A stretch of DNA of 64,000 nucleotides, from contig OY755039.1 in the NCBI GenBank assembly GCA_963576565.1, forward strand, positions 139,313,369 through 139,377,368. The letters run 5' to 3'. A program made the translations under genes and the position numbers. Of the stretch, positions 1 to 64,000 are shown piece after piece (position 1 is the first letter of the stretch; each line of letters starts with the position of its first letter). Under the pieces are notes generated by a model that searched no databases, was not told the origin of the DNA, and saw only the letters and a program-made list of their open reading frames with translations. This DNA comes from Aspidapion aeneum (lineage: Eukaryota; Arthropoda; Insecta; Coleoptera; Brentidae).

Positions 1-109
1 ATAGGTATCATTTAAAAACTCACGCATTTTTTCTCTATTTATTTTTAAAATAAGAATTTATTTTTTAGGACCTTAAAGTGACAGCTGGGACATAAGGTAG
101 AAGTGTAAA

Positions 110-856
110 TAAAATAAATGGATCCATGACGGATCTGATGATCTGACACCTTCCCAGCTAGCCTATCAAGGGAAGCCATGATAATTAGCCTTGAAAACAG
201 TTTTTTGTAAATATCTCAGAAACTAAAGCTCCTATGAAGTTTTTGGTTATAACACGAATTATAGAGCAAGATATAGTCTATTATATTCCGAAAACATTGT
301 ATTGATACGATGCTCTGTTAAAAAGTTAGCATTTTTTAAAGTTTTTAATTGTCAAAAATTGTCATTAGCATTATTCCAACACTATTTTACCCGAGGGGTG
401 GCTCGATCGCCGATTTTTGTACACAAAAAGGAAATACCTACGGTATAATACCTACGGTATTTCCTGGTAAGTCCCAATTTCCTCAAATGTTAATGGTATT
501 TCCTAGTATTTCCCAAGCAATCGTATTTCCTAGTATTTCCCCCCCTAGTATTTTTAATGATATTTCCCAGTACTTCCCAAGTATTTCCTGGTATTTCCCC
601 TAACCGGTACACCAAAAGGAAATACCGAGCCACCCCTCGATTTTACCTGAAAATTTTATGAAAATCGGTTTAGCGGTTTAGGAGCTATCGTGTTACGGAC
701 AGAAATAATATACACACACACAGACAGACAACACGACGATATTGCTAGGATAGGTCAAAATACATCCAAATTACACATTTTTGGCGTTATCTGAAAAAAA
801 ATTTTTTTTTCGAAAATAATACCATCTCTAGCCATTGCTACGCGGACTAGGAAGGT
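110..856 (+). mobile_element. Helitron-like/DINE-like repeat, copy A
   Basis: This non-coding repeat has relatives in reverse orientation at about 1794-3695, at 18660-19096, and as split ends near 19612 and 20626. Shared blocks in order are a left end around ggatccatgacggatctgat, a block around gaaaacagttttttgtaaat, a block reading gaaaatcggtttagcggttt, a short CA/CAGA microsatellite at 710-730, and a right end with ctagccattgctacgcgg. A core followed by a short microsatellite and a CTAG-type 3' end resembles insect Helitron/DINE-1 derivatives. That class is inferred; the shared blocks are visible. Copy A is interrupted by the small MITE at 392-639. Confidence 0.6.
384..647. mobile_element. 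248-bp MITE with 14-bp TIRs and 8-bp target duplication
   Basis: The element spans 392-639. Its ends are a perfect 14-bp inverted repeat, cgaggggtggctcg, and it is flanked by the 8-bp direct repeat attttacc at 384-391 and 640-647. The uninterrupted Helitron-like copy near 2000-2050 shows the empty site as a single attttacc in this context. The interior is dominated by repeated tatttcc motifs and a direct repeat close to gtacaccaaaaggaaatacc near each end. It has no credible coding sequence; the open frame across it is a by-product of the repeats. An 8-bp duplication fits hAT-like transposition, though these ends do not resemble common hAT ends. Confidence 0.85.
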
Positions 857-1118
857 AAAAAATTGACGATTTCAATTTGTCCACTGGAATCGGGCCAGCC
901 ATCCCCAAACTCTAAAATTTGGGATCAAGAATTATATAAAAAAGTAATGTCAACGAGACAACAATTTTTTTTTAGCAACAACCTATTTTGGCGCCCCCCA
1001 AACATATTTTCTAAGTGCGCCATTGGTATTTGAAGACTAATAATAATGCTTTGTTCAGTAAAATATACTTTGATTGAACTTCCATTTTTCTAATATTAGA
1101 AAATTATTGAAATAAAGC

Positions 1119-1347
1119 CAGGCTATAATAGTGCCAGGCACAATTTTGACACCTTCATATTGTAATATCAGCTGTGATCTTTCAACACACGGCCTTTGTT
1201 TACTATATGAACCGGAATAAATAGTGCCTCCTTTTATTAATTGAAAATAAACGACGAAAGTTTTAAATTCGACTTTGGTATGTCAATTTTGAAGGACCAA
1301 CTGTCAGTTTTCAATGTAAAAATAATGCCTGGCACAATTATAGCCTA
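1119..1347. mobile_element. Short foldback MITE
   Basis: The arms at 1121-1140 (ggctataatagtgccaggca) and 1326-1345 are inverted repeats differing at about two positions. The roughly 190 bp between them is AT-rich and non-coding. No target duplication is obvious. The sequence from 861 to 1118 has no recognisable feature. Confidence 0.6.
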
Positions 1348-1793
1348 CCTGTATCTCAATAATTCTCTATTCATATTCCTGTCAAATCCTTTATTTGTCT
1401 AATGTTATAGTTTCCCCCAAATTATTTTTTTTTAGATACTCCACTGCGAAAGGTGTTTCTAAACATGTTATAGGGTTACTCACTGTCAAGGATCTCTTAA
1501 ATAAGGTCTATAGAAAGAAGATCTTTGAGATTTCATTCAGTTAAATATAAATGCCCTTTGAATGCCATTCCTCACATTTACTATCACAGGCGTGTATAAG
1601 GGGAGGGAGTAAGGCCAATAAGCAGTGACGTAGCCAGGGGGGTTTTGGGGGTTAAACCCCCCTCATTGCCCAATGAGAGTACTAATACCAATGGAAAAAT
1701 ATGAGTGGTGGGAAGAAAAAGCCAAAGAGGCAACGGTCTTGCTGCAACGACTGAAGAATACTATTGCAGGAAGTTCAATCATTTTTACCTACC

Positions 1794-3695
1794 TAGCCCG
1801 CGCAGCAATGGCTAGAGAAGGTATTAGGTTCGACGAAAAAAATTTTTTTTTTTTGAGATAACGTCAAAAATGTGTTATTTGGGTGTATTTTAACCTATTC
1901 TAGCAATATTGTAGTGATGTCTGTCTGTGTGTGTGTGTGTGTATGTATATCTGTCCGTAACACGATAGCTCCTAAACCGATGAACCGTTTTGATGAAATT
2001 TTCAGGTAAAATACAGCTCGACAGTACAACGAGCTCATTAGATTTTGGTAAAAATTCATCAATGCTAATAACAGTTTTTTAACAGTTAAAAAAAATAAAA
2101 ATTGCTAACTTTCTTTTAACCGGAGCGTCGTCGCATCAACGTACGGTTTTCGGAATATAGTAGCCCACATTTTTTTCAAAAATTTGTGTTATAACCCAAA
2201 ACCGGGAAAACCACTCCATGACGTGTCATCTTACAGGCCAATATCTTTGCTGCCAATTATATCCAAGCTCTATGAGAAATTATTGCTTAAAATAATAAAA
2301 CCCCTCATAGAAATACAAGAAATTATTCCATATCATCAATTTGGTTTTCGAGACAAGCATTCCACGATAGATCAAGTACATAGAATTACTAATATAATAG
2401 AAAAAGCACTAGAAGAGGGAAAAGTTTGTTCGGCAGTTTTTCTAGATGTAGCACAAGCATTTGACAAAGTGTGGCATAAAGGCCTTACTTTTAAACTAAA
2501 ACGGTTTCTGCCAAAACAATATTCGGATATATCATATAGACATACATATCTGATAGACATTTTAGAGTAAAATAGGAAGACTCATACTCAAATTTAGGAG
2601 AAATTCAAGCAGGCGTGCCCCAGGGTAGCGTACTAGGCCCTTATCTATACTTATTATTCACTTGTGATATCCCAAAGCCAGAAAATTGTCACTTAGCAAC
2701 ATTTGCAGATGATACTGGTTTATTGACGGTAGAAAAATCTATTGAAAAATGCATAGAAAAACTTCAGGATGCAGTCACCGAAGTTCACAGTTGGACCACA
2801 AAGTGGCGAATAAAATTAAATGAAACCAAATCAATTCATGTTGATTTTACAAACAAAAATATAAATCACATACAAATAACAATTAACAACATTCCTGTAC
2901 CATATTCAAATCAGGCAAAATATCTCGGTATAACACTTGATACCAAACTGCGCTGGAAAGCACATGTTAAGAAAATAAAAGTAGAACTTGAGATAAGGTA
3001 TAGAAAAATGAACTGGCTAAGTCCAATTTAACAATTCATAATAAGTTACTGCTTTATAGATAAATACTGAAACCAGTATGAACATATGGTATTCAACTAT
3101 GGGGTTGTGCTAAAGAGAGTAACATTCTAGTCTTACAGAGATTTCAAAATAAAGTATTAAGAAACATTGTGAATGCACCTTGGTACGTTCGAAATAGAGA
3201 CCTTCATCGAGATCTAAAAATTGAAACTGTAGCAGAGACTATAAAAAAGTACGCAAAAAGCTATGAAGATAGACTCCATCGGCATGTGAATGTGGAAGCA
3301 ATTCAGCTTCTAGACAATACTATGCTAGTTCGAAGACTAAAAAGAGTGAAGCCGTTTGAGCTAGTAAACTAAGTGAATTATATAAAACAAAATAATGCTA
3401 TAAACACAACACAAATGTGAGTTACAGACTTAACAAAGCGGGGAGAACTGTTGAGTGAACCCTGCCTAAGTTTAAATCTGACTTTTCTAGTAAATTAAGT
3501 TAAAACAAAATTTTTAATTAGTCTTACTGACTAGATTGTAATACAATAAACACAGTGTGTTGACAAATAAAAAAAAAATAATAACTAAAAACTTCGTAGG
3601 GGCTTTTGTTTCGGAGATATTTACAAAAAACTGTTTTCAAGGTTGATATAGCATGGAGTTTGCTTGGAGTGTGCAAATGAGCTAGGAAGGTATCA
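1794..3695 (-). mobile_element. Helitron-like repeat copy B, inside the hAT and split by a LINE
   Basis: Read on the minus strand this matches copy A (110-856) block by block. The right-end motif with agccattgctgcgcgggct lies at about 1795-1820. A (GT/CTGT)n tract lies at 1916-1955. The gaaaacagttttttgtaaat block and left end lie at about 3600-3700. The two halves are separated by about 1.4 kb of Jockey-type LINE sequence. It lacks the MITE present in copy A, so it supplies the empty-site reference for that insertion. Confidence 0.6.
2206..3580 (+). pseudogene. Jockey-type non-LTR retrotransposon, 5'-truncated reverse transcriptase
   Basis: This is the reverse transcriptase of a LINE, which in intact elements copies element RNA into the genome at a nicked target. 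The first open piece (to 2568) has the SYRPISLLPIISKLYEKLL fingers motif, HQFGFR, and a palm motif around FLDVAQAFDKVWHKGL. A frameshift near 2545 leads to a second piece (2615-3031) with GVPQGSVLGP, the catalytic box FADDTGLL and the thumb-side motif KYLGITLDTKLRW. A third piece (3169-3372) has the LRNIVNAPWYVRNRDLHRDL motif typical of Jockey/X-element/BS proteins. The catalytic Asp pair is intact, but frameshifts, stops and loss of the 5' half (endonuclease, ORF1) make it dead. It ends at an A-rich tail at 3560-3585. Related ataac...aaaa sequence at both edges suggests a target duplication. Confidence 0.88.
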
Positions 3696-4113
3696 ATTTT
3701 TATACCAAACGATTGAGAGTAAGAAGCTCAAATTCGAGGATCATAAAGACATGTTAAAGTCGTTTCAACTTTTACTGAGTCCAGAGCCCAATCCACAACC
3801 AATAATGGATCTTATTGAATTTTATGGAATTTATCCAATAGGTGCAGAGATAACCCAAAAGTTATACAGAAGCTTCAGAATGTTGCTATCCAAATTTTTT
3901 CTCAACTATAGACGAACTACTATACCAGTAACAACTTGTTGTTGCGAAAGGTCTTTTTCTTCGCTTAAATATTTGAAAAACTATTTAAGAAACACGACTG
4001 GTGAAGAATGATTGAATGGATTGGCTCTTATATACAAGATATTGCAGTTTCTGAAGATGAAGTGTTGTAGATATTTTAGCTATAAAAAACGAAGATTGGA
4101 TATTCTTCTCTAA
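3664..4113 (+). pseudogene. hAT transposase C-terminal (dimerisation) fragment, ZMYM1-like
   Basis: The fragment matches the C-terminal end of hAT transposases of the ZMYM1-like/TTF zinc-finger group. Visible motifs are FRMLLSKFFLNYRRTTIPVT, then CCCERSFSSLKYLKNYLR, the hallmark of the hAT C-terminal dimerisation helix (usually ERSFSxLKxIKxxLR). After an in-frame TGA at 4009 the family match resumes with LNGLALIY, then in other frames AVSEDEV and DILAIKN up to about 4113. It lies in the sense orientation of the flanking hAT ends and is probably that element's own gene. It is broken by stops, frameshifts and an upstream insertion. Confidence 0.8.
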
Positions 4114-4350
4114 ATTTACGTTTTAGTTTTCCGTTTTAGATAGTTTTCTTGTTAAATAAATTGATATTTTATTTCTACATAGGTATTTTAAGATGGCATG
4201 CCAACCTTCATTGCCAAATTCTAGCTACGCCACTGTAATAAGGGGTAATTACCCCTCCAACACAGGACAATATGCACTAGAATAAATGCCAAACATTTCT
4301 TTGAAAGAAGAGGGACTATCGGACTCGTTGAAATTACTAAACATACATAT

Positions 4351-5260
4351 ACCGGGTGGGCCAAAAAAACCGGACATTTTTTTTTCATTTTCACTTTTGA
4401 ACTATACCATCGATTTTAATGGGACAAACTATACTTGGCAGGGAATTAATCAGAATTAATCCAAGATGGTGGACAAAATTAAATTGTACCCTTTAAATAT
4501 GCTCGTCTATTCTTGTTGCAAACATGTTTTAATTATTTTTTTAAATCAGTAAAAAAGCTACATTCTTGCCACCCACAAGAAGGTACGAATCAGCAAAATC
4601 GGTTCGGTGGTTCTAAAAAAATATATTCTAATATACCATTGTTTTGAATATTATACGATTGCCTTGTCAATCATCTCTGCATTTATTTCCTTATAAATTC
4701 ATTACTACTGAATCGATTTTGATGAAACAAAAAACATCCTGGTGAGAACTAATTGCTTTTTAAAGATCAAGATAAAAATTTATCGCCATCCTAAAATTTA
4801 AGATGAAGAAGAAACTAAAACATTTTCGGAAAATAAGAATAAACACGCCATTTTGAAGAATCAAGTATGATTCTGTCCGCCATCTTAAATTTTAAGAACT
4901 GAATTTTATAAGGAAATAAATGCAGACATAATTGGCAAGGCAATCGTATAATATGCAAAACAATGGTTGAAACAAAAATAATTTTTTTTAGAACCACTTA
5001 ACCGATTTTACTAATTTGTACCTTGTTGTGCGTGGCAAGAATGCAGCTTTTTTACTAATTTAAAAAATTGGTTAAACCATGTTCGCAACACAAGAATAAA
5101 CGAGCATATTTGAAGGGTACTTTAATTTCGTCCGCCATCCTCGATTTTGAGATAGCGGACAAAAAATATATATTTATTTAATTTAAAACTCTGGTTAATT
5201 CTCTGCCAACAAAAGTTATAATGAAAAAAAAATTGTCCGGTTTTTTTTGGCTCACCCGGT
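4351..5260. mobile_element. Tc1/mariner-like foldback element with long inverted arms
   Basis: The left end accgggtgggccaaaaaaac and the right end ttggctcacccggt are inverted. Both ends abut TA (catat on the left, atatg on the right), as expected for TA-target elements. The inversion runs inward for several hundred bases. Matching blocks include the pair around cgtataata (about 4660 and 4945), the two accgatttt-type segments (about 4600 and 5000), and the ttcttgttgcaaacatg block (about 4510) with its inverse near 5080. There is no transposase. Half of a related copy is at 12390-12785 and a decayed end at 60760-60935. Confidence 0.75.
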
Positions 5261-5535
5261 ATATGAGAATATTGTTTATTATATTAAAATAAACATGACC
5301 TAAAATCAAACTAGAAACGCCACTGTACACTGCTCCCTTTATCCCTTTAACCGGCTCCCACCATACAAGCAGACGCGAACAAAGGAAATGTTAGGACGCA
5401 TGTCAAAGGTTGGCGGCAAGCGTCGATATCTCCAAGCGTCGGCGTCGTTGTTCACTTCTATTAGCCTACTATAGAGGGAAGAACTGTGAAGTATACGTAC
5501 TTACTTAATATTATGTATAGAAAATAAAATATAAG

Positions 5536-6184
5536 TACAGTGAAACGTCCTATAAGCGGACACTCACGGTTTCGTTGATTTTGTCCGCTTATTGGAGGTG
5601 TCCGCTTATGAGAGAGAACTGCGAAATTATAATATATATTTATTAACAATTTCCGTTACTTGAGTTTTTCCGATATTAAATTTTTCAGCGATCTTTCAGT
5701 TTGATAGGTGTTTCTTCTCCGAAACGGTAACAATTTCCATTTTTTCACGTAAACTGAGAAGCTTTAGGCGCCATTTGAAAAGATCTATTACTACCCAACT
5801 GAACAATAAAAATAAAACACAGCAGAGTCCTGCCGAATAAAATATGTTGTAAATACAACAGAAGTATTTAGTCTCCGCATTAAAAAGGAAAGAGGTAGTT
5901 CCCCGGCTGCAGAGTGCGTTGTTGCCAACATACTACATAATATTTATGCCCATATCGAGCAGCGATCCGTCCCATTATCAGAGGTTCGTGTCCGGTTAAA
6001 AGAGGTTTCACAATTTTTATTTTTAACCAAAAATAAAATGTCCGCGTCCGGTTATTAGAGTCTCCGGTTATATTAGTGAATTTTACATGTAAAGAAATAG
6101 GAAAAAGCTTGGTTACAACAAATTTGTCCGTTTAAAGGGAGTGTCCGCTTAATAGAGGTTTCCGCAAGGAGAGGTTTCACTGTA
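5536..6184. mobile_element. pogo/Tigger-like MITE with TA target duplication
   Basis: The element 5538-6182 starts cagtgaaacgtcctataagc and ends gagaggtttcactg, with TA on both sides (5536-5537, 6183-6184). The inner arms repeat the theme gtccgcttat...gaggt in inverted form, for example near 5585-5612 and 6145-6163. CAGTGAAACCTC-type ends and a TA duplication are typical of pogo/Tigger-derived elements in the Tc1/mariner superfamily. No transposase reading frame is present. Confidence 0.8.
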
Positions 6185-6440
6185 TACAGGGTGTTCCAAA
6201 TTAAATGTCCACCATTGCTAACTTTTTTGAATTGTATTTTATAATTGTTTCTGATAGGTCTTTCAATTCGAAACAAAAATTGTCTTTTGATTTTTTTCCT
6301 AAAGTTAAAAATAACGAAGATATTTTAAATTTAAAATAACGTATTGAAATTTGATTTGGTCGAAAGAAGTCTTATATTTTAACTTTAGGAAAAAAAAGTA
6401 AAAGACAATTTCTGTTTCGAATTAAATTTTTTTATTCCTA
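6183..6440. mobile_element. Truncated TA-type foldback MITE
   Basis: It begins tacagggtgttccaaatt, a terminus of a very common class of TA-inserting insect elements, directly next to the pogo-like element and sharing its TA. The arm around 6270-6312 (cgaaacaaaaattgtctttt) is inverted at 6378-6425, so the structure folds back. The right terminus is missing. The 280 bp that follow (6440-6720) contain nothing I recognise. Confidence 0.55.
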
Positions 6441-6719
6441 GACAAATATCGAAGTGGGGTTTTTAATATTTAGCAACAAAAAGTTTCTGTGCTCGAAAAT
6501 ACTGGAGTAGATACAAATCCACAGGCCCCCTAACATAATTACAGACATAGAAGCCAACACTGCGGATCACCAAATAAAACACTGCAACGCCCAGAGTAGT
6601 ATGTAGGTGTAGTTTCTTCATTTGGAAATGCAACTAGAGAGGGCACAATTTCACTACGACATGTCTACTTCTTTTCTTTAGTCTGTGGTTAACAAAAGAC
6701 GATGAAATTGTTAATCTTT

Positions 6720-7310
6720 TTTAGTGTAAATAATTACAAGCCGGCAGCACCGCGCGGGACAAAAATTTAATTTCATCCGTTTTTACCCGGTGTAATGAAG
6801 TCGGCCTTGTTTATCGTGCGAAAACGTTCGTTGCCCTTCCTACGCGATGCCGGTTCTATCCTTAATGAAGACGCATGAGTAGTTAACAGCCTTGCGGTCG
6901 CGTGTCCATTGTTTGTTTTCGTTTGTTTTCAAAATGGAAATAAATACCGTCGATTATATAATTAACTGTGCAAATTTAAATACGTTGACATATGAACCTC
7001 GATTACAAATAAAATCTTTAGGGCCACATAGACCGGATTGCAAGTAATGCAGAGGGGAGTTCCAAAAAACTTATATTAGAAAATTTCATAAAAAAATAAT
7101 ATGATGCTGAAAACTGGTTGTGCGGTTGTGAAAAAAGAAATGCTTTTTTTTGCTTTATTTGCCTTATTATGAACAATCCACGAAGTTATCCTGCGTGGGT
7201 GGCAAAGCACTTTAGTGAAAAGACACAAAGTAAGTGCTACTCATTTAAATCCACATAGCATTTTGTATGCTAGGCAAGACTGAGATAGGTGCCAACTGAG
7301 GCAGAGAACA
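6720..7310 (+). pseudogene. hAT (ZMYM1-like) transposase N-terminal relic, copy 1
   Basis: An ATG at 6934 opens MEINTVDYIINCANLNTLTY and continues to GPHRPD, after which a frameshift and stops break the frame. Further on, the TTF-type zinc-finger region is recognisable as KCFF and nearby codons, with tandem frames. Nucleotide identity to 13400-14045 is high, including about 210 bp of upstream non-coding sequence (aagccggcag, gaagtcggcc, tgccggttctatcct). These are therefore two copies of one element. The fragment ends around 7310. Such N-terminal zinc-finger domains in intact hAT proteins bind element ends. Confidence 0.75.
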
Positions 7311-7525
7311 TATTATGTAATAAATTTGGTACTTTAGGGTGCGTAAGGCGGCTAAATTTGATAATTAAATTAAATTTGAAAAAAAATTAAAATAGCCGAA
7401 ATTTTGATTTATGAGCCGAAATATATTAATTTTTACATTTTAGAGGCTATTATGATGTAATAATTTAATACTTATTGGTTTATAAATGGAAATGTCCACC
7501 ATTTTGGATCCGCCAATTTGATTTT

Positions 7526-8718
7526 AGCTCACACATATACTATACTATAGTAGTGTGTGCTATGGTGATCCTAATTTTTTCGAGAAAAAAAAAGTTGCTC
7601 CGATTTCAAAATTTTTTATATATCTTTGCGTTTCAGATGATTTTGAAACTTTTTTGTTGCGCCGTCTGTCTGTCTGTCTGTTTGTCTGTCTGTATATCTG
7701 TCTGTCTGTATGTCTGTAACGACCAACGCGCATAACTCAAAAACCGCTTGGCCGATTTTAATGAAATTTGGTACCTAGGCTGGGTCTTGGGTCGAGATGG
7801 TCCCATTTAAAAATGAACAAAATCCACCGAACAGAAACCAAATAAAAGGGTGGGGGTAGATTTCAAAAATTAGAGTTTATGTGAAAATATGGCGTGTGTG
7901 ATATCAAACGAAGGTAATTGAGTCCGAAGTTTAACAAAATACATTTTAGTGTTTTGTTTTTAGCTCACACATATACTATACTATAGTAGTGTGAGCTATG
8001 GTGATCCTAATTTTTTCAAGAAAAAAAAAGTTGCTCCGATTTCAAAAATTTTTATATATCTTTGCGTTTCAGATGATTTTGAAACTTTTTTGTTGCGCCG
8101 TCTGTCTGTCTGTCTGTCTGTCTGTCTGTATGTCTGTCTGTCTGTCTGTCTGTATGTCTGTAACGATCAACGCGCATAACTCAAAAACCGCTTGGCCGAT
8201 TTTAATGAAATTTGGTACCTAGGCTGGGTCTTGGGTCGAGATGGTCCCATTTAAAAATGAACAAAATCCACCGAACAGAAACCAAATAAAAGGGTGGGGG
8301 TAGATTTCAAAAATTAGAGTTTATGTGAAAATATGGCGTGTGTGATATCAAACGAAAGGTAATTGAGTCCGGAGTTTAACAAAATACATTTTAGTTTTTT
8401 GTTTTTTTTAAGGGTGGGGTAGATTTCAAAAATTTGAGTTTAAGTCAAAACATGGCTTGTGTGGTATCAAACGAAAGGTAATTGAGTCCGGAGTTTAACG
8501 AAATACATTTTAGTTTTTTGTTTTTTTTAAGGGTGGGGGTAGATTTCAAAAATTTGAGTTTAAGTCAAAACATGGCTTGAGATGTATCAAACAAAAGGTA
8601 ATTTAGTATGGAGTTAAATAAAATATATTTCAGTTTTTAGTTATATTAGCTCACACGTACACTATAACTATAGTACCTAGTGTGAGCTTAGGGGCCCATA
8701 TATTGGCAGAGTATTTCT
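7526..8718 (+). mobile_element. GTCT-core hairpin-ended element E1 (with internal duplication)
   Basis: The left end is a self-complementary hairpin starting agctcacacatatac and closing with gtgtgctatgg. The right end is another hairpin (8648-8688), followed by the conserved tail ggggcccatatattggcaga. Between them are gaaaaaaaaagttgctccg, a (GTCT)n tract, the core cgcgcataactcaaaaaccg, and tandem modules of about 110 bp containing tatcaaacgaaaggtaatt. In E1 the left 446 bp are duplicated: a second left hairpin starts at 7972. The same architecture occurs at 8914-9697, 16313-17027, 33533-34310 and 51096-51795. A core plus GTCY microsatellite resembles dipteran mini-me/DINE-type elements. Short frames across the GTCT tract are artefacts of its period. 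Confidence 0.8.
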
Positions 8719-8913
8719 AAGGTTTAAAAAAAACCTTACATGCGTTTGATATATAAAACATGCCGCAGTCCCGTAGAAATAAAAATTAAGAGGCTCTTGC
8801 AAAAAAATTAACAGATAGTTGAACATTTTTTTTTGGAAATTTAAAAAAATTATATTTACGTGGCTTCCCTGTCTTTGGTCACATGTTAATATTGGTTGTG
8901 AAATTCAGTTTAT

Positions 8914-9052
8914 TAGCTCACACATATACTATACTATAGTAGTGTGAGCTATGGTGATCCTAATTTTTTCGAGAAAAAAAAAGTTGCTCCGATTTCAAAA
9001 ATTTTTATATATCTTTGCGTTTCAGATGATTTTGAAACTTTTTTGTTGCGCC

Positions 9053-9086
<34 letters not shown>

Positions 9087-9087
9087 A

Positions 9088-9122
<35 letters not shown>

Positions 9123-9697
9123 GTGTCTGTATGTCTGTCTGTAACGACCAACGCGCATAACTCAAAAACCGCTAGCCCGATTTTAATGAAATTTGGTACC
9201 CAGGCTGGGTTTTGGGTCGAGATGGTCCCATTTAAAAATGAACAAAATCCACCGAACACAAGCCAAATAAAAGGGTGGGGGTAGATTTCAAAAATTAGAG
9301 TTTATGAAAAAATATGGCGTGTGTGATATCAAACGAAAGGTAATTGAGTCTGGAGTTAAACAAAATACATTTTAGTTTATTTAAAAAAAAGGGGGGGGGT
9401 AAATTTCAAAAATTAGTGTTTAAGTGGAAATATGGCGTGTGTGATATCAAACGAAAGGTAATTGAGTCTGGAGTTAAACAAAATACATTTTAGTTTAAAA
9501 AAAAGGGTGGGGGTAGATTTGAAAAATTAGAGTTTAAGTCAAAACATGGCTTGTGTGGTATCAAACGAAAGGTAATTGAGTCTGGAGTTCAATAAAACAT
9601 ACTTCAGTTTTTAGTTATATTAGCTTTCACGTAGATACACTATAACTATAGTACCCAGTGTGAGCTTAGGTGCCCATAGATTGGCAGAGTATTTTTC
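8914..9697 (+). mobile_element. GTCT-core hairpin-ended element E2
   Basis: This is a complete copy with left hairpin 8914-8949, a long (GTCT)n tract at 9052-9142, the caacgcgcataactcaaaaa core, three tandem modules, right hairpin about 9631-9666 and tail ending ggcagagtatt. The right hairpin carries a small insertion (gtagatacac). It lies 195 bp from E1 in the same orientation. The sequence between them (8719-8913) has no recognisable feature. Confidence 0.8.
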
Positions 9698-10263
9698 CTT
9701 ATATGCCTAAATTTTAATTTTTCCAGTGCAAAATAAATGATAAACACAGACAAAGAAAAGAGTGAATTACATTTTTAATGCGCCTGTCTTCGATCCTATT
9801 ATTTCGGAGGAGTCCGAAACCGGTTTAAGACCTGGAACGCAAATTGGATTTTTCGTACGGTTTTGTCACTGTCCAATGTCCAGATGGAACACAATGGAAG
9901 GCTAAGAATAACAATTTAATCTTAAATAATGACATATCCGAGAAGAGCGTTCGCTCTTCTCGACTTATATCATCGAAAATATTATATGTTCGATGCTTAT
10001 GTTATTTATATACCTTTAAAATTCTATTATATAACGATTACAAAACCTACACATCAAAAACGTGATTCGTTAAACCCACTGGCTCTTATTTTTTTTCTCT
10101 TTTTTGTTATTTGGTATTTTGTTTGTTAAGAACGCTCACACACAGAACGGATTACAGGATATAAAGTAGCATAATGATAATGGCCTTTTATTCAGACATG
10201 CATGTTTATTTCCTATAGCTATTCAATTTGACTAAACAATGCATGCCAGAATTGAACAAACTA
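9698..10263. other. Unrecognised stretch with a short palindrome
   Basis: No gene or known repeat is recognised here. The only clear structure is at 9939-9960, where gagaagagcg and cgctcttctc form ten-base arms around tt. The short open frames at 9844-10129 have no family motif and end in low-complexity T-rich sequence. Confidence 0.4.
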
Positions 10264-10400
10264 TACAGGGTGTCCCAGATCCCAGGTAAAAGTAACTACT
10301 ATTTTATAGACGTACTCTCTCGTTTTTCTGGTCTTTCAACAGGACCCGACAGGACTCAACAGAGGACCCGACAGGACTCAACAGGATAAGACAGGATTCT
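10264..10400. repeat. TA-type terminus followed by a short tandem repeat
   Basis: The sequence tatacagggtgtcccagatc at 10263-10282 is the terminus of a TA-inserting element; its partner end is not seen. At 10338-10395 a unit with aggacccgacaggactcaac occurs twice in tandem plus a partial third copy. Confidence 0.45.
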
Positions 10401-10553
10401 AGTTTTCTGGAAGGAAATTGAAAAAAAATGGGTAAAGACCCTGTTTTTTTTGTTTTGCCTATAAAGTTTTTGGGAAAAAAATTTTTTGGGTTAGGACCTT
10501 CAAGCATAGGATTTTGAAATGCGATGAGTTACCAAAGTATAAAATGCAATTTC

Positions 10554-11380
10554 AAAAGGGTAAAGTTAAAGTCAACCACGGACACCGATGTTTCGGAAAT
10601 AATTACAAAAAAATATATATTTTTTTTTATACTGGGACTTTCAATCCAATAAGGATCAATCGCCCATTTTCGCAAAGTTAGAGCAAGGTTAAAGCATTGT
10701 TAAACAATCACAAACATCCAAGTTTCTAGCCAGGAATCGAACCCGGACCGCCGGTGAGTGAAGCAAATATTGCTACAACTGCACTACGACGACGTTGAAC
10801 TATAGTAATTTTTGTAAAAATTGGTTTTTAATTATGCACAAATCAAATGAAACTTCTTTTCCTCACATACGTGGACAGTTACAGTACATCACACAAGTCG
10901 TCGTTGATCTTACAAACTGACGTAACTCATTTATTGTAATTTTACAAAAGAGCAATTTCAAGTTTTAGGGAAAGTTTATATTGGATTTATATCACTAAAA
11001 ATGTTCTTGGATCTAATGATTTTTGTGCTCTTTAAAGGATTTTTATGAGTTACAACACTTTGTGAGATAAAGGAACGACACAAATAAGGTAGTATTATGG
11101 TCATCTCAAGAATGGATTTTTTTTGAGATACGTCAGTTTGTAAGATCAACGACGAAGTGTGATTTACCTTGAATTTTTTAGAATCGGTTTCTCAATAGAG
11201 GGTTTGCCCTGACCCGTGGGTTATCTTTGATAGCTGTCTTTTTTTAGCAAGTTGTAAATATGTCAGTCATCTCTTTTTTTAACCACGGTCAGTTTGATTT
11301 ACTGTAATGAGGCAAGCCACGCTGAGAATGGAAATGCCTTTTTCCGAAACACCGGTGTCCGTGGTTGACTTTACCTCTTT
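10554..11380. mobile_element. TIR element of unknown superfamily containing a tRNA-like segment
   Basis: The ends are inverted: the left arm contains gtcaaccacggacaccgatg and tttcgg (10571-10597), and the right arm ttccgaaacaccggtgtccg followed by tggttgactttacc (11342-11375). They match nearly perfectly apart from a small insertion in the left arm. A second inner pair, gtcgtcgttgatcttacaaa (10897-10916) and its inverse at 11129-11150, suggests a foldback nested inside. No transposase is present. Confidence 0.65.
10721..10795 (-). ncRNA. tRNA-like (SINE head or tRNA relic) with A and B boxes
   Basis: On the minus strand, TAGTGCAGTTG (10776-10786) resembles the RNA polymerase III A box (TRGYNNARNNG). 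GGTTCGATTCC (10733-10743) matches the B box consensus GGTTCGANTCC exactly, about 33 nt downstream. Spacing and the paired ccggg/cctgg context fit a tRNA-derived sequence. I could not fold a convincing full cloverleaf by eye, so a SINE head or decayed tRNA is more likely than a working tRNA gene. Confidence 0.5.
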
Positions 11381-11389
11381 AATGTATAT

Positions 11390-12344
11390 TTACGAAAAAA
11401 AGTTATTCTTCATAAAAAGTTCTGCATGGTCCAAAACCTAAAATGCAACCATCAGATGTTAAATTTTTTCAGTCATATTACGAGGTTTGTCAAAAAATGT
11501 GATTTTTGCTCCAGAGTAAAGTACCTTTCTTTTTGACAATATCGAAAATTGTTATAAAGAAAAGATGTTTAGAATTAAAAATAGCTTTCAAATATTCAAC
11601 ATTGTTTATTTACATTAAAAAAATATTTTTTTCTTCATTTTCTCTGCGATTAAGTTTGCACATTAATGCATTGCATTTATTAATTATAAATTTGATTAAA
11701 CAATTATAAATAAACTTTTAAAAACAATTATCTCTTAATATTTATCGAACACTGATAACCTTTAAGTTGCTTAATCACTAGTTTGTAACAAACAAATACG
11801 TCTGTCAAACATAAAACTGTACAATACTCTAAAAATTTTGAAAAACACTGTTAGTCTGCCTAAAAAAGTGTTTATACCGTGGCACTTTTTGAAATACGAT
11901 TGTTGACGTTTCTTCGAATTTTCGATATTTAGACAGTTCGCAAAGCCTACTTTAATTATCAGTTTTAAAAATGCCAGTGCATCCTAGATTAATTATGCAT
12001 TAATGTGCAAAGTTAAATTTCCAACGTAATCGCAGAGAAAATGTAGAAAAAAATATTTTTTTAATGTAAATAAACAATGTTCAATATTTGAAAGCTATTT
12101 TTAATTCTAAACATCTTTTCTTTATAACAATTTTCGATATTGTCAAAAAGAAAGGTACTTTACTATGGAGCAAAAATCACATTTTTTGACAAACCTCGTA
12201 ATATGACTGAAAAAATTTAACATCTGATGGTTGCATTTTAGGTTTTGGACCATGCAGAACTTTTTATGAAGAATAACTTTTTTTCGTAAAGCTAATAAAA
12301 AAAAAGTTTCCCATATGCCGCCAACTTACGTGGACACACTGTAT
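11390..12344. mobile_element. Foldback element with ~285-bp near-perfect inverted arms
   Basis: The left arm (11390-11671) and right arm (11996-12290) are near-identical inverted copies. For example, tctgcatggtccaaaaccta at 11421-11440 returns inverted near 12240-12260. The spacer is about 324 bp. The right side continues to a TA-type terminus, cttacgtggacacactgtat (12325-12344); the matching left terminus is missing, apparently cut by the neighbouring TIR element. Transcription across both arms would give a long hairpin RNA. Confidence 0.8.
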
Positions 12345-12389
12345 ATATTTTTTTTTTGTCAGTTAATTTTTATTTTAATAAAATTAGTT

Positions 12390-12785
12390 TAGTCGTAATG
12401 AATTTATAAGGAAATAAATGCAGACATGATTGGCAAGGCAATCGTATAATATTCAAAACAATGGTTAAAACAAAAATATTTTTTTTAGAACCACTAAACC
12501 GATTTGGCTGATTCGTACCTTTGTGCGTGGCAAGAATGCTGCTTTTCTACTGATTTAAAATAATAGTTAAAACATGTTCGCAAGACAAGAATAAACGAGC
12601 ATCTTTAAAGGGTACAATTTAAAATAGTCCGCCATCTTGGATTTGAAAATGGCGGACAAAAAATATATATTTAGTCAACGCTCTGATTAATTCTCTGCCA
12701 AGTGCAGTTTGTCCCATTAAAATCAATGGTATAGTTCAAAAGTTCAAATGAAAAAATATTGACCGGTTTTTTTGGCCCACCCGGT
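12390..12785. mobile_element. Half copy of the 4351-5260 mariner-like element
   Basis: The segment shares aatgcagacatgattggcaa, the agaaccactaaaccgattt block, tgttcgcaagacaagaataa and the terminal ggcccacccgg with the right half of the element at 4351-5260. The left half is absent. The 330 bp after it (12786-13120) hold nothing I recognise. Confidence 0.7.
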
Positions 12786-13119
12786 TTTCCTTCAAAACCC
12801 CTCCCCATTGGATCGCTGAAGCTACGCCACTGGCTTCTATAGTCTCTATTAATTGACGGTTCGCCTAATGAAGATGTCTTTCTTCGAATTTAAATGTCTT
12901 CATATGAATTTTTAATTAAAATTAGCACCAAGTTTGTATAAAATGAATATAGGTACACACAACCTCAGGGTATATATTTAAAGTTAGCGCCTTTTTTGAA
13001 CTCTTCATAAATATTTCATGAAGTTTATCGACTTCCTCACTTGTGCGTGCAGGAATTTAGATTCATTTTTACCTTCTTGGTTTTAAAGAAGACAAAAATA
13101 CAAAAACTTCAAAGAAATT

Positions 13120-13225
13120 GAAGAACTTACGGCTACGCTGGCGCGTCGTTCGGGCAAATGCCGATACGTGCGGTAAAGTATCACTTTCCGCACTTGTTAG
13201 GTAATTAACTATTACAACCGTGTAA
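13120..13225 (+). repeat. Fragment matching the Crypton's right flank
   Basis: The segment contains gcgtcgttcggg, then gtgcggtaaagtatcacttt and ccgcacttgttagg. These match the 47500-47565 sequence just downstream of the Crypton gene in the same order. It is probably the leftover end of another copy of that element. Confidence 0.6.
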
Positions 13226-13399
13226 AAATTTAGAAAATATATCTATCTAGATGAGATAGAGTTTTTGAGATATTTGCCTCCAAATTTCCAAAATCATATT
13301 TTCCGCCTCTCCAACTCTGAAGTACCTAGACTACTAGACAACAAACAGTATTTTTAATTCGTTTTCTATTTCTTTTTATTATCTGTGGTTAACAACAAG

Positions 13400-14380
13400 C
13401 GATTAATTGGGTGAATTTTTTAGCGTAAATAATTACAAGCCGGCAGCGCGGGACAAGGTTTCAATTGCACCTGTTTCTCGAGCGGGGGCGGGAGGAATGT
13501 GTGTTTTAGTTGAAGTCGGCCATTATCATCGTGCGGAAACGTCCGTTGCCCTTTCTACACGTTGCCGGTTCTATCCTCAGGTAAGACGTATGAGTTTGTT
13601 TTGATTTGGAGTATGTCAATAGTAAAAAGCATTGCCGGTCGCATGTCATTGTTTTTGTTATCGTTTGTTTATAAAATAGAAATAAATACCGTCGATTACA
13701 TAATTAACTGTGCAAATTTAAATACGTTGACATATGAACTTCGATTAAAAATAAAATCTTTAGGGCCACATAGACCGGACCTAAAAATCCTAAAAATTAA
13801 CCAAAATTTTAGTGCAAGGAATAAAAAAAATTCTGAAAACTGGTTGTGCGGTTGTGAAAAACGAAATGCTTTTTTTTGCTTTATTTGTCTGATTATGAAC
13901 AATCCACGAAGTGATCCTGCGTGGGTGGCAAAAGGAATGTGTGATACCTATCAAGCACTTTAGTGAAAAGCTAAAGACAGAAAATAAGTGCAACTTATTT
14001 AAATAACCACATAGAATTTTCTATCCTAGGCAAGACTGATATTAGGTGCCAATTGAATACTGCCTATAGGCAAAACATTACCGAACATAATGAAAATGTG
14101 GCAAAAAATAGAGATATACTTAGTAGGGTAATAGACTGTTTAAAATTCTATGGGATTTTTGAGGTTGCTCTACGTGGCCATGATGAGTCTGAAACTGGTG
14201 CTAATCCAAGCACTTTGTATGCATGTAAAAGAAGGGCAAATAGACTTTATCTATAAACAAATAACCTAAAAACTACACTAAGTAGCTGCTTGTTTGTAAA
14301 ATGCCAAAATAAAAATGTTTTTCCATGCAATATAAATTTCTGCCCCCCCCCCCAATTTATAACGTCACAAGCCGCCACTG
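13400..14380 (+). pseudogene. hAT (ZMYM1-like) transposase relic, copy 2, with element 3' end
   Basis: Coding similarity starts at 13676, where the ATG of copy 1 is ATA. The frame reads EINTVDYIINCANLNTLTYE, then GPHRPD, then the TTF zinc-finger motif WLCGCEKRNAFFCFICL (about 13842-13892) and a downstream W/G/D-type segment to 13962. After frameshifts the family match resumes at 14053 with NTAYRQNITEHNENVAKNR, then ILSRVIDCLKFYGIFEVALR and GHDES, the region leading into the hAT catalytic core. The core and C-terminus are missing. The element's 3' TIR, gtcacaagccgccactg, ends at 14380 after a poly-C run; no matching 5' end was found. In intact proteins this region binds element ends. Confidence 0.82.
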
Positions 14381-14846
14381 CTTAAAAGTAGATTTTTAGA
14401 AAAATTGGGTAATTTTATTGGGTTTAAAGTTTGAAACAAAATCAAGGACCACAAAAATCAGCAGGTGGTCCACAGCATATGGTATTCGCTAACATAATAC
14501 CTAAGCGAGAATACCAGCAGGCCGCACCAATTTAGGAGGCAGATGGGTTATAATTATCATGGTAGGCTGTAGATTACCTTTTAAAACAACAAAATTACAT
14601 AATAACAGGGGATTTTACAAGGTTAATTTTTTTGTGGTTTGAAACATCGCATCGTTAGAAAAATACAAAATAGAAATATGTTGTTAATTTAATTTATTTG
14701 TTTAAAAACAGATTTAAAAGGAATTTCCGTATTTTTATGATCATAATAATTTTTAGATAATTCAAGCATATTTTTTGCATAAATTAATAACCTTTTGGTA
14801 TAGGTAAGAAGCATTAACGTATTTAATACGTTAATGGTAATGGATC
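14381..14846. other. Unrecognised AT-rich stretch
   Basis: No coding motif, inverted repeat or known family is visible. Confidence 0.4.
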
Positions 14847-15408
14847 GTTCATACTCGTCTTTTGTCTTGGTTTAGTCATATGTCTTGTCATAAGAAAGTT
14901 AAAACCACTGTTTCTTATGGGAGTGTTCATACAATGCTTTTGCTTTTGTTTTTGATTAGTCTTTGTCTTAAGAGTTGCCAACTTTCAATCCTTAGGACAA
15001 CGACTAAGACGAGTGACAGACATCAGCTGATATTTGTTGTTTTTTTTACAGGGCGTCCGAAGAGCGCAAGCGCGCGGCCGAAATTTTGAATTTACCGCCA
15101 TTAATCATGTTTTTAACAGAAAATCTCAACATAACCTCATAATTTTATTTGTTTGTTTTTTCTTTTTCGCTTTTGTTCTTTCGTGTCTGTGTTTCGTGCA
15201 CAGATTAGGTTAAATAAGATTGTTTTGTGTAGAAAATGACTTTTGAAGAGGGCCTTTTTATTGAAATTGAATTTTTTTTTCAGTGGTTTATGACTAAGAC
15301 TAATCAAAAACAAAACACGAGTATGAACAGCCGATTTTGTTTAAGACAGCTAACATTAATCAAAGGACAAAGACTAATCAAAAACAAAAGACTAAGACGA
15401 GTATGAAC
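14847..15408. mobile_element. ~560-bp MITE with multiple inverted end motifs
   Basis: The terminal repeats are gttcatactcgtctt (14847-14861) and its inverse aagacgagtatgaac (15394-15408). Inner motifs such as gtttttgattagtctttgtc (14949-14968) recur inverted twice near the right side (15294-15315 and 15366-15390), so the right arm appears partly duplicated. No clear target duplication and no coding sequence. Confidence 0.7.
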
Positions 15409-15437
15409 AATACTTAAGAAGATATTTATAGGTGCTT

Positions 15438-15593
15438 CATGGGTGCAGCCAGGGGGGACTTCGGAGCCCTCCCCTCAAGCATTTCCTAGATATTTTCTAC
15501 ATATTTCTAGAATAAAGTAAATAAAATAGCATAAAATAAGACATCAAGGGGTCTCGCTTCCTCCCCCAAGACATATTCCTATGTGCGCTACTG
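15438..15593. mobile_element. Small hAT-like MITE of the CATGGGYGCA family
   Basis: The left end catgggtgcagccagg and the right end cctatgtgcgctactg resemble the ends of the MITE at 50021-50213. The interior shares the ...cctcccc...tagatattttctacatat pattern. The flanks share tgctt. The following 240 bp have no feature. Confidence 0.6.
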
Positions 15594-15833
15594 TGCTTAC
15601 TTTGTCGTATCCTTGAAAAAACTCCTTTGCATAACATAGATATGTAGATTTAGTAATTTATTTGATACAATTGCATGTATTAATTTTTATATAAAAGCAC
15701 TTAATAACAAAAAACAAAACAGTAGGTAAAAAAAAACAGTAGGTAGGTATTGGAACAAAAAGCTATATAGGACACCGATTTATCCTATCTAAAAGAGAAT
15801 TAAAACAGTCTAAAAACGTAATATGTCAAGTGG

Positions 15834-16256
15834 CCGAGAAGAGCAAGCACACTGTAAAAAAATTGTCTTAGATCAAAGCAAATTGCTTTGAAGTAAAATA
15901 ATTTGTGCTTTCCTATTCACCGAGAAAATATTTTCTTGATTTAGCACAAAAATTATTTTAATTTGAAACAGAAATTGTTTTATAAATTGGATTTGAATTA
16001 ATCTAAGGCACCGTTTTCTCTGGAAGCAAATATTACTTATATGAAGACAATTTGCTTTGTTACAAAATGGAGTATACTGAAACAAAACAATTAAAGAAGA
16101 AAAATAAAGTCTCATTTCAAGATTAAAGGCTGCGTTGAACTAAAAAGAAATATTTTCATTAAAAACAAATTGTTTTATGGTAAAACAATTTATTCAAGAA
16201 AAGAACGTGTTTTCATTGTAGACAAAATTTTTTACCGAGCACCTTGCTTTTCTCGG
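15834..16256. mobile_element. 423-bp MITE with ccgagaa termini
   Basis: The ends ccgagaagagcaagcac (15834-15850) and gcaccttgcttttctcgg (16239-16256) are inverted. The interior carries repeated attgctttg/attgtttta words in both orientations. aagtgg-type sequence on both sides may be an imperfect target duplication. Confidence 0.65.
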
Positions 16257-17550
16257 AAAGTGGTGTAAAAGTGAGACACCCAAAATCTCGTTGAAAAATG
16301 AGACACTTAAATAAAATACTCTGCCAATCTATGGGCACCTAAGCTCACACTAGGTACTATAGTTATAGTGTGAGCTAACATAATCAAAAACTGAAATATA
16401 TTTTATTCAACTCCAGACTCAATTACCTTTCGTTTGATACCACACAAGCCATGTTTTGACTTAAACTCAAATTTTTTAAATCTACACCCACCCTTTTAAA
16501 AAAAAACTAAAATGTATTTTGTTTAACTCCAGACTCAATTACCTTTCGTTTGATATCACACACGCCATATTTTCACTTAAACTCTAATTTTTGACATCTA
16601 CCCCGACCCTTTTTTGAAAAATAAACTAAAATTAATTTTTTTAACTCCAGACTTAATTATCTTTCGTTTGATATCACACACGCCATATTTTCACATAAAC
16701 TCTAATTTTTGGAATCTACCCCCACCCTTTTATTTGGCTTGCGTTCGGTGGATTTTGCTCATTTTTAAATGGAACCATCACGGCCCAAGACCCAACTTAG
16801 GTACCAAATTTCATTAAAATCGGACAAGCGGTTTTTGAGTTATGCGGGTTGGTCGTTACAGACAGACAGACATACAGACAGACAGACAGACAGACAGCAA
16901 AACAAAAAAGTTTCAAAATCATCTGAAACGCAAAGATATATAAAAAATTTTGAAATCGGAGCAACTTTTTTTTTCTCGAAAAAATTAGGATCACCATAGC
17001 TCACACTACTTAGTAGTAGTGTGAGCTAAAATACTAATAATTGAGTCCGATAGATTTTGTGTTATAAACTGATAGCAATAGTTGTAAGGACCTCATACCT
17101 ACAATTTATTTTATTTTTTTATAAAAAAATAGGTATATTTGTGATATAAAACTCTTAAAAACGTTAGCGAAACTTTTGTCGTGTGAGTTCGTAGATAGGT
17201 TTTCCTATTAATAAATATTTTTGCACTTATTTGTTGTATTTCAGTAAAAAACTAAAAAAGAAAACTTATGTCTCAATTTTACTCTGAATTTCTTATTTTT
17301 GGTTTAGACGGTGCGGCGATCTGACTGTTTTTACGTGAATTTTATCACTGTCTCATATTTCACCTGACCTGTCTCATATTTGAACTTTTTCAAGGTAAAA
17401 TATGAGACACAGTTTTAATTTTCTCATATTATAGATCTAATTTCTATGTTTTTACGTTTTCAATATTTTTCTGATTATGGCAAATATTCAAAAAAAAATT
17501 CGATTCCTACAGAAAAGTCTAAAAAGTGTCTCATTTTTACACCCTTTCTC
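16256..17550. mobile_element. TIR element interrupted by a GTCT-core element
   Basis: The left end aaagtggtgtaaaagtgaga (16257-16276) and the right end tctcatttttacaccctttc (17530-17549) are inverted. Inside, gagacac and gtctcat words recur (near 16300, 17345 and 17405). The reversed hairpin-ended element E3 sits in the middle. The element starts exactly where the preceding MITE ends. Confidence 0.6.
16313..17027 (-). mobile_element. GTCT-core hairpin-ended element E3
   Basis: A reversed copy: the tail ctctgccaatctatgggcac and right-end hairpin (16342-16376) come first, then tandem modules with tttcgtttgatatcacacac, the gttatgcgggttggtcgtta core, a short (CAGA)n tract (16859-16898) and the left hairpin ending gtgtgagct at 17027. 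The microsatellite is much shorter than in E2. Confidence 0.8.
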
Positions 17551-17592
17551 TAGTTCTTGCTAAGCTAAAGTCCGATTGACGATTTGGATTTT

Positions 17593-18574
17593 ACCCAAAT
17601 AGCACAAAAATCACATCAACGTTAAATTAACGTGAACAAAAATAACAAAGTTAATTATTACTACACAACAACCTCATACTATGTAATATTTATTTTGTTA
17701 AATCCACATGATAAAGAAAATTTAAAAACAAGGATAAATTAAGCTATAAAAATGTACTTTTTGCTGAAATTTCAGGTGCTGTATATATAACGTCTCTTTT
17801 ACCCTCGTTATTTTCATGTGCAAAATTCACACTTGAAAAGTCCTCCACAACGTTCTAAAACGCCACTAGATTAAGACTTCTCAAACCTACTAACTTTCTG
17901 CGTCTTTTTTGTCAGTTTTTTTAACAACATTTTTTTAACTTAAAAGTGACGCAAAAGGAAGTTATAAAAGTTCACTAGTTTAAGACTAAAATACTTAAAG
18001 ACAATTTTAAAGATGGCGCTCAAGACAAGACAAAATATATACATTATGTTTTTTTTAAAAGCTAAACAAGATTTTTTAACAGCAAACACTTTCACAGAAT
18101 ATTAATGTGTCTTTATCAGGTTAATAACTGACGCGTCGTGATCGTGAAGGATCAGGGATCAGTTTCTTAACAGGTTTTTGGAGTTTAGAGGCCAAAGTAC
18201 TCCCAGATAAATTTCGTCAAAGTGAAAAATGCCGATAATAGGTGGCGCTGCTGCTAGTAAAATCTCAAAAATATTCAGTAAAAAAGCCATAAAAGTCGCG
18301 TTTTAAAATTGGTGTAGAAAAGGCGTGAATCTAATGTGATTTTGCCGTTGACAAAAATCACTTGAAAATAACGTAAAATATTGCTGTTTTAATTTGATAA
18401 TTGCGTTATTACAACGCAGTTTTTAGCAACGTTATTTTTTATAACATTAATGAATGACTTATTAAGCTTGTTTTCATATATGAAATAAACGTTTTTTTTC
18501 TAGCAGCTTTTAAAATCAACGTTTTTTTTTCTCACGCGTTTTTTACGTTAAATACGTGATTGTGCTATGTGGGT
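17593..18574. mobile_element. TIR element with acccanatagcacaa ends, copy 1
   Basis: The left end is acccaaatagcacaaaaatc and the right end cgtgattgtgctatgtgggt (18555-18574). The interior near both ends repeats acgttaa words. A related element lies at 20725-21991. No transposase is seen. Confidence 0.6.
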
Positions 18575-18659
18575 ATTTATAGGGGAAGATATATTTTAAC
18601 TCAGTTGTGCCCCCACCTTATTAAACGGACGAGTTTAATTTTTAGGCTTTTCCAAAATG

Positions 18660-19096
18660 TCAGTGTGTGAAATAAACGGATCCATTACGGATCTGATACC
18701 TTCCTAGCCCACTAATTAGCACACTCCAAGTCAACTTCACGCTATCTCAGCATTGAAAACAGTTTTTTGTAAATATCTCAGAAACAAAAGCCCCTACAAA
18801 GTTTTATGTTATAACACAAATTATTAAGAAAAATGAGTTGTACTATATTCCGGAAACCACATATTGATGGGACGATCCGTTAAAAAAGTTAGCATTTTCT
18901 CATATTTTTAACTGTCAAAAAACTGTCGTTAGCAATAATGGATTTTGACCAAAATCGAATCAGCTCTTTCGAGTATTGTACACTTTTTTACATGGAAATT
19001 TCATGAACATCGGTTCAGCGGTTTTGGAGCTATTGAGGGCCGGATAGACTCGAAAACAATACCTTCTCTGGTCATTGATGCGCGGGTTAGGGGTAA
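18660..19096 (+). mobile_element. Helitron-like repeat copy C
   Basis: The order of blocks matches copy A: ggatccattacggatctgat, ccttcctagcccac, gaaaacagttttttgtaaat, atcggttcagcggttttgga and the right end accttctctggtcattgatg. The microsatellite following the core is missing, and the segment between core and right end is shortened. Confidence 0.6.
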
Positions 19097-19611
19097 AAAC
19101 TATGCGCAGCTGTTAGTACAGGCTTCTTTTGGATTTTTTTTACATAATAAGGAGAACTAGCTATACTTACGTCATTTTCGTCAAATTGCATTTATTTCCA
19201 AGCCCAAAAGTTCTTTAAAGTTTTCTCAAAACGCGCGCACTTTTTTGTTTTTGAGCAGGATGTAGAAAAAAGTTTCGCACTACAGTAAAAAATCCAAAAT
19301 TTAATAAAAAATTTCGAAATTACGAAAATATAAATTTTTGGTCCCTAGTTTCAAAGTTATTACTATTTTTCAAAGATTTTCCGCTCAAAAAAAATATTTT
19401 TATTCAAGTTTTTTTCCCGGAAAGGCGCGCGCTTTTAAAGAACCGCGTTTACCCGTAGTTGGCGTCGGAATTTCATTCTTCAGGAGAGCCATGAGAGAGC
19501 CGATCCCCTCCATGGTTTAAGTGTTGTGTTTATGTTTTTTCACGCCACGTTGTCAAATGTTTTCTTTAAACAGCTTTCTAGCAGGAAGACTTACCTGCTC
19601 TCTTAAAGGAC
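19097..19611. other. Unrecognised stretch
   Basis: No family motif was identified. Short open frames at 18945-19160 and 19338-19520 are not supported by any recognisable domain. Confidence 0.4.
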
Positions 19612-20695
19612 GAAAATAAATAAATGGACCGATGACGGTTCTAATACCTTTCTAACAAGCCTATTCCCTAGTAACACCGGACGTCCCAGGGACGGACTTT
19701 TTAGGTCCCAACGTCCCCGTACCTAAAAAGTACGTTTTTAAAACTTTCAAAATGAAAAGTATAAAAAACGTCCACCTCGGACGTTTTTAAAACATACTTT
19801 TTACATCTATTTAGATCCACAATATTCGCGTATCTAAAATATACATTTCTAAAACGTCCCAAACAGGACGTTTTAAAAACATGCAAGTCTGGATGTTTTT
19901 AAAACATTCCAAAAATGACGTTTTATTAACATGCTGGTCAGGCGACGTTTTAAGAATATTATTTTTAGGTCTTTTAGGGTCCATCCCACAAACTTTTTTT
20001 TCGTTAGTTAGCTTAAAGCGGAAGGAACACTTAAGGCCAAGTAACGAAAAAAAAATCGGTGCGATGGGCTATTAGTACCCTAACTTTTCCATACTTAGAA
20101 ACGAGTTAGGCAGGACGTTTTTAAACCGTACTTTTTAGGTACCGTACGGCCCTGACTTTTGAGTACCTGAAAAGTACGTTTTAAAAATATACTTTTTAGA
20201 TCTCTTAGGGTCCTAAATTTGGCGTACCTATAAAGTACGTTTTTAAAACTTCACGAAAAGTACATTTTTAAAACGTCCCAAAAAGTACGTTTTTAAAACG
20301 TTTCGAAAAGTACGTTTTTAAAACGTCCTGCAAAGTTCGTTTTTAAAACGTCCCGCAAAGTACGTTTTTAAAACGTCCCGAAAAGCGCGTTGTTAAAATG
20401 TACTTAGATCCTTTAAATTTCTCTTACCAGCATCATTATCATTATATACAGAGGCTGATTAGAAAAACATAAATTTAAAACTTTTCTACCATACTCAGAT
20501 TGGAATGGACTCAAGTTTTAAGAGGGCTCAATATGTAAGGGCCCATACCAAGGAACCCAAGGCCCAGACTTTGTGTAAAGCTGCTGGAACATTTTTAAAA
20601 CGTCCCTGAAACGTTTTTAAAACGTGTTTATCGTGTTACGGACAGACCTACACACAAACACAGACAGACATCACGACGATATTGCTAAGCGCCAT
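19612..20695 (+). mobile_element. Helitron-like copy D, split by a CCCTAG element
   Basis: The left end of the family (aaataaatggaccgatgacg through taacaagcctatt) lies at 19612-19665. Its distal part (tatcgtgttacggacagacc through cacgacgatattgcta) lies at 20628-20688. The sequence between is the acgtttttaaaacgt-rich element. The central blocks of the Helitron-like repeat are lost. Confidence 0.5.
19666..20625. mobile_element. CCCTAG-ended element full of acgtttttaaaacgt palindromes, copy 1
   Basis: The left end is ccctagtaacaccggacgtc, the same terminus as at 44929 and, inverted, at 47593. The interior consists largely of the palindrome-like word acgtttttaaaacgt at irregular spacing, with at least ten occurrences at 20260-20400 and 20590-20620. 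It contains a patch near 20505-20530 (gattggaatggactcaagtt) shared with the inverse of 45340-45400. The right terminus is missing. No protein is encoded. Confidence 0.6.
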
Positions 20696-20724
20696 CTACC
20701 GATTCTTGCGAGAGTTTTATCAGT

Positions 20725-21991
20725 ACCCACTAAGCACAAAATCGTAAAAAACGTTAAATAAATGTTGAAAAAAATAATGTTTTTTTTTCTAACACAAATT
20801 TGTGTTTAAATAAAGTCAACTTTTGACATTAAAAAACATGTAGAAAATCCTAAAGAAAATTTTATGTAAAAGCATTACCAAAAATATATTTCTTAATAAC
20901 GTTAAGAAACCAGCATTAAAAAAACCATAATTTCACTAACATTAAAAATAATACCATCAATATATGGTTATTTTTATAATGTTTTTACTAGATCTATGTT
21001 TAATTTAAGATATATAATAAATGTTTTGTTTTTTAAACATTAAAAAAAATTATACTATAGTTCATACGAGTCGATAGCAGATACGCTTTGTGCAATTTTG
21101 GTTACAATATTTACCTTTTGTAGAAACAAACATGGTAAATTTAAAGCACAATTATTATTAATGATAGTGAATACATATCTGGATAGGAATATTACTCCAG
21201 TTGTGTGGGAAAGATGGTATAGTTAACGAGCAACAAATGTGTATGCATAACAACCTGAGGTAAGAAAGTAAACAAAAGAAAAAAAAATGGTTTTGTATGA
21301 AATATCGCATACCTAACATTATAGGTAATCAGACAGGGAATGGGACAATTCACTGCGAAGGATTAGCCGCCGGACCTTAAGCCGCGTATTCATTTGAGGC
21401 AGAATTCGCAAGCCTCGCAGTGGGACCAAACGAATGCTTCGTTTGCATTCATGCTAAATTGAATAGGCGCCTTGAAATTGTTTGCCTTGTATTCACTTGA
21501 GCATGAATTGTTTGGCCTCGTAGCGAGGCACTTACTGCAAAATTATTGTTTACATAGAATTTTAAATTTTATTTTCAGAAGCTACGTATCCGAATTTCCT
21601 TTACTGAGTGTGGAGTTCACGAAAACCTCAACAGACTGTTGCTGCCCTGCGTTTCCAAAATAGAAGAATTTTATTTACGTTATTTATATTACCTTATCTT
21701 TAGAGATATTTGGAAAAAATATATTTTTTCATTGGTAAAAAAACTTTTATTTTTCAATGTTAGAAAAATATTTATTTTCCTGTGTTAAAAATCAATATTT
21801 TTTTAACGTTCGAAAAACACTTTAAAAAAACGTTATAAAAACATAAGATTATTTTTCTAACGTCAGAAAACGGGTTATTAAGCTTCTTTTTCACTATGAA
21901 TATGACGTTAAAACTAACATCCAACCTAACGTTATGTTTTTAAATTATACATTATTTTGACATTATTAAAACGTTTCTGTGTTTAGTGGGT
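20725..21991. mobile_element. TIR element related to 17593-18574, copy 2
   Basis: The left end is acccactaagcacaaaatcg and the right end tttctgtgtttagtgggt (21974-21991). Inside both ends aacgtta/aacgttaa words recur (20750-20760, 21820-21925). The middle (21360-21560) carries shorter inverted words around gcctcg. No transposase is recognised. Confidence 0.55.
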
Positions 21992-21994
21992 ATT

Positions 21995-22245
21995 TACATA
22001 GGATTAGAGACAAAACCGTCTAATTAACTTCGCAAGAGTGTCACATTGACCAAGCAGTGTTCTGAGGAGTCCCATAAGGACGAAACAGTTAAGTGTCAAC
22101 ACTTATTAGGTGTCCATTAGATCTTGGACCCTCGTGAGGTTAAGCTTTCAAGCTACCCACGGAAAAATATGAGAGAAACAAAAACTTATTTTTACCCGAT
22201 TAGCCATGAAACTTGTTTGATTTTTTAAATTCAGGGGTACTAAAT
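21995..22245 (+). repeat. Solo fragment of the ~500-bp tandem repeat family
   Basis: From agagacaaaaccgtctaatt through gacgaaacagttaagtgtca to acccacggaaaaatatgaga the sequence follows the tandem unit at 48541-49760 closely, with a few substitutions. Confidence 0.8.
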
Positions 22246-22904
22246 TTCACGTTTGATAATTTTTTATTCAACAAATTTTTTAATTACTAAAAAATGTTGT
22301 CAAAGCTTTAATTAATAAAAATGCGCCAAAAAAAAATATGTTGGCAACACCGCATACTCTGTCACAGTTCCGTTCACATTTCAGTGTTTACATCACGTGA
22401 CCGCCATGATGTTCCTGCAACATGTCCTGCTGAGCAACGAAGAAGTAAAGAAGACTAGATAGATAAGTAAGTGAAATAATGCGTATGCAATTGTAACGTA
22501 TCAACAAGGCATCTTGGATAAGCTTTTGCTAAAAACTTGGCGATTTATCCTAGCTATATAAATGGAAATTCCAAGTATAAAACAAAAAAAACATACTCAT
22601 GCAATTCGTGCAGGCAATTGCAGCGCAAACTAAAATAGTCCAGTCATTATAGAATTTCAGTTTGCAAAAGTTGGTGTATTCGCGATTTTGACATATCGCC
22701 TCCTTAGTGTAACAACTAGATAACTCGAAATTTATACGTTTTCTAGTTAAAGCTGACCTATTTTGCATTCTCTCTTTCTCTCTCCTCTTTTTAATGCACC
22801 ATCTAGATATCTTGTACGAGCAACCAAACTTGTTTAAGGAGTTACGAGAAATAGAAAATTCCGAAAATGGGGAAGCGCAAATTAAGATTATTTTTTTCTA
22901 ATTA
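22246..22904. other. Mostly unrecognised, with a small dispersed repeat
   Basis: The block gtgtattcgcgattttgaca (22674-22693) also occurs at 39240-39259, just downstream of the 587-bp element there. Otherwise I recognise nothing. Confidence 0.4.
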
Positions 22905-23119
22905 ATTTTTTTTAAAATTTTTATTTGTTTTATTTACTTTTCTTAAAAACTAAGCTTATTGAAAAATCTTCTTTTACTCTATTTTGTTGAAAATAAAATT
23001 ATCTTTAAAATGGTGGGTGTGGTGGCAGTGTTACCAACCCTACGGATTTATCTGTAGATCTACGGATTTTGGATTTTGATCTCCGATATCCGATTTTGGA
23101 TCCAAATCTACAAATTTTT

Positions 23120-23690
23120 GGCAATTTTACTAAAAAACGAAAAACATCGAAACACAACGGCGGCCGCGCCTCATTCTTTCTTATCAGTCCTCAGACTTTT
23201 TTTCCTACATTTTAATCATTTTGTAAAAAGGTTTTGCTTGGATCAGTGACCTTATTTTTCTAGACATCTAGCGGACGGTCGTTGCAACATTATTTAGAAC
23301 GAATGGTATTACTTCGCGCGTTGTTTGATGGGGAGTTGTTTGCTTCGCGCCACGAAAGTTAAACTATGTTTTACTCTATGTATGTTGCACTAGAAAATAT
23401 TAGTGTTTGTACGTACCTTAACTAAAGAAAAAAGGTTAAAAAAGTACGTACTTTTTATTTCTTCTAATTATAACGGTTTATTCGTTTAAAAAATTGGCGG
23501 CACTGCAAAAAAGTTTATTTGGATCCGTTGGAACGGAGCAGTAGGTACCGTACCGTTCTCGTGCAATTCCTAACCAAAAAAGTTGTGCACTCCTGTCACT
23601 GTCAAAAAAAGAAATAAATCAAACCAATATAAACTTTTTAATCGTAAAAAAAGCACCTTTTTTTGTTTTTAGTCTTCTTTGAACCTACTA
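23120..23690. other. Left-arm interruption without recognised content
   Basis: This segment separates the outer and inner left arms of the 4-kb inverted structure and has no counterpart in the right arm, so it is probably an insertion. No motif was identified. Confidence 0.35.
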
Positions 23691-23701
23691 CTCTGTTTCC
23701 A

Positions 23702-23816
23702 CCAATGCATGCCCACCCCGATTCAAAAAACGCATCACGTGATGGCCCATAGATTTGCACCGGTTTTAAATGCAGCGTCACCTGATGCGTTTTTTGAATC
23801 GGGGTGGGCATGCATT
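23702..23816. mobile_element. ~110-bp hairpin MITE
   Basis: Arms gcatgcccaccccgattcaa (23706-23725) and ttgaatcggggtgggcatgc (23794-23813) are perfect inverse copies. The inversion extends inward through aaaaacgcatcacgtga. The 26360-26400 arm lacks it, so the flanking sequence shows a filled versus empty site. Confidence 0.8.
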
Positions 23817-25879
23817 AGCTTGTCTAACGAACTGTCACGATCAGCTGTTTTCCGATCCAAGATGGTCGCCATGGGACAAACAAAGCGTTTTCCCATAAGC
23901 CGCAATGTTAACAAAAACGTAATTTTTAAAAAAAGTGAAACGATTTAACTTACAACAAAGATGCTGTTTTAAGTATTGAACCTTTGTACACATGGGAAAA
24001 ATGCGTTTATCTTAAAAAAAATCAATTGAAGCCAGTAAATCTCAAATAAAAGGGACCATGTTTTGTTCAAAAGTCAGGTTATGTTTTTATTTACTTTTGT
24101 TTTTTTTTACTTTTTTTCCAGTTTTTTACTCAGTTTGAATCATTATTATTAGTTTCTGTGCTGTTATGAATTGTGGCAGCTGGGGAGAGCTTGATAATGT
24201 TAGTTTTGATGGAATGCCAAGTATTTTGACCTTAAAAAATCATCTTGATTTAAATGAACTAGGTATCAGCTCAAAGAAGGGAAAAGAAAGTGGATAAGTG
24301 CTCTATTACCTGACTTAACAGAGGATAAATTGAAATATTCGAAAGTTTTTTGTCAGGTTTGTTTTGGATAAATGTGCAACTGCCATTTTGGCAACATTTT
24401 CTATTGGGATCTTTTTTTGTGCTTGAGTGGACCTTTTGCCAAAGTGTAACATAGAATTGTGTTAAACTGTAAGAAATATTTCACTATGATTTTTTTACTA
24501 TTCTAGGCAATACAATACAGCAATGATCATGACTGGGTCTCTCCTGAATATCCATTCATCCATTGTTTCAAAACGGTTGAAAAATTTTAAAAATGATGGT
24601 TGAAAAAAGGGTCCCGAGAAGAAAGAAAAGGAAAACAATATGAGGTTAAAGTGTGAATAATGAGCTGAACCAAATTTGTACACCATCCTACAGAACCTTA
24701 AATAAACTTTTGGTAGTGTAGCGTCCTGTATAGTGTCGAGTGAAGTCCTGTATCATCAAAGTTTCTTTTTCTTTAATAAATATTTATTTTACAGACCTCA
24801 AAACAGTTTAGAATAAACTGGTGAGTTTGACAGTCTCCCTAACTCAAACCTCTTTTTATCTTAAACTATTTTGGTGCAAATTTTCCTTTATTTCCATGCT
24901 TTTTGACACCTAAAACTTGTACACCATAAAATTTGTATAGTATCTGACTGGACCTACTACAAGTCCTGTTGTGAAATTTCTCCGGTACTGTACTGAGCTT
25001 ATTAGCAAAAAAAATTTTTTTGCCATCATTAATAATAGATGGATAAAAAAGTAATCTTTGTTGACTTTGATGACCACAAGAAAAACAAATAAGTTCTCTC
25101 AGATATTTTTTTCAATTTCTCTCAAAAAAATTTGGGTTCTAATACTCCTAATGGGTCATATGCTGTTACGCCCAATTGTAGAGTAGAGTATATGTTTATT
25201 TGCATAAACTTTTAGATACATAATTGAGCAAATATTGTTACAAAAAAACAGTAATAAAAGTAATAGTAACAGTAGTAATACAACAGCGAATATTGTACTG
25301 TTGTAAAATTTGAACAGTACTTACTGTTGTGAGCTGATGAATTTGACCGTACTTAAGCCCTATGTATTATAGTTCATGGAAAATCATATGGTGATGTACG
25401 GTGTGTGAGGCCAATGACAAGAAAAAACTGTATTTTAATTTTGCAAGTTTTTTTTTATATAATGTTTACTTATATTTTTTTAAATAAACATATTTTGTAA
25501 AGTACTTATTAGAAGTTTGCTTGACCAACCTTGGTTGGAACTTATATGTGCATATTGATCTGTTGGACTGACCTACCTATAAGTTGTGCCTCTTTTTCAT
25601 TTTACTACTGGAGGGTTAAAACAATTAAACCACGGATCACCTTTGTTAAGATGATCCGTGATTAAACTTTGTCTAAACCTAAAAATCATAGTAAAATATT
25701 TTTCACAGTTTAATGCTATAGAAGGCCTATTACATAGCAAAAGGTTTAGTCAAGTACAACAAAAGATCCTAATAGAAAACCTGAATCTGATGAGAAAAGT
25801 TTAGTCTATTTCAATTTCGTCTCTGTTAAGTGAGCCTTGAAGTGAGCTCTTTGAATAGAACTACTTTCCCCTACCTTGG

Positions 25880-26075
25880 GCTGATAGTTCATTGATTCAT
25901 TGGTCAAAAAACTTCAAAAACCTTTGGGGCGCCCCAGAGGTCTCATGATGTACTTTATGCTATTTTTTCTGTTTACTCATGAAATATATGGAAAATATCT
26001 AAAAAAATATGTGGTTTGGGGGGTCCGGCCCCCTAGCCCCCCGCCCCCTTGGTGCGCCCATGTAATAATTCAAAA
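25880..26075. mobile_element. GC-rich-ended MITE fragment (ggtgcgcccatg end)
   Basis: A C/G-rich block followed by cccttggtgcgcccatg resembles one end of the MITE at 50021-50213 and the fragment at 29283-29421. The other end is not clear. Confidence 0.45.
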
Positions 26076-27009
26076 TAAGTGAAAAAACTAGAAATAAAGT
26101 TTTAAAAAAAAACAAAATAAACAAAAACATAACCTACTTTTTTGAAGAAAACATGGTCCCTTTTATTTCACATTTTCTCGCTTTAGTTTAATATTTTTAA
26201 GAAAAACGCATTTTTCTCATATGCACAAAGGATCTATTCTTAAAACTGATTAATTTTTGAGACTAAAGCTCTTGTCGTTTTTGTAAAATTTACGTTTTTG
26301 TTAACATTACGGCTTATGGGAAATCGGTTTGTTTGTCCCATGGAAGACATCTTGGATTTGATCATATGTTTTGTTAGACAGCCCTATTGGTGGAAACAGG
26401 GTGTACGGATTTCTACAGATTTTTCGCGTTCACACTACGGATTTTCGCTTTCCAATAGTTGGCAACACTGTGTGGTGAGTTTTGTTAACGAGGAACACAC
26501 GAAGAATATACGCATGTCTAGCTAATTTTCTTTATTCACAAAAAAAGTATTGTTACCATGTATTTGCCCAATTTTTTGAAAAACCAACCTTTACTGGGAT
26601 AAACATTTTACTCTGTGTTATAGAAAATTAAATTTTATTTCGTTTAGTTATAACATTTTAATAACCGTTAATACACCATGGGCGTGCAAAAAATTGAATT
26701 GAAAAAAGTCACCAAACATACGTATGTTCCTTGAGTGTTCCCCGTTAACAAAAACCCACTAGATACATATCGTTTAAAAGATAATTTTATTTTCAACAAT
26801 ATAGAGTTAAATAAAATTTTTTAGAAAGCTTAGTTTTTAAGAAAATTGAATAAAACAAATAAAAAAATTTTAAAAATTTTTAAAAAAACCTCAATATGCG
26901 GAGACTCCGGGAGTGATAGTAATAGCTTTTACACAACTTTGTAATACGTTGTTTGTAAGTATATTTTATTTTCTCTAAAAAAGGTATTATAAAAGATTAG
27001 TACTTGCTT

Positions 27010-27440
27010 TTTTTTATCAGAAAGAGGGTAGGCTTGAATAAATTTGGTAAGTTCGTCTCTGATTGTTAGGGCATAATTTCTTGTTGGATATTCAAAAATA
27101 TCGATATTTTTACTCTTTCGAATGGTGTTCGCGGTGTTTCTGTTATGACAAATGGTCTATTTAAACTTTTCCTAAGGATTTTAACTTTTGGCAGATTTCA
27201 CATTTTTTTATAAAACCTTCTACTTCTTTGTTCAAACCTTGCCAATTATGTTTTTGTCTTATAGGCCTACAGGTTTCGTTGGTATTGTTCTAAAATTAAG
27301 GGAATTTGTTCCTTATCGGGAGTACTTACAATATTTTAACATATTTTTAGTTGAATATCTTTGTCAGCAAAAATAAAGAAGGTAAATCTAAATTATTTTC
27401 TGTGCAGTAAATTTCGTTTGGTTTAAACATTTCTTGATAT
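27010..27440 (-). pseudogene. Ty3/gypsy retrotransposon integrase relic
   Basis: On the minus strand the zinc-binding end of an integrase is readable as WQGLNKEVEGFIKKCEICQK (about 27175-27245), the second half of the H2C2 motif. After a stop and frameshift come TETPRTPFERVK and then YALTIRDELTKFIQAYPLS, the start of the catalytic core that in intact elements carries the DDE residues. The upstream His pair and the rest of the core are decayed or missing. LTRs were not found. Integrases insert retrotransposon cDNA; this copy is dead, with stops and at least two frameshifts. Confidence 0.75.
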
Positions 27441-27839
27441 CTATATCATTTTTCCCTAAAATGCTTAGTTTTTTTGAAAACTGAACAAAACCTAAAAAAA
27501 ACATAATTTTTTTTCGTGACCTTAAAAATAACCTTAATTTAGGGATGCCAATTAAGTGCTAACTGTTGACTTGGCCCACTTCAGTGATACATCGTTTAAA
27601 AGATTATTTCATTTTCTATAATAAAGTTGATTACACACTTTCTGTAAAATGCTTACCTTTTGGGAAAATGACATAAAACTGAATTATTTCGGTTTATTTT
27701 GCATAAACTATGGAAATACATAGGAAACGGGTTTACTGCTAACACTTCAGGGTTCGTATCTCAGCAAGGGTACTACCCAGAGGACTCAATGATACCTCAT
27801 TTTATAGGCTATTAGTTACTATTTATTTTATTTCATTAC
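27441..27839. other. Degenerate aaatgcttagttttt repeat units
   Basis: Segments at 27455-27490 and 27590-27690 resemble the internal unit of the 33-42 kb TIR family (catcgtttaaaagat..., ...gcttagttttt...gaaaactgaa). They are too decayed for firm boundaries. Confidence 0.4.
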
Positions 27840-29430
27840 AGAATTTCTCAAAAATAGTTTCAAAGTTAAGGGGATCAAAATCTAAAATGGCGGCGAAATG
27901 TTTAGCGTCATAACTCGAAAACAGGAAAACGTACAACAGCGTTTTTGTAGGAAATTTTGTTTTCTTCAACTTTTGTCTAAAACTTTTTTTTCTAGAATGT
28001 ACAGCGTGTCCCATTTTCGATGGGATTAAATGGGAAACTCGGTTATTATTAAAGATATCGATTTTCTGATTGCACCTTACCGTGCTCTTTTTATGAGCCA
28101 GTAAAAATGGTGTAATCAGATTTTTGCTATACCCCGTGGTTTCGCTAATACAGGGAGTTTTTGAAAAAATTGCATTTTTAATAATTTCTTGTATTTCGCT
28201 TATTTACCAAAATATTTTTATTCTGTAAAAACCTTTACATGGCAACTTTTTTAGAGCAAAATAATGACGTTGTCAAGTTTTTTAAATATTGTTTAGTTTT
28301 TGAGATATGGTATTTATCATAAAAAAATTAAATACGGACCTGGAAATGATAAAACTTTAATATTTTTTCATTTTAAGGTTAAAAAAATATTTATGATTTC
28401 TAAAAAAATTTTAGTCCAAAGCTGGAAATTTTCACCGTAAATATAAATTACAAATTGCAAGACACACTAGTTGAACGATTTTTAGTTTAGTTGTTTTGAA
28501 ACGTTAATTGAAAGATTAATAAATAAAGTTAAAAATGTTAAGAAGTTACAAAAGTATCATAGTAATTATTTGATAGCACAGCAACTCATGAAAATTACTT
28601 CAACATAGAGAAACAAAAGCGTGGAATTGACATAGTCATTTTACTTGTCATTTTTGTAAATAAGTCACTCAAAATTATTCTAAAATGGCTAGAAATCGAT
28701 CATATCCAGATTTTGAAAAATGTGAACTAAAAATCGTTCAACTAGCAATTTTTAATTTATATTTATGTTGAAGGTTTCCAGGTTCGGACTAAAATAATTT
28801 AAGTATTAAATATTTTTTTCTACCTTAATACAAAAAAATATTAATTTTTTATTATATTGTGATAATAATAGCATAAAATCAATTAAAATAATAATAAAAA
28901 AAATCCAGGTCCGTATTTAATTTTTGTATGATAAATGCCATATCTTAAAAACTAAAAAATATTTAAAAAAATTGAAAAACGTCATTATTTTCTTCTAAAA
29001 AAGTTGCCACATAAAAGTTTTTACAGAATAAAAATATCTTGCAAAATAAACGAGACACAAGGAATTATTAAAAATGCAATTTTTTCAAAAACGTCCTGTA
29101 TTAGCGAAACTACGGGGTATAGCAAAAATCTGAATACACCATTTTTAAGGTCTTAAAAAATAGCACGTTAAGGTGCAATCAGAAAATCAATATCTTTAAT
29201 AATAACCGAGTTTCCCATTTAATCCCATCGAAAATGGGACACGCTGTCTGTACAGGGACCAAATAGTTTAAAAAAAAACCTTTTTGTGCACACTTAATCC
29301 AAGTTGGCGGGGGGAGCCCCCCCCAAGGTTGAAAAGTAAAATTTTTACCCACGTATTTTATGCAATTTTATTTTTTTATTCATGAAATATGTCGGTGCGG
29401 TGCGCCCATGTTAATTTTTACCTAAATTGT
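27840..29430. mobile_element. Element interrupted by a large foldback
   Basis: Sequence at 27900-28000 (actcgaaaacaggaaaacgt, acttttgtctaaaactttt) and at 29250-29345 (accaaatagtttaaaaaaaa, tttttgtgcacacttaatcc, ggcggggggagcc) together matches, in inverse order, the region 39300-39480. The 28000-29250 foldback therefore inserted into a copy of that repeat. Confidence 0.5.
28000..29248. mobile_element. Foldback element with ~600-bp inverted arms, TA target
   Basis: The left end tacagcgtgtcccattttcg (28000-28019) is inverted at 29228-29247. Inverse similarity extends through both arms, including cccatttaatccca, gattgcacctta, ctacggggtatagcaaaaat and taaatacggacctgg, to a centre near 28640. Arms diverge by scattered substitutions and small indels. 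No transposase is encoded. Confidence 0.8.
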
Positions 29431-29937
29431 TTTATAAACAGGACCCGTCATAAAAATTTTCAGATGATCAAATAAATAGGCGCTGATTTTTTCCTATAAT
29501 GACAAATAATAAACCCACAATAGCCTAAACCTCACTACTGCCAGAAAAGGTTCAATACCCTGTACATTGATTAAGAATACAGGTAAAGATTAACCAGTCT
29601 TTTTTTTATGAAAAAAAAGCTGTACCTACTATCTATCATTCAGAAAACGCTTCCTGCTTAGACCCTTTTCAAAATGTGCAGGGATGCAGGGATTATAATT
29701 GAAGTCGATTCCTGTCCTTAACAGAATTATAGAAGAGCAGGGTGGCGTGGTTTGAAAATATTCTGCCAGAGTTTGGTTAGACCTTATCAGTTAGGTTAGA
29801 AAATGTAAAAATCTTCACCATTTATGTTTTTTGCATTTAAGAGTATACATCATACTTACTGCAATTCCTCGTTTTTATTCGTAAAAAGTATGGTTTATAA
29901 AACAGTTTGAATGTTTAAACAAAATTTTGCTGCCCAA
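29431..29937. other. Unrecognised stretch
   Basis: No gene motif or repeat family is visible. Confidence 0.4.
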
Positions 29938-30628
29938 ATACTATAGTAAATGCGGGATACTTGCCGCGGAGGGAGAGACGCCACTTTTCACGTATTTCTA
30001 TGATTACGCTATAACATAGGCAACCAAGTATGCCCACATTCAGAGGTCATCATTTAGTGAACGCTTATAACATCGGACGTGTTTGTTTTCTAAAATATCG
30101 CTTGCAATCCTTGAATTTACGACGGTAAGGTAAAATTTTTTTTGCAAAAAGAAGACCTAGAAAAAATACAATGGAGTGACAGCGATGATGAACCTCTAGC
30201 CAAAAAGGAAAATGAAAACTAGGAACGCTGCGTGGAATGCTTCGAAGTTTACGCAACAAGAACTAAAAAAGTGGATTGGCTACAATGTATTAAATGCTTA
30301 AAATGGCTACATGTCACTTGCACCATGTATGGTGACGTTTGTAACATCTGTTCCAGACTCAAATTAAGAAAAAAATGAAAATTAGAGGTTTTTTAGAGAA
30401 ACTAGAGAAACGGTTACAGCAGTGTGGGAGAGATGCCGACTTTAATTAAAAAATATTTATTTTTGCTATGTTCATGTTTTCTTACATATATTTTTTATTT
30501 TTATATTTTAATAAAGTCTAACGCAGTACCTGTGCATTGATTCATTTTGAAGAAAAAATCTCGCGACTTACAGATGTTACAGCTATTTTTCAAAAAGTGC
30601 GGCAACTCTCCCGCATTTACCCTATATG
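29938..30628 (+). mobile_element. Deleted pogo/Tigger-like element with TA ends
   Basis: The left arm tagtaaatgcgggatacttg (29944-29963) and the right arm ctctcccgcatttaccctat (30606-30625) are inverted, with TA at both borders. Inside is the tail of a transposase with a cysteine-rich finger (30150-30380). The catalytic domain is missing, so this is an internal-deletion derivative. Confidence 0.7.
30150..30380 (+). pseudogene. Transposase C-terminal zinc-finger remnant
   Basis: The frame reads EKIQWSDSDDEPLAKKENEN, a stop, then ERCVECFEVYATRTKKVDWL followed by QCIKCLKWLHVTC, MYGDVCNICSR and a terminal stop. The pattern CxxC...DWxxCxxCxxWxHxxC...CxxC is the PHD-like finger found at the C-terminus of many pogo/Tigger-type DDE transposases in insects. 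One in-frame stop breaks the piece; the DDE core is gone. Confidence 0.65.
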
Positions 30629-30704
30629 GCTAGAGACCCTGTGTGTCTGACATATATTTTATTATTTTTTTCTAAAAAATATATCATACATACAGGGTCT
30701 CTAG
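30629..30704. repeat. Short hairpin (tagagaccctgt) element
   Basis: The ends tagagaccctgtgtgt and atacatacagggtctcta are inverted, with an AT-rich centre in which aaaatatat and atatatttt also pair. It directly abuts the pogo-like element. From 30705 to 31363 nothing is recognised except a solitary hAT-like end, cagtggcggatccag, at 31241-31255. Confidence 0.6.
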
Positions 30705-31363
30705 ATACTAAACTTTCTGAGATATTGACATTCAAAGTTTAAGGCTAAACGCTGATATCTCGAAAACTAGTAAGCCGATCTAAATTTGCTTTACTATTAT
30801 GACTTCCATTAAAAAGCTGGGTGGATGTACCCTAAAAACTCGACTTAAAAACTATTACTTGTTTTAGTGTAAATAATTTTTTTGAGTTCACTCGTTGGCA
30901 CCATAGTAATCCTTACTACTTACGGGGGGAGGGCGGCATATTCCAAGTATTGCTCCAGGCGGCCGCTAACACGGATCACCAAACAAATGGTACGTACCAC
31001 TAGTCAAGTGACGGCCCTGCCTTTACAATTTTTTACTGTAGAGTCAAATATGTCAACATAGAGGGACTGTAGTGTACTGCAAAGGTGTATTGTATAAACA
31101 TTTGATGGTAAATAATAAAACCATATAGGGACTAAAATGAGCTCTTAAGTCCTGAAACTGCATAAAATAAAGTTCTTGTCCGAGAAAACTTTCCTTAATA
31201 ATGTGGTCTAATCCATGCGTTTAGGCATATATCTATGACTTCAGTGGCGGATCCAGGGGGGTGGAGAGATGGACCCGCGGGCACATCTTACTCTCTGACA
31301 TAAAACATATTTTTTAGTTCTTGGAAAAAAATAAAAATGTAGGATAAAACGCAATTTCTTACA

Positions 31364-32807
31364 AAAGGATCAGGCACACCTCTTATGGGATTTCTGTAAT
31401 CCGTCAAACTTCATGAAATTTTGGTATGTTGTAGACCGAACCTTTCTTATCAAAAGTTCTCATGGGCCCATTTCAAATTATTGACCGGTTTTTGAAATAC
31501 AGGGTGTTAAAAAAGATAATGCCCAAGAAGCATCATGGCTATTTAGACCAGTTTTCCAAACATATACGGACTATTAGTATTACGTATATTTACGATTTAT
31601 TTATTATTTTCAATCTGTACCTTCAAAATCTTATCTACAGCGTGTTTCAGTAAATATTAGTCGAATTTTTTAATAAGAAACAAGCTTTAGTATGTTGTAG
31701 AGTAAACCTTGGTTATCAAAAATTCTCATGGGCCCAACATAAATGTGTGACCAGTTTTTGAAATACAGGGTGTTGAAAGTGATAAGTCCAAGAAGCACAA
31801 TATTTCTTTAGACGGGTTTTCCAAACATATACGCATTGTTAGTATTACATATATTTACGATTTATTTATTACATTTAATCTGTCCCTTTAAAGGTAAATA
31901 TTAACGGAAAGTGTTAATGACAAATAAACGTCAGTGTGTTTTATATTGAACCTTTCCTATCAAAAGTTCTTATGGGCCCAATTTAAATTAATGACCAGTT
32001 TTTGAAATTCAGGGTGTTGAAGGTGATAATGTCTAAGAAGCATTATAGCTCCTTGGACGGGTTGTCCAAACAAGAAATGATTTTTCATCCAGTATTTTGG
32101 TAAAGGATTTTAAAAAAAGTCCCTTTTTTTTACAATTATGCTTTAGTTTTTTTGCACCACAATTTCGCTAAATGCCCTCTGTTAATAGTAAGATGCTCAA
32201 TAATATATACAATACATAGATTTCTAATTAGTATTTAAAAAATTATATTTGACAAAACACCCTGTATTAAATACTAAATAAGTCCAGCTTTATCATTAAA
32301 AGAATCATTAGAAAACTAATAAATACTCTAAATGTAACATTGTAAATAAGTTTGGAAAACCCGTCTAAATAGCTATTATGCTTCTTGAACATTATCACCT
32401 TCAACACTCTGTATTTATTAAACTGAAAATTAATTAAAGTTGGGCTCATGAGGACTTCTGATGAGCAAGGTTTAATCTACAGCACACTAAAGCTTATTTC
32501 TCATTAAAACATTCGACTAATATTTACTTAAACACCCTGTAGATAATGTTTAACAGATTAAAATTAATAAATAAATGGTAAATATACAAAATAAAAACAT
32601 TGCGTTTATGTTTGGAAAACCCCTTTAAAAAGACATTATGCTTCTTGGACATTATCACATTCAACACCCTGTATTTCAAAAACTGGTCTTTAATTTAAGT
32701 TAGGCTCATGAGAGCTTTTGATAAGAAAGGTTCAGTCTACAACATACCAAAATTTCATGAAGTTTGACGGATTACAGAAATCCCATAAGAGGTGTGCCTG
32801 ATCCTTT
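31364..32807. mobile_element. Foldback element with arms built of tandem ~250-bp units
   Basis: The outer ends aaaggatcaggcacacctct (31365-31384) and the inverse near 32788-32807 match perfectly. Within the left arm a unit containing tttttgaaatacagggtgtt recurs at about 31490, 31752 and 31993. The right arm holds the inverse units near 32267, 32405, 32530 and 32670. Each unit includes a TA-type cagggtgtt word and an aagaagcat word. The inversion centre is near 32130. Inverted arms made of tandem repeats is the architecture of Drosophila foldback (FB) elements; relatedness to FB is not implied. Confidence 0.75.
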
Positions 32808-32939
32808 ATTTTTGTATTGCCAAAATTACTGTTTGTTCTAAAATTTTTAGCGCAAAGAACGAAAAATTATGATTAAAAAAAGTTTCGCGTGCATTAGCCG
32901 GTACTTAAACTCGGAACCTTTGACTTTGTACGCCAAATT

Positions 32940-33670
32940 TGAGAACTCTTATCAAGAAAAGCAAAAATAAAAATAGGTCGTATATTGTAGTTAATGCAAG
33001 ATTTCGAAAAATCCACTTTCTCGAAGCATTTTATATTACTTTTTGGCAAATGGTCAGTTCCCCCTATTTCGACCCCGCTGAATCCGAATATCCCTGTTGC
33101 CACCTCGAAATGTTGACAGCTGAGATATTCAAGATGGCGGCGAACATGGCGGCCAAATTTTAAATTGCAGCTGTAAAGCCCAAACTGACACAGGATTCAA
33201 AATATATATTTATATAACTAAAAACGAATTATTATTTATCATATTAGATTTTGTTTAAATGACTACAAAAACCTTCAAAAATCCCCTCAGACCCCCCCAA
33301 AATCTGAAAGTTTGAGGTTTTTCCAAAATTTCTTAAAAACTAAGCTTCTAAGACGAAAAATGTATAATATACTTTATTGTAGACGACAATGAAATTCCCA
33401 TTTTAACAAAATATAACTTAATAGAGTTAGACTGATAACAAACTCTCCAGCGGCGTTCGTTATTTGAAGTAATTTAAAAAAGTTGAAAAAATACCCACGT
33501 TTTTCCCAAGATTCATTCATTCATTCGTTTTTAGCTCACACATATACTATACTATAGTAGTGTGAGCTATGGTGATCCTAATTTTTTCGAGAAAAAAAAA
33601 GTTGCTCCGATTTCAAAATTTTTTATATATCTTTGCGTTTCAGATGATTTTGAAACTTTTTTGTTGCGCC

Positions 33671-33704
<34 letters not shown>

Positions 33705-35430
33705 ATGTCTGTATGTCTGTATGTCTGTCTGTCTGTCTGTCTGTATGTCTGTCTGTAACGACCAACGCGCATAAGTCAAAAACCGCTTGACCGATTTTAA
33801 TGAAATTTGGTAACTGTGCTGGGTCTTAGGTCGAGATGGTCCCATTTAAAAATTAACAAAATCCACCGAACACAAACCAAGTCAAAGAGTGGGGGTAGAT
33901 TTTAAAAATTAGAGTTTATGTGAAAATATGGCGTGTGTGATATCAAACGAAAGGTAATTGAGTCTGGAGTTAAATAAAATACATTTTAATTTATTTAAAA
34001 AAAAGGGTGGGGGTATATTTCAAAAATTAGAGTTTAAGTGAAAATATGGCGTGTGTGATATCAAACGAAAGGTAATTGAGTCCGGAGTTTAACAAAATAC
34101 ATTTTAGTTTTTGTTTTTTTTTAAGGGTGGGGATAGATTTCAAAAATTTGAGTTTAAGTCAAAACATGGCTTGTGTGGTATCAAACAAAAGGTAATTTAG
34201 TCTGAAGTTGAATAAAATATATTTCAGTTTTTAGTTATATTAGCTCACACGTACACTATAAATATAGTACCTAGTGTGAGCTTAGGGGCCGATATATTGG
34301 CAGAGTATTTTTAAATGTCTACACAAAAACATGTGTTATATTTTATTAAAATTTTATTTATTTAGTAGTGAAAATATGAAAATGGTTTAGATTTACAATT
34401 CATTAGTATTCATAATCAATAAAATTTCCTTTAAATGATGTATGTATAACATAATCGGATTGGTTTCATAATCAATTTTTTTTACGGTTTTTGTTACACG
34501 TTTTATCTATTTTCTTAGAAACTAACTTTAATGTGAAAAAAAAATTGATATAGTTTATTGTAGACAGTGAAATTTCCCTTTCAACGATATGAAACACGGT
34601 GGGGTTTGACTTATAACAAACTCTCCAGCGACGTCCGTAAATGGGGGTGATTTAAAATAAATAACAAAGTGAAAGATATTTTATAGTTACCGCTCCAGTG
34701 GTGTCCTTAATTTAAAGTAATTATTTAAAATCACCAAACTTATTAATTTTTTTGCAGGTTTTGTCCAATTTTCTTAAAAACTAAGCTTCTTGCGACAAAA
34801 CTTGATGAATAATGAAATTTTCCTTTAAACGGTGTATCACGAATGTGATAAAAAATATGGCTAACTCTCCAGGGACGTCCGTATATTAGGGTCACGCTTA
34901 AAAATAATCAAAAAAATATTTTTCTAAAATTTTCTCACAAATGAAGGGGTATAGGATAAAATAAGTTAGAAAGTATTTTCTTTAAAAAAACATAAAATAT
35001 TTAACTAAAATTGATTATTTTGGTTATTTTGAAAATTTTATTTTTATAAGTACGCTTCTGGAGACTTTCCCGTGACATAAACTTCACATTATATTACAGC
35101 TTTTAATAGGAAATTATATTTTCTAAAATAAAGTATACAATATATTTTTTTCCAAGAAATAATCCCAATTTACGGACGCCACTGAAGAGCTACTTGCTTT
35201 TATGTTTATCGGCCAATACATCGTTGGAACGGGAATTCTGTTCTCTACAAAAAACTGTTTTTTGCAATTTTCGATAAAAAGGTTAATTTTACAGAAAATT
35301 AAATAAAACTGAAAAAAAAAACAGGTTTTTGGGGGTTTGGGGAGAATTTTCTCTGTCCATGTCGATATTTTGAGTTGACAACAGGGATATTCGGATTCAG
35401 CGGGATCGAATTAGGGGGAAAAACGCAGAG
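32940..35430 (+). mobile_element. TIR family 'gctgaatccgaatatc', copy 1, interrupted by E4
   Basis: The left end carries gaccccgctgaatccgaata (33071-33090) and the right end tattcggattcagcgggatc (35389-35408), inverted. The interior contains repeated units with cttaaaaactaagcttct, tatactttattgtagac and ctccagcgrcgtccgt at 33340-33470, 34510-34640, 34760-34890 and around 35165. A hairpin-ended GTCT element occupies 33533-34310. A second copy lies inverted at 40290-42430. Function is unknown; no protein is visible. Confidence 0.7.
33533..34310 (+). mobile_element. GTCT-core hairpin-ended element E4
   Basis: A complete copy: left hairpin 33533-33568, (GTCT)n at 33671-33757, core cgcgcataagtcaaaaaccg, three modules with tatcaaacgaaaggtaatt, right hairpin about 34242-34282 and the tail ggcagagtatttttaa. 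Flanking sequence continues the 'gctgaatccgaatatc' family on both sides. Confidence 0.8.
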
Positions 35431-35934
35431 CCTTTTCAAGTATTTTGCTCTAACTCGCCGGTGTATTCTCTACCAGTTCCCCCCCTGTCCCTGAAAGTTC
35501 TGGATCCGCCACTGTGCGATTTTAAATACCTACTACACATTGTAGAGGGTTGCAAATTGCTATAGTTATGCAGGAGGTCGTAAATCCCTGCGAGGAGGGT
35601 TGGGGAGGGTGTGTGCGTGTCGCTGATGCCTTTTCGTCCCTTTAAAACAGGGGGACGCATTTTTTGCAACCCTGCTTTTGACGCATGTCAACAAATGCAC
35701 TGCGCTCTGCGTCAATAATATTCTAATACAGACTATGAAGAAGAAATAAATACATAGAGAATTTTAATTGTCTGGAAACAAGAAATTCTATCTCTGCATG
35801 CACAGTGGAGGTGTTAAAAAAGTAACTATTCGATACTCGAGTACTCGTTACAACAAGTAACGGAGTAACGAATACCGATCCGAAAATTAAATGATTACTT
35901 TTGTTACTTTGATACTACTACTATGTCGGTTTAG

Positions 35935-37385
35935 AACGTTTTTCTACGATATCAGACGTCTATTCTCCACCTCCTTCGATCCTGACAGTCATCTTCCGTC
36001 AGGTTTTTTGACTCATTGATTTTTGGATTGGCTGTTGCCATTCCAGTTTAGGACGCCCTCTTTTTCTGCGCCCTATTGATTGCCATTCTAGGACCTGCTT
36101 TGGTAATCTTTCGTCTCTCATCCGTTGTACATGGCCGTACCATATCAGTTGCCTTTTAGTGATGTCATCCGTTATGCTTCCCTCGATTCCCATTCTTTCT
36201 TTTATGATCTCATTTCTTATATGATCTGTTCTAGATATTCTCATTCATCTTCTTATTGCATCCATTTCGACACTTTCCATTTTTGCTTAGTATTTTTCTG
36301 TTACGCGACAAGACTCTATTCCATACAACAGCGTGCTTTTCACCATTGTTTCATATATGTTAAATTTTACATTCTTTTTTATCTCTCTGCTCCATAAAAT
36401 ACTGTTAAGACAACCAATAACCTTTTCTGCGTTTACTACTCTTTTTTCCAGTTCTTTACAGTCTGTTCCCGTCTTATCAAATGTGACACCCAAGTATACA
36501 TACTCATTACATGGAGATATTGTTTGTCCATTTTCTAGTTCTAATTTACTTGATTCGTTTCCAATACATAAGTACTGTGTCTTGTCCACGTTCACTGTTA
36601 ACCCTCACTTTTGGTATTCTTCCGTTAACTTTCTCATCTATTACTCCATGTCTTCTTTATCATTAGCTACAATTACTTGGTCGTTAGCAAACTGTAGTGT
36701 GTATATGGTAAATCGGTCGTTAAGTTGTATTCCCATACCGTGTACTTTGCGTTTCCAGTTTTTTAGAGCTACTGCGATATATATTTTAAAAAGAGTTGGA
36801 GAAATACAATATCACTGTCTTAAGCCTTTCGTTACCAGGAATTCTTTTGAAAGTCGATTTCCAATTTTAATTTTAGATTTTGACCCTTTGTATAGTTCTT
36901 TTATCGCTTTTATGTATGTATGATTGATATTAGTCTGCTCTAACACTGTCCATAATTTTTCTACTGGAACGGTATCATAGCTTTTTGTAGGTCCACAAAG
37001 GAAACATGAGTCTCTATATTTCTGGCGCTCCTTTTCTCAATTACTTGTTTAAGACAAAAAACATTATCACTACAAGATCTGCCTGCACGAAACCCACTTT
37101 GCTCTTCTTCTTCTTGTTCATGAAAATCATTCTCTATTAGATCTCTAAGAATCCTACCGTACAATCTACTTAGAGTACTGGTTACTGAAATTCCTCTGTA
37201 ACTGTTGCAATCCAGCTTGTTTCCTTTTTTATGTATTGAGGATATAAATGCAATTTTCCAATCATCAGGTACTGGATGTCCGTTTATGCATTGATTGATA
37301 ATATATGTGAGATTTTCGAGTAGTTTCTCTGATCCATATTTGAGCATTGTTACTTTCATTCCTTCGATTATTTTAGTATTCAGTA
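35935..37385 (-). pseudogene. RTE/CR1-like LINE reverse transcriptase relic
   Basis: On the minus strand the first piece (37359-36961) reads CINGHPVPDDWKIAFISSIH, KKGNKLDCNSYRGISVTSTL, then EEQSGFRAGRSCSDNVF and a palm strand with VSFVDLQKA, all reverse-transcriptase fingers/palm motifs of 'endonuclease-reverse transcriptase' LINEs. Downstream the catalytic box, normally YADD or FADD, is FAND (codons at 36680-36691), followed by QVIVANDKEDME and in-frame stops. Then come KTQYLCIGNESSKLELENGQ and CNEYVYLGVTFDKTGTDCKE (thumb region) and a C-terminal KRQLIWYGHVQRMRDERLPK motif. The endonuclease half is missing. Stops, frameshifts and the Asp-to-Asn change make it inactive. Confidence 0.85.
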
Positions 37386-37797
37386 GTCACTCGAAAGTCG
37401 GTAATCCAAAATCAGGGAGTAACTATGATAACTTAAGTAACTAACTCGTCCAAGATTGTTATTTTTATCTCTATTATTATTTTCTTTTACATTTTAAGTA
37501 TGTATTTCTTTGTATGTAAGACATTAGATTTTTAAAACAAAGTTGTACACAGAACAGTTCCTACGTAATTCCTACCTATATTTTTTTAATTTTAGCGCGC
37601 ATTTTGAAAATTACAATTGAATATTTCCATAATATCAACAACAAAAATATATCTACAAGTAAATGATCTTCGAATTAACGACAGTCTGAGAATTTTGCAC
37701 TAGTTGTATGATTAAATTGAATACAGTTACAGTAATCAAAGTAACGATAGTAACGAATATATAAACTGATTACTTAGTAGTCGAGTAACGATTAGTA

Positions 37798-37972
37798 AGG
37801 GCCTATCCTTAAATTACGTAACACTCTAGGGGGGAGGGGGGGTTTGACCTTGCGTTACACTCAATATTAATTTAATGGGTTTTTTCTTGAAAATGCGTTA
37901 CGAGCGGGGGAGGGGGGGGGGGTCAAAAATCCTGAATTTTTGCGTTACGTAATTTAAGGACGTTCCCTAACG
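37798..37972. mobile_element. ~170-bp MITE with aaattacgtaac ends
   Basis: The left end gggcctatccttaaattacg (37799-37818) and right end cgtaatttaaggacgttccc (37948-37967) are inverted, with taac/ttac words just inside. The interior has two G-rich runs (gggggaggggggg). A partial relative is at 53285-53460. The flanks share TAA/TA only. Confidence 0.7.
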
Positions 37973-38059
37973 AGTATTCAAAAGTAACTAAAATCATCGT
38001 AAAGTTTCTGAAGAAACCATTGTGCACATTCATTCAGTAAACTGTATAGAGCAAAATTA

Positions 38060-39795
38060 GAAAAGCTGGACCTGTCCCATTTTCTTGATTTTTTGTGGGC
38101 ATATTACCAATCTGGAGGATAGACAGAAGCCAAAATATTGGCTTTCGAAAAAAATTATTGGCTAAGATATAGCCATTTTTTTGTTTTTTTTTTCATTTTT
38201 GACATGAATTCGGGTATTTTCTCTAACTCAGAAGTTTTTTGCAGTAAAATGTTGAAAATTGGTACGTTGATGTAGAAGTGATCAAAAAACTAGAATGTGG
38301 TGAATAATTTGACCTAGGACAAGTTTCCACAAAAATGGTGGCCAAAACTCCTAAAATTTACAGAAAAATACTCATTTCTTGGTAAAACGTTAGAATGTGT
38401 GTTACAGAAAAAGAATTAGCGAATCTAATAATAGGTACTCATATTTTTCGGATAAATAGTTTAGGAAATACATTGTTTACAAATTGGAATTTTTTTTGTT
38501 GGCGGTAAAAATTATTGTATGAGCGACACGTGTAACTACTTAAAAAAATGTTACAAAATGCAAACCCGTCAAACGCGCTGGGTGATTTAGCTATATTAGG
38601 CCAGTCATTAAAGCGAAAAAAAGACCCTCAGCCAAGGCCAACACAAAAATAGAGGCCACGACCCTGAAAAAATCAGCTGTTCTCCCGGGGCTGAATTTTA
38701 CATTGGGTCTTATGGGAGGTCAGACGTTTTTTTATGATATTTTCAAAATGGCACTACAGATTTCCGCAAAATTTCAGTGAAATATTCTCAGACATCATCC
38801 CGATATTCTGCGAAAGGTTTGTAAGGAAGCAACATGATTAAAAGGTTAAAATCTTCAAGATTTAGCATTCCTTATTTTGAATTCAAATTACCCGCCATAT
38901 ACCACATGCCAACTGTTATATTTGACATGTATTTGACTTTGTCATATGTGATTGTCACATTCGCTTCTGCTTTAAACTTAATTTTTGTGTGAGCTAATGA
39001 AGCGGCTATGAAAAATTAGGGCTTACTATACATTTAAAAAAAATTGTTCTGCCAGAATAAAGTAAAAACAATCTCAAAAACGGCTTTATTAAAAAAAAAT
39101 CAAATATCCATGAACCGTCATTCCAACTTCAATATTTTAAAGACAATCAAAAAAAAATCAGCCCCGGATGTGACGTCAACAAAGTGGAGGATCGTGGCCC
39201 GTCCATTTTGATAGCCCTGCCTCAGCTTGCAAAAGGTGGTGTATTCGCGATTTTGACATATGTTGTTGACATTGGAGTCCTAAAAACAAATTTGAAAATT
39301 CAAGCGTGGGGGAGGCGGCTCCCCCCGCCATCTTGGATTTGTTGTGCACAAATAGGTTTTTTTTTAAATTACTTGGTTACTGTACGTTTTAGAAAAAAAA
39401 GTTTTAAACAAAAGTTGAAGACATTAAAATTTCCTACAAAAGCACTTTTTTACGTTTTTTTGTCAGACGAAAGACCCAATTTTTCTGTAAATTTTAAGGG
39501 TTTTGGGCACCATTTTTGTAGGAATTTGTCCTAGGTCAAATTATTGTCCACATTCTTGTTCTCTAATCATTTCTACATCAATGTGCCAATTTTTAACATT
39601 TTACTGCAAAAAAACTTCTGAATTATAGAAAATACCCAAAATCATGTCAAAAATTTATAAAAAACAGAAAAATGGCTAAATTTTAGCAAATTTTTTGGAA
39701 ATCCAATATTTTTGCTTTTGTCTATCCTCCAGGTAGGTAATATGCCCACAAAAAATAAAGAAAATCGGAGGGGGTGAGAGACAGGTCCGGCTTAT
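38060..39795. mobile_element. Foldback element carrying the 587-bp element
   Basis: The left arm at 38060-38350 (acctgtcccattttcttgat, tgtgggcatattacc, ctggaggatagacagaagcc, gtttttt gcagtaaaatgtt) is inverted at 39500-39795 (atttgtcctaggtcaaatta, ttttaacattttactgc, gtctatcctccaggtaggta). Between the arms lie the 587-bp element and the block shared with 27900-29345. Confidence 0.7.
38626..39226. mobile_element. 587-bp TIR element with 7-bp target duplication, copy 1
   Basis: The element 38633-39219 starts caaggccaacacaaaaatag and ends gtccattttgatagccctg. Inward of both ends the words ggccacga and ccggggctgaatttt/aaaaatcagccccgg are inverted. It is flanked by the perfect direct repeat cctcagc (38626-38632, 39220-39226). 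Two further copies are at 51974-52560 and 52639-53247. The interior shows no protein motif. Confidence 0.85.
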
Positions 39796-39883
39796 CTTAA
39801 ATAATTTTGCTTATATTTAACTTAAGCAATGTATGTATATTTTTCTCTTTACCGAATAAAGTTTACTTACTTCTCGATACAAT

Positions 39884-40160
39884 TTGACAGTTGTTTTAGG
39901 AGAAACACACAACCGTCAAATGTATCCCTGGGCCTCTACTCTGCGGTTCTGGAACAAAAGTCTGGGGGGGGGGGTAATGGTTACCGTAATTAAACGCACA
40001 GGAAAAAAGCGAAAAGGAAATATTCGCATAGGAATAAAAGCTACACAGAAAAAATCGCACGCGTAGTAAAGCGCACACTAAAAGGCGCGCAAAGAAAAAA
40101 GCGCATCTAGTAAAACAGCGCATGTAATAAAACAGCGCACAGGGAAATCAAACAAAAAAA
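39884..40160. repeat. gcgcac-rich irregular tandem words
   Basis: Between 40000 and 40142 short units of the form (t)aaaa..gcgcac/gcgcat recur at intervals of roughly 15-25 bp. The open frames across it follow from the repeat and are not supported as genes. Confidence 0.45.
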
Positions 40161-40289
40161 ATCCTGACGTATGATAAAATCGCAATAAAATAAATGTTAG
40201 TCTTTAGATTTAGAATGGTACCTAGTGTTATTAGTCAGAGCATATTATTTTAAAAGGCTTTCCGTTTTCGGTCTAGAAGCAAATCATAT

Positions 40290-42430
40290 TACTTTTTAGC
40301 AATAGACCATTTCCCCCTAATTTGACCCCGCTGAATCCGAATATCTCTGTTGCCAACTCGAAAAATCGACAGGGACGGAGAAAATCCCCCCCAAATCCCC
40401 AAAAACCTGTTTTTTTTCAGTTTTATGCAATTTTTTCGAAAACTAACCTTTTCATCAAAAATTGCAAAGAACAGGTTTTTGTGGAGAATAAAATTCCCTT
40501 TCCAGCGATGTATTGGTCAATAAGGTTAGGAAAAGCAAGTAGCTCTTCAGTGGCGTACGTAAATTGGGATTATTTAGAAAAAACATGTTTATTATAGGTT
40601 ATCCAAAATTTTCTCAAAAACTATGCTTTTTAGGAAAAAATATGTAGTATACTTTATTGTAGAACATTTTCTTTTAAAAACTTTATTAAAATGTCGGGTT
40701 GTTGCCATATTTAAGGCTTCAGGGGCGTACTAATATAAACTTATTGTCAAAAATAACTGAAATAATCAGTTTCTCTTGCCTATTTAAATATCTTTTCTAC
40801 CTAAGATTTTCAGAAAAAAATGTGCCTTTATTCTTTATTAAGGATAAGACAATTTCTTTTTAAATGATATATTACTAAGTGAGGTTAATGTTATGATAAA
40901 TACTTCAAAAAGTTTCGTAATTTATACCTACTAAAATAAAATGTTTCCAAATTAAAATAAACTGTTTTTTGATTAGATTAGATATTTTGATTTATCTAAA
41001 TAAGTTCTTTAAAGCAAAAAAACACCGGTGGTTATAAGAGGAGGGGGCATAGGGGCCATGCCCCCCCCCCTAAGCAATATTTTTGTGCAGAAAGTAACAG
41101 TAGTAACTTTGACACAGGTGTTTTTGGTTATTTTTTTAAGCATATGGAACTAAAAATAAAGTGGCCGTACTTTCGAGCTTTTGTACTTTCGATCTTCTGT
41201 ACTTTCGACCTTTTGTACTTTCGACCTTTTGAACTTTCGACCTTTTGTTTTTTTTATCTTTTGTACTTTCGACCTTTTGTATTTCGACCTTTTGTACTTT
41301 CGACCTTTTATCCGCCGCTTTTTATTATCCACCGAAAAGCTAATAAGACACAAAATTGATTAGTTTGGATTGATCTTAAATAATTTCTTTAAATTAAGAA
41401 CACCACTGGAGCGGTAAATATAAAATAACTTCCACTTTGTTATACATCGTTTGAAAGGAAATTTTATTGGCTATGACGAAGTATAGAACACATTTTTTGA
41501 TAATAATAATAATAATAATAAAGCTTGGTTTTTAAGAAAATTGAATAAAACGTTTGAAAAACATGTTTTTTTTAATGATTTGTTTAAATCACCCCCATTG
41601 ACGGACGTCGCTGGAGAGTTTGCTATAAGTTAAACCCAACCGAATTTCACATTTTTAAAAGGGAATTTCCCTGTCTACAAAAAAGTGTAGAACAAGTTTT
41701 TTCATGTTAAGCTTAGTTTTTGAGAAAATTAGATAAAACGTGTAATAAAAATGGTTTATTTTCTGTTTTTTCAAAATTAATTTAATTTACGGATGCCCCT
41801 GAAGTTTTATTTATAAAACCGATTTAATCATGTTATACGTCATTTTGAAGGAAATTTTATTGAGTATACCAAAATGTAATACATGGTTTTCTGTAGATAT
41901 TAGTTTTTTTAAAAATTAAATAAATCTTGGAAAAACATAGGTATTTTTTCAACTTTTTTTATTTACTTCAATTAACGGACGCCGCTGGTAAGCTTGTTAT
42001 TAGTCTAACTTTATTAGGTTATACCATGTTAAAAAGGGAATTTTATTGTCTACAATAAAGTATATTATACATTTTTCTCTTAGAAGCTTAGTTTTTAAGA
42101 AAATTTGAAAAAACCTCAAACTTTTAGTTTTTGGGGGGTCTGGGGGGGTTTTTGGAGGTTTTTGCAGCCATTTAAAAAAAAATAATATGTTATTATTTTT
42201 TAATTATACAAATATAAATTTTGAATGTACACCTGTGACAATTTGGGCTTTCCAGCGGCAACTTAAAATTCCGCCGCCATTTTGGCCGCCATCTTGAATA
42301 TCTCAGCCCCTGTCAATATTTCGAGTTGGCAACAGGGATATTCGGATTCAGCGGGGTCAAAATAGGGGGAATTGCCCATTTGCCAAAAAGTAATATAAAA
42401 TGCTTCTAGAAAGTGGATTTTCCGAATCTT
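40290..42430 (-). mobile_element. TIR family 'gctgaatccgaatatc', copy 2 (inverted relative to copy 1)
   Basis: The left end has gaccccgctgaatccgaata (40323-40342) and the right end tattcggattcagcggggtc (42339-42358). The ggggggtctgggggggtttt block lies on the right here and on the left in copy 1, so the copies are opposed. Repeat units with aagcttagtttttaagaaaa recur near 41520, 41700 and 42085, and ggacgycgctgg-type words at 41602-41613 and 41978-41990. Confidence 0.7.
41167..41310. repeat. ~15-bp minisatellite (tttgtactttcgacc)
   Basis: The unit ttttgtactttcgacc is repeated about nine times with minor variants within copy 2 of the TIR family. Copy 1 lacks it. Frames through it are artefacts. 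Confidence 0.85.
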
Positions 42431-42484
42431 GCCTGAACTATATAATTTGATCATCTTAATTTTGCTCACAAAAATAGGGTAGTA

Positions 42485-43111
42485 TACAAGGTGTGTAAAT
42501 TTAGGGGCCATAGGGCAACTTTCTCGAGATACAGAGGATCAAAGTTGGCACTTTTTTGATAATAACTTAAGTCGTGTATTAGAACAGCAATAAGGAGATA
42601 AAAATATTTTTAAAAAAATTATGCGGTCAATTTTTTTCAGGAGAAACTATTTTTTGAAACAAACTTTTATAATGTCATATTAAACGCAATGTTTTTCTTG
42701 ATATTTTTTGTTAATAAAAATAAGTCTCTACGGAGACACATAATAAAATATCATTGATATTTCTTAAAAAATAAGTAGACAGAATTTAAATTTTTTATAG
42801 ATTTTATTTTTTTATACATTTGTGGAGGTTATTTTGACAGTCTCCTTAGCATCTTCTTAACTTAGTTTTATCAAAAAGGGAAATAATACATTTTTGGATT
42901 ACAATTATAGCTAAGTATTTATTTGAGTGTGACAAATTTACATTTTTTTTGTAAAACCGTTTTCCCCCCAGTCCTCTAACTTTAAAAATCCTATACCAAA
43001 AAAACAGATGAGTGTTGGTCGACCCCCTTGTTATATTTAAACTTTTTGATCAGAAATAACCTTTTCTTTCACCAGCTGCACTATGGCTCCTAAGTTATCG
43101 GACACCCTGTA
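42485..43111. mobile_element. TA-flanked MITE
   Basis: The left end tacaaggtgtgtaaatttag followed by gggccatag and the right end ctatggctcctaagttatcg followed by gacaccctgta are inverted. TA lies at both borders. The interior is AT-rich and has no coding motif. Confidence 0.6.
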
Positions 43112-43174
43112 TCTATGTAAATTTTGAAAATATTAAAAAAAAAATTTGAATTTTGAAAATATTTGACATTTTAT

Positions 43175-43830
43175 TATTGAAATCGGTTAGTAAAGAAGAA
43201 AATCCGCCGTTTTGGATCCGCCATTTTGATTTTTTTAGGTCTGAGTAAAAGATTTTGTTAAATGACCTCAAACAATGTAATATTTCAAGTTTAAGACAAA
43301 TCGGTTAATAAATAAGAAAATCCGCCATTTTGGATCCGCCATTTTCATTTTTTTAACTTTGAGTAAAAAATTTTGGTAAATGACCTCAAACAATATAATA
43401 TTTCAAGTTTGAGACAAATCGGTTGGTAAATAAGAAAATCCGCCATTTTGGATCCGCCATTTTGATTTTTTTCAGTTTGAGTAAAAAATTGTGTTAAATA
43501 ACCTCAAGCAATGTAATATTTCAAGTTTGAGACAAATCGGTTATAAATAAGAAAATCCGCCATTTTGGAGCCGCCATTTTGATTTTTTTAAGTCTAAGTA
43601 AGAAATTTTCTTAAATGACCTCAAGCAATGTAATATTTCAAGTTTGAGACAAATCGGTTAGTAAATAAGAAAATCCGCCATTTTGGATCCGCCATTTTGA
43701 TTTTTTTAAGTTTGAGTAAAAAATTTTGTTAAATGACCTCAAGCAATGTAATATTTAAGTTTGAGACAAATCGGTTAGTAAATAAGAAAATACGCCATTT
43801 TGGATCCGCCATTTTGATTTTTGGATCCGC
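43175..43830 (+). repeat. ~118-bp tandem repeat, about 5.5 copies
   Basis: Each unit contains aaatccgccattttggatcc, gccattttgatttttt and tttcaagtttgagacaaatc. Starts of the cggtt..taaa word fall at about 43184, 43302, 43421, 43540, 43656 and 43772. Units differ by a few substitutions. The aaatccgccattttggatcc theme also occurs once near 7497. Confidence 0.9.
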
Positions 43831-44928
43831 CATTGTAATAAAAAACGTAAATTGTAGTGTTACCAGGTTACCAAACACTACAACTACCAAGATTCAACAG
43901 TCGACTTAATGGATTTAACTTTTCTTAACAAAAACAAATTTCAAAAAAATTGCGTAAAGGATTTTTTAAAGATGTTTTTATATAAATAATATATTTTATT
44001 TTTCATCTACACATTTTATCCAAAAAACATTTTTAGTCCGGCGCCCAGTTGGCACAAGAACACGATCGAAGTAAGGTCCAGATTCTGTGTACTGTTAAAT
44101 TCTATAGAGACTTATCGTCCTCTCTTTCTATATTTCGTAATTAGAATGTGATTTAACATCTATGGTGCACAGAATTTGGGTCCAGTTAAGCGCGCATCCA
44201 CCGCATCCTCGTTTGAACACGAATACAAACACATACATACCGGGTATTTATTTCTAGTAAGTATTCAAATCTTTGGAGAATCTCTTTTGGGCTTTATTGA
44301 TACTTTATGATGAAATTACTAATTAAAAAGAGATCAAGTTTTAATATTTTTAAGTAAAATTTGGGAGTGCACATGTGCACTTATGGAGGAACCGACACTG
44401 CCATCAAAAAAAAGGTTTTATCTGAATAGAGCCCTTTTCGGGGGTCCGACCAAAACATTTTTTGTGACTCGTGATAAAACTAGTTGACGTGTTAACCCAC
44501 TAAAAGGAGCATTGTATTTAAAGAATCAGAATAAAAATGAAAAACAAAATTTATTATTTTATATTGCTAGTTTTATTATCTCAAAAGGTGGTGGTGGATA
44601 TTTAATTCCAAAACTCAGGACTTATTTTCCAAAGAATTATATTTTTATATTAATAAATTGGGTACAAAAAGTACGATATAATATTTATAAAATATTTGTA
44701 TAAATAATAAATAAATATTTTATGTAATACAATTTAACACTACCTACTGTAAAAAGCTAAAAATGGTAGAAAAAACAGACATGCATAAATAAACGAAAAT
44801 TTAAAATCAACATGTAACAACTAGGTAACTCCTAAACCTATCTAAAAAATTATTTATTTTTGAGCAAAAATTAATATTTTCAGTTTTTGACAAATTTTGG
44901 GCAGTGTGTAATGAAATATTGATCCTAA
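43831..44928. other. Mostly unrecognised, with one hairpin
   Basis: The only structure seen is an inverted pair at 44077-44095 (ggtccagattctgtgtact) and 44163-44182 (gtgcacagaatttgggtcc), with gttaaat/atttaac also pairing inside: a hairpin of about 110 bp. The rest is AT-rich with no coding motif. Confidence 0.45.
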
Positions 44929-45745
44929 CCCTAGTAACACAGGTACGTTTTAAAAACGTCCATTTCGGACCCAGGGGACGTTTTAAAAATGTACGCCTAG
45001 GTTCCTTAGGGTCCCACAAAGGTCCCTGGAAGGTCTTTGGAACGTTTTTGTGGGTCTTTTTTACGTTTTTAAAACGTCTCCACAGAACGTTTTTAAAACG
45101 TTTTAAAAAAGTTTTTCGGACGTTCATCAAATTTAATTTTTTATACCTTCTACAAAGTTTGGCGACATTTATTAAACGTGCCAGTGACGTTCGAAAACGT
45201 CCCAAAGCATTTTGAGGACGTACAAAACACGTTCCAGGGACGTCTAAAAAACGTTTTAGGGGACGGTTAAAAAATGTTTCAGGGCACGTTTAAAAAACGT
45301 GCAGGGGACGTTTTCAAAACGTTCCAGAGACCCCATCAAGTCAATGGGCCTTTACATATTGAGCACTATTGAAAAATTACTCCACTCTAATTTGAGTACC
45401 GTAAAAACGTTTGAAATTTACTTTTTTCTGATCAGCCTATGTAGATAATGATTATCATGCTAGTGGGAGAAATATGAGGGTTCCGAAAAGTTTTAAGGGA
45501 CCTAAAAAGGACGTTTTGAAAACGTCCTGATTTGCACGTTTGTAAAACTTCCTTTTAAAACGTACTTTTTAAGTAAGCAAATGTTGGGACCTTGAGGGAC
45601 CTTAGACGTTTTAAAAAAATTCCGGTTTTGCGAGATTTTAAAACGTCCGTTTTAGTAAGTTTTAACATATACTTTTTAGGCATGGGAACGTTGGGACCTA
45701 AAGGGACCTAAAAAATACTTTTTCTACGACCGTGCATATATACCC

Positions 45746-45832
45746 ACTTTCCCGCACGCATTTTAGTTTTGAAAGCATCACTTTCCCGCCCTAGTGCGGG
45801 AAAATCACTTTCCCGCACTAGTGCGGGAAAGT
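45746..45832. repeat. actttcccgcac inverted-repeat cluster (possible recombination site)
   Basis: The word actttcccgcacgc at 45746-45759 is the exact inverse of gcgtgcgggaaagt at 47521-47534, on the other side of the recombinase gene. Between 45779 and 45803 lies an imperfect palindrome on the same theme, and 45807-45832 is a perfect 26-bp palindrome (actttcccgcact and its inverse). Such inverted half-sites are what a tyrosine recombinase could bind; this role is inferred. Confidence 0.55.
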
Positions 45833-46174
45833 AAAACTATGCCAATTTTGAAGTTATTCTATAGGTTTATACCTCAAAAGTCGTAACTATCGACTTGGTA
45901 CAGTGTAGGGAATTTAGCAGATAGGCAATCTGATGAATTATAGCTCATTTCAAGTTTTTTATTCAATTTAAAAAAAAAACAGAATAATGGATTTTTTTAA
46001 ATATTTCTGCATACCCCCCGTATAGTCATGTCATACAACAACTATCAAGCCAAGCTGTGACAGGTGCTTGGTCCAGTTTGCTATGACAACCAAGTTATGT
46101 TATTGTTACTCAAACGTCAAAGCTAGTCAAAGAGCGTCTCTGAAGTGACAGAACTGCCTTTTATTTTGAATAAA

Positions 46175-47356
46175 ATGGATTTTTCAATGGACTGTTCCGA
46201 AGATGAACTTCCGGAGTGCATTTTGCAGGCTGCTGAAGATGTGAATGGTGAGCTGCTACCTGCCAAATCGAGACAACGGTACGAAAAACAGTACAATCAT
46301 TTCGTGACATGGTGTAAGGAGAAAGGGGTGAGAATCTACAAAGAAGAAGTCTTCTTGGCATACTTCCTAGACCTGAGCAAGGTCTTGAAATCGAATACCT
46401 TATGGTCACGCTATTCCATGGTGAAAAGCTTGGTTAAAATTAAGCAAAATCTGGACATAAGCAGATTCCACAAGCTAACATCGTTTCTTAAACAAAAAAA
46501 TGTTGGTTTTCGAGTACAGAAGGCGCAAGTTTTTACCAAAGATGATATATCGCGGTTTATGTTAGCTCCTGATGAGATTTATTTGATGATTAAAGTGAGT
46601 ACCATTTTTGCTTTGGCTGGTGCTCTCCGCAGGGCGGAGCTTTTAAATATCACTCTGGATGCCATACAGGATAAAGGAAATCTGATCGTTGTTAAGATCT
46701 CCGACACTAAAAATCATTCCTCAAGATCCTTCGTTTTATCCGAAGAAATAAATAATGGATCTTTTTTGATGCTGTATAGAAAGTACGCAAATTTGAGACC
46801 TCCTACTACTCCGCACCGCCGGTTTTTCATTTATTATAAAAAAGGAAAATGTTCCAATCAGTGTGTAGGAGTGAACACTTTTGGAAAGATGCCATCAGAG
46901 ATCGCTGCATATTTGCGCGTACCTAACCCAGAACGTTATACCGGCCATAGCTTCAGACGTTCTTCAGCAACATTCCTAGCAGATTCAGGTGAGGGCATAA
47001 CAAACATAAAACGCCTTGGTGGGTGGAAGTCCACTGCTGTCGCTGAGGGGTATTTGGAAGATTCCGAGAAACAGAAAGAGAACATCTCGAGTAAGATTAT
47101 TTCATCTACCTATGACCTGCAATCGTTGCCAGCACCGTCATCGTCAACTGTAAGTGACCTGCAACTGCTGCCGTCAACGTCCACTGGAAGAGTCCTGCAG
47201 ACCCAGACGCCATCTTTGCGCACTTTCGATTCTACAAGCGGCCACCAGATGCGAGAATTACCACCATCGAACTCCACTACATCGGCAATTCTAAATAATC
47301 TTCAAACTGCAACAAATTGTGTTTTCAATATCACTATTACCAATAATAATAATTAG
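46175..47356 (+). CDS. Crypton-type tyrosine recombinase, intact single-exon frame (393 aa)
   Basis: The predicted enzyme is a tyrosine recombinase of the Crypton class of DNA transposons, related to the domain found in KCTD1/QRICH1/ZMYM proteins. I chose the ATG at 46175 (aaaatgg, good eukaryotic context); the frame is open 30 nt upstream but without an ATG. Residues about 29-115 form a core-binding domain (SRQRYEKQYNHFVTWC). The catalytic domain shows the first Arg in GALRRAEL (R152), a Lys in SDTKNHS (about K179), the HxxR box in YTGHSFRRSSATFLA (H258, R261), LGGW (W284) and the nucleophile Tyr in EGYLEDS (Y293). A Ser/Thr/Gln-rich tail of about 80 residues ends in NNNN. AATAAA lies at 47374. 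No stop or frameshift interrupts it, and it is visibly richer in G+C than its surroundings. It could be an active element or a recent insertion. Confidence 0.9.
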   Translation: MDFSMDCSEDELPECILQAAEDVNGELLPAKSRQRYEKQYNHFVTWCKEKGVRIYKEEVFLAYFLDLSKVLKSNTLWSRYSMVKSLVKIKQNLDISRFHKLTSFLKQKNVGFRVQKAQVFTKDDISRFMLAPDEIYLMIKVSTIFALAGALRRAELLNITLDAIQDKGNLIVVKISDTKNHSSRSFVLSEEINNGSFLMLYRKYANLRPPTTPHRRFFIYYKKGKCSNQCVGVNTFGKMPSEIAAYLRVPNPERYTGHSFRRSSATFLADSGEGITNIKRLGGWKSTAVAEGYLEDSEKQKENISSKIISSTYDLQSLPAPSSSTVSDLQLLPSTSTGRVLQTQTPSLRTFDSTSGHQMRELPPSNSTTSAILNNLQTATNCVFNITITNNNN

Positions 47357-47373
47357 TATTTTATTTATGTTCA

Positions 47374-47379
47374 AATAAA
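47374..47379 (+). promoter_or_regulatory. Polyadenylation signal AATAAA of the Crypton gene
   Basis: An AATAAA hexamer lies 18 bp after the recombinase stop codon. Confidence 0.5.
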
Positions 47380-47439
47380 ATATTTTTTCAAAAGTAAATT
47401 TGTGGTATTGTAACATCGGTCGAAGAAAAAATAATGTTC

Positions 47440-47572
47440 CTAACTCATGCGGAAAGTGTCTTTCCCACCCTCGACTGCTTGCCCGAACTCCGCTCCGCGT
47501 CGTTCGGGTCAACTGCAGTCGCGTGCGGGAAAGTATCACTTTCCACACTTGTTAGGAAAATAACTATTCCTG
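47440..47572 (+). repeat. Crypton right flank with inverted-repeat end
   Basis: The segment contains gcggaaagtgtctttcccac, a GC-rich stretch with gcgtcgttcggg, the terminal gcgtgcgggaaagt (47521-47534) and cacttgttaggaaaataact. A shortened relative lies at 13120-13225, showing this end is dispersed. Confidence 0.6.
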
Positions 47573-47870
47573 GGACGTCCGGTGTTACTAGGGAATTTAA
47601 AAATGATTTTGATTTTTTTTTTCGAATATTATATCCTACAGACTAGCACCCGTATATTTGAGGAATATAATACCATACATATTTAATAAATACCATTACA
47701 TGAATAAATAATTTTATACCTACCTAACATAGTTTAAATAATATAATTAATAATATTGATATAAAATACTTCACTAAGACATAAAATAAGCAACGTATTA
47801 TTTATTAAAAATTGTATATAATATAAAAATCAACAAAATATGGCACACAACTAACAAAAATCTATACATA

Positions 47871-48170
47871 TACAGAGTGTTCATAAATATTATATTCAAA
47901 CACAAAGCGATGACTATTTTGCTTATTTTAAGACCAAAAGCTTCATTACCGATCTACAGAATACTTTCTTTTTAAGGCTTACTGTTTTTGAGATATTTAA
48001 AACTATTTTAAACATCTAGTAAAATAAAAAAAAATGTTTTTTAATTCTAGCTCATAGACTTTTCATAACTGTATAGTCGACCTATGTTTACATGAACTTT
48101 TTTTTAGTCACAAATTAAGTTGACACATCACTTATCTTCGTTTGTGCATTATATTTAGGAACACCCTATA
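47871..48170. mobile_element. 300-bp TA-type MITE
   Basis: The left end tacagagtgttcataaatat and right end atatttaggaacaccctata are inverted, with TA at each border. The right TA (48169-48170) is shared with the next element. Confidence 0.65.
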
Positions 48171-48440
48171 CAGGGTGTTCCAGAGTTGTATTGCCAAAAG
48201 CACAGGGTAGATTCCTCTCATGAAAATATGAAGAAAAGTTCACATGAACATGTGTACTAAAATCCCTCGTGTGAAAATACAGGGTGTTAAAGTTTTATAA
48301 AAGAAAATATATATTTTTTTAATATCTGCTAAACTATATTTCTCTAAACTTTGTTAAAGGCATTCTACATATCAATGGGCATTTTCCCATGGGCATCAAC
48401 TTTTTACCCAACTACAGCACCGCGAAAGGAATCGGTAATG

Positions 48441-49760
48441 TTTTTAGATTGTTGTATGTGTGTAAATATGTATCAAACAAGTTTCGTGGCTAATTGGGCA
48501 AAAAGGAGTTTTTGTTTCCCTCATACTTTTCCGTGGGTAGCCTGAAAGCTTAACCTCACGGGGGTCCAAGATCTAATGGACACCTAATAAGTGTTGACAG
48601 TTAACTGTTTCGTCCTTAAGGTTAAGCTTTCAGGCTACCCACGGAAAAATATGAGGGAAACAAAAACTCCTTTTTGCCCGATTAGCCACGAAACTTGTTT
48701 GATTTTTAAATTCACGGGTACGAAATTCCACGTTTTAGTATTATTTGGCTTAACAATTCCGGTTATTGACGCTCACTGTCTTGATGACGGGTAAAAATGC
48801 AATATACGTTGATCCGGCCTGAAAGACAAAGAGTTGTCGTAGGTCACGGACTATAGTTGTTTTCTTTTATTTGCATTTGATCTTTTTATTGATCGATATT
48901 GTATAGCAGTGTTTTGCCTGCTTTTGTTTTTTGTTTCTCTCGTATCTCGGTAGATGGCGCTTCTTGCGATAGTTTTCTCACTATTTACATTTGATTAGAG
49001 ACAAAACCGTCTAATTAGCTTCGTAAGATTTGTCACATTGACCAGCAGTGTTCTGAAGAGTCCCATAAGGACGAAACAGTTAACTGTCAACACTTATTAG
49101 GTGTCCATTAGATCTTGGACCCCCGTGAGGTTAAGCTTTCAGGCTACCCAAGGAAAAATATGAGGGAAACAAAAACTCCTTTTTGCCCGATTGAAACGTG
49201 TTTGATTTTTAAATTGACGGGTACGAAATACCACGTTTGTTAGTATAATTTGGCTTAAAAATTCTGTTGATTGACGCTCACTGTCTTGATGACGGGTAAA
49301 AATGCAATATGCGTTGATCCGGCCTGAAAGACAAAGAGCTGTCTTAGGTCACGGACTATAGTTGTTTTCTTTTATTTGCATTCGATCTTTTCATTGATCG
49401 ATATTGTATAGCAGTGTTTTGCATGCTTTTGTTTTTTGTTTCTCTCGTATCTCGATAGATGGCGCTTCTTGCGATAGTTTTCTCACTATTTACATTTGAT
49501 TAGAGACAAAACCGTCTAATTAACTTCGCAAGATTTGTCACATTGACCAGCAGTGTTCTGAGGAGTCCCATAAGGACGAAACAGTTAACTGTCAACAGTT
49601 ATTAGGTGTCCATTAGATCTTGGACCCCCGTGAGGTTAAGCTTTCAGGCTACCCACGGAAAAATATGAGGGAAACAAAAACTCCTTTTTGCCCGATTAGC
49701 CACGAAACTTGTTTGAATTTTAAATTCACGGGTACGAAATTCCACGTTTGTTAGTAAATA
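48441..49760 (+). repeat. ~500-bp tandem repeat, ~2.5 direct units plus one inverted part-unit
   Basis: The word ggttaagctttcaggctacc begins at about 48619, 49130 and 49624, giving periods near 511 and 494. Units share tgatgacgggtaaaaatgca, gttgatccggcctgaaagac and tagatggcgcttcttgcgat. At 48441-48618 the same sequence runs inverted (tcacgggggtccaagatcta), so the array starts with a head-to-head hairpin. A solo fragment is at 21995-22245. Confidence 0.85.
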
Positions 49761-50013
49761 TGTATGTTTGTGTCACGCTAGACGCTAAACGGCTGAACCG
49801 ATTTTGAATAAGAATTAAACCTAAAAGTTGGAAATAAAAATTTAAAAAAAAACACCTGCTAAATTTACTTGTAACTACTAGTCGCAGTTGGGTACAAAAT
49901 TACCCAATAACCTGATTCATGAAAATACAAAACTGAATAATTTCCTAAGGGCGCTTTAGGCATCAAAACTAAAAGTTGAAGCATGTCGTACATTATAATA
50001 GGTATACCTATCA

Positions 50014-50220
50014 ATTTTGTCATGGGCGCACCCAGGGGGGGGGCTCGGGGCCCGGGCCTCCCCTAAGCCTTAGATTTTTTTACATATTTTCCGCATATTT
50101 CATAAAAAAAACCACAAAAAATACCTTAAAATTCGACATCATGAGGCTTCGGCCCCCCCCCCCCCCCAAGAGGCCTCGCCCCCCCCCAAGTCATATTCCT
50201 GGGTGCGCCACTGATTTTGT
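50014..50220. mobile_element. 193-bp MITE with 7-bp target duplication
   Basis: The element 50021-50213 has ends catgggcgcacccagg and cctgggtgcgccactg (14 of 16 matching when inverted). It is flanked by attttgt at 50014-50020 and 50214-50220. Long G and C runs lie just inside both ends. It sits between two inverted arms of its host. Confidence 0.85.
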
Positions 50221-50590
50221 ACTCAACTGCGACTAGTACTTACAAGTAAATTTAGCAGTTTGGTGTTTTTTAGAAAATAAACAACAATTTTAAAAATAAT
50301 TTTTACTTTACAAAAAAGCAATGACGTAGCATTTTGTTAATAAAAAAATGGAGTCCATGTCCCGTGCGGACGGCACTGGTATAAATTAAAAATAGTTGAT
50401 GTCCATGAAAAAATTCCCGTTATTAGGTAGAATACCTCTACCAAATTTAAGATAAAGGTTTAGCAGATATTAAAAAAAAAGTTGTAAACACCCTGTATTT
50501 TTAAAACGAGGCATTTTAAGCCACATGTTCATATAAACTTTTATTCATATTTTCATGAGCTTTTGGCAATACAACTCTGAAACACCCATA

Positions 50591-51095
50591 TTATAAACAC
50601 TGATTGTAATCTACAAAAAGTTAAAAATTATCTTTTTTTTCTACTGATGTTCCCATTTGTATTTGTACCAAAAACTATTTGTAAAAATGTCTATCAAAAT
50701 TAGACCCTGTTGATGTATCCTATTTAAAAATCTACGATATGAAATCCAGAAACTACTTATAAAAAATATTCTATTCCATTTTTTAATTGTTTCAACTAAT
50801 TAATCTTTCACACACATGTGGTCCTAAAAAGATTTATGTTCTTGCAGTTCTAATGTTTTACTACTGTTTTCGGAACCAAAATATTAATATTTATTATGTT
50901 TATTTTAAGTGGTTTCACACATATGTTAATATTCTTTTATTTTCTTCGCACTTCAATAACTTTTCTTGTCATAAAAAGAATTCTTGTAATAAGTTTTCTT
51001 TGATCTTGATGATGTAGTTTTAATACCATTTCAATATACACGTAATAGATATTTTATATCGTCACCCTAATTCTGAAACGTCGTAACCCACACAA
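50591..51095. other. Unrecognised AT-rich stretch
   Basis: No gene motif or repeat family is visible. Confidence 0.4.
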
Positions 51096-51795
51096 CACTC
51101 TGCCAATATATGTGCCCCTAAGCTCACACTAGGTACTATATTTATAGTGTACGTGTGAGCTAATATAAATAAAAACTGAAATATATTTTATTCAACTTCA
51201 GACTAAATTACCTTTTGTTTGATACCACACAACCACCTTTTGACTTAAACTCAAATTTTTGAAATCTATCCCCACCCTTAAAAAAAAATAAAAACTAAAA
51301 TGTATTTTGTTAAACTCCGGACTCAATTACCTTTCGTTTGATATCACACACGCCATATTTTCACTTAAACTCTAATTTTTGAAATATACCCCCACCCTTT
51401 TTTTTAAAATAAATTAAAATGTATTTTGTTTAACTCCAGACTCAATTACCTTTCGTTTGATATCACACACGCCATATTTTCACATAAACTCTAATTTTTA
51501 AAATCTACCCCCACCCTTTTACTTGGTTTGTGTTCGGTGGATTTTGTTCATTTTTAAATGGGACCATCTCGACCCAAGACCCAGCCTAGATACCAAATTT
51601 CATTAAAATCGGTCAAGCGGTTTTTGACTTATGCGCGTTGGTCGTTACAGACAGACATACAGACAGACAGACAGACAGACAGAGAGACAGACAGACAGAC
51701 ATACGGCGCAACAAAAAAGTTTCAAAATCATCCGAAACGCAAAAAATTAGGATCACCATAGCTCACACTACTATAGTATAGTATATGTGTGAGCT
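51096..51795 (-). mobile_element. GTCT-core hairpin-ended element E5, internally deleted
   Basis: A reversed copy: the tail ctctgccaatatatgtgccc, right hairpin 51121-51161, three modules, the ttatgcgcgttggtcgttac core, (CAGA)n at 51650-51702 and left hairpin ending at 51795. About 45 bp between the microsatellite and left hairpin are missing relative to E1-E4. Confidence 0.8.
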
Positions 51796-51866
51796 AAAAA
51801 TGAAAATTCATATGTTTGCGTCAAAGGTTAGTAATGATGCATAGCTAGTTCAAATCAATATTTTTG

Positions 51867-51953
51867 AGACAACTTTTTACAACTTTTTTTCGTTGGCCTA
51901 TGCTATTTGTTATGGTAAACAGCTGAAAACTGTCAAAAAGTTATCTCAAATAT
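51867..51953. repeat. Short inverted repeat
   Basis: ttgagacaactttttaca (51867-51884) pairs with tgtcaaaaagttatctcaa (51935-51953), and acagctgaaaactgt lies within. Confidence 0.5.
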
Positions 51954-51973
51954 TATGATATGAAGTATATATG

Positions 51974-52560
51974 ACGACCCTGAAAAAATCAGCTGTTCTC
52001 CCGGGGCTGAATTTTACATTGGGTCTTATGGGAGGTCAGAGGTTTTTTTATGATATTTTCAAACTGGCACTACAGATTTCCGCAAAATTGCAGTGAAATA
52101 TTCTCAGACACCATCCCGATATTCCACCAAAGGTTTGTAAGGAAGCAACATGATTAAAAGGTTAAAATCTTCAAGATTTAGCATTCCTTATTTTGAATTC
52201 AAATTACCCGCCATGTACCACATGCCAACTGTTATATTTGACATGTATTTGAATTTGTCATATGTGATTGTCACATTCGCTTCTGCTTTAAACTTAATTT
52301 TTGTGTGAGCTAATGAAGCGGCTATGAAAAATTAGGGCTTACTATACATTTTAAAAAAATTGTTCTGCCAGAATAAAGTAAAAACAATCTCAAAAACGGC
52401 TTTATTGAAAATAAAATCAAATATCCATGAACCGTCATTCCAACTTCAATATTTGAAAGACAATCAGCTGTGTCGTAACGTGACCATCAAAAAAAAATTC
52501 AGCCCCCGATGTGACGTCAACAAAGTGGAGGATCGTGGCCCGTCCATTTTGATAGCCCTG
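51974..52560. mobile_element. 587-bp family, copy 2 (left end truncated)
   Basis: The copy lacks about the first 27 bp and starts at acgaccctgaaaaaatcagc. It ends gtccattttgatagccctg at 52560. It keeps the agacaatcagctgtgtcgta segment that is deleted in copy 1. Confidence 0.85.
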
Positions 52561-52631
52561 GTTGACAATCCAAATATGTCAACATACAGGGACTCTACCT
52601 ATAGCTTATTGCAGGTTTGTCAAAAATAGAT

Positions 52632-53254
52632 ATTTTGGCAAGGCCAACACAAAAATAGAGGCCACGACCCTGAAAAAATCAGCTGTTCTCCCGGGGCTGA
52701 ATTTTACATTGGGTCTTATGGGAGGTCAGACGTTTTTTTATGATATTTTCAAAATGGCACTACAGATTTCCGCAAAATTTCAGTGAAATATTCACAGACA
52801 CCATCCCGATATTCCACCAATGGTTTGTAAGGAAGCAACATGATTAAAAGGTTAAAATCTTCAAGATTTAGCTTTCCTTATTTTGAATTCAAATTACCCG
52901 CCATGTACCACATGCCAACTGTTATATTTGACATGTATTTGACTTTTTCATATGTGATTGTCACATTCGCTTCTGCTTTAAACTTAATTTTTGTGTGAGC
53001 TTATGAAGCGGCTATGAAAAATTAGGGCTTACTATACATTTAAAAAAAATTGTTCTGCCAGAATAAAGTAAAAACATTCTCAAAAACGGCTTTATAAAAA
53101 AAAATCAAATACCCATGAACCGTCATTCCAACTTCAATATTTTAAAGACAATCAGCTGTGTCGTAACGTGACCATCAAAAAAAAATCAGCCCCGGATGTG
53201 ACGTCAACAAAGTGGAGGATCGTGGCCCGTCCATTTTGATAGCCCTGATTTTGG
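52632..53254. mobile_element. 587-bp family, copy 3, full length with 7-bp target duplication
   Basis: The element 52639-53247 has both ends intact (caaggccaacacaaaaatag, gatagccctg) and perfect attttgg flanks at 52632-52638 and 53248-53254. At 609 bp it is slightly longer than copy 1, which has a small internal deletion. Confidence 0.88.
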
Positions 53255-53284
53255 ATGCATTCATTGTTTTCCAAAATCCGCTTT

Positions 53285-53460
53285 TTTAAATTACGTACCG
53301 CTTAAGGGTGGGACCATCGAATAAATATATTTCTTCGATGCCCGTGCGCTAAACCATCGAAGAAATTATTTCTTCGATGGCTAAATTCAATGTTTCTTTA
53401 ATGTGTTTTTTTCTTGAAAATGCGTTACGAAAGGCATGGGGAGGGGCAAAATCCTGAATA
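53285..53460. mobile_element. Fragment of the aaattacgtaac MITE with a nested palindrome
   Basis: The aaattacgtaccg start and ttcttgaaaatgcgttacga segment match the MITE at 37798-37972. Between them, gggaccatcgaataaatata and later accatcgaagaaattatttc form an imperfect inverted repeat absent from the other copy. Confidence 0.55.
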
Positions 53461-53689
53461 CTTCACAAAAACATTATTCGAATAAAGCTATGAAAAACTG
53501 CCAAAGGCATCGAGACACGAGTGCTAATAGTCCCACAGTCTGAGTCCCACATGAATAAGTTTGTCACTAACAAAAATGTCACTATATATCTCTACAAGGT
53601 TTTTCTTCTAATGGACTTTTCAATAACGCCAGATCCTCAGGAAGCATTTAGGATAATATTTTTTTCTAGAATCTGCGTTTTATGGAAAT

Positions 53690-54345
53690 ACGTCGCTACA
53701 TATAAGTCGCTTTAATTTTATAAGCCCTTTTCCATATTTCACACAAGCATATAGTTGCATGAAACCTATAAAATATTGCAAAAAGCATTGAGAAATGAGG
53801 GATAATAGTCCCAGAGCCCATAAAAATGCAACTGGATAGGGTGAGATTTAGTCCTAGATTTTTCCAAGGTGTTGATAGCCCACATAGCTAAGTTTGTCAC
53901 TAACAAAAACGTCACTATTTCCCTACCAAGTTTTTTTCTAATGTGCTCCGCAGTGACGCAAGATCTTCTAGAAGCATCTAGGATAAAAATGGTTTGACAA
54001 GTGGTTTGAACCAAAGAAGCTACGGCTGTTGCAAAAACCAACAGCGTATTTTTTTGAATGGTGAATTGACCACCGATAATGGTGAACGTACTGTAGATAT
54101 ACATTCCTGTTTGTTCTCCAACCAAGAGAATGTTATCAAGTTGTAGATTTTTGGTCCCGTCATATTTACGTTGACGCATTTGCCACATTCCTATAATAGC
54201 AGCCAGTACTGTCAAACCATAAAGAGTTATTTCACAAATGTTCACTTCAATAACTGTCAGTCCCACGAACGAGATATCAGCACGAAAAATAAAATAATAC
54301 CTTTAATTGTCAAAACTAAAAACAAAATCCCCACAAATAGACCTT
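53690..54345 (-). pseudogene. Otopetrin exon pseudo-copy P4
   Basis: The readable part is GLTVIEVNICEITLYGLTVL, then QMRQRKYDGTKNLQLDNILL, TFTIIGGQFTIQKNT, QTTCQTIFILDASRRSCVTA and HPIQLHFYGLWDY. The GLWAW motif is altered and the frame shifts after it, so the last transmembrane segment is lost. Upstream it lacks the 7 nt of codons in the SRSEFVGL region, shifting frame relative to the preceding helix. Confidence 0.85.
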
Positions 54346-54559
54346 TATGACGCAACTGAATACAGAGTGATATTCAGCCCTAGATTTTTCCAAGGTGTTA
54401 CTAGCCCACATTGCTAAGTTTGTCACTAACACACACGTCACTATTTCTCTGCCAGGTTTTTCTTCTTATGGCCTCTGCAATAACGGAAAATCCTCAGGAT
54501 GCATTAAGGATATTTTCTTTTTCTAGAATCTGATTTTTTGAGAAATTAGTCGCTACATC

Positions 54560-55203
54560 TGAGTAGGTTAAATTTTATAAACCCTTTTCCATACTTTACA
54601 CAAGCACACAGTAATATGATAAGAAATTGCCAAAGGCATCGATACATCAGTGGTGGTAATGCAACCCCACAGTCCATAAAAATGCAACTGAATGGGATGA
54701 GATTTATTACACCTTGATTTTCCCAAGGTGTTAGTATCCCACAAGACTAAGGTTGTCACTAACAAAAACGTCACTATTTCCCTATCAGGTTTTCTTCTAA
54801 TGTGCTCCGCAGTGACGCAAGATCTTCTAGAAGCATCTAGAATAAAAATGGTTTGACAAGTGGTTTGAACCAAAGAAGCTACGGCCGTTGCAAGTACCAG
54901 TAACGTATTTTTTTGAATGGTGAATTGACCACCGATAATGGTGAACGTACTTTAGATATACATTCCTGTTTGTGCTCCAACTAAGAGAATGTTATCAAGT
55001 TGTAAATTTTTGGTCCCGTCATATTTAAGTTGACGCATTTGCCTCATTCCTATAATAGCACCCAGTGTTGCAAAACCATAAAGAGTTATTTCACAAATGT
55101 TCACTTCAATAACTGTCAGTCCCACGAACGAGATAGCACGAAAAATAAAATAAGACCTTTAATTGTCAAAACTAAAAACAAAATCCCCACAAATAGACCT
55201 TTA
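54560..55203 (-). pseudogene. Otopetrin exon pseudo-copy P3
   Basis: Readable segments are VQTTCQTIFILDASRRSCVT, EIVTFLLVTTLVLWDTNTLG, HPIQLHFYGLWGCITTTDVS and a C-terminus YKI. Compared with the intact exon it has a stop in the STFTIIGG helix (TAC to TAA near 54955), GLWGC for GLWAW, and loss of FYRFHS. The shared 7-nt deletion is present near 55120. Confidence 0.85.
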
Positions 55204-55743
55204 TGACGCAACTGAATATAGAGTGATATTCAGCCCTAGATTTTTCCAAGGTGTTACTAGCCCAAATTGCTAAGTTTGTCACTAACAAACACGTCACTAT
55301 TTCTCTGCCAGGTTTTTCTTCTCATGGCCTCTGCAATAACGGAAAATCCTCAGGATGCATTATGGAGTTTTTTTATTCTAGAATCTGATTTTTTGAGAAA
55401 TTGGTCGCTACATCTGAGTAGGTTGAATTTTATAAACCCTTTTCCATACTTTACACAAGCACACAGTAATATGATAAGAAATTGCCAAAGGCATCGATAC
55501 ATCAGTGGTGGTAATGCAACCCCACAGTCCATAAAAATGCAACTGAATGGGATGAGATTTATTAGACCTTGATTTTCCCAAGGTGTTAGTCTCCCACATA
55601 GCTAAGTTTGTCACTAACAGAAACGTCACTATATATCTCTACAAGATTTTTCTTCTAATGAATTTTTCAATAACGCCAGATCCTCAGGAAGCATTCAGGA
55701 TAGTAATTTTTTTCTAGAATCTGCGTTTTTGGGAAATACGTCG

Positions 55744-56403
55744 CTACATATAAGTCGGTTTAATTTTATAAGCCCTTTTCCATACTTCACACAAGCATAC
55801 AGTGGAATGAAACCTATAAAATATTGCGAGAGACATCGAGACATGGGTGATAATAGTCCAAGCCCATAATCCATAAAAATTCAACTGAATAGGGTGAGAT
55901 TCAGCCCTAGATTTTTCCAAGGTGTTGATAGCCCACATGGCTAAGTTTGTCACTAACAAAAACGTCACTATTTCCCTACCAGGTTTTCTTCTAATGTGCT
56001 CCGCAGTGACGCAAGATCTTCTAGAAGCATCTAGGATAAAAATGGTTTGACAAGTGGTTTGAACCAAAGAAGCTACGGCTGTTGCAAGAAACAGTAACGT
56101 ATTTTTTTGAATGGTGAATTGACCACCGATAATGGTGAACGTACTGTAGATATACATTCCTGTTTGTGCTCCAACCAGGAGAACGTTATCAAGTTGTAGA
56201 TTTTTGGTCCCGTCATATTTAAGTTGACGCATTTGCACATTCCTATAATAGCAGCCAGTGTTGTCAAACCATAAAGAGTTATTTCACAAATGTTCACTTC
56301 AATAACTGTCAGTCCCACGAACGAGATATCAGCACGAAAAATAAAATAAGACCTTTAATTGTCAAAACTAAAAACAAAATCCCCACAAATAGACCTTTAT
56401 GGC
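55744..56403 (-). pseudogene. Otopetrin exon pseudo-copy P2
   Basis: The C-terminal part is well preserved: QLNFYGLWAWTIITHVSMSL, AIFYRFHSTVCLCEVWKRAY and KIKPTYM, then the stop. A small deletion at the GMWQMR codons (reads GMCKC) shifts frame, and the common 7-nt deletion lies near 56310. It is the least damaged pseudo-copy at the 3' end. Confidence 0.87.
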
Positions 56404-56943
56404 GCAACTCAATACAGAGTGATATTCAGCCCTAGATTTTTCCAAGGTGTTACTAGCCCACATTGCTAAGTTTGTCACTAACAAGCACGTCACTATTTCT
56501 CTGCCAGGTTTTCCTTCTTATGGCCTCTGCAATAACGGAAAATCCTCAGGATGCATTAAGGATATTTTTTTTTTCTAGAATCTGATTTTTTGAGAAATTA
56601 GTGGCTACATCTGAGTATGTTAAATTTTATAAACCCTTTTCCATACTTTACACAAGCACGCAGTCGAATGAAACTAAAAAATTGCCAAAGGCATCGATAC
56701 ATGAGTGGTGGTAATGCAACCCCACAGTCCATAAAAATGCAACTGAAAGGGATGAGATTTATTAGACCTAGATTTTCCCAAGGTGTTAGTATCCCACATA
56801 GCTAAGTTTGTCACTAACAGAAACGTCACTATATAGCTCTACAAGATTTTTCATCTAATGAATTTTTCAATAACGCCAGATCCTCAGGAAGCATTCAGGA
56901 TAGTAATTTTTTTCTAGGATCTGCGTTTTTGGGAAATACGTCG

Positions 56944-57563
56944 CTACATATAAGTCGGTTTAATTTTATAAGCCCTTTTCCATACTTCACACAAGCATAC
57001 AGTGGAATGAAACCTATAAAATATTGCGAGATGCATCGAGACATGGATAGGGTGAGATTCAGCCCTAGATTTTTCCAAGGTGTTGATAGCCCACATGGCT
57101 AAGTTTGTCACTAACAAAAACGTCACTTTTTCCCTACCAGGTTTTCTTCTAATGTGCTCCGCAGTGACGCAAGATCTTCTAGAAGCATCTAGGATAAAAA
57201 TGGTTTGACAAGTGGTTTGAACCAAAGAAGCTACGGCTGTTGCAAGAACCAGTAACGTATTTTTTTGAATGGTGAATTGACCACCGATAATGGTAAACGT
57301 ACTATAGATATACATTCCTGTTTGTGCTCCAACCAAGAGAATGTTATCAAGTTGCAGATTTTTGGTCCCGTCATATTTTAGTTGACGCATTTGCCACATT
57401 CCTATAATAGAAGCCAGTGTTGTCAAACCATAAAGAGTTATTTCACAAATATTCACTTCAATAACTGTCAGTCCCACGAACGAGATATCAGCACGAAAAA
57501 TAAAATAAGACCTTTAATTGTCAAAACTAAAAACAAAATCCCCACAAATAGACCTTTATGACG
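56944..57563 (-). pseudogene. Otopetrin exon pseudo-copy P1
   Basis: The frame from GLTVIEVNICEITLYGLTTL to KIKPTYM is open but has an in-frame loss of about 14 codons: HPI is joined directly to HVSMHLAIF, removing QLHFYGLWAWTIIT. The common 7-nt deletion near 57475 disconnects it from the preceding helix. There is no splice acceptor of its own in view. Confidence 0.87.
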
Positions 57564-58093
57564 CTACTGAATATAGAGTGACATTCAGCCCTAGATTTTT
57601 CCAAGGTGTTAGTCACATTGCTAAGTTTTTCACTAACAAACACGTCACTATGTCTTTGCCAGGTTTTCCTTCTTATGGCCTCTGCAATAACGGAAAATCC
57701 TCAGGATGCATTAAGGATATTTTTTTTCTAGAATCTGATTTTTTGAGAAATTGGTCGCTACATCTGAGTAAGTTGAATTTTATAAACCCTTTTCCATACT
57801 TTACACAAGCACACAGTAATATGATAAGAAATTGCCAAAGGCATCGATACATCAGTGGTGGTAATGCAACCCCACAGTCCATAAAAATGCAACTGAATGG
57901 GATGAGATTTATTAGACCTTGATTTTCCCAAGGTGTTAGTATCCCACAAGACTAAGGTTGTCACTAACAAAAACGTCACTATATATCTCTACAAGGTTTT
58001 TCTTGTAATGGGCTTTTCAATAACGCCAGATCCTCAGGAAGCATTCAGAATAGTAATTTTTTTCTAGAATCTGCGTTTTTGGGAAATACGTCG

Positions 58094-59078
58094 CTACATA
58101 TAAGTCGGTTTAATTTTATAAGCCCTTTTCCATACTTCACACAAGCATACAGTGGAATGAAACCTATAAAATATTGCGAGAGGCATCGAGACATGGGTAA
58201 TAATAGTCCAAGCCCATAATCCATAAAAATGCAACTGGATAGGGTGAGATTCAGCCCTAGATTTTTCCAAGGTGTTGATAGCCCACATGGCTAAGTTTGT
58301 CACTAACAAAAACGTCACTATTTCCCTACCAGGTTTTCTTCTGATGTGCTCCGCAGTGACGCAAGATCTTCTAGAAGCATCTAGGATAAAAATGGTTTGA
58401 CAAGTGGTTTGAACCAAAGAAGCTACGGCTGTTGCAAGAACCAGTAACGTATTTTTTTGAATGGTGAATTGACCACCGATAATTGTGAACGTACTGTAGA
58501 TATACATTCCTGTTTGTGCTCCAACCAAGAGAATGTTATCAAGTTGTAGATTTTTGGTCCCGTCATATTTTAGTTGACGCATTTGCCACATTCCTATAAT
58601 AGAAGCCAGTGTTGTCAAACCATAAAGAGTTATTTCACAAATATTCACTTCAATAACAGCTAGTCCCACGAACTCAGAACGAGATATCAGCACGAAAAAT
58701 AAAATAAGACTTATGATTGTCAAAACTAAAAACAAAATTCCCAGAAATAGACCTTTATGAGCACTAGCGCAATCTACAGAATAATGATAAGGGCTTTTTT
58801 TAAACGAACTCATATCAGTCTTACTTCTGGTCACCTGGTTTACACTGCTCGGCGGCAACTTCGATATACTCTTCCACATGACATACAAAATGGCGGCGCA
58901 TATTAAACTGTACTCAATTGTGCAAGGAAACAAAAATGGCGACGCGTCCTGCACCAGAGATCCTATGATGTTAGTTCTTCGACATTCGTAAAGATGGTGG
59001 GGCCCTTTCAAACCTCTGGCCACTATGTGGTGAGTGTAGTGTGCTTCGGGAGGGTGTTCTTCGGTTACTGGGGGCAAC
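58094..59078 (-). CDS. Otopetrin proton channel, 3' terminal exon
   Basis: The exon encodes the C-terminal half of an otopetrin, a family of plasma-membrane proton-selective channels with 12 transmembrane segments. Its 327 codons are open. After a cytoplasmic or loop stretch with LKGPHHLYECRRTNIIGSL, hydrophobic segments fall at about residues 48-69, 108-132, 139-163, 181-204, 209-232, 253-270 and 286-306, roughly segments 7-12. Conserved-looking motifs are EYSLICAAILYVMWK, SVDCASAHKGLFLGI, HPIQLHFYGLWAW and MPLAIFYRFHSTVCLCEVWK; it ends KIKPTYM-stop. The 5' edge is a splice acceptor on the minus strand, tttttttcgtag before 59078, so translation enters in phase from an upstream exon not present here. 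Nothing damages the frame. Downstream lies an array of partial copies. Confidence 0.88.
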
Positions 59079-59329
59079 CTACGAAAAAAATTGGCAATAA
59101 AGAAAAAAATATTGAATATTCCCTCGAACTGAGTTGAAGCGTAAACTAGAAAATAAATTTGATCTCACAAATTTGAATGAAATTGAAACAAGATCGGGCC
59201 TTGCGAATTCACGTAAACTATTTTGGTTTCTGTAAATCCCCGGTAGGGACATTTAGCAGATCTCCCAATTAAAAAAACTGCATATTTTGATGAAAAACTA
59301 TGATTAACATCCACAAATTATTCGAGTCG
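59079..59329 (-). other. Intron sequence next to the otopetrin acceptor
   Basis: The sequence immediately upstream of the exon on the minus strand is AT-rich with no recognised repeat. By position it should be intron. No further otopetrin exon was found to position 64000. Confidence 0.5.
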
Positions 59330-60765
59330 GTAAAGCTGGAGGGACCATGATAAGGGGCCCAAAAACCATTGATGTCATTAATTGTTGCTAATTTGTTGCT
59401 AATTTGTTGCGGCAAAATTAATTTTGTTGCTGTAGCCGTTTACGAGAAAATTGTGGTCCCCTCAGGTTTACCGTAAAGCTAGGGGGACCACGCGTATCTC
59501 CGATTTGATAAGGAGTAGAAAGGTCAATTTTGCGGCATTATTTGTTGCTCGGAAGGCCCATCAACAATCAAAAGTAATATGGTCAAAAAAGTTAACCGTT
59601 ATTTTTTTATAGGCAAAAAACCATTTTTTTAAGTAAAGCTACTGAAACCAGCCATATCTCGTCACTGGATTGAGCTATCGGGATGAAACAAAAACTGGAT
59701 TTTGTTGCTCGCCTAGTACGAATTAGTTGCGGCAAAATCCATTTTGTTGCGGCGTTATTTTTGAAAAAGTTGTTATTTCGTAACATTGTAGAGGTCATAA
59801 CTCAAAAATGAACTAGGGGGCCCAAGAGTTTCATATGCCGTTAGATAGAGGATAACGAGTACTAATTAGTTGCGGAAGAACCAATTTTGTTGCTGTAGCC
59901 GTTTTCGAGAAATATGCGAAAAACTAGTTTTGGTAAAGTTAGGGGGACCAGCCATATCTCGTCACTGGAATGAGCTATTGGGATGAAACAAAAACTGGAT
60001 TTTGTTGCTCGCCTAGTACGAATTAGTTGCGGTAAAATCCATTTTGTTGCGGCCTTATTTTTGAAAAAGTTGTTATTTCGTAACATTTTAGGGGTCATAA
60101 CTCAAAAATGAACTAAGGGGCCCAAACGTTTCATATGCCGTTAGATAGAGGGTAACGAGTACTAATTAGTTGCGGAAGAACCAATTTTGTTGCTGTAGCC
60201 GTTTTTGAGAAATATGCGAAATACCAGTTTTGGTAAAGTTAGGGGGACCAGCCATATCTCGTCACTGGATTGAGCTATCGGGATGAACCAAAAACTGGAT
60301 TTTGTTGCTCGCCTAGTACGAATTAGTTGCGGCAAAATCCATTTTGTTGCGGCGTTATTTTTGAAAAAGTTGTTATTTCGTAACGTTGTAGGGGTCATAA
60401 CTCAAAAATGAACTAGGGGGCCCAAGAGTTTCATATGCCGTTAGATAGAGGGTAACGAGTACTAATTAGTTGCGGAAGAACCAATTTTGTTGCTGTAGCC
60501 GTTTTCGAGAAATATGCGAAAAACCAGTTTTGGTAAAGTTAGGGGGACCAGCCATATCTCGTCACTGGATTGAGCTATCGGGATGAAACAAAAACTGGAT
60601 TTTGTTGCTCGCCTAGTACGAATTAGTTGCATCAAAATCCATTTTGTTGCTGCGTTATTTTTGAAAAAGTTGTTATTTCGTAACATTTTAGGGGTCATAA
60701 CTCAAAAATGAACTAGGGGGCCCAAAAGTTTCATATGCCGTTAGATAAAGGGTAACGAGTACATT
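59330..60765 (-). repeat. 300-bp tandem repeat, left block (~4.7 units)
   Basis: The word ttagttgcggaagaaccaat recurs at about 59867, 60167 and 60467, exactly 300 apart; a diverged first unit starts near 59340. Each unit includes ggggaccagccatatctcgt, gatgaaacaaaaactggatt and gtaacattttaggggtcata. Because 300 is divisible by three, the same 78-codon open frame reappears in every unit; I regard it as a by-product. The block ends at a decayed mariner-like end (60760-60935). Confidence 0.88.
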
Positions 60766-60989
60766 TTAAATTCGTCCGCCATCTTAAATAAATTAAATAT
60801 ATTTATTCGCAATCTCAAAATCCAAAACTCTGATTAATTCTCTGTAAGGCGCAGTTTTTTTCTGAAAATCGGTTGTATCGTTCAAAAGTAATAAAGGTAA
60901 ACATTTTACCCGGTTTTATTTGACCCACCATCGCAGAAATTTGCCAATTGGGTCTGTTGCCCGGGACGCCTCGCCGTGTATCAGGCACT

Positions 60990-61870
60990 GGAAATCAACA
61001 GAACCAGAAGACAGATCTTCTTTGAGGACAATGAAGGCACAGTGTCCTATATTATATTTACACTGTAAAGTCACCGGATCCACAAGACGCTAGCCCTACC
61101 AAGTGTACTTTGGCTGCCTGACTTCCGCATGCGGAGATCTACCAATATTATTTACCTCATGTATTACAATAGATGAGCAGGGTGAACCACATGAAAATAG
61201 AAAGGTTCAAAAACCTAACCTAACGAAACCTAATCAAATCTAACTGAACCGCACCAAAGCAAACTGAACCAATAATTTTTTTCAAAAAAAAAGATGTTCC
61301 TGACTTCCTACCCGAGATCCTAGAGGATGTGAATCCGAACCGAACCTAACTAAACCGAACCAAACCTAACCTAACCAAACTATACTACAACACCGCTAAT
61401 TAGGTTTAGTTGGGTATGGTTAGGTTTGGATAGGTTCGGTTCGATTCGCTTCGGTTCGGTCCGGTTCGGTTCGGTTCGGATTCACACTCTCTAGGATCCG
61501 GGGAAAGAAGTCAGGAAAGTTTTTTTTTTGTTAAATTGTTGGTTCAGTTTGCTTTGGTTCGGTTCGGTTTGGTTCGGATTCACATCCTCTAGGATCCCGG
61601 GTAGTAAGTCAGGTCAGAAAAGTTTATTTTTGAAGAAAATTATTGGTTCAGTTTGCTTTGGTTCGGTTCGGTTAAATTTGATTAGGTTTCGTTAGGTTAA
61701 GTTTTTGAAACTTTCTATTTTCATGTAGTTAGAAATCAAGTGAAAATCACACTGCTCATCTATTGTAATACATGAGGTAAATAATATTGGTAGATCTGCG
61801 CATGCGGAAGTCAGGCAGCCAAAGTACTCTTGGTAGGGCTAGCGTCTTGTACCGGATCCTGGCTAGCCAT
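60990..61870. repeat. Palindromic spacer with cggtt/cctaa minisatellite centre
   Basis: Left arm words (gacgctagccctaccaagtg, ctggctgcctgacttccgc-like, ctaccaatattatttacctc, gaacc-rich tract) at 61085-61285 are inverted at 61640-61855 (gaggtaaataatattggtag, cttggtagggctagcgtctt-like). A second inner pair, gatcctagaggatgtgaatc (61316-61335), is inverted at about 61575-61595 and, in part, at 61480-61500. The centre (61335-61480) is a run of gaacc/ggttcggttcggttcggttc words. No coding motif. Confidence 0.75.
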
Positions 61871-61885
61871 CCAGGATGTAGTGGC

Positions 61886-62054
61886 GCTACTACCAGTGCA
61901 GTACGCAGAGGTGGAGGAGGTGCTTAGGAGCCTAACCCCCCCAGAGCCAATGAAAATTGACCCCCTAAACATCATTTTTCACCAAAAATGAAGATTAAAA
62001 TGTATCATTCAAGCCCCCCCCAAGAGTCATTTCTGCGTACGTCATTGCTACTAC
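61886..62054. mobile_element. ~153-bp hAT-like MITE with 7-8-bp target duplication
   Basis: The ends cagtgcagtacgcag (61894-61908) and ctgcgtacgtcattg (62033-62047) are inverted at 12 of 15 positions. Flanks are ctactac at 61887-61893 and 62048-62054, or gctactac if the shared G belongs to the duplication. C-rich runs lie inside both ends. Confidence 0.75.
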
Positions 62055-62357
62055 GCACTGTGGTGAAGGTAATATGAGTTGGCAGTGTACTGTGTTACAA
62101 CGAAAAAAAAAGACAAACATGGGCCAACTAAAATCCTTAAATGGTTTTTTAGATTGAAATATGTTCTTACCTAGACTTGAACGTTTATCCATCTTCACCA
62201 ACATTCCAGCACACTAGATTCATGTTTACCATAACATCAACTTTTGAAAAACTGTTGTTTGTTTATTTTTCATCGAGTTAATTTGGCTTGGAGGCAAATA
62301 AAATAGATGTGGTAATGTTACTTATTTAAATAAAAGCATATGTTACGAAATTACAAC
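62055..62357. other. Unrecognised spacer
   Basis: AT-rich sequence between the MITE and the right-hand 300-bp array; no motif was recognised. Confidence 0.4.
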
Positions 62358-64000
62358 TTTGTCATAAGTAGAACCGCAATAAAAATGAATTTTGGCGCAA
62401 CAAATTCGAACTACGCGAGCAACAAAATCCAGTTTTTGTTTCATCCCGATAGCTCAATCCAGTGACGAGATATGGTCCCCCTAACTTTACCAAAACTTGT
62501 TATTCGCATATTTCTCGAAAACGGCTACAGCAACAAAATTGGTTCTTCCGCAACTAATTAGTACTCGTTACCCTCTATCTAATGGCATATGAAACGTTTG
62601 GGACCCTTAGTTCATTTTTGAGTTATGACCCCTACAATGTTACGAAATAACAACTTTTTCAAAAATAAGGCCGCAACAAAATGGACTTTGCCGCAACTAA
62701 TTCGTACTAGGCGAACAACAAAATCCAGTTTTTGTTTCATCCCGATAGCTCAATCCAGTGACGAGATATGGCTGGTCCCCCTAACTTTACCAAAACTAGT
62801 TTTTCGCATATTTCTCGAAAACGGCTACAGCAACAAAACTGGTTCTTCCGCAACTAATTAGTACTCGTTACCCTCTATCTAACGGCATATGAAACGTTTG
62901 GGCCCCTTAGTTCATTTTTGAGTTATGACCCCTACAATGTTACGAAATAACAACTTTTTCAAAAATAAGGCCGCAACAAAATGGACTTTGCCGCAACTAA
63001 TTCGTACTAGGCGAACAACAAAATCCAGTTTTTGTTTCATCCCGATAGCTCAATCCAGTGACGAGATATGGCTGGTCCCCCTAACTTTACCAAAACTAGT
63101 TTTTCGCATATTTCTCGAAAACGGCTACAGCAACAAAACTGGTTCTTCCGCAACTAATTAGTACTCATTACCCTCTATCTAACGGCATGTGAAACGTTTG
63201 GGCCCCTTAGTTCATTTTTGAGTTGTGACCCCTACAATGTTACGAAATAACAACTTTTTCAAAAATAAGGCCGCAACAAAATGGATTTTGCCGCAACTAA
63301 TTCGTACTAGGCGAGCAACAAAATCCAGTTTTTGTTTCATCCCGATAGCTCAATCCAGTGACGAGATATGGCTGGTCCCCCTAATTTTCCCAAAACTGGT
63401 TTTTCGCATATTTCTCAAAAACGGCTACAGCAACAAAATTGGTTCTTCCGCAACTAATTAGTAGTCGTTATCGTCTATCTAACGGCATATGAAATTCTTG
63501 GGCCCCCTAGTTCATTTTTGAGTTATGACTCCTACAATGTGACGAAATAAGAACTTTTTCAAAAATAAGGCCGCAACAAAATGAATTTTGCATCAACTAA
63601 TTCGTACTAGGCGCGCAACAAAATCCAGTTTTTGTTTCATCCCGATAGCTCAATCCAGTGACGAGATATGGCTGGTCCCCCTAACTTTACCAAAACTAGT
63701 TTTTCGCATATTTCTCGAAAACGGCTACAGCAACAAAATTGGTTCTTCCGCAACTAATTAGTACTCGTTACCCTCTATCTAACGGCATATGAAACTCTTG
63801 GGCCCCCTAGTTCATTTTTGAGTTATGACCCCTACGATGTTACGAAATAACAACTTTTTCAAAAATAACGCCGCAACAAAATGGATTTTGCCGCAACTAA
63901 TTCGTACTAGGCGAGCAACAAAATCCAGTTTTTGTTTCATCCCGATAGCTCAATCCAGTGACGAGATATGGCTGGTCCCCCTAACTTTACCAAAACTAGT
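62358..64000 (+). repeat. 300-bp tandem repeat, right block (>5 units, inverted relative to left block)
   Basis: The unit of 59330-60765 appears in reverse complement, with gttcttccgcaactaattag at about 62542, 62842, 63142, 63442 and 63742. The block runs off the window edge. The units at 62625-62924 and 62925-63224 are almost identical, differing at a handful of positions, while outer units diverge more. The 78-codon frame recurs on the plus strand here. Confidence 0.88.

Follow-up and report, generated by a model that had tools for sequence, protein, structure and literature searches.

Same-sided junctions of an insect Crypton in Aspidapion aeneum hint at an unusual insertion mechanism

The recombinase gene and its family

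The window analysed here, a stretch of 64,000 nucleotides from the beetle Aspidapion aeneum, carries on its forward strand a tyrosine recombinase gene encoding 393 aa from its ATG (46175..47356), identified by its ORF, a Pfam search, an alignment and a fold model, and followed by a possible polyadenylation signal, AATAAA, at 47374..47379. The original prediction had described an uninterrupted 393-codon frame with tyrosine-recombinase motifs and a nearby AATAAA, and all of these were found as described. The protein matches Phage_integrase in Pfam (E 8.7e-12), and its predicted catalytic residues are R152, K179, H258, R261, W284, and Y293; in an alignment with 37 homologues, the columns of R152, H258, R261, W284, and Y293 are invariant or at least 90% conserved. 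The fold model (pLDDT 83.1) has Cre as its best PDB match (E 3.1e-9), with the integron integrase IntI at rank 36 and the Tn1549 integrase at rank 44, and a sequence search of solved structures with the recombinase returned one match only, at chance level (E 0.15). Of 128 homologues, 120 were listed; wherever an organism is named it is an insect, except for one bacterial MAG fragment (P0054). Going by homologue names, we place the recombinase with insect Cryptons, though it appears to work like the integrases of Tn916 and Tn1549. Most of the 38 proteins in the alignment share a conserved C-terminal motif, NCxFNI, at residues ~376-390 after a disordered tail.

The gene lies within a Crypton copy of about 1847 bp on the forward strand (45721..47567), delimited by the boundaries of 40 copies, seven clean empty sites and the joint of a dimer. 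Its core, CTACG...AACTA, spans 45724-47566, and TTT on the left and a T on the right are assigned to the element besides. The element is mobile and dispersed, and its only ORF of at least 80 aa is the recombinase, with no RT or DDE gene. The view that this is a transposon of the Crypton type, with a tyrosine-recombinase gene that appears intact, is upheld, and we consider it highly probable that we have here an autonomous insect Crypton, recently active, with a putative circle-type, one-sided mechanism. The features of fungal CryptonF were not found: the recombinase has no GCR1_C domain, Phage_integrase being the only Pfam domain detected at E up to 1, and there are no terminal direct repeats of 4-6 bp, the bases common to both junctions being T's only.

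The assembly containing the window comprises 1.29 Gb in 149 contigs. A DNA search of it with 45746-47534 gave 40 scored copies (the best 40 of 2363 candidates), each of full length and at least 99% identical, and a protein search gave 105 (the best 105 of 3669 candidates), nearly full length and 96-100% identical, of which 18 have internal stops and 87 do not. Both sets are best matches, which favour intact copies, and the counts are lower bounds. The 105 scored copies exclude a domesticated gene at a single conserved locus, the outcome that the original prediction had named as speaking against a mobile element. Among the 40 DNA copies the ORF is complete in 27 (26 with 393 codons and one with 392) and broken in 13; two copies with common flanks (L024 and L029, 99%) were counted as one event. 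The mean pairwise difference is 0.82% (range 0.27-1.41%), and 153 coding variants are singletons vs 13 that are shared. With variants mostly confined to single copies, the pattern is star-like, as from a recent burst, and the family is young and multicopy. An estimate of selection among copies had been proposed; the ratio of nonsynonymous to synonymous variants, 118/81 = 1.46, is below the 3.06 expected without selection, and among singletons alone the counts are 103/50.

Ends, empty sites and targets

The element had been predicted to be bounded by exact inverted 14-mers, ACTTTCCCGCACGC at 45746..45759 on the forward strand and its exact reverse complement at 47521..47534, with a perfect 26-bp palindrome at 45807-45832. 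These coordinates were borne out, but the 14-mers are subterminal and are neither boundaries nor terminal inverted repeats (TIRs). All 40 compared copies extend about 25 bp further left and about 33 bp further right (45721-47567), exact alignment in their flanks running from CTACGACC through AATAACTA, outside both 14-mers; these outer ends are not mutually inverted, and there is no TIR at the termini. Searching the same genome and comparing filled with empty sites, as had been suggested, did recover copies carrying the 14-mers, with ends that lie further out. Boundaries lying elsewhere and leaving out the 14-mers had been named as evidence against the predicted arrangement; the boundaries do differ, but they still enclose the 14-mers.

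BLAST with joined flanks gave a junction-spanning match for 10 of the 40 copies, and the other 30 queries had no spanning match in the sequence searched. Three of the ten (L001, which is the window's own copy, L003, and L035) are too diverged or gapped, which leaves clean paralogous empty sites for seven insertions (L014, L017, L018, L028, L031, L034, and L036). In all seven, the empty site and the joined flanks are equally long once a total of four T is assigned to the element, and there is therefore no target-site duplication (TSD) at these sites; none shows a net gain or loss of bases. An empty paralogue of the repeat entered by L018 lies in the window itself (11288-11380) and is 90% identical across the junction.

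The four-T joint had already been inferred from the empty sites when contig C4 yielded a head-to-tail dimer with the joint GGAAAATAACTA-TTTT-CTACGACC. Both members of this dimer are short of one codon (1176 vs 1179 bases), which makes them close relatives; a dimeric circle or local reinsertion would have this outcome. A dimer with the predicted joint is compatible with a putative circular intermediate, and a conservative Crypton, probably of the circle type, is well supported.

At the right end, an arm and a putative crossover region (AAAA, TAACTA and a T; 47557..47567, forward strand) are kept in the compared copies: TAACTA is present in 40/40, reading TAACAA in L032, while the left end keeps target bases and TAACTA occurs in none of the 40 left junctions. 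This sidedness is not an artefact of the search, because the 40 copies were ranked on 45746-47534 with the ends excluded. It recurs in five further copies from the protein search (L076, L078, L079, L080, and L082); a further nine right ends of relatives, in flanks and in the window, carry these bases or similar ones, but the pattern itself was used to find them, and they are not independent. There are 5-8 T at the left junction (3 in L010) and 1-5 at the right. The exchange can be placed no finer than within the T run; L010, with its three T on the left, fits only one of two placements of the exchange or needs a lost T. The fact that all 40 compared copies have the same one-sided junctions is a hint that insertion follows an unusual mechanism.

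The target consists of an A run and a T run spaced about 5-6 bp apart; left of the window insertion, the target-derived A run and spacer, AAAAAATACTT, lie at 45710..45720 (forward strand), as judged from base counts at 40 sites. At the three strongest positions A is found at 30, 36, and 36 of 40 sites, and the two positions just left of the exchange have T at 39 and 39. At 8-10 nt left of the exchange, 25/40 targets have an exact AAA, vs 6.1% per control position (11200 positions); TTT spans the exchange in 37/40 (control 7.7%), and AAA occurs together with TT in 25/40 (control 1.3%). The AAAA of the joint lies at the same distance from the exchange as the A run of the target. The bases between the runs match TAACTAT at a mean of 2.9 of 7 positions, compared to 2.3 in the control, and are not homologous to it. 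Two nt left of the exchange the target has T in 39/40, whereas the element joint has A there, and the resemblance between target and joint is therefore not a simple one. An apparent preference for T at right-flank position 6 (28/40) was dropped after it reached 5/24 in further copies, fetched with a query running 4 bases past the element end.

Subterminal words, hairpins and related families

Inside the left end, two tandem palindromes (45780..45832), imperfect at 45780-45805 and perfect over the 26 bp at 45807-45832, form a strong hairpin, and the DNA fold of 45719-45840 has -33.1 kcal/mol (z -10.0). The right end folds into an extended hairpin, CCTAAC...GTTAGG (47439..47556), in which the right 14-mer lies on the inner strand; its bottom strand (-44.4 kcal/mol, z -10.4) is 8 kcal/mol more stable than its top strand (-36.4 kcal/mol, z -8.7). 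Both hairpins sit inside the ends, not at the crossover, the exchange being ~11 nt outside the right one.

The right-end hairpin recurs in related families, as elements resident near insertions in the same genome. We aligned five sequences, our own element and the residents in L010, L012, L028, and L069; the L035 resident, which has a deletion, the interrupted one in L036 and partial ends were left out. Pairing is found in 92.5% of 199 cells, vs 35-45% in slid control structures, and three pairs change on both sides; the covariation score was reached by 4/500 shuffles and the number of two-sided changes by 27/500. Covariation across these sequences gives modest support to a conserved right-end hairpin. 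The L012 resident is ~410 bp long and has no recombinase, with at least 40 copies at 97-100% among 2483 candidates. In 12 of its 39 further copies the match begins at bases 1-6 of the query, with another right end directly upstream, a share to be read in light of a query that favoured copies with an upstream right end. Other left ends, CTACGACCAC, CTGCGACCG, and CTGCGACCTC, directly follow a right end in L023, in L026 and in the flank of L020, and head-to-tail neighbours therefore recur.

Chance accounts for the inverted sequences to differing degrees. At least one exact inverted 14-mer pair arose in 19/300 dinucleotide shuffles of 45746-47534 (about 6%), so a single such pair is mildly unlikely by chance. 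The same interval contains one 26-bp palindrome and 7 overlapping 14-mer pairs, to which the palindrome contributes; a 20-bp palindrome of any kind appeared in 1/300 shuffles. With no more than 2 mismatches, the word ACTTTCCCGCAC is matched 14 times in the window vs 3.0 expected, and 6/14 are inside the element. The 26-bp palindrome and the six in-element words are more than mildly unlikely by chance. Five of these six words lie upstream of the gene and the sixth in the hairpin downstream of it. In the L010 and L012 residents, both ends of which are exactly readable, a family-specific 12-mer variant recurs, inverted, at both ends. The variant is CCCGCAC in our own family, TACGCAC in the L012 resident and ACCGCAC in the L010 resident, identical and inverted at both ends, and further word variants are also present in the two residents. 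Because the 12-mer variants recur in this way in two related families, the repeated words behave as family-specific sites. They may be binding sites of the recombinase, as the original prediction had suggested.

Further remains of such elements were seen. The right end of a related element (GTTAGGTAATTAACTA followed by TT) lies in the window at 13102-13210 (forward strand); it has the word GTGCGGTAAAGT and no recognisable 5' part. The L036 insertion is within the right-end hairpin of a related element, the left flank of L037 suggests by eye an insertion in the apparent 3' part of another recombinase Crypton, and L064 carries a 561-bp core deletion derivative fused to another copy's 3' part.

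Models of insertion and known systems

We tentatively propose that the recombinase joins both ends into a circle, whose joint AGGAAAA-TAACTA-TTTTCT would form an imperfect dyad made up of one arm, 6 bp and the other arm (expected joint under this model, AATAACTATTTTCTACG). The circle would then recombine with AT-rich genomic sites that mimic the joint, with no need for a homologous crossover region, in the manner of the Tn916/Tn1549 integrases. The crossover would always fall at the right edge of TAACTA, in the T run, and TAACTA would therefore stay right and the target bases left. One exchanged strand, the bottom one, would be inherited, though an overlap of 2-4 bp within the T run would give the same picture. 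In recombination, the subterminal palindromes and the hairpin at the right end probably serve as signals for binding or folding. The full proposal, a one-strand exchange at a folded end with AT-rich sites, completed by replication, with palindromic ends as folding signals and non-autonomous relatives sharing the right end, is one that we regard as possible but somewhat doubtful.

With TAACTA on the right and target bases on the left in 40/40 copies, the data point either to a one-strand exchange or to an overlap of very few bases within the T run, and the latter is the strongest rival. In that case the element would be an ordinary Crypton with a short homologous overlap, its strands cut 2-4 bp apart in the T run, and the one-sidedness would be uninformative. 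The TTT across the exchange in 37/40 targets and the TTTT of the joint agree with this, as do the 4-6 bp terminal direct repeats of fungal Cryptons, which are thought to be recombination substrates (PMC3212892). Against it, the joint dyad AGGAAAATA-AC-TATTTTCTA and the A-run/T-run target are centred 3-4 bp left of the exchange, which fits a 6-bp central crossover, and overlaps of 6-8 bp are given as typical (PMC3212892). We judge the case for such an overlap to be evenly balanced. A two-strand exchange followed by mismatch repair or replication bias that always restores the same strand would produce an identical 40/40 pattern, but it needs total bias at each independent insertion, the reason for which is not known, and we consider it improbable.

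Two other explanations concern the repeated sequences. The words could be host transcription-factor sites that drive the gene, and not recombination sites: TTTCCCGC resembles an E2F site, and 5/6 words are upstream of the gene. The sixth word, however, is in a hairpin downstream of it, and the words of relatives, ACTTTACCGCAC or ACTTTTACGCAC, break the E2F-like motif yet stay paired and matched between ends, making this account unlikely. The exact inverted 14-mers, with further inverted words at both ends, might also suggest a TIR transposon that captured the recombinase gene and whose DDE transposase bound the 14-mers, as the original prediction had allowed. This we reject as exceedingly improbable from the copy boundaries and the empty sites: the copies reach past the 14-mers, their outer ends are not inverted repeats, there is no TSD at seven clean sites, and the recombinase is the sole gene-sized ORF within the element (among ORFs of 44000-49500). 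These assessments concern separate questions and are not required to sum to one.

We found no description of how animal Cryptons move in the literature searched, and nothing on point for Eulor and hairpin. This family is young, and because its ends, joint and target rule are defined, it offers a concrete, testable system for such movement. The survey of Kojima and Jurka (2011) reports, in the part consulted, no terminal repeats in CryptonI and low copy numbers in most hosts (PMC3212892). As in the CryptonI of insects described there, our element is recombinase-only, with no TIR at its very ends, insect homologues and non-autonomous relatives; unlike them, it has defined ends, joint, target and subterminal palindromes, and many copies, whereas the survey sections examined give no target rule, joint or hairpins for CryptonI (PMC3212892).

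The element shares with Tn916 and Tn1549 a tyrosine recombinase, a circular intermediate (here putative), the lack of a duplication, and A-run/T-run targets ~6 bp apart with little element-target homology (PMC5871717, PMC11838328). The order of their target is TTTT-n6-AAAA, whereas here the A run is left of the T run, and they take a variable 5-7 bp crossover sequence from the flanks (PMC5871717, PMC11838328), whereas here TAACTA is fixed at the right (left, 0/40) and no variable bases are swapped with the flanks; conjugation genes, a feature of Tn916/Tn1549, are absent from the Crypton. A bacterial two-recombinase, multi-gene element likewise exchanges one strand only and has a T-rich 6-bp crossover region, but its 6 bp move between flanks together with the element. 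Integron attC cassettes resemble the Crypton in the folded end, the idea of single-strand exchange and the head-to-tail neighbours; in contrast to attC, the crossover is outside the hairpin and the targets are loose AT-rich sites. Membership in attC was rejected, the CCTAAC...GTTAGG likeness being short and the crossover lying ~11 nt beyond the hairpin. If the exchange is single-stranded, eukaryotic Cryptons would join the integron and strand-biased recombination schemes of bacteria, and an animal transposon would provide a eukaryotic counterpart to them.

The surroundings of the window copy are also repetitive. Dense short repeats of the ACGTTTTAAAACGT and GGGACCTAAA type fill 44939-45725, with the element at their edge, and direct and inverted repeats at ~500-bp spacing occupy 48447-49500, with arms of up to 130 bp that are 97% complementary.
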